From Mixophyes australis (taxonomy: Eukaryota; Chordata; Amphibia; Anura; Limnodynastidae): a DNA stretch of 64,000 nt. The translations under genes and the position numbers were made by a program. The notes below the pieces were generated by a model that ran no database searches, had not been told where the DNA came from, and saw only the letters and a program-made list of their open reading frames with translations. The stretch is taken from the NCBI GenBank assembly GCA_036250195.1, contig JAVHZZ010000001.1, positions 381,531,907 through 381,595,906 of the forward strand, written 5' to 3'. Below are positions 1 to 64,000 of the stretch, piece by piece; position 1 is the first letter of the stretch; every line of letters starts with the position of its first letter.

Positions 1-673
1 TTTTCTGCTTATATTAGTGTTCTGTCTGTCTGCATATGGCAAGTACTGTATAGCCAGAGCTATATGGTACTTGAAATCTGCTTGTAATTGAATACAGGTG
101 TATGTGTGTGCAATTTACATCTGATTTTTTTTAAAGAAATGCAAATTTTGTTCATATTCTGTTTCAAAATGAATCAGTCCCATAGTGTGCAGATATGAGC
201 AGCTCAGCAAAAACACGATTATATCATTTTTGGGGTGTATTTTAAGTTTTTGCATGTAAATTGCGTCCAACTCTACATGAGGCCCACAATGGTTATTTGC
301 AATAAGGAACTAATAAAATGAATTTAATCTAGTTTGTCACATGCTGTAAAGGCTAATGCTTAACATCTATTACAACAGCTGAACTTTTTTATGCTTCTGG
401 ACAGATGTTATATTTATATTCATGTCATTGGTTAGTGTCACATTTTTAAATTTTGATGATATAAAATCCTGTTATCTCTGACACTATTCCTGAATTCTAT
501 AATTAGTATTTAGTTAGGTGCACATCTTTCTTATTCTTTTTACAAATTAGATATTAGTAGTAAGAGGATGAAGAAGGTTGTGCTGTAAACAGTTATGAAT
601 ATGGCCTAATTACAATTTAATAAAATAAAATAAAAATATAAATATGGCCTGCTTGTTTCTAAAATTATGAGCT
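1..673. other. AT-rich DNA, nothing recognised
   Basis: No coding frame, RNA gene or repeat family was recognised. The sequence is AT-rich with a short A/T-simple stretch near 618-645, just before the hAT insertion. Confidence 0.6.
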
Positions 674-681
674 GTTTTAAT

Positions 682-3600
682 CAGGGGCGGACTGGCCATT
701 ACATTTACCGGGAAGATCCCCGGGAGGCCGGTGGCCTAACGAGGCCGCTCGGAGGCCGCCTATTATTTATTTTTATTTTTTTTGGGTCATCCGGCGCGGT
801 CAGAAGGAGGGCAACAATCCAAAAATTAGTGGTCAGTGGTAAGCACCAGGCAGCCTCACGCATCGCGAGGCTGCCTGGTGCTACAGCACTGTGCACCAAT
901 CAGACAGGAAGCAGGAAGTATTCACTTCCTGTCTGTCTGATCAGGTCTGCTGAGCAACGCTGCAGAGCGCGCCGGCCCCAATACTTAAGGTAAGTGAAAG
1001 GGGGCTACATCTGGGAAAACTATATGTGAGGAGGCTATATCTGTGAAAACTATATGTGAGGGGGCTATATCTGGGAAAACTATATGTAAGGAGGCTATAT
1101 ATGTGAAAACTATATGTGAGGGGGCTATATCTGGGAAAACTATATGTAAGGAGGCTATATATGTAAAAACTATATGTGAGGGGGCTATATGTGGGAAAAC
1201 TATATGTGAGGAGGTTTTATCTGTGAAAACTATATGTGAGGAGGCTATATCTGTGAAAACTATATGTGAGGAGGCTATATCTGTGAAAACTATATGTGAG
1301 GAGGCTATATCTGTGAAAACTATATGTGAAGGGGCTATATCTGTGAAAACTATATGTGAGGGGGCTATATCTGTGAAAACTATATGTGAGGAGGCTATAT
1401 CTGTGAAAACTATATGTGTGGGGGCTATATCTGTGAAAACTATATGTAAGGAGGCTATATCTGTGAAAACTATATGTGAGGAGGCTATATCTGTGAAAAC
1501 TATATGTGAGGAGGCTATATCTGTGAAAACTATATGTGAGGAGGCTATATCTGTGAAAACTATATGTGAGGAGGCTATATCTGTGAAAACTATATGTGAG
1601 GGGGCTATATCTGTGAAAACTATATGTGAGGAGGCTATATCTGTGAAAACTATATGTGAGGAGGCTATATCTGTGAAAACTATATGTGAGGAGGCTATAT
1701 CTGTGAAAACTATATGTGAGGAGGCTATATCTGTGAAAACTATATGTGAGGGGGCTATATCTGTGAAAACTATATGTGAGGAGGCTATATCTGTGAAAAC
1801 TATATGTGAGGAGGCTATATCTGTGAAAACTATATGTAAAGAGGCAATATCTGGGAAAACTATATGTGAGGGGGCTATATCTGTGAAAACTATATGTGAG
1901 GGGGCTATATCTGTGAAAACTATATGTGAGGGGGCTATATCTCTGAAAACTATATGTAAGGAGGCTATATCTGTGAAAACTATATGTGAGGGGGCTATAT
2001 CTGTGAAAACTATATGTGAGGGGGCTATATCTGTGAAAACTATATGTGAGGAGGCTATATCTGTGAAAACTATATGTGAGGAGGCTATATCTGTGAAAAC
2101 TATATGTGAGGAGGCTATATCTGGGAAAACTATATGTGAGGGGGCTATATCTGTGAAAACTATATGTGAGGGGGCTATATCTGCGAAAACTATATGTGAG
2201 GAGGCTATATCTGTGAAAAATATATGTAAGGAGGCTATATCTGTGAAAACTATATGTGAGGGGGCTATATCTGTGAAAACTATATCTGAGGAGGCTATAT
2301 CTGTGAAAACTATATGTGAGGAGGCTATATCTGTGAAAACTATATGTGAGGAGGCTATATCTGTGAAAACTATATGTGAGGAGGCTATATCTGGGAAAAC
2401 TATATGTGAGGGGGCTATATCTGTGAAAACTATATGTGAGGGCTATATCTGTGAAAACTATATGTGAGGGGGCTATATCTGTGAAAACTATATGTGAGGA
2501 GGCTATATCTGTGAAAACTATATGTGAGGAGGCTATATCTGTGAAAACTATATGTGAGGAGGCTATATCTGTGAAAACTATATGTGAGGGGGCTATATCT
2601 GTGAAAACTATATGTGAGGAGGCTATATCTGTGAAAACTATATGTGAGGAGGCTATATCTGTGAAAACTATATGTGAGGGGGCTATATCTGTGAAAACTA
2701 TATGTAAGGAGGCTATATCTGTGAAAACTATATGTGAGGGGGCTATATCTGTGAAAACTATATGTGAGGAGGCTATATCTGTGAAAACTATATGTGAGGA
2801 GGCTATATCTGTGAAAACTATATGTGAGGGGGCTATATCTGTGAAAACTATATGTGAGGAGGCTATATCTGTGAAAACTATATGTGAGGAGGCTATATCT
2901 GTGAAAACTATATGTGAGGAGGCTATATCTGTGAAAACTATATGTGAGGGGGCTATATCTGTGAAAACTATATGTGAGGAGGCTATATCTGTGAAAACTA
3001 TATGTGAGGGGGCTATATCTGTGAAAACTATATGTGAGGAGGCTATATCTGGGAAAACTATATGTGAGGGGGCTATATCTGTGAAAACTATATGTGAGGG
3101 CTATATCTGTGAAAACTATATGTGAGGGGGCTATATCTGTGAAAACTATATGTAAGGAGGCTATATCTGTGAAAACTATATGTGAGGGGGCTATATCTGT
3201 GAAAACTATATGTAAGGAGGCTATATCTGTGAAAACTATATGTGAGGGGGCTATATCTGTGAAAACTATATGTGAGGGGACTATATCTGTGAAAACTATA
3301 TGTGAGGGGGCTATATCTGTGAAAACTATATGTAAGGAGGCTATATCTGTGAAAACTATGAGGGGGCTATATCTGTGAAAACTATATGTTAGGAGGCTAT
3401 ATCTGTGAAAACTATATGTAAGGAGGCTATATCTGTGAAAACTATATGTGAGGGGGCTATATCTGTGAAAACTATATGTGAGGAGGCTATATCTGTGAAA
3501 ACTATATGTGAGGAGGCTATATCTGTGCAAACTATATGTGAGGGGGCTATATCTGTGAAAACTATATGTGAGGAGGCTATATCTGTGAAAACTATATGTG

Positions 3601-5224
3601 AGGAGGCTATATCTGTGAAAACTATATGTGAGGAGGCTATATCTGGGAAAACTATATGTGAGGGGGCTATATCTGTGAAAACTATATGTGAGGGCTATAT
3701 CTGTGAAAACTATATGTGAGGGGGCTATATCTGTGAAAACTATATGTGAGGAGGCTATATCTGTGAAAACTATATGTGAGGAGGCTATATCTGTGAAAAC
3801 TATATGTGAGGGGGCTATATCTGTGAAAACTATATGTGAGGAGGCTATATCTGTGAAAACTATATGTGAGGAGGCTATATCTGTGAAAACTATATGTGAG
3901 GGGGCTACATCTGTGAAAACTATATGTGAGGAGGCTATATCTGTGAAAACTATATGTGAGGGGGCTATATCTGTGAAAACTATATGTGAGGAGGCTATAT
4001 CTGTGAAAACTATATGTGAGGAGGCTATATCTGTGAAAACTATATGTGAAGGGGCTATATCTGTGAAAACTATATGTGAGGGGGCTATATCTGTGAAAAC
4101 TATATGTGAGGGGGCTATATCTGTGAAAACTATATGTGAGGGGGCTATATCTGTGAAAACTATATGTGAGGGGGCTATATCTGTGAAAACTATATGTGAG
4201 GGGGCTATATCTGTGAAAACTATATGTGAGGAGGCTATATCTGTGAAAACTATATGTGAGGAGGCTATATCTGTGAAAACTATATGTGAGGGGGCTACAT
4301 CTGTGAAAACTATATGTGAGGAGGCTATATCTGTGAAAACTATATGTGAGGAGGCTATATCTGTGAAAACTATATGTGAGGAGGCTATATCTGTGAAAAC
4401 TATATGTGAGGAGGCTATATCTGTGAAAACTATATGTGAGGAGGCTATATCTGTGAAAACTATATGTGAGGAGGCTATATCTGTGAAAACTATATGTGAG
4501 GAGGCTATATCTGGGAAAACTATATGTGAGGGGGCTATATCTGTGAAAACTATATGTGAGGGGGCTATATCTGTGAAAACTATATGTGAGGGGGCTATAT
4601 CTGTGAAAACTATATGTAAGGAGGCTATATCTGTGAAAACTATATGTGAGGAGGCTATATCTGTGAAAACTATATGTGAGGGGGCTATATCTGTGAAAAC
4701 TATATGTGAGGGGGCTATATCTGTGAAAACTATATGTGAGGGGGCTATATCTGTGAAAACTATATGTGAGGGGGCTATATCTGTGAAAACTATATGTGAG
4801 GAGGCTATATCTGTGAAAACTATATGTGAGGAGGCTATATCTGTGAAAACTATATGTGAGGGGGCTACATCTGTGAAAACTATATGTGAGGAGGCTATAT
4901 CTGGGAAAACTTTATACAAGGAGCTATATCTGGGAAAACTATATGTAAGGGGGCTGCATCTGGGAAAACTATGTGAGGGGGCTACATCTAGAAAAACTAT
5001 ATGTGAGGGGGCTACAGCTTTTTTCCTGCATTGCTTTAGAAATTACCCACTGTGTTTTAAGTCATCATATCTAGGTTTTCCTAAATTTTTCCCCAACCAA
5101 ATTCCAAGTTCTAAATCCCGCCTACTTTTGTGTTGGCCCCACCTACATTTAAATTGGCCATGCCCACATGAAGCCACTTCAATAATTTTTTCCAGGGCCA
5201 CTTTAAATTCCCAATCCGCCCCTG
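682..5224 (+). mobile_element. Non-autonomous hAT transposon swollen by a minisatellite
   Basis: The element starts with CAGGGGCGGACTGG and ends with CCAATCCGCCCCTG, an inverted pair. Perfect 8-bp duplications, GTTTTAAT, lie at 674-681 and 5225-5232. CAGGG-type TIRs plus an 8-bp TSD are diagnostic of hAT. The left arm (682-1002) holds a GC-rich section, an inverted repeat around 847-881 (CAGGCAGCCTC paired with GAGGCTGCCTG) and the motif AGGTAAGTGA at 989-998. The right arm (about 5020-5224) is unique sequence. The ~4 kb between is one tandem array. No transposase is present, so it was moved in trans. The same left-arm core occurs inverted in the element at 36930-38699. Confidence 0.93.
1003..5020 (+). 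repeat. 30-bp minisatellite, about 134 units
   Basis: Units of 30 bp run head to tail without spacers. One half-unit reads CTATATCTGTGAAAA and the other is CTATATGTGAG followed by GAGG or GGGG. Main variants are GAGG/GGGG, GTGAG/GTAAG and CTGTG/CTGGG. Flanking units at the two ends are the most diverged (ctacatctggg types near 1003-1020 and 4905-5015), as expected when the interior is homogenised. Because 30 is divisible by 3 and the unit lacks stops in several frames, long open frames exist on both strands. They are by-products of the repeat, not genes. Rare 28-bp units at about 2431, 3089 and 3683 mark higher-order duplication. Confidence 0.97.
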
Positions 5225-5232
5225 GTTTTAAT

Positions 5233-6480
5233 CTATTATCTACTTGTTGTGTGCCAGTAATCCCAAGGTGTGGCTAGTCTGAACTCACATCAAGGGCTGG
5301 AAAATGCTTTCACTGCATTCCCAAATGCTAAAGGACAACGAGGAAACCTAAGGTCTTATTATATATCCATACAGGGTACTTAATACAGCAAAACAATTTG
5401 TTTTATTATATTGGAGAAGGCCTCATCATATGTTTGTGATCAGTGCAATATGGTACATTTGATATATCAAAACCTAAATGCTAAACCATATAAAATATAT
5501 AGTAATAAAGTATCATCCTAAATAATGTATCTGATAATTTCAAGTTTTGTATGCAAATGTGCAGAAAGAGCTAAACTGTCTGATGAATGTTATACTATGC
5601 TTTAAGGATGTGCCAAAAATAAATATAAATGAATTTATAAGAATTCCTGACTTATTCTTTTTTTTAACTACTTTATTGATTTAAAGATCAGCAAGTAGTA
5701 ACAGAAAAAAAATGGCATGGAGAACAGTGCATAGTTAAGCATTCAAAAAATATAAAACACATACGGAGGACACTTGTATCAAAGAGAAGATAATAAACAT
5801 GTACACAACATTAAGTCATCATCTGGAAGACTAGTAGTAATATTTACTGAACCAGTTTTTCGGAAGGAGAAATAGAGAGACTAGAAGCTGTCCTTATTCT
5901 TGTTGTCCCCAAGCCAAAAGATTACATAAATATGTTTGAGTGTTACTTTTCTGTTTTTACTTCATTTTATTTTAAGAAATTGTTTTTCAATATATTGATA
6001 TATGTCAATTTATCATCCTTTTTTAAAGTTTACGTATTGTGAAATTTTTTGCCATATTAAACCCCATTAAAAGTGTTCTGCTTTTGTCTTCTTACATGAT
6101 TCACATGCTAGAAAAGCTTGTTTATTTTATAATCACTATATTTAAGGTAGAAAATTGTTTGTTTTACAATAACTCTTATTAAATATAAGTTGAGATATAG
6201 TTTGAGATAAATCAGAGAGAAATCAAAGACTTCATGTAAGAGTGTCAGCTCTTGAAACAAATCTTGGTGGTGACAGAAGTTAATTACACAGTGAACATGA
6301 AATAGCATTTTGCAGAATTTTAGTTCTTTTTAGATGAACTAGGTGTTTCTTTTTGAGTAACCCTTTCACACCCACATGCCACACAGGCTCAGGTGAGTGC
6401 TGAATGTGACAACTTCCAAAAAGAAAACTTTAGAGAAGGGCTAGTAAAATGGAATGAATTTCAAAACTTGGAACTATTGT
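5233..6480. other. Intergenic, possible old LINE tail
   Basis: No gene was seen. About 5655-5900 begins with a T-rich stretch and an 'actttattgatt' motif on the + strand, which could be the 3' end of a minus-strand non-LTR element, but no family could be named. The rest is unremarkable AT-rich DNA. Confidence 0.35.
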
Positions 6481-6482
6481 TA

Positions 6483-6960
6483 AATTGTAATTATATATTG
6501 TACCACCAGAATACTCTGCAGTACATTACAACTGGAAACAAACATAGTAATTAAACTAGACTGGACAATAGCAAACAGGCAAAGAATTAAAAAGGCTGCT
6601 GTTCACAAGTTCACAAACCATAAAAAATAGGAGTTTGACAAATGAGGTTACGTGCTATATGATCCCGTCACACCGCAATGTTGACTTGAGAGTCAGAAAG
6701 CCGTATTGGGTGAAAAGTGTAAATGAGTGGAAATTGGGCATTAGTCTTTGGAGGATAATGATGTGATTCAGTTATGAGCGATTCAGGATTTTGATAACCT
6801 TGGATAAAGAAGTGAGTTTTCATTGAATGCTTAAAGGTTTTCAATCTATGGGAAAATCATGCTGTTTGAGGGAGATAATTCAAATGAGTGAATGCAGTCT
6901 GGAAAATATACCATAGCCATGAACGGGAGCAGGTAACAAGTGTGAATTAATCTCTGTGGT
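6483..6960 (-). mobile_element. Diverged non-LTR/SINE-like repeat copy
   Basis: This stretch aligns by eye with the better copy at 48340-48800. Shared landmarks in order are the 'gcagtacattacaa' segment, the dropped 'ggggacaaacataat' region, 'gacaaatgaggtta', 'gatcccgtcacac-gcaatgttg', 'gagttttcattgaatgcttaaaggtttt' and a 'gggagcaggtaaca' end. It is much more diverged than the 48.3-kb copy, so it is an older insertion. No coding potential remains. Confidence 0.6.
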
Positions 6961-8484
6961 AATTTCCATGCAATAAATTGGTTTTAAAAAACAGCCATAG
7001 CAACCAAAAATATGTGTAAACTATCTATTAGCAGTAGGTAAAACATATAATAACATGTGGCCCTACAGTGCATTTACTTATGTACAAAGTGCCTATATGT
7101 TTACATAATACATAAATAACTACACATTCCACTTTTGATAACTTTCAAAATAATATGCTACTTACCACATGGAAATGTACATTGTAAAAAACTCACTTCA
7201 AAATCTACTTTAGGACAACCTCTTCCTTTGATTTCAACTTCTACATTTTACTCCTAAAATACTGCTTGGTCAACCCTTATTTATTTCTTATATAAATTAT
7301 TTAAGGTGATATTGAGACTGTCATTATTACATATATTAAACTCATATGTTTGAATGTTGTATTACATTGATGTAATTGACCATATACATGCACATTCACA
7401 TATAAAGTAAATAATTGGGCAATTGGCATCCCATTTAAAATATAGGCCAATGCTCGATCTCTGCCACCCTCAAGGATGTATAAAACATATTGTGTGTGAA
7501 GAAAATGTCTCTTCAGCTCCTTGTTAACCAAGAAACAACAATGAAGCATTGGCATTGCTAAGTATACTCTAGGACCTATTACTGACTGCCTTAAAAACTA
7601 AAAAAAAAAATCTTTATACTATTAGTGGTTATGACATAGAGTGACACATTTATTTTCAAATAGAAAAGGAAAGATGTAAGAAGCAGAATGTACATATTTT
7701 TATAGATTATAAATCACCTACATCTTTGGCAGGGATATTTTATATAAATAAAGATTCATACAAACACTGTTTTACCAATTTACTAATAACTGAAGTCCAT
7801 GGTGGGAATCCTCTTGTTATATACAGTAAAGTTTTCTAGAATCAAGATAAATAATGGGCTATATCTGAAGAAGGCTGGAGACAAGGGTTCTGATAGACTA
7901 TGCATAAAATTGTAGAGTTGACTTCCTTTCTATGTCAAAAATTAAACATAAAGTGGGCTAGAAAAAAATATACTTTAAGCATAATTGATGTGTTAGAGAC
8001 ACTATAATTGTTGACCACAAGTTGATTATGATAACTGGTGTTTTAATGTAGATTTAAAAAAAAAAAAATTTTTTCTTGTCCCAATTCCTCTAGGGAATTC
8101 AATGACGTTATGAAAAGGCTGGGGCTATGGCACGATAGGGGGCCCTAAACAGCAGGTTTTCCTATTATATTGTGATCAGCCAAGTCTGTTATAACCTGGT
8201 GGTGGTTGTGTTTTTGTGGAGGGCACATATAATTTGTCCTCCTGCAAGTAGCCCAAGCTATGACACCTAGTGCTTAGATCACATTTGTAGAGATGAAGGA
8301 GGGGCATGTTGTTTAAAAAAATAATATATTTGTTTTCTTATTTTAATGTACAAAGGTCAGTGTTGATGGTGATAATCAACAGCACATATCTTATTCCAGG
8401 GACGAAGCAACCACAAAAAAGATAAGCTTGCTGACAGGAATATCAGTGGCTGTATCCAGGTCAGACTCATTGCAATTATGTGAA
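6961..8484. other. AT-rich intergenic DNA
   Basis: No recognisable gene or repeat family. There is a short A/T homopolymer junction at about 8053-8074. The segment after it (about 8075-8330) has higher complexity but matched nothing known to me. Confidence 0.5.
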
Positions 8485-8985
8485 TACCAGTAAACCCGTG
8501 CATGATACTCATGCATTCTAGTCAAATCAAGCTACTTAAGGTGTTAAAAAGGTTCTTGTCATCTTCATCGCTACACACACATGCCGTTAGGTTTTTATAT
8601 ATTAGATAATGCTAAGAATTTAGTAGGTCAGTGTAGTATATAACTCCGCCCAGCAGGTGGCGCTGCAGTTTGAGCACTCTGTCACCAGGTAGTTTTTTCC
8701 ACACACACACACACACACACTAACACAGCATGTGTGTTCATGAGGTAAAATTACCTCACGAAAATGAGTTTGAGCCCTCAACTCAAAAATGTAGCCTTTA
8801 CTACCCCTCCCACGGGGGGAAGGGGGTATGATGGAAGTTAACTGACTTCACTATTATAATTTTTTTGTCAAATAATGTCAGTATACCAAATTTCAGGTCA
8901 ATTGGATGAGCCCTTTCTGAGAAAATAGTTTCTTCCACACACACACACTAACACACGCCGCTAGGCTTTTATGTATTAGATACCC
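8485..8985 (+). repeat. Dispersed repeat with duplicated ends and CA microsatellites
   Basis: Two related ~28-bp tails, each with a GCCG-TAGG core followed by TTTTAT-TATTAGATA, lie at 8581-8610 and 8955-8984. Each is preceded by a CA-rich run (8569-8582 and 8937-8955), and a further CA microsatellite sits at 8701-8720. The sequence between contains a small hairpin (GCATGATACTCATGC, 8497-8511) and a purine/pyrimidine block near 8800-8830. The tail form resembles the 3' end of RTE-like non-LTR elements, but the family call is only a guess. Confidence 0.45.
8650..8664 (+). promoter_or_regulatory. Candidate CTCF-binding motif
   Basis: CCAGCAGGTGGCGCT fits the core vertebrate CTCF consensus (CCASYAGRKGGCRS) at every position. 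It lies inside the dispersed repeat at 8485-8985. A single match of this kind can occur by chance, so binding is inferred only. Confidence 0.4.
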
Positions 8986-9747
8986 TTACTGTACTTGATC
9001 TGCCCTTGTTCATCCCTTCCTTTCCCTGTCTCAACTCCCTAAGTGTAAGGATTTGTAACTGTAAGATATGACTGAATCTGCACACAGAATTATGGTTATG
9101 TCTTCTTTGTGTACATGTGCAGTACTAAAAAATTGCCTATTTTAGCAATATAAGATAGTGCCCAAAACACCAGTCTGGTCTGAAAATTGATAAATCTAAT
9201 TTAAACCTTAACTGAGTAAGTTAGGATTTAATCCTCGACAGTCAGGTGTATGTGCCAAAACTTACACCTTAGAAGACCATGCCATATTTTTTACACTGCG
9301 TAAGTTTTGCTTGTAATATACTATTATTCAACAAAGTTAATTATACATATTTTTCTTTGGATATATATCTTATCTTGATAACATATTGGGTAAATATATT
9401 TTTATAGGCATTCTACATTGAAAAAAAGTGTATCAAAATGCATTACTTCTTCATGATTCTTCCCTTAGTTACTTTCATGAAAATAATTAAATCCAGGAAA
9501 TATACTGATAATTTTATTCAGTAACTTCTATTGTTTTTAGGCATAGATCAAATTTGTTTATCTTTTTTAACCTTTTTAATTTAATTATTTTAACATCAAT
9601 TTAATCTATTTTTGAATATTGGATGTGTTAACATCCAATATAATAGACTTGAATGTCATTATGACCATTATTTTAAGCTGTGGGAGTAAATTTCAAGTGA
9701 CATTGATTCTATGTCTTGTTGTGATGGGTAACAACATAGAATTAAGT
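8986..9747. other. AT-rich intergenic DNA
   Basis: Nothing recognisable. The stretch is strongly AT-rich, especially 9290-9620. Confidence 0.5.
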
Positions 9748-10790
9748 TTGGGTCTGATTCATCAAGGTGTGTGCAATCCGCAAAATTACTCTGAACATTC
9801 CCAGAACCTGCTGATACACCACATAACGCAACAATTTTCCATTAATTTTCAAGCTCAGAGGACACTTACTACAGTCTACAATTCCAGAAAGGGTATGGGT
9901 TGGGAAAAAGGCATTTGCTTGTAGTCAATGTATAGTAATGGCGTGCCAATATTGAGCGCATGCAGCAGCGTTAAATTTAAGCACTGGGCATCTCTCAGGT
10001 ACTTGTTTTTCATTCGTATCTCTTGCTCCAGCAAAAGGTCTAGTCTAAGTGACGATTACTAGTGACTACAGCTGAGTATGTATGCTATTACATGTGTTTG
10101 CAATCAGGAGCAACTGTAAAAATTTATTTTATGTACAGTAAACATTCATTGCATACTAATAAAAGCATTTCATGGAAAAAAAAAACAACTTTTTTTTTGT
10201 TTTTTATGTTTTATCATTAATGCCTATTTTATTAGCAGGTGTCATGTGGGCAGCACGGTGGCTTAGTGGTTAGCACTTCTGCCTCACAGCACTGGGGTCA
10301 TGAATTTGATTCCCGACCATGGTCTTATGTGTGTAGAGTTTGTATGTTCTCCCCGGATTTGCGTGGGTTTCATCCGGGTGCTCCGGTTTCCTCCCACACT
10401 CCAAAAACATACTGGTAGGGTAATTGGCTGCTATTAAATTGCCCTTAATCTCTCTCGGTCTGTGTATGTGTATGTTAAGGGATTTAGACTGATGTGGAAG
10501 GGTTCTCTGTACAGCGCTGCGGAATCAGTGGCGCTTTATAAATAAATGATGATGATGATGATAATAATGATTAGATTGTAAGCTTCAATTTTGCAGGGAC
10601 TTTGTGATTTTATATTCCACATAGGTATTAGATGTATACTGCAGTGTCTTGTCTAATAGAGCAGAGCAGACCTAAACCCATATTCATCACCACATGTATA
10701 TTCCATTCCTTGTTAAATTTGGACGTACGTATACCCGAATTACGATTGCGCTCAGTATGCGTACCTTGATAAATCACGCCCTTTGGCAGC
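9748..10790 (-). mobile_element. Non-autonomous DNA transposon carrying a SINE
   Basis: The ends form an imperfect inverted pair: GGGTCTGATTCATCAAGG at the left and the complement of GGGCGTGATTTATCAAGG at the right. The interior around 10060-10180 matches, in reverse orientation, the family copy at 34516-35238 (the 'ttgcaatcaggagcaactg' segment). The SINE at 10248-10560 is nested inside. No clear TSD was found. Confidence 0.65.
10248..10560 (+). mobile_element. tRNA-derived SINE, V-SINE type
   Basis: It begins GGGCAGCACGGTGGCTTAG with an A-box-like GTGGCTTAGTGG and a B-box-like TGATTCCC. The conserved central block runs from 'gtatgttctccccg' to 'ctccaaaaacatactgg' (about 10335-10415), which is the hallmark of the vertebrate V-SINE group. 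The 3' end 'ggcgctttataaataaatGATGATGATG' resembles an L2/CR1 LINE tail, implying mobilisation by such a LINE. A related copy lies at 54106-54434. Confidence 0.85.
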
Positions 10791-11149
10791 AGAAAAAGGC
10801 TCATCTGAATATTGACAATTTCATTAAAACATTCATATTTAGATGCTATTAACATTAAAATAATAAAAAGGTTCACCTTAAAAATTAGCATGGAGATTGA
10901 CAAGGTAAATGGAAGTTTTTAGGGGCAAATTATTCATGAAACTGATCACTAATGAAGATTTTATGCTGAACTGTACACTTTTGCCTAAATTATGTTTCTA
11001 AATGTTATCAGTTTAAAAAAAATGTAGGGTTAAAAAAAGTTACACTGAAGTGTATGGAAGCAAAGTGCTCTTGTGCAAACTATTAGTAAGGTCAGTGCGA
11101 GATAGTACTGTGAGCAAATGTGGCCCTATCTGCACATAAATATAGATTA
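10791..11149. other. Short intergenic stretch
   Basis: No feature was recognised in this AT-rich segment. Confidence 0.5.
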
Positions 11150-11440
11150 AGCCATAGTTGCATACTCTCCCAGAATGTCCAGGAGAATCCTAAAATTCTG
11201 AGAGTATTCACGGGCTCCCAGGAGAGCAGGGCAACCTTCCAAATCCTACCACAGCCTTAGTGAAGTGGCCAAGGGGAAGGCCTTTGTGATGCTTTTGCGG
11301 TAAATTTCACCACCCTAGTCCCGCCCATTCTGCTATAGGCCAAAATTGTATCATTTGCAGATGGGCGGGGCCTAATGATGCAAATATTCTAGCCACCACC
11401 CCCACAACATGGCAGTGAGATCTCCCTTCTGGGAAATTTG
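11150..11440 (+). mobile_element. MITE fragment (CTCCCAGAATGTCC type)
   Basis: Starts with 'catagttgcatactctccc' followed by self-complementary short blocks (CTCCCAGAATGTCCAGGAGA, 'gggctcccaggagag') and a 'gggcggggcctaatgatgcaa' segment. I recognise this arrangement as a common frog non-autonomous DNA transposon, from memory only. The right terminal arm appears truncated near 11440, just before the PLE coding remnant. Confidence 0.45.
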
Positions 11441-12205
11441 AAGAATACTACACAGATACGCAATATATTGCAAGATGTGACATGCACTAAAGTCCTTTGC
11501 TAGTTTCCACTGATGTGACAGTACTATATACTGTAATAAAAGATAAACAAGGAGTTGACTGTGCAAAATACTTTTTAAAAAAAACAGGCTACCTACTCGA
11601 TATACAGAATGATTTCATCATAGAAGGGATTCAGTCTATTCTTAACCAGAACTATGCATGGTTTGAAGGTGCTTATTGTCTACAATGTCAAGGGACTGCA
11701 ATGGGAACAAAGTTCGCCTAAGCTATGACAACCAGTTCATGAATAAGTGGGAAAAGAATTTTATATGGGCAGGTGGCAACTTTGGGGCAAACCTTGTACT
11801 GTGGAAACGTTATATAGACAATATTTTGTTTATAAAGAGAGATGATGAGGTATCGTTAGACTCTTTTTTGGAATATATCAAAAACATCTTGAAATTTACA
11901 ATTCAGTAAAGTAAGGACCAAATCCAATTTTTGTGATCTATATATTGTTATAAAAAAAACAACAACACAAAAACGTTTTAAAAAACAGTTGATGTGAATA
12001 GTTTTATCCTAGTGACTAGTAACCACCAACAGAACTGGTTGGCAGGAATATCTGTTATGAAACAAAAAAATATGGTTCCACACCACGCTATGGACCATGC
12101 TACTTGGTCACATATACTGTAACCAAAATGGAGGGTGTGCTATGTGCAATATAAATCAGAACATTTGAAATAGGAGAGCAAGGGTTGCACTCAAAGCACT
12201 CCAGT

Positions 12206-12345
12206 CCACTGCTCAAAATAACACAGTTAAAATGTAACATTTATTAATAATGTTAAAAAAGCACTCATTATGATACCGGTAGTAGGCGAATTATTAAAAA
12301 TGATATAAAGTGAAAAGATAGAAAAAACGTGATTTAAAAATTAGA
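12206..12345 (+). repeat. Inverted terminal repeat of inner PLE, left arm
   Basis: Matches the reverse complement of 16380-16520 over about 130 bp with some substitutions. Landmarks are 'aacatttattaataatgtta', 'aggcgaattattaaaaa' and 'acgtgatttaaaaattaga'. About 145 bp lie between this arm and the left target duplication. Confidence 0.8.
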
Positions 12346-14798
12346 CCATGGGGAGGGCCTGGTCCTTTATGACCAAAAGCTCATGTAATCTTAAATAATG
12401 GTCTTGTCTGTGATGATAGTTAATTACCAATGGTATGGGGTCAATTCATAGTGTATAATAATCTCTATTATGATCATAATTAGAAAAATAGTCCTTGTGA
12501 TAGGGATCTTTATGTCTGAAAGAAATGTATAATTTGCCACTTATATTGTTACAAAAGGCTATATTTCCCAGTCCCAATACTCATAGAAGCATTATACATA
12601 TATAGAGAAAGATTATAAGATATATTGAGTAGAAGTGCTGTCAGAGGGAATATGAGGAGAGCTCATTGTACTTAAAGACAAATTGTATCAAAAAACACAT
12701 AGCAAGCAACACCTTTAAAAATTTGTTATCATTACAATGCTTGTATGTATTTTAAAATCGTTCATTCATTTGATTAGAGTTGGTATGTATCTATATATCA
12801 AGAGAGACCTAAGTTTTTTCGCTGTCCTTATGGTTCTTAAGGCGGTAAAGTAATACTAATCCCTCTCTTATTTATGACAGACTGAATGACATGAGTCTAT
12901 TTTCCTATATATAGGCAACTTCGTGTAACTAACCAAATAGCTATTTGCCTGGTCAAATAGAAGTGATCCTGAATGAATAAGTACTAATGACGTGTAGTAT
13001 GTCCCATTAGTTTATTATAGGCGCCAGTTATGAAAACCATATCATTAGGTAATTCGAATAACAAAGCAATAGCCCTCCTCACTGTGACCCCTTCGTGATG
13101 CAGGTGGTAATCGAACATACATTCTGGCACACATATGCCGCTTCTATTAATCACATCAAATATTCGTTAGACCTGTTAAATGCTCCTACTTGAGTTGCGG
13201 CGATACACCGTGAGCAAGCCCCCCCAATTCCTGGTCTGACAGCACCTAATGTGAAGTACAGCCGGTCATACGTTTCATCTAGTTGGCTTAGTCATGGGAA
13301 TTACCCGTCCGTATCCTAGACACTTATTTTATACTTCAAGCAGCCAATCCTCTTGATAGTGTCTTGATTGACATGTATCTCGTCCAGTCACAGATTTTTT
13401 ATGTTATTTTTTTGCATGAACCACTTTTCACTCGCTTTATTAGTATAAGGCATTTATCATGTACAAATCTTTCATTCATCCCTTAAGAGCCTTTTATTAT
13501 GTGGGTTTAGTTAATTGTAGGAAATCTCTATTACAGCTCAATTTCATCAGGTAAGCATGCAATAATAACAGATTTGTATGTTATTGAATATTATTGTTGG
13601 TACAACTGTTATTCCAAATACGAGTTATTAAATCTTAATAGTTTATCAATAGGTATCTTGCAATAATAGCATTAGTAAACAAAATATAAAAAAAATACAA
13701 AATAAATTTGAGATAAGTTTCACTTATAATATTATTTGTATGTTGCAAGCACATTTATGCTATAATTGCCATATTTTAGATTGTTACTTTAATTGTCTGA
13801 ATTATATAATATGACATTGTAATACTTGCAGCTTGTTATGAATCACATGAAAAATATTCACCATTTACAATTAGTAATCCTATTAATCTTTATTATAATT
13901 ATTATTGTAGTTCTGTAATTATTATTTTTAATTTTTAATAATTATGTTTTGTTTCTTTTTATATTGACAGATATCCTATACTGTAAAATGAAAAGAGAGT
14001 ATTAATCCTTAACATGTCTACATGTGTTTATATTAGGTGTGAAATTCTAGACACATTGCTAACAGAATTGGTCATTATGTATAGTAATCTAAGTGAAAAA
14101 ATGTGTGATGGGAATGAAAAACTTTCCTAAGTTCAAATATAAATAATACCAAATAGCAATGAAAAAAACAAAAATATGTGAACAACCAAAATAGATCTAA
14201 GAAAAACCATCAAATTACATGGAGTTTTTGTTACTCAAGGGGTTGTATATAATTCCCTGTGTTATAATGGATACTATAGTACAATGACTAGTAGAAAGTT
14301 ATTCACAAATCCAAAGTGTGATTCCGTCTATATACCCTACTCACTAATTATGTATCCCATACATGAATAATATCCTCTAAATACATTTCCGAGCATCCAA
14401 ATTAGCTTAATAGTACATGTTTTTGTATATCCATATTATGTTGTGTGGCTAAAAAAAAACCGATAGATACAATAAGTGTATATTCGTAAATTGAATTGAA
14501 ATATACATAATAAATAAAAAATGCATTCAGACAAATAAATCTCCCATATATTTTAGTAGTAGTAATTACCTTTATTGCTCAAAAATGGAGGATTAATATC
14601 CCACATTTTGAATGTATAGAATGTCACATGACCATCTCTGTTGTCTGATTTATGGTATGAATGATAAAAGCATTAGACAATAAGTCTCCCATATTTAATA
14701 ATAATATTACTTACCTTTATTCCTCCAGAATGGAGGATTAATATTCCACATCTTAAATGTATAGGGTGTCACATAATCAACTCTATTGTCAGGAAAGG

Positions 14799-16400
14799 CT
14801 ATTGAAATAGTACCTCATAGGAAACTAAGATAACTTGTATTATCATTTGTTTTTTCTTTGCAGGAGTTCCATCCTTAACAGTATCACCTCCTCTTATATC
14901 AGTTTTTGCTTTTTCTATGACATAGGCCTTCATGTCTCGATGATTACTCCCATGTTTCTGCAGTAAGTGACGTGTCACAGAGGTGAGTTGTTTAAATTTG
15001 ATCTTGTCTGTTGCAGCATTTTTTATCGTGCTAGTGCATTCTAATATTCTCTGTTTTAGCATCCTGCTTTTCAAGCCCACGTACACTTTATCACATGGGC
15101 ATGTAAGGACTTAAATGAAACATCTAGTGTTGCAATTGATAAAATAATCAATTGTATGTTTGTGACCATATCTGTCTGTAACTTCCTTCATTTTGATCAT
15201 ATGTGAACATGTTTTGCAATGTCCACACTCAAAGATCCTTTTGTTAACTCTACCCTTCTATTTGAAGAGAAATTACCTCTGACAAATTAATCACCCAGAT
15301 TGGGGGTTCTTCTTCAGCTAAATTAAGCTTTAATATGTAAATTATGTGCAAGTCCCATGTCTGATCTTATTATTGACCAGTGGCGTTGTATTATCTTTTG
15401 AATCTCCCTCCACTCCTGACAAAAATCGCACATAAATCTAATTTTATTGTCACTGCATATTTCTTTCTTACCGTAAATTAAGTCATTCATATTTCTCATT
15501 TGAACTTGGTTATAGGCTTTTTTGATCAATCTTTTGCTATATCCACGTTGTGAGAGTCTTTGGAATGTTTTTAATAACAGGTGGGAAGTGGGAACTTTCA
15601 CAGTGAAATATACTGTTTGTTGCTGTTTTTTACGAAACAATTCTGTTGTTAATCTACCATCATTATTCTTCTTGAGGTTCAGGTCTAAGAAATTAACACT
15701 CTGCTTGTCCATTTCATATGTAAGACATAAGTTGTTAGGATTGTCATAGAGAATGCTAATGAACTCTCCAAATGATTACTGATCACCTTTCCAAATAATC
15801 AGGATATCGTCTATATAACATAACCAGGAGATGATGTCATATTTTTCTTCCAGTCCACTCCAGACACAGTTTTCCTCTCCCACCTGCCCAGATATGGGTT
15901 GGCAACGGTTGGGGCACAAGCTGCCCCCATTGACGTACCACGTATTTGTAGGTATAATTTGTTTTCAAAAACAAAAAAGTTTTTTTTCAGATTGAATTAT
16001 AGGAGATCAATTAGAAATTAATTAAATGCTGGATGATCATTTGCTTGTAGGAAAAACTTAACTGCTTCAATTCGTACCTGGTGCTGGATGCTGGTATATA
16101 GTGACTCAATGTCACATATTATTGTTATGTTACCAGGTATTTTGTTCAAGTGTAATACCTACCATCATAAGTTTTAGAATATCAGTCGTATCTTTAATAT
16201 AAGAGGGCAAAGTAGTCACATACTCTCTCAGGTGTAGATCTGCAAAGATGCAGGCCTGTTCAGTTAGGCCCTCAATTTCTGAAAGGATCGGTCTCCCTGG
16301 TGGTATCCTGGAATTTTTATGAACTTTCGGTAGTGAATACAAAGTAGGTATCTTGGGATAAAATCTAATTTTCTCTAATCTAATTTTTAAATCACGTTTT
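14799..16400 (-). pseudogene. Inner PLE reverse transcriptase with GIY-YIG domain
   Basis: Read on the minus strand, the order is: RT start LYSLPKVHKNSRIPPGRPIL (about 16345-16285), CDIESLYTSI (about 16115), GTSMGAACAPTVAN (15945-15900), the catalytic CYIDDILIIW (about 15830-15795), then NFLDLNLKK (about 15700), and a C-terminal GIY-YIG nuclease CPCDKVYVGLKSRMLKQRI (about 15100-15045). The catalytic YIDD is intact, unlike the outer copy. At least four frame breaks separate the pieces, so no full protein can be made. The RT copies RNA at a nick made by the GIY-YIG domain (known for the family). Confidence 0.85.
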
Positions 16401-16520
16401 TTTATATCTTTTCACTTTATATATTTTTTAATAATTCGCCTTTTACTGATTTAATAGCGAGTGCTCTTTTAACATTATTAATAAATGTTATGTTTTAACT
16501 GTTTTATTTTGGGTAGAGGA
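16380..16520 (-). repeat. Inverted terminal repeat of inner PLE, right arm
   Basis: Reverse-complement partner of 12206-12345. It abuts the right target duplication directly and overlaps the start of the recognisable RT frame. Confidence 0.8.
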
Positions 16521-17398
16521 CAGGGATACCTGTTAACCAGTTCCCCATAATTAGGATAAACTGCAACAACATTGAGGACTATGTAGAACAAGGGGCTATT
16601 TGTTGAGAAATTATATGATCCCTCCACAGTACTGGAAGCCTTTGAGAAAGTTAAGCAGAGAAATATGAAAGAACTACTTACCTATAATAGAGAAAATAAG
16701 ATCAAGAATATCCATATATCATCATAGGTTATTTGACATCAGTAGGATGGATACGGAGGTCTATTAATAAACACTGACAAATTCTTATGCAAGACGGTGT
16801 ATTACAAGAGATACTTTCATCTAAGCCAAAAATACTATTTAGAAAGGCACATAATTTGCATATGAGACTAACAAGGAGTCACATACCACTACAAAACCAA
16901 CCTAAGACCTGGGTAAGTAAGGTACAAATGGGAGAAAAGGATACTAGCACTGTACTAAATGTGTGAATTCTATCATGTTGGGGTACACTAGCACAAAACC
17001 AACTTGCGACTGCAGCTCTAATCATTCAGGTGAACAATTCAAGTTAAACATCTTTCTAACATGTGACAGTCAGAATGAAATTTATCTCCTTGAGTGTCCG
17101 TGTAGCATGCAATATATTGGATGGACTACAAGGATACTCAGGGTAAGAGTAAGCAAACATATTCCAAATATTAAGAAAGGCTTTGCTCTGCTCAGTGTGT
17201 CAAAACACTTTTCAGACAGCGTAAACCTGAAGGATTAAGATTTATAGCCATCAGATCAGTTAATAGGAGTTGGAGGGGAGGAGACTTTACGAGTAAGATC
17301 AATAAGGAGGATTTCGGATGGATTTATAAGATGAAAACTCTATATCCCAAAGGAATCAATACAGATTTTGATATAAAACTATCTTTGGGCAAATAAGT

Positions 17399-20359
17399 GA
17401 GTATATGACTATATATGTTATAACCTTTTTTTATAGATATGTAATCCAAATCTGCATATGGGTTTATGGAACAAGTATTATTACATGCTAAGTTCAGCTT
17501 GGAATTGAAACGCTATGCAGAACACATGGGAAACCAGCAGAAATATGGACCTTACCTGTCTGTTAAATGATTGGGGTACAGATAGATCCCATAATAGTAT
17601 GGAGAGCATTACATATATTGGTGTGGATTATTGTCTTAATTTGAGCACCTTCAGAGTCTGCAAAAGTAATGCTTGGTTGTAAATCAGTACACAAGTAGTT
17701 TTACAAATTGCATGGCACTAACATATGTTGTATATTATTGAGATAAGGGTTAAAAGCTTGAGTCAGAAATTTTGATCTATACAGTTTATAATTATTTAGT
17801 CGCTCAAGTAAATATATGAATTGAGAAGGGATAAAACAGTTTAGGATAATAATTTATAAAACAATCTATCAATACCATGATTAGAGATACATTGTGAGTT
17901 AAAAATATGTATTAGCTAACATAGGGGAGAGGATCATGAAATAACAGTATTTACTTGACAAGAGTTTTGGATTTGCTAGAAAATCCTATCAGTGAAATGG
18001 AGCTGCCAGTACAGAGAGAGAAACACAGGAAGTATCCATTAAAGACATGAATCAGTTGACTATTTACTGAACAAGTGAGAGTATTTAAAGCACCAAAGCA
18101 AGACCCAGATTATATCTCTTTAAGGAAGACCTAGGCTTAGGACGAAACGCGTTGTGTGACACTGGTATCATTTACATCACAAATCTAAGTTGCTAAGACA
18201 ATCAAAATAATAGGTTCATGTGGACCCTTTATTTGCCCTAATTCTGGAGGAGTATTATTTACTTAAATTATTAGCTGTGGCCACAGCAGGACTAATCATT
18301 ATATCCGCTAAAGTCAGAGAGGAAACCCGCCTGCTGGCAGTGGAGGAGGAGAGTGACAGCGAGCCTGTCAGCTATTAACCTTACACAGGAGCTGGAGAAG
18401 GAATCTACATGCCATACTAATAGCATTAGATAGTACATCAAGTACATAAGGTACTTTTACTATTTCAGAAACTTAATGTGCTGTAGCATAAGTAACATCT
18501 ACAGGAAGTGATTGTAAGGTTTATATCACTGCTGGGACCATAACAACATTAGGGCTATCTAAGAAATTGCTATATAGTAATCAAGTGACAATTGTTTTTA
18601 GGAAGCGACTGCACGATTAATTATAACTGGGGCTGAATTGTCAGTTAATTTGCCTAATCTCAGTGTTTATAAACTTGTGCTGATTTCACACACCTGTCAT
18701 TTGCAGAATCCTTTGAGTAGAGGTAATTAGAAGGATGTAGCTATTTCTTAAGTTGCAGATGAATAGATCTAGAAGTTGAACAGGTAAATGCAGTTTTGCT
18801 TTTGGGGCATGTTGGTTTTATTATACAATTATACTATTTGCGCATAGTGAAAACAGGTTCCTTTAACTTTTTCGATTGTCCACACAGCAGAGAAGAAGGA
18901 ATTAGTGGATTAGTGGAAACACACTAGTGGATCAGAGGATATCCACAATTCAGATGAGAGACTCTAATTGTTGGAAATATTTTTATTTTATATAAACAAT
19001 AAAAACACTACCTTTTAACACACTTTGTTTTGTTGTCTGTATAGAGTGCAACAATAGACATAGTGTTATGTCTGGGATGTTTGAATTTATTATATTATTT
19101 ATGTAGAGAATATAGGGTTACTCTAGATCTCAAGCAGCACACACAAACTACCTTCTGGAGACTGCACCTGTATTGAATTATATTAGATAAGATTATGCTT
19201 ACCTGGCTTTGGCAACATGTATAATGCCACATGGCATCTAATGATGCTGATAGCTATAACAACATAAAGTTTTTTCTAGGCAATTATAATCTGGACGCCT
19301 GATAGGCTGGGACCTTTGCATGGAATGTTGGAATTAGATATGTAATGGAGATTACGGATACAATGACAATAGAGGTGCTAACTGTGGATAGATTCTGTAG
19401 CGATCAGTAGACCAATCTAGATTACAGTAAGTAGTGCCGAGAATTTACAACAATTTTTTTTCCTCTGCTGAAACCCCTAATATGAACAAAGAGGGCAGAG
19501 AAACGCATCAGGAGGTGAAAATTTTTGAATTGGCCCATGCTAGATACATATCCTACCAAGTATGATGTTGTACGTACAGCTAATCAAGTAAACAAGTCTG
19601 CCTTTCAGATAAAGATTTGGACCCTTGTGTTACTATTTTGCTGTGCCTGAGGCTGAATGTGAAACAAAATCTATGGTGTGTGTTTAATCCTCCATCATGA
19701 AGAGGATCTTCACAGCAGGGAATTCTATAAAATCAACAGAGAATTGGAAAGTTCTGAACATTCACTAACTTATACTAAAATGATGTTGTGACAGTTGCTT
19801 CACTAACACAGCTTTTGGGAGCTAACCTAATAATGGCATGCATGCATGAGATTAATGGTCACTTAAATGCTTACTTGTGGATAACAATATAGTTTCAATT
19901 TCAATTAAATATTTCTAGAAATATCATTATTTAATGAGAACTGAACTTTTTATGTTGTATATTCTGCATTGCATTACAATAATGCTGCTGTATTAATAGA
20001 ATAAGATAATATGTCAGTTAAGACCATGGTTTATTAATGTTTTATATATGAATTTTTAATGAATAGTAGATATTTTACTGTATATCAGCGCTTTTGATTT
20101 TTATTTGTATATTGTTTTGTTGTTTATGGCTTAGTACCATGTTTTTCTTGAGCTGCAGATTGCAAAGACACTGCATTTTGTTCATCGGGAGGCTTGTGCC
20201 TAGCAACAGCAGGTGGGTTAGGCAACAAGCCTTCCAAATATGCTGAGGTAGTATTTTCACTTCTCCTGCAAAAAAAGATATGGAGCAGTGCGCTCGAGTG
20301 CGCATACACACCGGCAAATCGCACAAATATTAGCCCACGTTCCTGCACTGTTACTCATA
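17399..20359. other. PLE 3' region then unassigned DNA
   Basis: The first ~900 bp is probably the 3' untranslated part of the outer PLE. A CCTA-GGCT-TAGG hairpin followed by ACGAAACGCGTTG at about 18126-18155 resembles the decayed hammerhead-ribozyme segment of PLE ends. A weaker look-alike (AGAAACGCATC) occurs at 19498-19508. From about 18200 to 20350 I recognised no gene or named repeat. Confidence 0.4.
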
Positions 20360-20374
20360 TTCAGAAATTTTGGC

Positions 20375-21750
20375 AGCTGAAATAGAGGACACAGTTTCTG
20401 TCTCAGTGACAAATTATCTACAAATGTTCTCCATTGCAGATAGTAAAGAGGGGAAGAGAGTCCATAAAAGGGCAATATCTTCCTCTTCCTCTTCACCTGA
20501 GGAATTAAGTCATAAAAGATAAAAGAATATTCCTGTCAGGGAATTTAGAACTACTCAATCTTCAGATTGTGAGGTGGAAAGAATTCCAAATGAGAGTGCC
20601 AAGTCATATTCCTGTTCAGGGAATCCACAAGCACCAAAGAAAAAGTTAAAGAAGAAAAATAAGAACAATATTAACAGGGAAGCCTGCTCAGGAGATATTC
20701 CCACTTTCCCTGGAATTGCCCATAGCAGACAACATTCTAGTGCTTGGAACAAGCACAGTTCTGCCCGTAGCTGACACAATGTCTCTGTCTATAGCTGGCA
20801 GCAAGAGGGGACAAATAGTCAGTATATGGGGTCACCTACCAGACAGTGAACACATTTTTTCCAAAGAAAATTGACAGTCTCCCTCTGTAGAGTGGGAAGC
20901 AGAGGAGATTACAGGAAACTCAGCCTCATCCCAGTGTAAGGAATTTAGTGAGATACAAATGACCAGGGTGGCATTAGCGGGAAAAACCCCTCCAACAAAA
21001 TTATATGAGACACACTGGGCCCTCAAACGCTATTCAGAGATCCAAATATTTGTACAAATGGCCTTTAGAGTAGCATTCTACCGGCATTATTTGCCCCCTG
21101 CCATTTACTCAGCTTTTTCCCCCTCTCTTTGTGGGGAAAAAACACACAATGACCTTACAGACCGCACATTATGAAAGATATAATACAAAATAGCAGACAC
21201 AGCTGGGTCCCTGCTATTTATGTTTTACAAGACAGAGAGAGATGGGGAGTCCAGGGGGTAAATCTATCAAACTGAGAGTTTTCTGGCGGGTTTGAAAAGT
21301 AGAGATGTTGCTATAGCAATCAATCAGATTCCAGCTTTCATATTGTAGAATGTACTAAATAAATGATAGCTAGAATCTGATTGGTTTTTCAAACCCGACG
21401 GAAAACTCTCAGCTTGATACATTTAGCCCTAGATGTTCCTTGGATTTTCTAGTTAGTCCAACTTAAAGCCATTAGCATTGCAACTCTTATAATAGGCCTA
21501 TCATTTAATTACCTCATCAATACCAATAGGTCTAGGTAGCTGACCAGAGCAGGTTTGACAGACCTTGCTCTCAAATCTCTCGAATTCCCAAATCTGACAG
21601 ATGCAGAACTTTTTGGGCCTCAGTTTATAGAAGAGGTCAAAGCACGCCATAAAGTCTGAAAATCCTTCTCAGACCTCAAGAAACCAAATGAGCCTTTCAG
21701 GAGGCCCTTTCTTCAATGGGGTCAGATTTTGAGAGCCACGGTCTGGCCCG
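20375..21750 (+). pseudogene. DIRS gag-like region
   Basis: Translation gives a low-complexity, serine-rich stretch (SSSSSSPEELSHKR) followed by a lysine-rich, nuclear-signal-like block (KKKLKKKNKN) at about 20638-20670. This composition is usual for the first ORF of DIRS elements. Stops occur at about 20520 and 20772. After the MITE the trace continues weakly to about 21750. The assignment rests mainly on its position upstream of the RT. Confidence 0.5.
21253..21430. mobile_element. Palindromic MITE inside DIRS
   Basis: The ends AGGGGGTAAATCTATCAA and, inverted, AGGGCTAAATGTATCAA are followed by long complementary arms (CTGAGAGTTTTC, GGGTTTGAAAA). The 178-bp element folds into one long hairpin. 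Related copies are at 57557-57701 and, one end only, at 62682-62763. No convincing TSD was seen. Confidence 0.82.
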
Positions 21751-21999
21751 AGACTTCCAATGCAGAAGAAGAGCCCAAAGAGGAGGCTTTGTGCATAGTT
21801 CCCAAGATGCTACCAGAGGATTAGCTACAAACACAAGCGAAGCCGGAGTTAAGGTAAATTCACGCCTATATACTATTCATCAGAGAACTCTCAGAGAGTC
21901 AGCAGATTACCAAAGACAGGTGGTTGTTAAAAACAATCCTCACTTTAATTTGTTTCCCACCCCAGGCATTTCATATTCCTTGTTCAAGGATTCATAGTC

Positions 22000-23340
22000 C
22001 TCAGTTAGACGAAGTACTGGCACTGGCTCTGTGACAGTGAAAAATAGAATTGGCAGACCCAACTCCCAAAGGCCGGACCAGCCATTTATTTTCTATAAGA
22101 AATCAAGAGGGTTCTATAAGACTAGTCCTGAATGTCAAAGCTTTGAAATAATATTTGAAGCCAAAGAGGTTTCCTACGAAAGATATCACAGAAATTCCTT
22201 ACCTTTTCAAAATGGATTGCTTCTGTATAAATATAGATCTAAAAGAAGCTTTCCACTCTATATCAATTCACCCCAATCACATGTGCCTTCTTAAATTCTA
22301 TTGGAGAGACCGCTTATTTCAGTGGACAGTTATGGCTTTCGACCTGTCTATTGTCCCTTACACTTTTACACGAGTTATGAAAGCAGTGATGTCACATCTC
22401 TGTCAGCAGATCGTCCAATGTATATTTTAGTTGGATGACATGCTATTAGTGCACTCACATATCGATACCTTTTTGAGACACAGAATACAGAATATCTCAC
22501 CGCAACTTAGCAGGAATGATAGGGAAGATGATTGCAATGTCCCCTGAAATGTGTTATGCAGAGAGTCGCAAGGTCTCTGGAGAATTTCCATGCCCACTAT
22601 TCTTAAACAGACATCATACATCTATCTGGGAGAATAAAAAGGATCTGTCCAAATGGCCCAGTCTCCCCAGACCTCCTCCTCACCCCCTTCTAGAAGCTCC
22701 TTTGTTCATGACAATCAACACAGATGCTTCCCTGACAGGTTGGGGAGGTTTCTCACAAGAGAAAGCAGTAGGCGGCACCTGGTCAACCGAAGAATCCCGA
22801 TTGTTTAAAACCATATTGGATCTATGAGCAGCGAAATTGGCTCTGAAAGCTCTAGTCCCCAGCAACTTAAAAGGTGTCTCTGTCAAGCTATGTTTGGACA
22901 ACACAACCGCAGTATCATATATAAAAAGAATGGGGCGCACCAAGTCAATATCCTTATGCAATGAAGCATTATAAATCTGGGACTGGGCAGTTCAGAGATA
23001 CATAATCATGACTTATATTCCAGGGAGCCTGAATGAACAAGCATACTCTTTATCTTGCAAAAAAATTACCCTAGACTCAGTTGCACTGAAATGTAACAAG
23101 TCTTCCTGAAAGTAGTTCACAACTTCGGGAACCTAGATATAGACCTCTTTACCAGCTCCACGAATGCTCAAATCCCATGCTTTGTATGCAGAATATGGAT
23201 GAAAGGAGTATGGAGGATGAATGCAATGTCTTTCCCTTGGATGGATCTGACTAATCCCTATGCATTCCCTCCCCTTGCACTTCTTCAGAAAATCAGAGTG
23301 GACCAAGTATCTGAAATAGTTGTAGTGTACCCGGTATGAC
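22000..23340 (+). pseudogene. DIRS reverse transcriptase and RNase H
   Basis: The RT palm appears as INIDLKEAFHSISIHP (about 22222-22270) then QWTVMAFDLS (about 22322-22350), equivalent to the DLKDA-hxhPIHP and TVLPFGLS blocks of DIRS RTs. The YLDD box region near 22425-22445 reads LDDMLL in another frame. RNase H follows as TDASLTGWGGFSQEKAVGGT (about 22720-22780). A trailing segment with 'NPYAFPPLALLQKI' (about 23255-23300) is typical of the connection between RNase H and recombinase. Frameshifts and stops separate the blocks. Confidence 0.8.
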
Positions 23341-23879
23341 CATCCAGGGTCTGGTTCCCTCTGATAAGCCAGTTATGAATAGGGCAGATGATTCCACCAG
23401 GGTTATCTAAGGACTGCTTCCAGGTAACCCTAGACATAATAGAGACCCTTCCCAAAATTTATATGGATGGCAATATTGCAAGATTGTTAACAAACATAGC
23501 CCTTGCATTCCCCACATAAGATTTAATTAATGCCTCCTTAAGGTCCCGAGCGAGAGCTAGATACTGCACAATTATTTGTTTTAATTATTGAGTTTGACCT
23601 CTGGTGATCTTGAGGTGATTCCTCTCACCAGGCATCATTAATTCATTTAGCATTGAAGAGTCATGCCTAGCATCAGCTACCATCAGATAATATGGTTTTG
23701 CTTTAGCTATCTTGATCCCAAACTTACTGGATAACAAACTATATCTTTGTTTGTTACGAGGTATATAGCTTTTAAGACCAATCTTACGAAAATACTCTAG
23801 CACTTGGGATATCGAGCCTTTCCTCTCCTTCATGGCTTCATAGGAGACGTGCTCCAACATTGGCTATTTATCCCGTAAA

Positions 23880-24320
23880 TTGGCATCTTGTTTGGATCCA
23901 GCCATAGCAGCTAGAGGAGATGACCTTCCCTCATACACACCTCAGACTTATGGTTATCACATACTCCAATGGGATACCACATCATTCCAAAAAGGTTGCA
24001 CTAAGACATCCACTTTCAAAAATCCCTTAATTGATTTTCATACATATGACTCTTCAGAGCCTAACCTTTGTGTGGCTTCGTGCCTATCCTTCTACTTAGC
24101 TCTGACAGTTCCCATGAGAGACAACATCTCCCAGCTTTTCCTTACTTGTATAAAACATTTTCGCCCAACAACACTCTCTACTATCAGAGGATGGATTATG
24201 GTGACCATGAAAGAGGCAGGGATAGATACAAACCAGTTGAGAATCCACTCCTTACGGGTCAACAGCCACAAATACAGGAGCAAAAGGCATATCACTGCAG
24301 ACAATTATATTAGCAGCTAG
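23880..24320 (+). pseudogene. DIRS tyrosine recombinase, C-terminal part
   Basis: A 146-residue open segment contains the shape of the DIRS recombinase: an EPNLCVASCLSFYLALT block (about 24057-24110), then LFLTCIKHFRPTTLSTIRGW, then AGIDTNQLRIHSLRVNSH. The last corresponds to the catalytic HxxR region (HSLR). The C-terminal tyrosine is not visible before the stop, so the protein is truncated or frameshifted. In the family this enzyme joins the circular cDNA to the target. Confidence 0.75.
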
Positions 24321-24660
24321 ATAGTCCTCAACTTGTACCTTTGCTAAGCATTATTGGAGAACAAACCAATCTATCAGTTTCTCAGAGAAACCACCAGGTA
24401 TAGGGTAGTCTGCCCACCTGCTATTGCAAGGTGGCATGCCTACCAATGAACAAAACAACAGTTTTCAGGAATCTATGACCTGCAAACTGGATTTGTTCTA
24501 GGGAAAAGGATTGGCACCTAGCAACATCTACCACCCTACCTACACTTTCTCCGTTTGCTAGGACTGTTGCTTCCTATAGAGGGTCTATGTTTGCATATTA
24601 ATAACATTTCCTTCTATCATCCCTCTAGGGGCAGCAAGAGACCAAAAGAAGCCCCAGGCA

Positions 24661-25089
24661 GCCACCAATAAGGAACAGAAATAATCTATTACCCGGCATT
24701 ACAATTCTTTCCTAAATTTTGGAGCCATAGTGGTTTTTTCTAGCTTCTCTCTCTCCTAGTTCTAAAAGCAACACATAAACTGTTACCATAAGTTGTCAGT
24801 TAAAGTTCAAATAAATTATTGAGAAAGTATCACTAACATAGATACCTTCAGAAATTACACAGATGGAATTCATCCCTTAGAGTAACAGCAGGACTTGAAG
24901 CATCTCAGGAGTTGCTGATACTTCAGATATTTTACGTGAAATAAATTTACAATACGTTTAATAATATCAGGTGTAAAAGCATGGCAATGGCTGACCATAT
25001 TATAATATTTAACATCTTCTCTTTATTGCCATAGGATAACTGTCTCTTACTCATTTGTAAAACAAACATGAATAACTGAAGCAAGTCGT
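24661..25089. other. Between DIRS and LINE
   Basis: No gene was recognised. The first part may still be the DIRS 3' end. Confidence 0.4.
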
Positions 25090-25382
25090 CTAGAAGCACA
25101 TGCAAAAGAGAGTCAGATGAAATCTATATTTAAAAAGGTGCCAAAATCTGAGCCAGGGCATTTTAGACCAATAAGCCTAACATCAGTTAAATGTAAAATA
25201 TCCAAAAATATATAATACATGATAAATTCACAACAGTCAGCTTTGGTTCAGGAAAGACCAGGCATGCTATACTAATGTCATTTGTTTTTATGAGGAGGTA
25301 AGTTTGTAACAGTAGATACAAAATGGAGTTTTCACTGCCCTTTTTTTTTTGTTGCTAGCTGTATTATTTTTCTGTGTTTACC

Positions 25383-25915
25383 ATACACAATGGTTGTACC
25401 ACATGGTGAATCAAAAAGAGCATATGCCGACCAACACACTCAGTCTATCGGCCTAAGCAAGAAATACAATTCATAGGCAATACATACAAACATTTAATTT
25501 ACACTGGTGATGGAACTGTAATAGGATACACTCTATTAAATATTCTTAGCTTTGGAGCAGCAGGAAATGCATATAATTGTAGACAAGTAAGTGACCTGGC
25601 TGACTTACTAGACAACATTACTGCTATTTATGATAGCACCTTCAGATATGTTGGAGAAGAGTTAAAAGGACAAAGGAAGAAATCATACAACATAAACTGG
25701 TGCTGGATTACATTACAGCACATGGTGGAGCTTATTGTCTCACATTGTTAACTCAGTTTGGTGATCAATGCTGCTCATTCTATAGCAACAACACTGATTA
25801 CCCTGTAACTGTGATAAACCAACATATTCAGGAGATTGAGAAACCAGAAAATACATTTGCCAGTAAGATGGATAGTTTAGCTGGTTGCACCCCTCTAATT
25901 GGTTCGTTGAAATAG
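25383..25915 (+). pseudogene. ERV env, transmembrane-subunit remnant
   Basis: Remnant of a retroviral envelope, mainly the membrane-fusion (TM) subunit. A block with DLADLLDNITAIY precedes LDYITAHGGAYC, the equivalent of the conserved LDYL..GG.C segment, followed about ten residues later by a CC pair. The frame is open from about 25700 to a stop at 25913, and hydrophobic sequence in another frame (about 25925-25985) suggests the membrane anchor after a frameshift. The surface subunit is missing here. It can be compared with the inverted copy at 38702-39561. Confidence 0.75.
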
Positions 25916-26043
25916 GAGGATGGTTTGGTGTCATACTTCATATACTCTTATATGTAATTGCTAACTACATTGCAATATATATTATCGAAGGACACAGCAT
26001 CAAATACATCAACCTGCCACTAAATAGAAAACCAAGGGTGGTT

Positions 26044-26543
26044 TGTTTAACAGTAGAAACAAAATGGAGTTTTCAGTGCCATTTTCTGGTTAGCTGTAGT
26101 GGTTTTCTGTGTACGTGTCAGTTTGAGCAAGTGTAAATACACAGCGAACCAGATGACCATTGGCATATTTCTTTAGGGTGTTGGTGTTTGCTTACTGTGC
26201 ATGTTATAGAGATAAGATGCTGGAATTTTCTCAATAACCAATGGACTTACTTAAATCATGATTATAACCTTATATGTATATTGTGTCTGGGGAGTACCAC
26301 TCAAAGAGTTATAAAAACTTTGTAACTGCGACAACAAGACAGTTGATTTTGTTCTGAAACAACTTTCCAGTTCTTTTGAGACAGGGTTCCTGGAAGCAAT
26401 CTGATTGATCATCTATACTAATCCATTACCGCAACTAAGTATAATTCTGTTACTATTCTTTTACAAATAAAGCTGTCTAAATCTTAACTGTATTTGACTT
26501 TCATTAACACTTTATATGCCTGTACCTGGACCCACCGGGACCA
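26044..26543 (+). repeat. ERV 3' LTR
   Basis: About 500 bp, starting TGTTTAACAG and ending GGGACCA. It contains a TATA-like 'gttataaaaac' at about 26307 and an AATAAA polyadenylation signal at about 26466. A purine-rich tract lies just before it (about 26025-26040). The inverted family LTRs at 36046-36575 and 42164-42740 match it along their length. Confidence 0.85.
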
Positions 26544-26576
26544 AAGTTGCAAACAGGATTTGGCTAATGCAGTGGA

Positions 26577-26602
26577 TATAATATATTATATAATATATAA
26601 TA

Positions 26603-26636
<34 letters not shown>
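26577..26636 (+). repeat. AT / ATA microsatellite
   Basis: A run of TATA-type dinucleotides passing into (ATA)n, within the LINE just downstream of the ERV. Confidence 0.9.
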
Positions 26637-27525
26637 TGTTCTGCTCCACATAACAGGTCGATACATAAGGTGAGAATTCTAGGACAAGGGGAAAAAAAAC
26701 ATGCATTGTTAGATAACGGGACAGAACATATAAAGCTAATGAACATATCCAGACTGGGCAACAGTTAGTATTGGGGGACCACAAGGAGCAGTATTGGGCC
26801 CTGTAATTTATAATATTTGTGTTAATAACCTGGTAAATGACCTATCAAGTATAGTTTCCATATTTGCAGATGACTCAAAACTATGTACTGTAATTACAAA
26901 CACAAAACTAAACTAAATAACAGCACTCAGTGTCAAGTAGAAACTACTAACAAAAAAAACTAAGGCTAAATTGATATAAGTTATTTGTTAGATCACATCT
27001 CAATTATGGGGGTACTGCTTTGGATAACTGTCTGCAAGAAAGACATAGCAAAGAAGATTCAAAAGCAGGAAATTTTATTCATTAAAACTGTGGAGAAGTT
27101 ACATTATAAAAGAAACAAAACTGGACAAGTTGGACTTATTTGCATAGGAAAAAAAGATTCCACAGGGATAAACTAATTAGTATAAATAATTATATCCAAT
27201 GTCAGTTCAAAGATTTGTGTAATGAACTTTTTATACCTAGGTCTGTGCAGGTGACAACTACTGGACTAGAAGAGAGACATTTTCATCATCACATAGGATC
27301 TTTCACTGAAATGGTAGTTAGACTATTTAATTCTTTACCTAAGGGGTACTGATGCTCAAATTATTTAAAAGTCAAGAAATAAGGATAAATTGCAAGCTAA
27401 CTTGCTGGGGTTTTGTTTTACATTTTTTTGGTTCACCTCAGCTGGTTCTATTAAGAATAAGTTGAACTTCATAGACTTATGTCTTTTTCAGCCTAGGTAG
27501 CTACAGTAACTATACAACTGAACCT

Positions 27526-29251
27526 ATCTCAATCCTCTCACGTTCCACATGTTCACTGCTTATACACCAAATGCAAGACAAAAATAAATAAAAATGAAAT
27601 GATTTAAAAACTTATTTTTTTTTAAGTATCACAGACTGCTTCAATGTTAAACCTTCAGAACAAACAGTAATAATAATTATTATTATCCTATATTTATACA
27701 GCATTGACATATTATGCAGCACTGTACATCGGGCTATCATGAAACAAACAAATAACTTACAATGACTTGAAACAGAAGGTAAAGATGGTCCACCCAATTG
27801 AGTTTTCCCTCTAGTTGGTGTGGGGAACACTTGATACATAAGGTAGTGGAATAGCAATTGGTGGGGATAGTGTGCGTAAGGCCACACACCAAAGCATTAT
27901 TGGGCACTAATTTTAAAAGCATTCATTAATAACCATTTAGTGCATCCTTGTGCAGCTTCTGGTGGTGTGGTATGGTTGGAATGAGGAAAGATAGCGAAAG
28001 TTGAAAACATTACACTGAAAGTTGTGGAGATCACCAAAGGATGAGCTCAAAGGCCACTGGTAATCCATTCATCAGAACATCCAGAGAAGTGTGTATATCG
28101 TTAGCCTTGAGTAGATTGGGGCTCTGGTGATTCAACTCTGAGGCACTGCAAGTCGAGGAGAAATATTAGGCAGGGGAATAACATTCACCTGTCATTCAAT
28201 GCTGTAATCAGAGCCCAAATCAGTCTATCAGCTGCTCATATTTACAGAACCATATTTTCCCTGACTTTAATTACACATAAATGAACAATTTTATATTTAA
28301 GCAAATAAAGCTAATTATCTTGCTTGAGAGGATGCAGGAATTTTTTAATATAAAACATCTTCAAGATAAGAACACACATTTCTTTCAGAATAATATCACT
28401 ATTTTATATGCAATTCCAGCCCTAAAGAAGTGGTGATGTGGGTGAGAGCGGTGGAATTTGAAAACATAAGGTTCAAAGGTTCTATATAAATCTATTTTAT
28501 GGGTAGTCAGATCTTTGACATTTTATCAGTATACAATTTTTGTGTTCGTAAGGCTACATTGGATTCAGTAGAATCAAGCCTTGCTTTAGTCTATTGGGAC
28601 ATCAACCTATTGAGATTGTTTTTGATCAAATAGCAAAAAAAGATAATAGAATGGCCTGCAGCATATAGCAGTTTCTTGTTGGTGGCATTTAAGTGAATGA
28701 GATCCGGCAGCAATTGTAACGCCTTTCCTTTTTCAATTTTGCTACATAGGCAGAACTCCATTTGCAAATGGTAAACATTTTAATGAGCATAGCTTGTCCA
28801 TTTATGTTACTCCTTTGTATAATTTCTATTTCTTCTTGTGAATCTGAACCTAAAATGTGACAGATTACTGTGAATGGAATGAGAAAAAAAATGATACAAT
28901 TTAGATTAAATTTTAACAGCTCGCTTTCTGTCTTGTGTCTTTACCTGTTAGTGTGATTGTTCATTTTATATTGAGAAAATAAAATGTGCCTACCATTATC
29001 ATATAATGATTACATTCAATGTAAAACTGGTAAAATATTCTTATATTATCTAATATGATTCTCCCATAGAACTATATAGTAGTTTATAAGTATTGCACAT
29101 GCATAAAAGACTGTGTAGTGGTATAAAATACCTGTTATATAAAAGTGGAAATCTTTAAAGCAAAATATATCTTGTGTTTTATATAGCATTCAGATAAGTC
29201 GGGGATAATTTGACAAGATACAAAATTTGTCTTTCAGTACTAAAATATGAG
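27526..29251. other. Intergenic, one weak LINE/SINE tail
   Basis: About 27660-27760 starts with (TAA/ATT)n and 'tatttatacagcattgacatattatgcagcactgtaca', a diverged version of the tail seen at 48330-48380. Nothing else was recognised. About 27940-28750 is of ordinary complexity but matched no family I know. Confidence 0.45.
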
Positions 29252-29259
29252 GGTAAGAT

Positions 29260-29648
29260 CAGGGCCGGTGCTAGGGTCCATGGCGCCCTAGGCATTTTTA
29301 CAAAATCGGCGCCCCCCCCCCCCCGCAAAAATAGGCGCCCTCCTCCCTCCTCCCCCTCACCCCATCTTTCCTTACCTTGTCTCACCATCGCCGCCTCTCT
29401 GCTCCGTCTCCTCCCCTCCACTCACTGACACTAGTGAGTGGAGGGGAGGAGAAGGAGCAGAGAGGCGGCGGTGGTGAGCAATAGCCTCTTCCCCCCTCGC
29501 CGTGCATCTGAATGCTGTGCGGCGGCCGTGACAGGTATGGTCAGCGGTCGCCGCACAGTTTTAAAGTCATTTACCATTCTGTGGCGCCCTCCAGAGCCCA
29601 GCGCCCTAGGCAAGTGCCTAACCTTGCCTAATGGGAGCTCCGGGCCTG
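29260..29648. mobile_element. Non-autonomous hAT MITE with long hairpin
   Basis: Termini CAGGGCCGGTGCTAGGG and GGAGCTCCGGGCCTG, flanked by perfect 8-bp duplications GGTAAGAT (29252-29259, 29649-29656). Much of the interior is an inverted repeat: 29381-29426 pairs with 29433-29478 with two mismatches and a 6-nt loop (GACACT). The ends share the CAGGGCC start with the 36930 element. Confidence 0.93.
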
Positions 29649-29656
29649 GGTAAGAT

Positions 29657-30419
29657 GGAAGATTGTGAAAATAACTATTATAATGGAAAGGCCATTTAAA
29701 CTTGTAATATAATAATAGCTACCATATCAGTATTTTGTATAATAAAGTGAGAACAAAAACACAAAGTGCATAACTCTATAAGTCTTATTAGTAAATTAGG
29801 AAGTTTACCACCTTACTACTCAGAAATCCTGGTTCTATGACCATTGATTTAAAATATAATTTGCAATACTATGAAACTTTATTGAAGCACCCAGTCTTTC
29901 AATGCATACACCCAAATACTAATTCCTAACTGAAACACTGATCAACTCACAAAGATGTAATAATTAAATGGAAGTGTTTGCCAATCTGAAAGTAGTGAGT
30001 GGATGGAATAATACATTTTATTGTTAATAACCAGTTCCCTTTTATTTGATTTGTTGACACTTTCAATCCATGAAATGCATGCGAACTGGTAGGAAGTGAG
30101 TTTCCCATGTTGCCACATATTTCTTTTAATGTCCCCTCTAACAATGTTGCTGATCTTAGGGTCTATGTAATATGTTTAGGGATCATTTACACTCCAGGAC
30201 CAAATTCACACTATCGGTTGAGAAGCACAAATGCATGGTTCAAAAACTAGCTGAGTGCTACATTACAGTGCTTGTAATGATTTAGTTCAAATCCGCATGA
30301 CATTAAAGGTGCCCTCTTCTACAAGAGGAACAATAATATATAGTGCTGTCTGACTAATCTGGTATGGAATATTATATTTTATTAGATCAGGATCGTGCAA
30401 GGTCAGAAATCTCATTGGT
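29657..30419. other. Intergenic DNA
   Basis: Nothing recognised. Confidence 0.5.
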
Positions 30420-30905
30420 CTGTTTTTCTGTCTGGTTATGCATTCGAACACACCTACACTGATTTTAATGAAACCAATTTGAGGTGGTCCAGTTGGATCC
30501 TGGCCAGGTATTAGGGGGGCTTGGGTCCTGGTCGGACCTCCCGTTGGTCTACGCTGGCCAGAACTTTGACCCGGAGAGCCTGTTCTGAGCCTGCATTTGG
30601 ACACCCCCAAACTGATTGAAATGAAACCAATGCGAGGTGGTCTACAGTAGATAGATGCTGGCCAGGTTTTAGGGGGCTTAGGGTCCCATTCAACCTCCCA
30701 TGGTTGTATGCTGGGCAGAAAGTTTGACCTGTGCAACCTGTTTTGAGCCTGCATTCGGACACACTTGCACGGAATGGGATGAAACCAAAGAAAGGTGGTC
30801 CAGTTGGAATCTGGCCAGGTTTTACAGGGTTTAGGGTCCTGGTCGGACCTCCCATTGGTGTACACTGGGCAGAACTTTAACCTGGGTAGCATGTTCTGGG
30901 CCTTC
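30420..30905 (-). repeat. About three tandem units of ~155 bp
   Basis: Landmarks recur: 'gcattcggacac', 'aatgaaaccaa', 'aggtggtccagttgga', 'ctggccaggttttag', 'ggtcctggtcggacctccc'. The 'tgttctgagc' landmark sits at 30581, 30739 and 30892, giving spacings of 158 and 153 bp, with a partial first unit from about 30420. An open minus-strand frame of 213 codons crosses all units (30287-30928), but the unequal, non-triplet spacing puts successive units in different frames. That argues against a protein. Confidence 0.85.
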
Positions 30906-32411
30906 CACTGGATTGAGTTGGATGACATTTAATTTAAAAAAAAAAAAAGACACTGGGCAGCCACCTCATGGGTGTGTTGGAAACGCTGCTAAGCTGCTAC
31001 TTATTTTTAAAAGGTTGATAGTTACATCCAACTCACTAATAACTTGAAGATTTAAATACAGACAACGCCAAGTATTACAGCTAGTTTAATATAAGTTACT
31101 ATTTCACATAAATGTCAAACATGTTTTTAGAAAGTGAAACATATTTGTAAAATATTTACAATTGAATTCCAATAGTAGAAAAACATTTTCCTAGATACAA
31201 AAGTGTAACTGTGTCATGCTGTAAATAAACAGTCATTGATACAGTTAGTGAGAAATCCAAGGCTAAAGAAGAGATACTCTGCATTGGGTCATACAAAGTG
31301 ATACTAATAACTGATATTACACTCAGCCTACAAGACAAGATAAATAATATTATGAAGTTGGACAGCACTTAGAGATATAAAGGTTCATTACAACTATTTT
31401 TGCATAAAGAACAGGAAGATCGCAATGTGCAATTGACCAGCAAAAGTAATGTGGTTACAGAAACAAATACCCCACATACAGAACAAGAGCAGTGTTATTG
31501 GGTAATTGTACATAAATACAATATATGAACAAATACTGATGATTACACTCATGTGTTTTAACCAAATAAGCGTTATTGAGCAAATACGCAAGCATACAGA
31601 ATGATATCAGGTGTTAAATCCAATGAGCAGTACCAGAGATATAACTCTGAGTAGTTAAATATGCATTCAGAAGAATAGGAGGGATGGTGAAAATTATAGG
31701 ACATCAAACATACAATACTAGAGACATTGTGCTGTGAAGTTGCTCATGTATATTAAGATTTATTTATTTTCCCTCAGTCCCTCCTTTTCTCTTCCTCCAC
31801 TGATTTTAAAAACGACATCAATTTTCAAATGAAGGTTTTTAGACCACTACAACAGCATCAACAACAGTAAAATAATACTTTTCCTTTAAAAGCTTGTTTT
31901 TAATTTCCTCACTTATTATTATCAGAGAAAATGATCGTGCTTAACAAAATGCTATACAATAATAAATACCCACTTTCCCTTAATAAACCTCTATTTGAAT
32001 ATTTGTGTTCTTTTTACCCGTTTTTTTTCCAAATGCCCCATCCCCATCTCAACTTTTCTCACCATCCTTCACAGATGTTATCACTGCTCCTTACTTGCTT
32101 CTTGGGATCTAAAATACCTCTGTAATCATAAGCTCTATAGCACACAAATGCAGAGACATATCCCAGGCAAGGTGGAGAGGAAGTAAAAATCGAAGCCAGT
32201 AATCTTATCCAATAAAATTGTGGGTCTTCCATTCAGTTAAATCTCTTGGTGTTTCAGCCAATGAATCCACTTGTGTAGAGAATCCTCATTATTTTCTCAA
32301 TGCTTTCTTATTAATTTAATAGCAAATGATGCTTTTGTTGATTGCTGTGAGTGTGAAGATGGCTGATGAGAAAGATTTTTTTTCTAACAAGAATAGTATA
32401 TAATGTTGCAC
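30906..32411. other. Intergenic, AT-rich
   Basis: No gene or family recognised. An A-run at about 30935-30948 might be the tail of an old retroposed segment. Confidence 0.5.
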
Positions 32412-32416
32412 TTATA

Positions 32417-33173
32417 TGTTAGGAACCCCGCTAGCCGGCACAACACAACCCGGAGTCTACTCTACCAGTCAGGTATTCACTGGATCCCCTGATGGTGGGG
32501 ACAGACTGGGCTGCAGAATGGCAGAGGGTTGTGAAGTGTGCACCGGCTAGGGAGAACCCAGGCCAGCGGAGTGGAGTCCAAGCAGAGGTCAGAGGCCGGC
32601 AGCAGACAACGGTATCAAGGAACAAGCTGAGGTCAGAGGTCACAAGCAGACAGGGAGGTAAGTATTCAAGCCAGAGGTCAGGGTCACGAGATTCACAAGC
32701 ACGGTCCAAATTCAAGCCAAGGGTCATACACGGGTAAGCAGTAACAGGGTCCAATAGACAGGAACAAGCAGGGAGCAGGCTAGCAGACTGGATACAGAAC
32801 TATAACCGGCAATGAGGCAGCAGACCTCATTGCCTTAAATACCCAGCTGAACCAATCACAGGTTGAACACACTCCTGCAGGTTAATAAAGCAGTAACCAG
32901 CAGGGGCAATCAGGGCTTGCCCCTGGCCTGCACAGTTGCAGGCTAATGCCTGTAATTGCCTCCCATAATCAGCCCATATTAATTAGCCCACAGGCTGTAG
33001 AATGAACGCTGCGCCCGGCCTCCTCTTATTGCCGGGACGCAGCGCTGAAGCATCTCCTAGTTGCCCCGGCAACGGCTGGGTTATGGCCGGAAGTGACGTC
33101 CCGGTCGCCATAGCGACGGCCGGGACGCGGGTGAGTGAGTCGCGGCGGCTGGGCACCGCCGCGGCTCGTAACA
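32417..33173 (-). mobile_element. Solo LTR, Ty3/Gypsy-like
   Basis: A 757-bp LTR with termini TGTTAGGAACC and GGCTCGTAACA, flanked by perfect 5-bp duplications TTATA (32412-32416, 33174-33178). On the minus strand it reads TGTTACGAGCC at its start. No internal coding region remains, so it is the product of LTR-LTR recombination. The GC-rich right third (33000-33170) would be its U3/promoter end. A relative lies at 39562-40327. Ty3/Gypsy is the likeliest class, judged from its resemblance to frog LTRs rather than from coding sequence. Confidence 0.88.
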
Positions 33174-33579
33174 TTATATGTACTTTCTATACTTATGTAT
33201 ACTATTTTTCTACCATATATATACTTTGGAAAGAATTGTTGCTATCATTTGTTGATGGAGCTATTATGCTCATGGAAATATTTGGAATGCCTAAAAATGG
33301 ACAAGTAACTGTGCAGTAACTAACAGAATGTGCACTATTATAACTAACATTTTACATTTATCCTGAAGTTTACTGTCAAACGAATTGCCTGTGATTGACC
33401 TAACCCTACATATTTAAAAAATAGCACCTGGATTTTAATGAAAGAACATTAAAATGTTGTTTTCAACAATGTAAGAGTTTCCAATATATTTTGTATATTT
33501 TTGAGGATTAAAGATGAAGGAGTCAATCAGACCTCTTGGCTTCATAACAATACATTAGACATAAGTTGCTGGAACAAAA

Positions 33580-35990
33580 TTATTGTACAATTCTTTTATT
33601 CAGCAGTGTTTCAAATAATTTCCACACTAATGATGTCAGGCTCACTGGTTTGTAGTTGCCAGCCTTTTCACTACTTCCCCTTTTGTGAAGCTGGCCCACA
33701 ATTTCTCTTTCCAGTTTCCTGGGAACCACTCCTGTTAAAATTGACTGATTTAATGGTGTAACCGGCACACCTTTGCATTCTCTCTATTATAGGATGTATA
33801 TCATATGGTCATATTGACTTGATCACTTTCACATATAAGAGTAGAGATGCTTGAAAAACTCAAACTCGCTTGATAGTCAATTAAATTTCACCAGTTCGAT
33901 GGCCCAAAGTATGCTACTGATACATTTGGCTATGGACCTCAATTCAAACTTGCAGATTGAAATTTGCAGCATGTGTTTACCATTTGTAGTTTGTCTTCAT
34001 TGTCCACAGATCACATTTTCTTTTGCAAGATTTTTGGTTTCTTTAAAAACACAATAAAAAAAAATGGTATTTTTAAATATTTATAAATTCAACTGTTCAT
34101 ATTTTTGCTGTTTACAATAAAACAACACAACAATAATTTTTTTTTGAACAGACTCGATTTTTGAACTGGTTATAAAATTTGAGAAATTAAAGGTTTTTCA
34201 ATGTATGTACCAGTTCTCCTCTGTTAATGGACTCATTTCTACCTTATTTGCGTTAAATTTCCTTCTACTGTAAATACTGAAAAAACATACTTATTTTGAA
34301 CTAGCTATACCTTGTCTCCCTCCAGAAGACTTTCTCCGTACATGTTTAATCCTACTATTTATCCTTTTGTTTTTCTTATCTCAATTATATACCTTAAAAA
34401 TATTTTGTCACCTTTATTTACATATTTATATTCTTTTATTCATTCTACTGAATCTGTTTATGTTTGAGAACGCTTTCTTTTTTGCAAACCTAACTGGCAT
34501 ACTTTTAGACTTGTAGGGCCTGACTCATAAAAAGGCACGTAATCTGAACACAACCCACATTCAGTATTATATGCTCGTATATAGACTTTGCGTACGCACA
34601 AATCCATCAAGGTATGGATTTCAAGAAACATGCGCTGGTGTATGTCTGTTGTGCTCTACTACACAATACACTGCAGGATACATCCAATCTTTATGTGGAT
34701 AATACATTTGCAAAAGAACGTACAGGAAAATAAAAAATATTGAATTAATGTCATTTGCTAATAAGAAAGACATTAATGATAAAACAGTTAAAAAAAAGTA
34801 TCTCTATCCAAAAAAATACATTTATTAGAATGCTGTTAATGTCTACTGAACATAAAAATACATTTTGCAGTTGCTCATGATTGCAAACACATGTTACAAC
34901 ATGCATTCGTAACTGTCATCACTACTGATCAGGACTTACACTAGTCCTACAGCTGGTGCAAGAGATACAACATAAAAGTAAGTAACTTTGAAGTGCGTAG
35001 GGTTTGATTCCGACATGGCTGCGTGTGCTTGAGTTTGACATGCGTCTACTGTATATTGACTATGGCAAAACACCCCTTCCCTGCCCCGTCGATTCCTCTT
35101 AATTGTAGGCTGTAGTTAGTGTCTTTTGCGTACAAACACACAGCGGACAGGGCTGCAGTCACAGACGTTTCTCCTTTTTCTGGGCATGTGCAGAGTGAAT
35201 TTGCACATGATATGCTCAAAATGATGAATCAGGCCTGTACACTTTTCCCATTGTTACTGCTCTCCATTCAAATACCTCCAAACTGACAAAGAATTATTTA
35301 CATATTTTCCGATAGCTGCACAGGCAGCCTTTCTGAAATCTAACACGTTTGTTTTTGTGTGGTATGCATCCTCCTTTGTCTTTATACTAAACCAAATTGA
35401 TTGATGATCACTGTACCCCAAGTTCTAACCTACACGTAACTGACACTCTGCCACCATTTGTAAGCATATCATCAAGATTGGCTTCTTTGCCAGTGGGTTC
35501 CTCCTTCAAGGAACTCAATATGTGCCTAATTCTGCTTTTGTACCTTCAGAAGAACCACTCCACATCAATAAGATTAGACTCTTCCATAAATATTATCTCT
35601 CCGTTCATTGACATTTTTGATAATATTTTTAATTAGAACTCTGTTCAATTATTTTTCCTGTCCCAGATGCCTGTAAATCACCACAGCATAAAGAACAATG
35701 CTTCAATGGTTTCAAAAGTGTTCAGTTTTATCTCCATTATTTTGTATTAAAATAGCTTCATTGTTATTTTTATGTAAAGAGCCACTCCAGTATCTTGTCT
35801 TTCAACTCTTTCCTGTCTAAATAAAGTATAGCCTGGCACAGTTATGTACTAGTCCTTGTTTTCTTATCATTAGACAATGGCTCTATAACAGGCACAATAT
35901 CTAGATAATTGCTTGTCAGTATGGCCATTAGCTCTAGAATTGTATTTCCTAAGCTGCAATCATTTGTATACATAGCCCTAAGATTTTATT
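33580..35990 (-). pseudogene. CR1-like LINE remnant (endonuclease and RT pieces)
   Basis: On the minus strand from high to low coordinate: an endonuclease start SLGNTILELMAILTSNYLDI (about 35970-35900), an endonuclease end NLGYSDHQSIWFSIK (about 35430-35385; SDH is the catalytic histidine region), and an RT start RGSSEKAGNYKPVSLTSL (about 33685-33630). The order and spacing fit a CR1/L2-group LINE. The DNA transposon at 34516-35238 is inserted between endonuclease and RT. The ERV at 36046 begins only 56 bp beyond the endonuclease start. Confidence 0.7.
34516..35238. mobile_element. Non-autonomous DNA transposon inside LINE
   Basis: Ends GGGCCTGACTCAT and, inverted, AGGCCTGATTCATC. The interior has the family landmarks 'cctacagctggtgcaagagata' (about 34943) and 'ccccttccctgcccc' (about 35070). 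Related copies: 9748-10790, 50530-51000 and 56560-56900. Confidence 0.7.
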
Positions 35991-36045
35991 ATTAATGATT
36001 TCCTAATATTTCCTCTATTCTTCTTTTGTTTGTTTTATTGACTGT

Positions 36046-36575
36046 TGTTCCTGGTGGAACCAGGTTCAGAGATATAAATGGTTAATAAACATTGCACACC
36101 ATTTCTATCTAAAAATAGCTTTAATCTGAGAGACTAACAAAAATAGCTTTTGTAAAGATAATACTACCATACATAGCTTGTGATAAAGATTATAACCACT
36201 ATACTTAGCTGCAGTAATAGATTAATGTAGATTAGTTTGACTATTCCATAGGCACCTATCTCTTTCCCAAGGGCTGAAAACAAGGTTTCAGTCAGAACAA
36301 ACAGGTCCTTTGACCAGGCTACAGTATATCCAGTGGTGAGGCTAACTTCTGATGCAGTTACAAAAGGACCAATAGCTCTGCAAGGTGTACTCCCCGGTCA
36401 TAACTTACATGTAAGTTATAATCATAATTGTTTTAATCCATTGGTTAGTTAATTAATTCCAGTATCTTATATTTATTACATGCACAGTGAGCACTTGCCA
36501 ACACACAGAGAAAGTAGGCTATGGGTCATCAGGCTATTAGGAATATCCATGAAATTCTATCTTTACAAACCACCC
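36046..36575 (-). repeat. ERV 3' LTR
   Basis: On the + strand it begins TGTTCCTGGTGGAACC. It matches 42164-42740 along its length ('tttctatctaaaaatagctt', 'tttgaccaggctacag', 'acttacatgtaagttataatcataattg'). The region next to env ('caccctttgttttcc' at 36572-36586) is the purine tract read in reverse. Confidence 0.85.
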
Positions 36576-36929
36576 TTTGTTTTCCATGGAGTAGCAATAC
36601 AATGAGCATGATAATTCATCCTTTGAATGGGCATCATCTTGGCTGGAGTCATAGCAACTGAACAGTTGAGGATACACCACATACATATCTTAACATGTGG
36701 CAATACTACTATCACTTACATATAAGAATATATGAAATATTCCAGAGAACCAATTGGAGGGACTCAACCAGCTAAACCAGCCATCTTGTCCATGATGTCG
36801 GCTAGCAAAAATTATTTGTCAGTTCCTCAATTTCTTGAATATGTTATATATCTTTATTTTAGTCATTGGATCATCAGTATTGTTGGTTTAAATTGAACAG
36901 CACTGTAAACACAGACTGTGTGGTCAGAG

Positions 36930-38699
36930 CAGGGCCTGATTAAGGGTTCTGGCCGCCCTAGGCTAATACGGCCGCAGCGCCCCCCCCCTCCTCCGAATAT
37001 ATAGGTGTATAGGAACACTCCTGAATATGAATGTTCAGGTGTATTCTCCAGCATTCAAATTTAGACAGATTGTGCCATTGTCTCTTACCTGTTCTTGCTC
37101 TTCTCTCTTGCAACTTTGTTATCCTCTTGCTGGCTTCTGGAAAGTTGGCGTCCTGTTTTGAAAATGCAAAAATGTATTATAATGCAAACCCTGAATGATT
37201 AGGCCCTTTAGTTAAAACAAAACACTCCATTATGGCCAGCTAAAAGTACCCCATTGGGCAGGCATATATAAGCAATATCTGAATATTTGTTGTCAATCAA
37301 ATACAAACCTCTACCAGCCCCATCTCACTAATATTTAGTATTCTAGTGATTGCTGAGACCACCCATGTGACCACCACACAATCATGAGATTCTGCCCCCC
37401 AAAGCTGCTCTATTTTTTAAATACCCCCTGCAGCCATTTTCCTTAACCACAACCCCCCCACAGCCATTTTCCTTAACCCCTGCTGCAGCCATTTTATTTA
37501 CCTCCCACCCTGCATCCATCCCCCTTGCAGCTATTTTCCTTACCTCCACTCTGTAGCTATCCCCCCCCCGTCACATCAAAACTCCCCCAGTCACATATAT
37601 CAGCCCCCTTCCTCTGCCCTCCTTCATACATATCAACCTCTCTCCCTCCCTATAGATTTTCATGGCAGCCTCCCCCCTCCCACCCTATAGATTTGTATGA
37701 CAGTCCCCCTCTCCCTCCCTATACATATGCATGACAGTCCCCCCTCTCCCTCCCTATATATATGCAGGGTAGTCCCCCCCCTCCCTATAGATATGCAGGG
37801 TAGTTCCCCCCCTCTCTATAGATATGCAGTGTAGTTCCCCCCCTCCCTATAGATATGCAGGGTAGTTCCCCCCTCCCTATAGATATGCAGGGTAGTTCCC
37901 CCCCCTTCCTATAGATATGCAGGGCAGTTCCCCCTCCCTATAGATATGCAGGGCAGTTCTCCCCCTCCCTATAGATATGCAGGGCAGTTCCCCCCCCTCC
38001 CTATAGATATGCAGGGCAGTTCCCCCCCTCCCTATAGATATGCAGGGCAGTTCCCCCCCCTCCCTATAGATATGCAGGGTAGTTCCCCCCCTCCCTATAG
38101 ATATGCAGGGCAGTTCCCCCCTCCCTATAGATATGCAGGGCAGTTCCCCCCCTCCCTATAGATATGCAGGGCAGTTCCCAACCCTCCTTTATAGATATGC
38201 AGGGCAGTTCCCCCCCCCCTCCCTATAGATATGCAGGGCAGTTCCCCTCCCCCCTCCCTATAGATATGCAGGGCAGTTCCCCCCCCTCCCTATAGATATG
38301 CAGGGCAGTTCCCCCCTTCCCTATAGATATGCAGGGCAGTTCCCCCCCCCTATAGATATGCAGGGCAGTTCCCCCTTCACTTACCTGTAGTTGTGCCAGC
38401 ATCGCTCCTCTCCTCAGATCAGCAGATAGGAAGTCAAGACGTCCTGCTTCCTGTCTGCTGCACAGCAACAGGCAGCCTGGCGATTGGCTGTGTGTTGCTA
38501 ACCACTGACCACCAATGCTTTTGATCGTCGAGCCCTCCACCCCCCGCGGCGACCCCCCCTCCCCCACCCCAAAAAAAAATTTAATGAAGAAAAAAGAAAA
38601 CAAATAAAAAAAAAAAAAAAAATACCCGCAGCGCCGCGCCCCCCGGGACCCAGCGCCCCAGGCTGCAGCTTGGTCAGCCTAGTGGTTGATCAGGCCCTG
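36930..38699 (-). mobile_element. Non-autonomous hAT with C-rich minisatellite
   Basis: Ends CAGGGCCTGATTAAGG and TTGATCAGGCCCTG, with perfect 8-bp duplications GGTCAGAG (36922-36929, 38700-38707). Read on the minus strand, its first arm shares a ~170-bp core with the 682-5224 element: 'ggtggtcagtggt-agca', 'caggctgcct', 'agacaggaagcagga', then 'aggtaagtgaa-ggggg'. The tandem array begins immediately after this motif. It interrupts the ERV env gene, so it is younger than the ERV. Confidence 0.93.
37640..38385 (-). repeat. About 24 units of a 29-32-bp minisatellite
   Basis: Each unit contains CTATAGATATGCAGGGCAGTT followed by a run of 5-11 C residues and CTCC (motif length varies mainly in the C-run). 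The first units (37640-37760) are diverged ('atagattttcatggcagcc'), and the later ones are nearly identical. It shows no sequence similarity to the 30-bp repeat at 1003-5020. Confidence 0.93.
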
Positions 38700-39561
38700 G
38701 GTCAGAGTGAGCAAATACCCTCCTCTCTGGGCTGTAATGTAATCCAGCACCATTTTATGTTGTGCTCTTCACCAAAATATCTGCATGTATTGTCATAAAT
38801 GGCAATAATCTTGTCCTGTAGATCAGCCAGATCACTGACTTGTCTTTCATTATATGCATCATCCTGCAGTTTCAAAAGTAAGAACATTTAATAAGGTGTA
38901 ACCTGTATATGAGTATGAAACAAAGGCTTATATGTTTTGTCAGCGAATTGCATATGTCATTTATACAAAAAGACTATAGTTTCTTGATTGGCATATGCTC
39001 TTTTCACATCACCATGTGGAATAACCATGATATATGGGAGTGTAAGAGCTAATGTACAATTGCTGAATGCACCAAAAGAGAGCCATCTGAATGCTATTTT
39101 TCCACAAACATATTACACAACTGGTGGTAATGTACATGGTGTGATCTTAAACAAATGTGAATAATATTCCAGGTGTAAATGTATTAATCTGTGACTTTAG
39201 AAAATCGCCTATATTTTGTGACTTTGTCAGGGGAGGGGGGATTCAATAAAAAATAATTGTAGTAGCCAAGCATCATTACAGGTAAACGATGGGATTCTCC
39301 TGCATAGTCAGTGCTTTTTTGAATTCCCATACTATAGTTCAATTCTTTCAATTCCTCAAACAGTAAAGATACAGCTATCCTAGGGTAAGCAGTAGCACTG
39401 GAATGTGCTCTAGTACATATCCAACACTTATTATTCCCTAAAGCTTTTCCTACCTCTTGGTGTAGGTATATCAATGAATTATTGTTTCTCATGTTCTTGC
39501 CCTGTGTATCTTGGCACCAATGTACACAACATGTTTCAAAATGAGGACCACGGTACAAAAT

Positions 39562-40327
39562 TGTTACGGCTACCAGCAATTATCATAAGCTTACAGAACT
39601 ATAGCAGAGGTCTTTACCTATAACAGCTGCCTTTCCTGTACAGCTTGATATGCTGACAGGTTCTCAGATGCCCCAGGTCTTATACTTAACGTAGTACAGC
39701 TTATGAGAAACGCATAGCACGGAAGAAGGAGGTGATGACAGAAGGTAACGATGGTCATGAACAAGCCATGGTTCAAGGGCCAGAGAAGTCAGCGAGGTCA
39801 GGTTCAGGCAAAAGATCAGGGCCGGCAGCAAATGAGGGTATCAGAGTCACAAGCAAAGGTCAGGGTCACGAGCAAATATGCAAAGTCCAGGAAACAAGTC
39901 TAAGGTCAAACACAGAAGACAATCCAGGGATAAGCACAACAGGACAGAAGCAGGTCAGCAGTCAGGAACTGAACACTATAACCAGAAGGGTGGCTAAGCC
40001 CTCCCTGCCTTAAATACAGACATAGACCAAAGAGAAGCAAGAGGGCTAGCTAAAATATAAGCCCCAGGACTTGCCTAATAAATTTGGACAGCCCTCCTCC
40101 TAATGTCCAGGAGGCTGTACTAATAAAAACTACATAGACTGTGCACGCGCCCAGCTGCCTGTTTGCTGGGAGGTAGCACTATTGCAGAAAGCATCCTGGC
40201 CATTGCCTAGGTGATAGCCGGGGCGCAAAACCAAAGTGACATTCCGGTCGCAATGGCGACGACCGGAATGCAGGCAGCGGAGAACAGGGAGCAGTAGCAT
40301 ATTCAGGCACTGCTGCTGCTCGTAACA
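39562..40327 (-). mobile_element. Solo LTR, relative of 32417-33173
   Basis: Termini TGTTACGGC and CTCGTAACA. Flanks AAAAT (39557-39561) and AAAAC (40328-40332) are a near-perfect 5-bp duplication. Shared landmarks with the 32.4-kb LTR are 'ggccggcagcaaa', 'gtcacaagcaa', 'ggtcagggtcacgag', 'ccttaaatac' and 'ccggtcgc-at-gcgac'. It lies within the ERV env, whose reading continues on both sides. Confidence 0.82.
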
Positions 40328-41081
40328 AAAACAAATACATTTTTTAACATGCCTCTTTTTGATACCACATTTCTCTTGACTCTGTCACTATGTGAAGTGC
40401 AGTTCATTAAGTTCAGATTCTCAGGAGTCGACTCGTCTCTTGCCTCTCTGTTGGCAAACATAACCAAAGGGTCCACACCAAAACTGATGCCAAGCCTAAT
40501 CCTCACGATTGGCTCACTGAATGTGAGGATACTGAGAGTCATTTAGGGAATTTAATCACCTGTCATATGTTGTTCTAGGATATAACCTGTAGGAGGGAAA
40601 ATAGACAGGATTAGTATCCCCTTCAAGTGATACATAGAAAGTCTGTCCTAGCCCTGCTACCACAAATTCTCCTTGTTTCTTCTCAGTCTACTGACCTATA
40701 GGAAGAATACATACCTTCCCACCTGGTACAGAATATTCAATTTCTTGTGAGATGTGTACTAATTTTGGCATAACCAACAAGAACCATATGGGCTGCCCCA
40801 TTCAAATGTCAATTGTGCATGTACAAACAAAGCATTACAAAACATTACAAATTTCCCACTATCATCTCTGTTTATAGTTGTCTCCCAGTTACAAATGGTC
40901 ATGATTTCTCTGGAAGACGTAAAATAAAAGAATTCATACTCTTCTACCTCTAAATGCCTGAACTGAATACTGGAATGGCCATAACACTCTGAGGGGAATA
41001 CATGATCACATCTCACATCCAAATTCCATGAGAGCTTAACACTGCAGTTGCCGCTCTCATTTCTTTTTTACTATGCACAAA

Positions 41082-41932
41082 AGTATTATATGTGCAAGGT
41101 GCCCTGAGTGAATTTACATTGGAGAGACCAAGCAGAAACTGCAATCCACGATAAATTTACACAGACACACAATAAAGAAGACACTGGACACCCCCGTGGG
41201 TAAACACTTCTCTGGACCAGGATACATTATGACAGATTTAAAAGTCCTAATACTGAAAGGTCTTTTTGAAAATGACAGGGAGAGAAAAATATGGGAATTC
41301 AAGCTGATAAGAACATTCCATTCATTGACTAAAGGACTCAATCTAACACCTGGATTTATGACCCACTACAGGGACACACTTCACACCCCACAGCAGAGTA
41401 CAGACCTTTGAACTCGTATCACTTTTAGGGGGGTATTTAATTGTTAGCGTTAATGGGAAAAAACGAGCGCTCAAAAAAGCGTTAATACGGTAGTTTACTC
41501 GCAGAAGGCGAGCTGAAATTGAGCGAGTGATTACCGTATTAACGCTAAGATTTTTTGAGCGCTCGTTTTTCCCCGTTAACGCTAACAATTGAATACCCCC
41601 CTCAGTCTTCCATCTTTAATGAAAACCTCCTTTTTATTACTTTAGCTTATCTTAATGATGAATTTCCCCCCGCCCCCCGTGCAAATTTCTTAATGTAACA
41701 GCTCTTCAATGTTGTGGCTTTTTCTCAGTCATTCATTTGCAAACTTGCCTGATGAAGGGGCCTCTGTGCTCTGAAAGCTAGCAAATATATTTATTTATTT
41801 TTGATTAGTCAATAAAGGTATCACTCCTATAATATTTTTGTCTTTTTTAACACGAAAATATTTAACATCACATAGATTTTACTGGCTAACACGGTACTGC
41901 AATAATAATAAAATATAATTTTTTGCTACACA
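41082..41932 (+). mobile_element. 5'-truncated Penelope-like element, GIY-YIG end
   Basis: Flanked by a perfect 16-bp duplication, TTTTACTATGCACAAA, at 41066-41081 and 41933-41948. From about 41096 it encodes a GIY-YIG nuclease domain: RCPE-stop-IYIGETKQKL, then RHTIKK and ERKIWEFKLIRTFHSLTKGLN, ending PGFMTHY near 41370, with one in-frame TGA before IYIGET. The 3' part has 'cctgatgaaggggcctctgtgctctgaaag' divided over 41749-41778, a hammerhead-like segment, and ends in an AATAATAATAAAA stretch. The MITE at 41428-41601 is nested inside. Confidence 0.88.
41428..41601. mobile_element. Near-perfect palindromic MITE
   Basis: 174 bp from GGGGGGTATTTAATTG to CAATTGAATACCCCCC. The arms GTTAGCGTTAA, GAGCGCTC and CGTTAATACGGTA are all mirrored. 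Candidate TSD is TTA against TCA only, so the superfamily is uncertain. It sits in the PLE tail. Confidence 0.85.
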
Positions 41933-42163
41933 TTTTACTATGCACAAACAAATCAATACCACATATTGCCTCCATTGAATCTTTACACTTCACAGGCTGT
42001 ACATATTTACAACACTCCTGCATAACAATTTAGTGCATAAATGCTGCACCATTGAAGGCATTTAGGTTGATCCTCTGAACCTCCCTTAAACCATATAGCA
42101 TCTCATTGTGACAGTAAGACAGTGATTAACCCCTTATATGCTGTCAGACTACGCCACTTATAA

Positions 42164-42740
42164 TGTTCCTGGTGGAAGCAGGTTTGGAGTTATAAATAGG
42201 TAATGAAAGTCACCCACCGTTTCTATCTAAAAATAGCTTATATATCAGAGAGTAGCAGAAACAGCTGTTATAAAGATAATACTACAATACACAGCTTGTG
42301 ATAAAGATAATATCCACTATACTTAGCTGCAGTAATGGATTAGTGTAAATTAGTCAGGCTATTCCAGTGGCTGCTTTGCCTTTTCCAAGGGCTGGAAACA
42401 AGGTTTCAATCAGAACCAACAGGTCCTTTGACCAGGCTACAGTCTGTCCAACTTCTGACGCAGTTGCAAAAGGTCTTATAACTCTGCAATGGGTACTCCA
42501 CGGGTACAGCTTACATGTAAGGTTATAATCATAATTGTGTTAATCCATTGGCTAGTTAATAAATTCCAGTACCTTATCTCTATTACATGCATAGTGAGCA
42601 CTTACCCCCAAGAGAAAGCAGGCTATGGGTCATCTGTCTATTGGCCAATTTACACCTGTATTCAGTGACACGTACACAGAAAACCAGTAAAGCCATCTGC
42701 AAAATGGCACTAAAGACTCCATTTTGTTTCTATCATTAAA
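42164..42740 (-). repeat. ERV 5' LTR
   Basis: On the + strand it begins TGTTCCTGGTGGAAGC and ends near 'gactccattttgtttctatcatt'. The latter is the reverse of the LTR start seen at 26044. It is longer than the 36046 copy by segments lost there. Confidence 0.85.
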
Positions 42741-42745
42741 GCTGT

Positions 42746-43079
42746 ATTTTTCTTTACCTTGTTCTTTTTTTGCCTAGATGTGTTACCTGTTATAGAGAGG
42801 AACAATTTCTCCAACTTATGTGTGAGCAATAAGCAATTATATTTACTTTTAAATAGTAGTTCCACATTAAAAAATTCCCTTATGATAACGAGTTTTTTTT
42901 TTTAACTAAAGGGGTTAATATGTAATGCAACCTATAAGAGAGGATTTGCCAAGAGTATGACATGTTTTGGTAAGTAGGACAAGAGAATGAAGCATTTCCG
43001 TTACTAATCCTCTTCTAGCTGATAAAAAAATCTGTGCAATATAGTAACTCTACTTGACTGAATTGATTAACGTTTGGTC
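42746..43079. other. Spacer between ERV and hAT
   Basis: AT-rich, nothing recognised. Confidence 0.5.
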
Positions 43080-43425
43080 AGTAATTATAAAGCCCAGGAT
43101 TCTTAGGTTCTAACCTATTCTAATCCTTTACCATTACACTCAAAATTTCAGTTCCCTTTTGTTTTAATATACTTAATTACTACAGGATCTTAAATGACCT
43201 AATCTGGTTGTTAAAAGCTAAAATTTTTACTGTGAGAACCTAAAAAGACCTAATTCTGGTAGTTAAGTTGAATCTATATAAATTTACTTTGGAAATGTGT
43301 AAAAAGACACAGTTCCAGCATCGACTTGTGAGATTTGATTTCTGTTTTGGTTGTATTGAACCTACTATCCACTAACATGGCGCTGTCATATATGTCTATG
43401 TGTTTGGTCAGACTCATACTCTATG

Positions 43426-43628
43426 TGGCATATTTAATTCCGATCCTGATTCGCGGGATCGCGCCGGAACGGCCGCGAACCTAATCCGCGGTAAAGCAAT
43501 AACGTGGATTTTCGTTCGCAGCCCATAGGGCTGTGTACGAAAATCCGCGTTATTGTGGTACCGTATTACCGGCAGTACTGCGCATTTTCCGCGCGTTACC
43601 GCGGATCGGATCGGAATTGAATATGCCC
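43426..43628. mobile_element. Palindromic GC-rich MITE in hAT
   Basis: Ends TGGCATATTTAATTCCGATC and, inverted, GGGCATATTCAATTCCGATC, with a candidate 5-bp duplication CTATG (43421-43425, 43629-43633). The centre folds on AGCCCATAGGGCT, with flanking arms GATTTTCGT and ACGAAAATC. Unusually rich in CpG compared with its surroundings. Confidence 0.82.
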
Positions 43629-43664
43629 CTATGAATGTTCCAGTAGTTGTGTACAGAAGGGATC

Positions 43665-45235
43665 ATGCCTAAACGTAAATTTACACTGCAACAGTGGATT
43701 GTAGTTGACAAAATCTTTTTAACAGATGGAAAAGTTATATATTATTAATCATGTCAAAAACAGGTAAGGTTCATTTGCTGCATTTATGCTAGTATTTTAC
43801 ATATTTTTTTCTTATTCTGCTAATCGTCGTTTGGCATAAAACTTAGTAGACTCTTGAATGACATACTCCATAATTTAACATTATTTTATGGTGGTGAGTT
43901 TTTAAAACATTTTTATTTTTGTTTCTTTCATAGGTGCCTGCAGAAAAACGCCCCCACGTGCTGCAACATCAGCAGTCTGCAACTCATTTGGCAAATGCTG
44001 ATAGAAATGCATCTAAACCGAAACAGAGCTTCTTAAGTTCAAAGTTGGATACAGAATCCAAAGACATGTTTAACCTGCATCTATGTGAAGCTCTCACTCT
44101 CACCAATATACTTGTTGGTACAGTCCAGAACCCAGTCCTGAAAACCTTTCTACAAGAGTTTTGCAACAGGAAAGTACCAGATGAGTCCACCTTAAGAAAA
44201 AAATATTTACCTCAGCTATAGGAGAAGGCCATCTGGTTAAGTGTAGATGAAACAATGTATGCCTGTGGCAGATACATTGCTGCCACCATTGTAAGCTCAT
44301 TTGTGATGAACCGACTATACTCAATGTCATCCTATGTAGTGAACTTCTGCAAACCAACCACTCCAGTGTGTCCATTGCAGTAAGGGTGCCTTTCAGGTGC
44401 TGTGACCAGATGCAAAGAAAGAGGATATGCTATGCTTGTTGGTGACAGAGAGTGCAGCTTACATGCTGAAAGTGGGGGTGTGTTTGAGGGCTTTCCACAC
44501 TCAGATGCTCAATGTCACTTGTTTAGTACATATGGGCTCCACCGGGTAGCTGAGGTAATTTGGAAACAGCATTTTATAGTCAACAAGATCATTTCTTCAG
44601 TGAAGAAGATCTTTCTGAAAGCACAGAGTCAAATTGTTATATTCAGGGAGAAGCCTCCATCAATACCTCTCCCTCCACAACCTGTAGTGACACGGCATGT
44701 ATTAGGCAGAAAACTATGAGATCATCATAGAGGTCATTGATGTACTAGATGAACATGAATCTATTGCTCTTGTAAATGTTATTGTAAATGCAAAGAGAGC
44801 ATTACACTCAGTGCCAGCAGGACAGGAGTTGAGCTATATAAAGGCTAACCTTTCCCACCAAGAATGTGCAATCAGTTACCTGGATGAAGCAACTCTCCTT
44901 ATGACAGAAGAAATGCAGGAAGTGAGGAACAAAGTGGCTCCTGGACCAGTTGGGGTATCCATAGCCAAGAGTTGGAGGCTGTGTTGGCACACAATCCCGA
45001 TTTTAAGAAGATTGAAAAAGTCGGTCTTGTTCTCTGTGGATAGAAAGTGCAAGAGACACTGCCTTGGAATCCTATGGAAATTGCAGCCATGAAATTCGTA
45101 CCCTTTAATTTGTGACGTGGAGCGCAGTTTTAGCTCATTCAAGCGGATTTAAACTAAAGACAGAAGAGGTTTTACTCCTGATATCCTGTCAAAATATTCC
45201 ATTGTTCATTGTTATGTTATGAGTAGGAATGTTCT
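43665..45235 (+). pseudogene. hAT transposase with BED-type zinc finger
   Basis: Exon 1 (43665-43763) starts MPKRKFTLQQWIVV and reaches the BED finger. A plausible intron, 43764-43933 (CAG/GTAAGG to TTTCATAG/GTG), keeps the frame. Exon 2 begins PAEKRPHVLQHQQSATH (finger histidines), then FLQEFCNRKVPDESTLRKKY, then SVDETMYACGRYIAA, where the D is the first acidic catalytic position. Further on come YGLHRVAEVIW and PPSIPLPPQPVVTR. The C-terminal dimerisation block DVERSFSSFKRI lies at about 45115-45150. Breaks: TAA at 43744-43746 inside the finger with the first Cys position now Tyr, TAG at about 44218, further stops and frameshifts after 44380. Not functional. Confidence 0.85.
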
Positions 45236-45539
45236 AACTTAGGAGTTTCAAATGAGTAGTTTTCATATACGACACAGTGTTTTACATATAATGTCATACT
45301 GTATTTCATTGTTAAGTCTCATGATAAGAGTTTCAAAAAAGTAGTTTTCATATGCAATTCATATATAATAAAGGCACAGTGCTTCAAACAAAGATATGTT
45401 GCGTGGTTTTGTTTTATTTTCATACAACACATAAATTCCTAAATTTCAATTTTTAAAACTTATAAAATCCTAAAACATGGATTGAGAAAACCTAATTGTA
45501 GTTTTTTAGATCCTAAAAATCCAGGGATTAGTAATTATA

Positions 45540-46335
45540 CAATAACTGCACATCTAGACATAGAATATTGAATTCGGCTTCGTAAACCAAACCTTGTATG
45601 TTTTATTTTACAAGTCTTGCAAAGTTAAACATTACTAAGGGTGGCTGAATTCGAAAGCTAAAGTGAGATCAAAGTCTAGAATGTGCGGTTCCATTTTACA
45701 TGGTGATTTTATCATCAGGGACTTAGATTTGCTGTGCCCTATAGATATCTCAGTTGAACAAGCAATATGTATCCACATTCATAGTATTACATGTAACATA
45801 CAGTAAAATAGTGTTGTGTCTGTATAATAACCTACCATACAGTTTTCTTGAATGTAAATAATAAAGATGTGAAGAAAAGTACATTTGTAATTATGGCATA
45901 TGCCTCTTTAATAATATTACTATATTATCCAGTTGCACAATTTGCAATACATATTTTGTGGGCACTCTAATACACTCTAATCTCATTTCTTAAGACAATT
46001 TACTCTTTTTTTACATATTTTTTGTATATTAAATTAACTCAGTCTTAAAGGGTTTGATCATATACAAATTGAGCAATAGATTAAATACACACAAATTAAT
46101 TATACATACAGTAGTGATTGAATCTGGGTATTGGACATTCTTTCAAGTATATGTGATAAACACAATGATTCTTACAAGTGCTACTTCAGATTAATTAGAA
46201 GTCTTCCATGAACCCTTTTGACCTGTTTTACCATTTTAATCAGGAAAGTTAACATTTCTTCTATCTTCCGTGATACTTAAATATTTGCATTTCCAGTGTC
46301 ATATGATAAGTTATAAATATGTTATAGTAATACTA
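45540..46335. other. AT-rich intergenic DNA
   Basis: Nothing recognised. Confidence 0.5.
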
Positions 46336-46549
46336 TACAGTCATGGTCAAAAGTTTTGAGAATGACACAAGTATTGGTTCTCACAAAGTTTGCTGCTTCA
46401 GTGTTTTTAGAACTGTTTGTCAGATATTGCTATGGTGTACTGAAGTAAAATTACAAGAATTTCATAAGTGTCAAAGGCTTTTATCGACAATTACATTAAC
46501 ATTATGCAGAGTCAATATTTGCAGTGTTGACCCTTCTATTTGAAGTCCT

Positions 46550-47625
46550 CTCTACAATTTACCCTGGCATGCTGTCAATCAACTTCTGGGCCACCCATTG
46601 TTGCCTAATCAATGCTTGGAGTTTGTCAGAATTTGTGGGTTTTTGTTTGTCCACCCACCTCTTGAGGATTCACCACAAGATCTCAATAGGATTAAGGTAT
46701 GGGGAGTTTCCTGCCCATGGACCCAAAATATCAATGTTTTGATCCACGAGCCAATTAGTTATCACTTTTGCTTTATGGAGGAGGGCATGTCAGTTTATTT
46801 ATTTATTCTTTTTTTTACACTAATGACACATGCTGATGTTCATCATCATCAGCACATATCTTTATGGCAAGGTGCTCCATCATGCTGGAAAAGGCATTGT
46901 TCATCACCAAACAGTTCTTGGATGGTTGGGAGAAATTGCTATTAGAGGATGTTTTGGTACCATTCTTTATTCATGGCTGTTTTCTTAGGCAAAATTGTAA
47001 GAGAGCCCACTCCCTTGGCTGAAAAGCAACCCCACACATGAATGGTCTCAGGATACTTTACTATTGGCATGATACAGGACTGATGATAGCGCTCACCTTT
47101 CCTTCTCCGGACAAGCGTTTTTCCAGATGCCCCAAACAATCTGAACAGGAATTCATCAGAGAAAATCACTTTACCCCAGTCCACAGCAGTCCAGTCCCTG
47201 TACCTTTTGCAGAATATCAGTCTGTCCCTGATGTTTTTCCTGGAGAGAAGTGACTTTTTTTCTGGCCTTCTTGACACCAGGCCATCCTCCAAAAGTCTTC
47301 ACCTCACTATGTGTGCAGATGCACTCACACCTGCCTGCTGCCATTCCTGAGCAAGCTCTGCACTTGTGGTGCCAAGATCCCACAGCTGAATGAACTTTAG
47401 GAGACAGTCCTGGCACTTGCTGTATGCTCTTGGGTGCCCTGAAGCCTTCTTCACAACTATTGAAACTCTCTCCTTGAAGAGCTTGATGATCCTATAAATG
47501 GTTGATTTAGGTGTAATCTTACTAGCAGCAATATCCTTGCCTGTGAAGCCTTTTTTGTGCAAACCAATGACGACTGCATGTGTTTCCTTGCATGTAACCC
47601 TGGAAGAACAATGACTTTAAGTATC
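46550..47625 (-). pseudogene. Tc1 transposase, broken
   Basis: Minus-strand reading: N-terminal helix-turn-helix region HKKGFTGKDIAASKITPKST (about 47560-47500), GVSASAHIVR, then LLSRKNIRDRLIFCKRYRDW, the first catalytic aspartate in VIFSDEFLFRLFG (about 47170), VWGCFSAKG, and QHDGAPCHK (second D, about 46890-46865). The insertion at 46779-46859 interrupts it. Reading then resumes HKAKVITNWLVDQNIDILG and GNSPYLNPIEILW (about 46715-46675). The family has about 340 residues. Frameshifts at about 47295 and 46940 plus the insertion inactivate it. Confidence 0.9.
46779..46859 (-). repeat. 81-bp insertion with 8-bp duplication in Tc1
   Basis: Flanked by CTTTATGG at 46771-46778 and 46860-46867. Removing 46779-46867 restores colinearity of the Tc1 transposase (GAPCHK-AKV). 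The insert has a T-rich run and a hairpin, GCTGATG...CATCAGC, at about 46832-46853. A second copy lies at 49797-49882. Confidence 0.85.
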
Positions 47626-47991
47626 ACCCTCCTTTTAAAGCTTCCAGTCTGTTATCCTAACTCAATCAGCATGACAGAGGGATCTCCAGCCTTGTCCTCG
47701 TCAACACTCTCAGCTATGTTAACGAGAGAATCACTGACCTGATGTCAGCTGGTCCTTTTGCGGCAGGGCTGAAATGCATAGGAAATGTTGTTTTTGGGAT
47801 AAAGTTCATTATCATGGCAAAGAGGAACTTTGAAATTTATTCCAATTCATCTGATCACTCTTCATGACATTCTGGAGTATATGGATATTGCCATCATAAA
47901 ATCTGAGGCAGCAGACTTTGTAAAAAATAATATTTGTGTCATTCTCAAAACTTATAGCCATGATTTTAGTCTGTTAAGAAGATGATATAGT

Positions 47992-48296
47992 GTGCCTGAT
48001 TCATTAAAGAAAGGAATGCAAAAAAAGGAGTAACTTTGCACCTTGGCATGTTGCATTGGAGGTTGATGTAAATTTAAAATATGATGGCAGATTTATAGTT
48101 GAGGTCGGCCTGTCCTAGATCAATTTTATATTTCAGTATAAAAATAAAGCTATCAAGTATTTATGTGCTTCTTGATAAAACAGCCAGTATTTAACTTATA
48201 TGCAAAATAATAAACTAATTTGCACCCCTTGTAACAGTTTGTCCAGAAGAAAATGTACTCAGTTTTTGCTTTACTTTCCTTAATGAATCAGACCCA
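47992..48296. mobile_element. MITE with CTGATTCATTAA ends
   Basis: Left end GTGCCTGATTCATTAAAGAAAG; right end, inverted, GGGTCTGATTCATTAAGGAAAG. About 305 bp without coding. It lies 25 bp from the Tc1 element. No clear TSD. Confidence 0.8.
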
Positions 48297-48307
48297 TTAT
48301 GTTTAAG

Positions 48308-49165
48308 ATCATCATCATCATCATCATCATTTATTTATTTATATAGCGCCAACATATTCCGTAGCACTTTACAATTGGGGACAAACATAATAAACTAATA
48401 AACAAACTGACAAAGAGTGAGAAGGCCCTGCTCGCAAGCTTACAATCTATGGGACAATGGGAGATTGACACATGAGGTTAAGTATACATTTTGCATCTTG
48501 GCCCAGCCAGACTGCAAAGGTAAAAGTGACTCATAAGAAGCTAAATGATCTTGTCACACAACAATGTTGGTCAGGGGGTAGTTGTCTTGTGTGAAATTGT
48601 GTAACAGGCAGTAACAGGCTAAAGGTAGTGAGGTTAAGAGGGTGGTTGAGGAATATTATAAGCTTGTCTGAATAGGTAGGTTTTCAGAGAACGCTTGAAA
48701 GTTTGTAGACCAGAGGAGAGTCTTAATTTGCGAGGGAGAGAGTTCCATAGAGTGGGTATAGCCCGAAAAAAGTCCTGTAACCAGGAATGGGAGGATGTAA
48801 TGAGGGTGGATGAGAGACGCAGATCTTTTGCAGAATGGAGTTGCCGAGTTGGGAGATATTTTGAGACAAGAGAGGAGATGTATGTTGGTACAGCTTTGTT
48901 GATGGCCTTGTAGGTTAGTAAAAGTATTTTTTATTGGATTCGGTAGAAGACAGGCAGCCAGTGTAGAGACATACAGAGTGATTCAACAGAGGAATAGCGA
49001 TTTGCAAGGAAAATCAGTCTTTGCCGCAGCATGCAAAATAGATTGTAGGGGTTTGAGTCTGTTTTTGGGAAGACCAGTAAGGAGGGAATTGCAATACTCA
49101 ATGCGGGAGATGATAAGTGCATGAATTAAGGTTTTAGCAGTGTCTTGCGTGAGATATGTGCAGAT
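48308..49165 (-). mobile_element. Non-LTR/SINE-like repeat with (GAT)n tail
   Basis: On the minus strand this repeat ends in 'ttatataaataaa(tgatga)n' at 48308-48345, an L2/CR1-type tail. Conserved landmarks are 'agcgccaacatattccgtagcactttacaatt', split over 48344-48375, and 'ccctgctcgcaagcttacaatct' over 48427-48449. It continues to about 49165. Related copies: 6483-6960 (old), 56334-56505 (tail only), 27660-27760 (weak). No intact ORF. Confidence 0.7.
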
Positions 49166-49267
49166 TCTGATTAAGATATTTTTTTAGTAGAGAAACCAAT
49201 CCTTTTTAACTTAAATGAACACTTTTGCAACTTTTTTTTAATGCATTCTTCTTGCCTAATTTGAAAT

Positions 49268-49745
49268 CCCTACATCACGGGGATGTAGTTAAAATGGTGA
49301 CAACGACACTGTCGATAGTCAGAATGTCGACATTATGATTGTCTACAGGCTGTAATATCGTCAGTCACATTATGGACAGAAAGCATTAAATTCAAAGCGG
49401 CAATGCAAGCACCATCGCTGGCACTACATAATAAAAAATAAAAAGTATAAAAAAATTTTTTTCTTATGTACAACCGGCAGAATTGCCTGCAGTGGATGTT
49501 TGTGTATTTACTTTTTTGTTATGTACTGCTGGGGATAGTGCCAGCAGTAGTGATGGCATTGCCACTTTAAATTTAATTATTTCTGTTGACATTCCGACTG
49601 TCATCATGGCAACCTGTTAACAGTTACAATGTCAACATTTTAATCGTGTTGACATAATGAACATGTCGCCATTCTGAATTATGAAAATTTTAACTTTGAC
49701 AACATTCTGAGTGGCAACATTTTCATTATTGCTATATCATACCCA
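49268..49745. mobile_element. Inverted-repeat element rich in TGTCGACAT motifs
   Basis: Two arms: left 'gtagttaaaatg...gtcagaatgtcgacatt' and right 'ttgacataatg...gaaaattttaac', with an inner inverted pair, AAATTCAAAGCGGCAATGC (49390-49408) against GCATTGCCACTTTAAATTT (about 49557-49575). This is a MITE-like fold of about 480 bp, with imprecise ends. Confidence 0.6.
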
Positions 49746-49796
49746 ACCCACTTCACTTATCAGTATCCAGCTCAAACTACAAGTGTTGGTTACTGT

Positions 49797-49882
49797 ATGG
49801 GAGGGCATGTCAGTTTATTTATTTATTCTTTTTTATGCTAATGACACATGCTAATATTCATCATCATCAGCACATATCTTTA
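49797..49882 (-). repeat. Second copy of the 81-bp Tc1 insertion
   Basis: Matches 46775-46862 from 'tatgg-gagggcatgtcagttt' to 'catcatcagcacatatcttta' with a few differences. The surrounding DNA is not Tc1, so the segment moves or was copied independently. Confidence 0.8.
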
Positions 49883-50529
49883 CATATCTGTTGCACTTTT
49901 TACTCCTCCTAACATGCATATCTGATAATGTGGCCTACGTAGTATGAACCACATCTCCAGAGTGCATACCACACTTCCATATACGCTCCTTTACTGTAAA
50001 TTACTTGGCCTTGCATGCTCCGAATTTACTATTCCAGGAGTAGGGGGCTGAAGGAGCAATTATATTTAAATTAAAATTCAACATTATTTTACTGTGCAAG
50101 ACGGAGTTTAAAACCTCAGAGTTGCTAACATCCAACTCTAAATGACAACCTAAGTGTAGATTTAGTCCAAAAGAAAAAATTATGGGAAGGAAATATAATA
50201 GTATTAAGTTGCTTGTTTGCTAAGTACATTTGTTATTTAATTAACTATGTATTACATATTATCTGGTCTAGACATTTGGCAAAAGCATACAGTATTAACC
50301 TAATTTTTAAAAAATATGAAAGATAAAGATGAAGTCACTATTGTCTGGAAGTAATAAGAATCTGACCATAAGCAATATTTGACCTAGATGCATTAGTGTA
50401 TTTGTGAATATAGTATTTACATTATTCTAATCATTATTTACAAGAAACTGCATTAGCCTTACAAACTGTAAGTTTATGCCAGAACTAAAGCAAAATGTAG
50501 TCATCTATAATTCTTTATTGTTAGATGTA

Positions 50530-51000
50530 AGTCCATTCGTGTGTGGTATCTTGCGTGAAATAGCTCCGCGCATGCTCAGAAAAGGACCTTATGCAAATAA
50601 AAGCAATTCAATTCAATTCAAGTTTAAATGTAAATGTAACTTACAACTGCCTGCGACTTCAGAAGTGGGCGGGTGAGGGAAGGGGCAGATGAACATTGGC
50701 TATGTACAGTAAGAGCATGCTCAGGTCATGTTGAAGGAGATGTGACTAATTCAAGTCCTAGGTTTCTCATACACAGTACAGTACATCTGTTTTCAGCTGT
50801 ATTACTTGCACCAGCTACAGGGCAGTTGTAAGTGCTACCTCGTAGTGATGACTGACATGGCATAGACTTTGTATTAAAAACTACACATATGCGTCAAATC
50901 AACTGTATGGAAAGAATATTGACTATAAAAAAAATTCTATATATTATGGATACAGTAAACATTAAAATCATCTTGATTTATGTATTAATGATTTATACAG
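50530..51000 (-). mobile_element. DNA transposon copy (family of 34516-35238)
   Basis: Reverse-oriented landmarks: 'ttgcaccagctacagggcag' (about 50806), 'gagggaaggggcag' (50673-50687) and 'atggcatagactttg'. Ends not resolved. Confidence 0.5.
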
Positions 51001-51475
51001 TTAAAATATTTTTTTTCTTTTATTTGTTCTGACCTTTTAGTAAATAGACTCTTCTGCATATACTGCAGTCTGATGTGTGTATCTACATACAGTATGTCAA
51101 GTAACATCTAGGCAGAGCATACTTAAACCTAGATTCAAATAGAAATGTATCATAAGAAATGTTTGGATTTGAAAATGGTTGGAACTATGCACAAGCTCTG
51201 TGCTCTTTTATAAAATGCGTGCATGTTGCATCCGAACATGTATCAGGGTCAAAATGTCTTTATTCAGAACAGAATACATATTTATGCTGTAAATATTATT
51301 ATTTAAAGCTCATGAGATAAAATACTCACTTATTCTTGAATGGAACAGTGCATTCTTGGGTCCCATAGTAAAATTTGTGAAGGGGTCTGGCAACGCCATT
51401 CTTGTATTTTGAGTTCCCTGCTCTGCTTTCAGTATAGCATGGTGCCTCTTCTGCATGCACAGTCAAATGCATGCT
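51001..51475. other. Intergenic DNA
   Basis: Nothing recognised. Confidence 0.5.
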
Positions 51476-51479
51476 TTGC

Positions 51480-52775
51480 TTAGAAGAAGTCTCTGCTCTG
51501 CTGTCTTGAGAGCAGAGTGGCGAGCAGAGTGGGGGCTGAGGGGGAGTGAGTGCCTTTGGGGGGGAAGTGACTTTGCTTTGCTGGGTCTACCTCACCTCTG
51601 GAACCAATCGTAACCACTATCACGCTCAAGGGTCTGGAAGGACCCATATGGTCTGCTTGTGTTGATGCTATCCTCCAAGAGGCGTGGAGTCTAACAGAGA
51701 GGGAGGTATTCACCCGGGACCCCCGCAAGGGAGCTTGGATATTGCGGCTTCCTAACCACAGGTCGCGGTTCTCAAGGAGGGTCACAAGCGAAACCGAGAG
51801 GGGAACCAAGTCACAGGTGTAAGATGGTTGCTGATAGGAGTAATAATGAGGAGTATTTTTTGCAGGTGGATGAGGTACAGAGGTCCTGTGGAGCTAGGAG
51901 GCTTCTAGGGTCAGGATCAAGAGGAAGTGCGATGGTATGTAGATAGATAGCGAGCAGAAGTACCGATCTGCAGGAGATGGAGACTGGTAGAAACACCCTG
52001 CAGCAGGATGATGCTGTAACACCGGAGAGCCTAGAACAGATATTGGAGGTAACGATCTGCAGCAGTATAGTGCTGACAAACTGGAGAGCTGGGAGCAGTT
52101 ATAGGTGGTAACACTCTGCAGCCAGATGACGCTGTAACACCGGAGAGCTGGATGCAGGAAAGGGTGGTAATACTCTGCAGCAGGAAAATGCTGTAACACT
52201 GAAGGGCTGAGAACAGGTATTGGTGGTAACATTCTGCAGCAGGATACCTCTGACACACTGGAGAGCTGGGAGCAGGTGTAGGTGGTAACAGTCTACAGCC
52301 AAATGACGCTGTAACACAGGAGAGCTGGAAGCAGATAAAAGTGGTAATACTGTGCAGCAGGATAATGCTGTAACACTTGAGAGCTGGAGGCAGATAAAGG
52401 TGGTAATACTCAGCAGTAGGATAGCGCTGAAAAAACAGATAGGTGAAAACAGGTATTGGTGATAGTACTTAGCAGCAGCAGGAAAACAGGAGCCAGACTG
52501 GAACACGTCTAGACAGGAGATGAGACCTGAAGATCTTGCACTCAGGAAAGGAGACTGGTGCTTTAAATAAACAGAGTTGACAGGCAATCAATTAATCAGG
52601 TAAATGGAAGGAGTTTTGACAAGGGCTGGTTTTGCACATACAAAGTTTAGACAGGCAAGATGGCGTCCACCAGTGCAAGCCATGGGCACCTGCTGAGAGA
52701 GGAGAGTGGAAGCCAGAGGTAGGTAGGCGCACCAGACCCAAACCAGGTGGCCAGTGGGTCCGGTGCCTGACAGCC
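51480..52775 (-). mobile_element. Probable LTR with internal tandem repeat
   Basis: The right edge, 'gggtccggtgcctgaca', read on the minus strand as TGTCAGGCACCGGACCC, resembles the start of frog Ty3/Gypsy-type LTRs. The block is GC-richer than its surroundings, with an 'accaggtggccagtgggtcc' end and a 'ctttaaataaac' segment at 52560. The left boundary and a TSD could not be found, so class and extent are tentative. Confidence 0.45.
51995..52480 (-). repeat. About eight units of ~60 bp
   Basis: Units of about 60 bp carry CTCTGCAGCAGGATGATGCTG, TAACAC-GGAGAGCTGG and AGCAGGTAT-GGTGGTAA. 'gagagctgg' recurs at about 52083, 52142, 52261, 52321 and 52379. Several minus-strand open frames over it are produced by the repetition. 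Confidence 0.85.
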
Positions 52776-52780
52776 ACACT

Positions 52781-53778
52781 CCCCATCGTTACACCTTTGC
52801 AGTCAGAAACCCATCCAGTGTAGCACTGCTACACATAGCAACTGAGGGCCCATCTACAGCAGAGCATACACTCACATGCAACATTGTAATACTAAATTCT
52901 CTTGTCGTTTTTATACCATAACAGAGACAGCATAGCACATGACTTCAACTCTACTTTACATCTCTTTCCTACAGATGTACAGTGTATTATATAAAAGTAC
53001 AATAGCATAAATGCAGACTTTTTTTTAATTGTATGAAGCAATTCATATGCCAGTTTCCTCCTATGTTGTACAAATAATGTATATTTTCCATTTAAAGCAG
53101 AAAAATAATAATTTCAAATTAGAAACAGCTAGTTCATTTATATATTTTCTCTTTATTTATTTGCACAATTGTATTCTTATTTTTAAGAAAATAGAACAAA
53201 CATCACAAAATAAACACACACAAAAGTTACAGTTACTTTATATACAAGATATAAAAAAAAAATCCACGATAAGCTATATATTGGAGAGATAATGCTTCAA
53301 TCAGTAAAACATGAAAAATCCATAATCATGTTACTAGAAAGAATTTGATTCACCTTGACCTATCCTCTTTTAACCTGAAACTTGTTTATAAGAAATTAAA
53401 GTGATTTATTGTCCAATTTCACTTGGACATTGTAAAATACGGATTTCAATAAAGCTATAACCGGGGACACAGGCTTGCTTCCTATATACTTGGAGCAACA
53501 TTACCCTGGTCTGATTACCAAGAGTGCGAAAAACAATTTCCATGAATGCACTTTCAGGTTGCAACAAAATGCCACATAAATCCTTAACTCATTGTTTGAG
53601 AAAAAATAGAGTTTCGTATATCAAACATCCTTTTTTTATTTCATTACTTCAAGCAAATTCTCATACTCGTATAGGGGCTAATTTAGAGTTGCGCACAAGA
53701 GAATTTGAGTGTCATAATTATGCAAAATTTGTTGCACAGTGCATGTGCAAAACTGGTGCCAGTATTTTCAGTGATATA
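52781..53778. other. AT-rich DNA with part of an old repeat
   Basis: No gene. About 53676-53770, starting 'ggggctaatttagagttgcgcac', looks like the end of an old DNA transposon that was split by the MITE at 53779. Confidence 0.45.
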
Positions 53779-53990
53779 CAGGGTGATTCAACAGTCGCAG
53801 TACACCCATTATATTTCAAAAACTCTACAGGAATTGGGCCGATTGGGCGATTTCAAGATGGCGCCCATGTTTGGTACATACCGTAAAAGATAGACCACGT
53901 CACCCATACCTTACTGGAGTATTCAGGTTTCCCAATTTCCTGTAGAGTTTTTTAAATAAAAGGGTGTACTGCGACTTTTGAATCACCCTG
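53779..53990. mobile_element. Mariner-type MITE
   Basis: Ends CAGGGTGATTCAACAGTCGC and, inverted, CAGGGTGATTCAAAAGTCGC, each followed by AGTACACCC. TATA flanks both sides (TA target). 212 bp, non-coding. The inner arms 'aactctacaggaa' and 'ttcctgtagagtt' also pair. Confidence 0.88.
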
Positions 53991-54068
53991 TATATCTGAC
54001 ATTTGTGGCCCTTTGCATTTCAAGAAGTGGATCAGGTCTTTTGTGTGCAAGTAGAGTACAGTACAGAA

Positions 54069-55378
54069 AGGCTGGGTATACACTACAATATTTTTCAACT
54101 GATTTGGGGCAGCACGGTGGCTTAGTGGTTAGCACCTCTGCCTCACAGCAGAGGTGCTAACCACTACATTCAATTCTAGAGAACGGCCTTAGCTGTGTGG
54201 AGTTTGTATGTTCTCCAGGGTTTCCACCAGGTGCTCCGGTTTCTTCCCACTCTCCAAAAATATACTGGTAGGTTAATTGGCTACTATAAAATTGACACTA
54301 GACTTTGCGTCTGTCTGGGTGTGAGTGTTAGGGAATTTAGACTGTATGCACCAATGGGGCACCACTAGGGCAGGGACTGATGTGTGTGTGCTGTGGAATT
54401 AGTGGCGCTATATATAAATAGAAGATGATGATGACTTGTAATCTATAACAATATTACCAGCAGCTGAAGATCCAATCAGCATGTCGATATATGTGTACAC
54501 ACATGTTTTAAACGATTTTTACACAATTTAGCGTCCGGCTGATTTTTGTCTGTCGTAACATCGTTTCAAAAGATTGTGACTCCGTATACACTGTGCAAAT
54601 ATATAACCTCCCAGCAACAATATGCTGGACAAATTTAAATAAAAGGCTGAATCTCAGTGCGCACAATACTCACAAACAGCACACATACTCTGCCACTTTT
54701 TTTAGAAAATCAAATACATATAGACATAAATTGGCATAATAGGTTCAATTATAAATATAGACATACCAATAAATATGTATATATATATTGCTACTCTGCC
54801 ATTATATTTAAAAATAAATTAAATACAGAGAGGTACAGGAAAGGATATAGTAATGTTAATATAATAAAAATAATGATAATGCAGAATTGAAGAGATGGAC
54901 ACATGTCACATCAGCTTTAAAAACTATAGTTTAATGAGAATATGTACTTTCATCTGTGTTAACAATGTATGTTATATACACTTGCATACAGGAACACATA
55001 AATGACATACGGAGCATGTAAAACTAGTTTCTAATTGCTTCTCCATTAAAAGAACACTATTCCCATTTGTTTGACGTTTTGACGCTGCACCATGTGGGAG
55101 ACGTACAGTAGAAACAAAATCATAAATGTAAATATACACGCCCAGAAAGGGGTCACTGTTGGAGAAAATATCAGCAGTCTGTAGGGCAATTGGTCATGAG
55201 CATGTACACACTGCAGGACTGGAACAATGTTATTTCAGCAATGAGATTTTTAGTCCGGTTTAAATGAAAACCGTTCATTTTTGCAGCGTACACACTAATG
55301 CAATATCAGGCCAACCAGTCATCTATCGTCTGATTGACCCGATAATTGGCTGAAAACACTGTAGTGTGTACCCAGCCT
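54069..55378. mobile_element. Non-autonomous DNA transposon with nested SINE
   Basis: Ends AGGCTGGGTATACACTACA and, inverted, AGGCTGGGTACACACTACA. Similarity continues into TTTTTCA-CTGATT/TTTTCAGCCAATT. A SINE splits the left arm at 54106-54434. No ORF of its own. TSD not clear. Confidence 0.78.
54106..54434 (+). mobile_element. V-SINE copy with rewritten B box
   Basis: Same family as 10248-10560: GGGGCAGCACGGTGGCTTAG at the start, the conserved 'tgctccggtttcttccca' block and a GATGATGATGA tail. The stretch after 'gcctcaca' (54148-54166) is an exact inverted copy of 54123-54141, replacing the normal sequence before the B box. Its promoter is therefore altered. Confidence 0.85.
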
Positions 55379-56333
55379 AAGAGCATGGAGCATTGAGACA
55401 CACTTTAGCTTTGCCCTTTCAGCTGCTTTGGATTTTGGTTTTCAACTATTGTTTGAAATTATTACATACAAAGGGCCTGAACACAACTTGTAAGCTAGTT
55501 ATTTTTTAAAACGGAGCACAGAACTTGAGTGTAGTTCCAATCATATTCCAAGTCAAGTGTATTACGAGGAACAACACAACACAACACAATACCTTCAGAA
55601 TTTCACTGCAGTAAACTGATTAAGCGCTCTTCTGGGTAAATTATACCTCACTTTTTATTCTCTATTAAAACAATTCATACATTCATTGCTAAAATAACAG
55701 AGAACCGCCACAAGATTACAAGAGGCATTTTTACTCATCTGCCATCCCTTTGTCTGCATGTTTACCTGTGAAAAGTTAAATACAGAAAAAGACCAATCAG
55801 GCAGGTCCTGGAACTCCACAGGAGCCAATTTCTGCCTTTAAAAGACAGATCCCAAAACAGCAAATTGGCATTCACTACTCAGTGATAGCTGAAGCCATGA
55901 TAGAGTTGAGATTATGGTCTCTGGCAGTTGACAGGGAAGGGAAAATCTGTCCTTGGAGTATTGCCTTTGTCCTTATCTCTCTCCAGATCTCAGGGTGCTG
56001 CATGTCTGCAAAAATCAGCTTAACAGTGACCCACTGATAGCCTCCACGGATAGTCTGCTTCAGAGCAGAAGCTTGGATAGACAGCAACCCCTGGGAGTGA
56101 CTAGGATACTGGTGAGGTGTTTTTGTTCTCTCCCGTTTGTTGGCTGTGCCATACTCTAGTGTGATATATTGTGGGTTATTATTTAAATATTATTGTTAAA
56201 TAAAAATACAAATTGATATTTTGGATATTTGCCTGGGCGATTTTGAACTTTGGCTAGCTGTGCAGCAGAGCATTACATTAAGGCCGGTATCTTCACAATT
56301 ATATTATAAAATAAATAAACTCTGTATAATCAT
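55379..56333. other. Intergenic DNA
   Basis: No gene or family recognised. An 'acaacacaacacaaca' simple repeat occurs at about 55569-55590. Confidence 0.5.
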
Positions 56334-56505
56334 AATCATCATCATCATCACCAATAACATATATCGCACCAGCAAACTCCGTAGCGCTTTACAAATGGGA
56401 ACAAAAATTAATAAGACAATACTGGGTAATACATACAGACAGAGAGGTAAGAGGGCCCTGTTCGCAAGCTTACAATCAATGGGACAATGAATTAATAAAT
56501 ATATG
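56334..56505 (-). mobile_element. Tail of the 48.3-kb repeat family
   Basis: (ATC)n at 56334-56350 followed by 'gcaaactccgtagcgctttacaaa' in parts, 'gagggccctgttcgcaagctt' and 'caatgggacaatga'. Truncated copy. Confidence 0.75.
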
Positions 56506-56559
56506 GATTGTAAAAAAAAAAAAAAAGTCTATTTTTTAACATGAAATGCATAAATCAAA

Positions 56560-56900
56560 CTTCCTTTAATGCAAACTGTGCATACAATGAAATGTTATGG
56601 TCTATCTTACTTGCATACATATGTTGCTTCATAGCTAATGGCATGCATAACTAAAACGGCATAGTAATAGTTATAAAAACTACTACTATGCCGTTTTAGT
56701 TATTACTATCAGTTGGCACTTACACCTGCCCTGTAGCTGGTATAAATGATATGGCTGAAACCAGAGCATTTACTAGACCATCTGGACTTCAATCGGCCGC
56801 ATGTGCCTCAGAATGTCCTCAGAGCACCATTACTGTACATTGCCCACTTTAGCTCACCTCCTCCCTGCTCCATTTCACTTTTTAAGTCATAGACAGTCGT
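56560..56900 (+). mobile_element. DNA transposon copy with long hairpin
   Basis: Landmarks 'ttacacctgccctgtagctggt' and 'acattgccca' link it to the 34516-35238 family. It includes a 25-bp hairpin at 56647-56703. Confidence 0.5.
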
Positions 56901-57384
56901 AAGAGTAATTTGTGTACAGAGAACTCATTCACATCAGTCCCTGCCCCTGTATTCCTATAACTGTCGGAATAATAACCTATATACACACCAACACTGTGGG
57001 GACCTCAGCTGTAGTTTGGACACAAAATGAGGTTTCCAGGAAACTTACTATGCTACTCAATGCAGGAGACTTTCCTAATAGTGAAAGGATCAAAATCATG
57101 CATATCACTTTTGCCAGTCACTTTTGTCAGACAAAAAGTGTTTATGTTTATGTTGTGGAGGAAAAGTAAAGTGTGTGTACTCCACAACTGTGCATTAGTG
57201 GCACTGCAGGCTCATGCACATGTTCAATTACATGAAGTCTTCTGCTGCAACATAGAACCACCAGTGTCCACAGTACATGGGAAGAAAAGGGCATTGCAGC
57301 TGATTACACATAACATTAATCAGAGAGAGGGATTATGGCTGAAAAGTTGGTAGGTATTGTGAAATATGACATAGTCCTGATATT

Positions 57385-59768
57385 TAAATATGAATTTCTT
57401 AATTGGCGCTGTTGGCAGCTCTGATTATAGCCTGAATAACAGTGGAGATGAGTATGTTTCTGACCCTTCAGAGGAGAGTGGTTTAAACACATACAACCAC
57501 AACAGCAGTGATGAGACACTATTGCAGGGAAGCTGTAGTAAAAAACAACAACACAGAGGGGCATATTTATTAAACTGCGGGTTTGAAAATGTGGAGATTC
57601 TAGCTGTCATTTTGTAGAATGTACTATATAAATGACAGGTAGAATATGATTGGTTGCAACATCTCCACTTTTTCAAACCCGCAGTTTAGTAAATCTAGCC
57701 CAATAAACTTGTTCTATACACAACAATTCTCTACCTGATAGCAATGATGTTTTATATACAGAAGGCCAAGAATCTGATGCAGTGTCTGTCCAACACTTTC
57801 CAAAAAAGTGATGGATCCAAAACATATAGCAAAAGCGCCACTGCCTTTACTGTGAGAAACCTGACTCAAAAAATAGCCTGACATATTGACCATGTTATTT
57901 ATAATGAGACTGAAGTTGAACGGGCACTAATATTTCCCAAGTACCCAAAGGAAATTTGAACATCTTTGAAATAAAAATACTGTCAGTATTGTGAGTTAAC
58001 ATAGATGACAGGACATGGTTATCTGATTCCATGCAAACAAATTAAAAAAATGTTTAGTTATAAAGATTTCATGTACTGTTTCACTTGCCAGGGCTTGTTT
58101 GCAAAAAAAATACCTGTGGCGACACATGAAAAAATGTAATCTAAACCAGAAGTGCGACAAACCCAAACCTGGCAAAAACAGAGCCCAGACTCTCTGTGCC
58201 TTTGCTGAACCTGTTCCACTTTGCATAGTTTTTGGAAGCTTTTGAATGACATGACACAAGATGAAATTAAATTTACACATGCATCATTCAGATGGGAAAG
58301 GATCTCTATAACCAGGTCGGATCAGATGCTGGTAAACATCAATACATTTGTCAGAAAATTAGAGAAATTGGAAGCCTATTGTTACATCTCAGAAGAGATA
58401 CCTAATTAAAGAAAATGGAAGACTTTATCATTCCATCAATCTTTTTGCATGTAGTAAATGCTGTTAAGCTGGTATCTGGCTACAACAATGAAACCAGTAC
58501 ATTCAAAACCCCCTCACTGGCACTCAAGGTTGTCCATGGCTTGCAAAAACATTTGAACATTTTGGAATGCCGAGCAATGATAGAGGGTTCCACTGCTGTA
58601 GTGGAAAATGCACGCAACTTCAGGAAGATCTATGAGACAAGTTGGAATGTGCTGATATCATATTTTACCAGTAGGCGTACCACATCAATTTATCCACTGA
58701 ATCGTCACTTAAAACTGGGTATTGCTTGCAAAGGTCACCCTGACACAAGTGATCTTACCTTATTCAATCAAAGAAGGGAAGGGGAAGTTTCCATGATGCT
58801 GTTTAACTACTTTTTCTTCCAGTAATACTTCGGATTGTCATGAAAATGTTCAATGGAACTTCTTGCAGAAAAGCATGAACAATGTGGCGTGGCAACTAAA
58901 AATGTCTACATGTTTGCAAGACCATCTGCTTTGTCACATTTCTCCAATTGCATATGCCTTTTTGCTTAGTAACATAATAAAAATCCTTAAACACTGTCTT
59001 CCACAAAGCTTGGAGAGCATGTAGCTACTCTTTCAAAAGACCTCAACCGAAATGACACAGAATTGGTTCAATTGGCAGACTTACTGGGGCATCAGGGTGC
59101 ACCAAAAACAATACAGAAGATACCCACCAACTTGCCAATATCAGCACACTACTAATGGTTTTTGAAAGGGGAAGACTGGCTAATTTCAAAGTCAAGAATT
59201 TGGGAGAGATTAACTTTTATCCAGATGTTAGGTTTTAAATCACATATCCGATATATGGAGTAAATGTTTATATTTTAAATCTGAAAATTATATATTAATT
59301 CTTCATTAGAACCAGTCCAGCTACAGAGTGACGAGTCAGAGGATGAGCAGTCCCTTGAATAAGAGAGACAAGTGGGCACACCTGCACTCAACTCTGTCCT
59401 TTCAGAAGGTAGACAATGTAATGATTTGGCAACACAGGACCAAAGCATAGCCAAGGCTTCCAAAGGTTGGTCTAACACACTGTTTTGTTACTCAAAGCAT
59501 GTTGTTTTCTCTGTGTTTCACAGATTGATTTGGAAGGGCAATTCTGCTTACTTTCAGGCCAGAAATGAATGGGGAAAAAATCTGGGGCATAGAAGACATC
59601 AAATTAGTGGAGAAACATATGATAAAGTTCATTCAAACATGCAGGGTGATGAGAAAGCATGATTATGATGCATACATCATGGCTGAACCATCCACACAGA
59701 GAGATCGAAACTGGTTAGATGTGAAATTCTACAGTAAGTACTGGATAACAGCTATAAAGAGAATATAA
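57385..59768 (+). pseudogene. Crypton-like tyrosine recombinase gene, decayed, multi-exon
   Basis: An acidic N-terminal block (GDEYVSDPSEESGLN, about 57440-57490), interrupted by a MITE, precedes a zinc-finger-like FMYCFTCQGLFAKK (about 58065-58115). Next comes a long block, VNINTFVRKLEKL (about 58335) to RNFRKIYETSWNVL (about 58618-58660). Then RREGEVSMML (about 58770-58800), NVYMFARPSALSHF (about 58900-58945) and TLSSTKLGEHVATLSKDLN with QLADLLGH (about 59000-59090). The last set has the shape of the recombinase arginine box and HxxR/LGH region. After a probable intron (about 59235-59287), the C-terminal IKLVEKHMIKFIQTC and DVKFYSKYWI follow, with a stop at 59766. Related multi-exon proteins are common in fish and frogs. 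The Crypton assignment is from memory of that family. Stops and frameshifts abound. Confidence 0.6.
57557..57701. mobile_element. Palindromic MITE in Crypton-like gene
   Basis: Arms GGGGCATATTTATTAAACTG and, inverted, GGGCTAGATTTACTAAACTG, then CGGGTTTGAAAA. Same superfamily as 21253-21430 ('attttgtagaatgtacta-ataaatga' core). Confidence 0.83.
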
Positions 59769-59865
59769 TATAGTTGATTTGATATGCAGTGGTTATCCAT
59801 GACTATAAGCTGTTTGACTAGCCATGGGTAGGTGCCTCCCTATTACCAGTGAGTTTTTCTACCAT

Positions 59866-59905
59866 AGGTGATAAAGACCATTCGGGAGAGGTCGAAATGC
59901 GTTGG
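59866..59905 (+). ncRNA. Hammerhead-like ribozyme remnant
   Basis: GTGATAAAGACC, a 10-nt loop, GGTCGAAATGCG: a perfect 4-bp stem II (GACC/GGTC) between a CTGATGA-like box (GTGATAA, two changes) and the conserved GAAA. Hammerhead motifs of this form occur in PLE terminal repeats. The box changes probably make it inactive. Confidence 0.4.
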
Positions 59906-62681
59906 ATACACGGGAACAAGTGCCACCTTCTGCAGAGCTGACATTCATCTGGAGGAGAGGAGATATGCCAGTGGATATTAAACAGGCTGATTACACTCTG
60001 GAGCTCTGGTAGGCGGACTTGCATTTATTGATATACGCTGACTGTGGATTGGACTTTGTTTTTAATCATCTGTACTTTGTATTATTGCTGTTAGTTGTTT
60101 GTATTAAAAGATAAAACACTATATATCTTTTATATCTTCCCTGGTTTGTTGAAATCTCTCTACCTTGTGAAACACATGAGAGAAAACTTACAGGAGAAGC
60201 ATTTATGTGATACAAACTGACAGCTATGATGATTACGTGGTGCATCATACCATTATTTGTGTAAGTTTATACTATGGTGTGAACATATGCTCACTGTCAC
60301 AATTTTTTCTGCATGACCCACTATACAATCACGTGGATGGGGTCTTCTTTTTTTTTACTTCACAAATCTCTTGAAAATTAGAGTATTAAACACATGAGGT
60401 GTGCCTTAACAAGGGGAAATACTATCTGATAAATTCTGATACATTGTTTTCTTTATTTTGAGGATATCATTACCAACAGGATTCCTTTAAATACTGATAA
60501 TTACTTCCAGTATATGTGGAGAAGATTTGGAGCATTTATGGGAATATATTTGAGTGAACCATTTGACCAACCTCTGGATTAAGTCATTGTATGGACTTAT
60601 AGACAGTTTTGGACTTTATTATTTTGTATATCCTTATCAGCAACAGTTTAGCGCCGCATGTTATATTTTGTCTTGTTGTACCCCACAGTAGGTTGGCCAT
60701 GCCCAGTCGACAATTGTCACTCCCACTTAGATGAGGGGTGCTGGTGCTCTGTCTCCCCCAGGGCACTAAAATGTTTAGTTACGGCACTGGGTTAACCAGT
60801 TCAGAGGAAGGATCTTCAGAGGTGTGCAGCAAGGGAGCACCTGGACAGATTAACCCAGATCCAGTCATACAATATTGAGACAGCCATATACATATCCAAG
60901 ACTTGCTGCATATGCCACTAAATGTAAGAGTAACTTGTATTGTCAAATTAACCTGTAGCACATATTGTGATGATACAAGAGGTCCTTCATCGCCCAGACA
61001 AACTGTACCTGGTTTCTTACCATAATAGGGGAAGAGTTACTATATTTTCTATCCCTGGTCCCCTCATAACAGACTTTATAATTGTAGAAATATATGTTGT
61101 ATTTAATTTCCCAGTCAAAAGAGACAAATGTATTTGGTGTATTCAGTTATACTTGAAATGTGTCCTTGTATATATCCAATATTCTAATATTTAGTGCAAG
61201 TACCTCTACATTCAAATATAGTTAAATAACACAGTCAGAGAGGTCTTGTGGCACTACAATGCTCAGGTGCAGTTCAGCAGATAAAGTGATTATCCACACA
61301 GTATTTGTTGACAGACCTATGTTTCCTTAGACTAATTAATAAAGTGTTTGCCTCCAAGTTTTGTGAAGGGCTGTAGAGAGTTGCTTATAGCAACAGAAAA
61401 TATCCCTTGGCTGAGCTGCAATATGTGCCAATGTGGGGACACAGACTGCATGCTGCATCCTTTGGCCAATGTTGATAATTGCAAAGTGATAATTATAAAA
61501 TAGACTATAAATGAATAAAAATGCTTAACATTCTAATGTAGGAATAATTGTTCATCAAATTTACATTTTGTTTGAAATGCAAACAGAAAAATGAAACAGA
61601 AAATGCAAACAGAAAAATGAAACACCAGCCCAGTTTTGCCAATCCAAATCTGACACCAAAACATCATGATAATTTTGGAAACAAAGCCAAAAGTAAGACA
61701 TATGTTGATCACTGATATCTAATTAAAACACTTTCCTGCTAATGTTTTAGTGTATTGGCAGTACTGTACTGATGAAGGAATGGTAACCAAAATCACAGTC
61801 GGTTATCCCCCAATTTGTGGAAATGCTGACATTTATAAAACCGAATCAACAAAGGATAACCTCTCAATTAATCCTCCCTCCTGTAGATTTGCCAGAACTA
61901 TAGATGTACTATATAAAATTTACTGTACCATGATAGATGTAACAATATATTAAGCTCCACAAGCTCCACAAAAAACATTCTGTGCAAAATTAGATTTCAT
62001 AAGGTGTTGAACCACAATGTGTTGACTTGAAAACGTAGGAGGTAATTTATGTAGCGTAAAATTGCTGAGTTGCAGTGTCATATCTTCCTTTCGATGTTAT
62101 ATAAATGAATTTGCCTTGCTACTTTTAGTTTTCTGCCAGGGTCCATGGGCATATTGCAATTCACTGATGAATTGGAGCAAATCGCTAATTTACCAGTAGA
62201 AACCATTATCCTTTAAATTTGTATTTAGTATTTGTGAATTTTGGAGCTCATTTAAAGTTGGATGTATGCAAAAAAGTTTTGTAAGATATACATTTCCGGA
62301 CTGAGCGCATGCACCAAAAATGTGTATGCATTGGACCGCATATAGGTTTGTGCATATATCTTATACCTGAATTGGTGGGACAGAGCCGGGTAGAGACAAG
62401 CTGAGAACAGTAAGGCCTTGTTCACTTATATGTGACATAATTAAATGCGGAGTGCTTTTTAAGAGGTGTATCTCTTGGTGCTGGTGGAATGATAAGCAAT
62501 GATAATAATAATGATCAGTAATACTAGCAAGCCACTTTTCATTAGTTGAATCAATAGTGATGCGCTTATATTGTATAATGTTGCAGCCGTCTATTGGCAT
62601 AAATGAATTGACATTTCCATTTGGCCTACATCAAGAAAATAAGATTCCTATTTGATTTTTAAAGGCATAAACAACAGATTT
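59906..62681. other. Intergenic DNA
   Basis: No gene, RNA or clear repeat family recognised. 61575-61625 contains a small direct duplication, 'gaaatgcaaacagaaaaatga' and 'aaaatgcaaacagaaaaatga'. Confidence 0.45.
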
Positions 62682-64000
62682 GGGGGTAAATGTACCCAGT
62701 TGAGAGTTTCTGTCGGGATTGAAAAGTGGAGATATTGCCTATAGCAACCAATCAGAGATTTGATGTAAAATTGCCAGAGATGTGTCTTACCATTCCAAAA
62801 TCGCTGAGATCGAAGTCTCGACTGTTTGCCACTCTTGCTACACATTTCTCCAAATGTATGAAGCTGCGATTAAGCAAACTCTCCCCAGTTTGCTGTAAAA
62901 ATCGCTAGATACAACACGCTGCTTCCTAGCTGCAAAATTAGTGAACACATTACTGTTACACTGCTCTGCCTATACAGCCGTGGGTCCCGGCATTTAAAAT
63001 TTAAAAATAGATGAATGTTTTAAAAATGCGTGGGTTCCCCCCGTCAGAGCACTATTAACCGTTGATCTGACAGCCTATTCTGGTTGCTCGAAAAGCGGGG
63101 AAAAATTTGCATGTGATCCCCCTGATTTTCACATAACCAGTACTAGGCAAACCAGTCAGGGTGGTTGGCACTATAGCAGTGAGACACACAACAGTGGTCC
63201 CCCTGCCATAATGACAAACCAACCACAAGCCGTTCAGCACTGGGCTGGATTCCCTAGGGAGTTGGGTCCGCCTAAAAAACGAGCGGGCCCCATCTAGTAA
63301 TAACCAGCCCAGTGCTGAAAGCACTAGGGCTTTTTCTACACCCCTGGGTGGTGGGTATAGGGTAATAATGGTGATGAAAATGTTAAAAAAACAAACGAAC
63401 ACCATTTTTTGTGGAAGTACAGGTTCCAGCCAGGCTGTGCCGCCCTAAACAGTTTGGGCATGCTGATGCTTGTATAACTGTAAGTACCAGCATACCCATG
63501 GCAGCAATGTCATGCTGGCACTTGAAGAACCACAAGTGCCAACATGGCCTGACACCCATGGCTGGCTGTGACCGGTAGTTCCACAAATTAAATATTACAA
63601 AAACCACAACTCCCTGTTTTAAACCACAACATTTTAATACAAATAATAAAACCCCAATAAATACACAAACCACACTCTTTTATTCCACATATATTTATTA
63701 AAAATCATAAAACCCCATATACTCACCAATATGATATCTTCTTCTTTTGTCAGATGATTTTAATCCAAAAATGCTTGTAAACCATGTCCATAAATATTTG
63801 TATTCCAAAATGTCTTTGCTTGAATTAAATCTTCTGATCTTTGGGTCACAGAGACTCCCATATTTATAAATCCATGTTGATTGAAGTCTTCTTTCTTCGG
63901 GGCAGGGGATCCTCCATTTTGTATATTCAAACTGGAACATGCTTGTTAAAAAAATAAGCCGAGTAAACACACGGCGGGGACTATGCTTGTACAGTGTACA
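62682..64000. mobile_element. One end of a larger non-autonomous transposon
   Basis: 62682-62763 carries the TIR-like start GGGGGTAAATGTACCCAGT, 'gttgagagtttctgtcggg' and 'gcctatagcaaccaatcaga' of the 21253/57557 MITE family. The following 1.2 kb has a different, partly self-complementary interior ('gttcagcactgggctgg' against 'ccagcccagtgctgaa', 63232-63248 and 63303-63318). It runs past the window edge, so its extent is unknown. Confidence 0.45.

Follow-up and report, generated by a model that had tools for sequence, protein, structure and literature searches.

A tandem-repeat tract at a putative 5' splice site in a clan of hAT-type elements of the frog Mixophyes australis

Introduction

Tandem arrays carried by transposable elements are established. 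In the VNTR retrotransposons SVA and LAVA of hominoid primates the array is central and its units, which differ between lineages, are 30-50 bp long, include conserved units at the array ends and change at the DNA level (parts of PMC4432496). Furthermore, the Xenopus MITEs Xstir and miDNA4 are frog DNA-transposon derivatives with tandem arrays; the copy number of the miDNA4 array is variable, and the MITE itself may be the source of the Xstir repeats, whereas for miDNA4 a captured repeat has been proposed (according to portions of PMC9659126 and PMC12628747). Also in frogs, the SINE/tRNA-V minisatellite was amplified from part of a dispersed element and differs between species (passages of PMC10794172), and Helitron/Helentron elements with central satellite-like repeats have conserved ends and a variable array in the middle (sections of PMC12628747). 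In these respects, all of them resemble the elements described here.

The new part of the present work is the anchoring of such arrays at a splice site. In the literature covered (titles, abstract starts and some passages), we found no intron-1 or splice-site-anchored array across a hAT clan. Our starting point was the window, i.e. the whole stretch of 64,000 nucleotides that was analysed, and the genome searched was the window's own (3.13 Gb).

Results

Two related hAT-type elements in the window

The window contains two elements in opposite orientation, which we delimited and classified from their sequence:

682-5224, plus strand: E1, non-autonomous hAT-type element, with the target duplication GTTTTAAT at 674-681 and 5225-5232
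36930-38699, minus strand: E2, non-autonomous hAT-type element, with the target duplication GGTCAGAG at 36922-36929 and 38700-38707

The 8-bp duplications are exact on either side of E1 (GTTTTAAT) and of E2 (GGTCAGAG), as in hAT elements, and both have short terminal inverted repeats starting with CAGGG (CAGGGGCGGA...TCCGCCCCTG and CAGGGCCTGAT...ATCAGGCCCTG). Short terminal inverted repeats with this beginning are a signature of the hAT superfamily. The 5' cores of the two elements are 73% identical over 140 bp (BLAST, E=1.5e-15) and lead into a putative 5' splice site, followed by the arrays:

806-989, plus strand: E1 core, putative promoter and noncoding exon 1, ending at the putative exon/intron boundary 989-990 (BLAST match to the E2 core at 806-942; 16-row family alignment)
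38385-38545, minus strand: E2 core, putative promoter and exon 1, ending at the putative boundary 38385-38384 (BLAST match at 38417-38538; 16-row family alignment)
843-881, plus strand: 15-bp inverted repeat GCACCAGGCAGCCTC...GAGGCTGCCTGGTGC inside the E1 core; most of the 16 aligned rows have it in recognisable form
987-995, plus strand: E1 putative 5' splice site AAG/GTAAGT, 9/9 to MAG/GTRAGT, conserved in copies and families
38379-38387, minus strand: E2 putative 5' splice site CAG/GTAAGT, 9/9 to MAG/GTRAGT
999-5014, plus strand: E1 minisatellite, 30 bp x 134.3 (TRF)
37644-38375, minus strand: E2 minisatellite, 31 bp x 23 (TRF)
37484-37643, minus strand: region past the E2 array with degenerate units headed by G-runs and, after them, a 42-bp x 2 repeat; one of the units is similar to the terminal unit of other families (p=0.12 in E2 itself)
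5015-5224, plus strand: E1 3' end; at least six older copies have ~660 bp extra before it, including an exon-2-like stretch

Both window arrays lie inside the element boundaries, between the ends and target duplications, as in other TE-borne VNTRs. Each element has one copy of the motif AGGTAAGTGA, at the homologous place, and these are the only two in the 64-kb window; the rest of the window (57.6 kb, both strands) has two sites with a 9/9 match to MAG/GTRAGT. An earlier note on this DNA had described two related hAT elements, one of them inverted, with a shared core that ends in AGGTAAGTGA, a splice-donor-like motif, and an array beginning right after it in each element. The exact duplications, the similarity of the cores, the two perfect consensus matches and the TRF calls bear out all of this.

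The E1 array contains repeated blocks: the same context surrounds a rare 28-bp unit at 2438, 3096 and 3690 (spacings of 658 and 594 bp), and stretches of up to 267 bp match each other exactly at further offsets. Such duplications fit slippage or unequal exchange. The GC skew of the sense strand is positive in both window arrays and in all five unit types tested. The note had attributed the arrays to a structural hotspot made of a G-run and nearby hairpins, but a structural trigger of this kind was not supported, as neither a G-quadruplex nor a hairpin was seen in common among the five unit types: the canonical G-quadruplex motif is present in one of the five only, and the folds computed for the DNA of two units have 0.0 (E1) and -11.0 kcal/mol (E2).

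Two other tandem repeats are present in the window, a 59-bp repeat at 51992-52429 with a higher-order period of 177 bp (3 x 59) and several open minus-strand frames, and a 153-bp repeat in three copies at 30439-30903, open on the minus strand.

A search for the hAT dimerisation domain PF05699 gave 26,085 first-look candidates in the genome, of which 150 were scored; the three of these regions examined contained no match to this core or to the element tails. The locus L030/L061 was considered as an autonomous element and dropped, since the copy passes into other sequence directly after the donor and is truncated or nested; the ORFs beyond this donor look gag-pol-like by eye, without a family search. 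L061 is the L030 locus again and was left out of the counts. In a different hAT family, with ORFs of 1009-1024 codons, 100-bp tandem arrays flank the transposase frame (1743-3869 and 7031-7774 in L159; 2440-3860 and 7022-7457 in L160).

The putative 5' splice site and intron 1

The 40 E1-type copies found by BLAST have a perfect donor in 37 cases and keep its GT in 39. As the core-plus-donor patterns used in the genome searches required the motif, an independent search was carried out with the core hairpin alone, which gave 262 matches (control, 0). We sampled every fifth of 100 listed matches (n=20); E1-type cores are outside this sample owing to an insertion at that place, and three of its loci (L139, L141 and L143) overlap previously read ones. 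A perfect donor was found 91-116 nt downstream of the hairpin in 15 of the 20 loci (0.0055 expected per locus), the GT was kept in 17 and an array lay within 60 nt in 16, L149 and L151 having neither donor nor array.

Farther downstream, E2 contains a candidate second exon:

37089-37152, minus strand: candidate exon 2 (64 nt), CAAAACAG/ ... AGAACAG/GTAAGAGA, with a homologue in older E1-type copies

This exon aligned to six older E1-type copies with AG and GTRAGAGA (0/500 shuffles each, one of the six comparisons being narrow, with a score of 47 against a shuffle maximum of 45) and, in an alignment without a shuffle run, to a seventh (L029), in which the GT of the second donor is lost. The ~660 bp that older E1-type copies retain and window E1 lacks include a homologous exon with matching signals. 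The donor is conserved beyond chance, and a downstream acceptor and exon are shared between families, as expected of a GT-AG intron. Judged by these sequences, AGGTAAGTGA is a conserved consensus 5' splice site, presumably used as a donor. In exon 1, the ATG of window E2 is ACG in 6/9 of the E1-type rows shown and in most of the E2-type matches listed.

Arrays at the same place in a wider clan

The core end followed by AGGTAAGTGA has 3,018 exact matches in the genome (reversed control, 0), and a pattern with an added G, which is mostly absent in E2-type copies, has 760 (control, 0). The first 100 listed matches of the core-plus-donor pattern comprise many additional families. We chose 54 loci for diversity and read ~330-480 bp after the donor in each of them. 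TRF called an array in 13/14 and 36/40 of these loci; those lacking a call are L076 (one unit), L100, L103, L104 and L124, among which L103 and L104, kept in the 40, may fall outside the clan. The called array begins 64-112 nt from the motif in L101, L109, L114, L116, L125 and L130. A G-run (of at least 4) starts within 10 nt of the motif in 40/54 loci and within 60 nt in 52/54; for comparison, one of 24 other GGTAAG sites in the window has GGGG within 14 nt. Different families amplify different units at this same spot.

Three side observations were made in the clan. At least 12 F11-type cores lie in a single orientation, ~26-99 kb apart, at ~299.52-300.0 Mb of C1, which suggests tandem segmental duplication, and three F6-type cores on one strand of C1 (34018607, 34022644 and 34026684), ~4.04 kb apart, represent a local tandem duplication. 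Moreover, L156 has a 40-bp unit in which CTAT is itself repeated (CTATCTATCTATAG), a small repeat growing within a larger one.

One unit type within each of two families

The E1 core query gave 301 candidates and the E2 core query 178, of which 40 were scored in each case; we examined all 40 scored E1-type copies and 30 of the 40 scored E2-type copies. An array of the E1 unit type was called by TRF in 37/40 E1-type copies, the exceptions being L015 and L064, with only ~1-3 units, and L030, with none, and an E2-type array was present in 30/30 E2-type copies. In both families the called arrays begin 1-18 nt from the start of GGTAAGTG. The 30 E2 cores show a mean difference of 0.77 in 160 nt, yet their array length goes from 329 to at least 1492 bp, a spread that describes young copies because these are the best-matching end of the family; array starts are common to groups of them. 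The uniform unit of each family, the shared starts and the spread of lengths indicate that arrays travel with the element and that their length changes quickly.

Since each of these two families has one unit type, the site does not create a new array per copy. The earlier note had proposed a hotspot that repeatedly generates repeats, and had itself named the same array in all copies as the observation that would contradict it; that is what both families show, and we rejected a de novo hotspot in that form within them. Between families the claim fared better, as arrays are found at the same place in most loci (13/14 and 36/40 of the diversity-picked ones, 16/20 in the hairpin sample) with units that differ from family to family. 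The site seems to be a recurrent place of amplification, acting mostly on an inherited repeat tract.

Relationships between the units

The score of the direct comparison of E1 and E2 units was reached by 819 and 385 of 2000 shuffles. When the older E1 unit was compared with E2, the corresponding figures were 157 and 87 of 1000 with the G-run and 340 and 177 of 1000 without it, and 35-49 of 1000 in another shuffle test. None of these three attempts was significant alone, and direct homology of the two units was dropped. Nevertheless, among 24 unit types compared after removal of the leading G-run, 39/276 pairs had p<=0.001 when 0.28 would be expected (the pairs are not independent of each other, and the consensus units were set by hand on the basis of the TRF calls), and the E1 and E2 units fall in one similarity component of 17 types. 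As their direct comparison is not significant, the link between them is transitive. The view of the two repeats as unrelated holds for that comparison, but not once the intermediate families that join them are considered. Furthermore, L083 has an F8 unit and an E1-like unit within one array. The unit of L107, with no detectable relative among the 24 types, could possibly represent a separate array birth.

E1 and F3 have a common 3' end (179 identities, 21 mismatches and 2 gap positions) and cores that are 68% identical, but very different units, which indicates that units change faster than that flank. F4 is another case of divergent units, of 36-37 bp and without CTATA. Beyond the array, the intron of the two F4 loci tested aligns to that of F8 (0/300 shuffles for each). 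F8-type arrays are followed by a single terminal unit, which is similar to one F4 unit (p=0.0035, uncorrected) but was not linked to the second one (p=0.15). E2's own terminal unit did not match that of other families significantly (p=0.12), though its relatives L081 and L084 did better, with 2 and 5 of 300 shuffles for their terminal units. A tree was built from 15 cores, leaving out F4b (L097); it is rooted at the midpoint only, and its deep forks are poorly supported. There, F4 is sister to F9 with support 99/97, and the F9 array is of the CTATA type. The switch of the F4 unit looks nested inside the array-bearing clan.

Discussion

The arrays of this clan occupy a fixed position, and a homologous intron continues beyond them in some families. 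The most probable explanation, in our opinion, is that one ancestral G-run-headed tract at the start of intron 1 was inherited across the hAT clan, with a fast turnover of its units. The point at which arrays start would be the exon 1/intron 1 boundary of a remnant gene, with a transposase gene once located downstream, and the sharp upstream edge of the arrays would be the exon boundary itself. The order upstream would be 5' terminal repeat, hairpin-bearing promoter-like core and exon 1, with AGGTAAGTGA functioning as the 5' splice site, and intron 1 would open with degenerate tandem units, mostly of 24-40 bp and usually headed by a G-run and then CTG or CTA. Such a tract would have been present already in the ancestor of most families, and perhaps of the whole clan, and would have been copied with the element at every transposition. 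Slippage, unequal exchange or repair at the DNA level could then have multiplied one or a few member units in each lineage and removed others, the outcome being different-looking arrays in different families at one fixed place. Transcription-linked R-loops in this process would be compatible with the positive GC skew seen on the sense strand.

Alternatively, the G-run beside the donor could repeatedly seed unrelated repeats, with one birth per family. The recurrence of arrays at this point in most loci of further families, the constancy of the G-run after the donor, the weak or missing links of L107 and one F4 unit to the other units and the lack of significance of the direct E1-E2 comparison would all agree with this. 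However, we consider it unlikely, as there is a single unit type within the E1 and E2 families, 17 unit types form one network even after removal of the G-run, the array of L083 holds two unit types, and no G-quadruplex or hairpin is common to the units. A capture by every family of a ready-made minisatellite from elsewhere in the genome, as proposed for the Xenopus miDNA4 MITE (in part of PMC12628747), is very improbable, because units are related between families and those of F4, F6, F7 and F8 sit in an intron with common sequence beyond them.

A further alternative is functional: G-runs act as splicing enhancers, and the array might be kept for the function of the element, its G-runs working as intronic splicing enhancers near the donor, or the array as an enhancer or a spacer. 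In agreement with this, arrays are present in most loci examined despite the change of unit, their constant features are the G-run head and the G-rich sense strand, and in gibbon LAVA the repeat domain determines the efficiency of mobilisation (according to passages of PMC4432496). Nevertheless, copies with few units or none exist (L015, L030, L064, L076 and L147) and the unit varies beyond its head, which makes this a doubtful explanation of the arrays. A broader conjecture, to which we give a small although not negligible chance, is that a large hAT clan retains a G-run-headed tract, fixed at the 5' splice site of intron 1, because the tract benefits the element (in splicing, in transcription close to the promoter or in mobilisation), whereas the sequence of the unit can turn over freely; it would be a DNA-transposon counterpart of the SVA VNTR, in which selection maintains the form of the array rather than its letters.

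The 3,018 core-plus-donor matches in one genome constitute a large natural series, with arrays that vary in unit and length at a largely fixed position, in which the birth, switching and loss of minisatellites can be read on a family tree. They raise the question of whether form alone is enough for a mobile element to keep an array. Moreover, minisatellites that appear unrelated and start at one point can be distant relatives, and this matters for any claim of a repeat hotspot.

Helitrons and Helentrons are rolling-circle elements without an 8-bp target duplication, and in both respects they differ from the elements described here, which have one. In the parts covered of the reviews that describe Xstir and miDNA4 (PMC9659126 and PMC12628747), the table has no hAT entry and the text mentions no splice-site position, unlike the present arrays. 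The SINE/tRNA-V minisatellite is described as expanded in subtelomeres only and derived from a retroelement tail (portions of PMC10794172), whereas the arrays of M. australis stand where a putative intron begins and are carried by DNA elements that occur on many contigs. Finally, SVA and LAVA are LINE-1-mobilised retrotransposons with GC-rich units (parts of PMC4432496), whereas here it is hAT-type DNA elements that carry the array, and they carry it at a putative 5' splice site.
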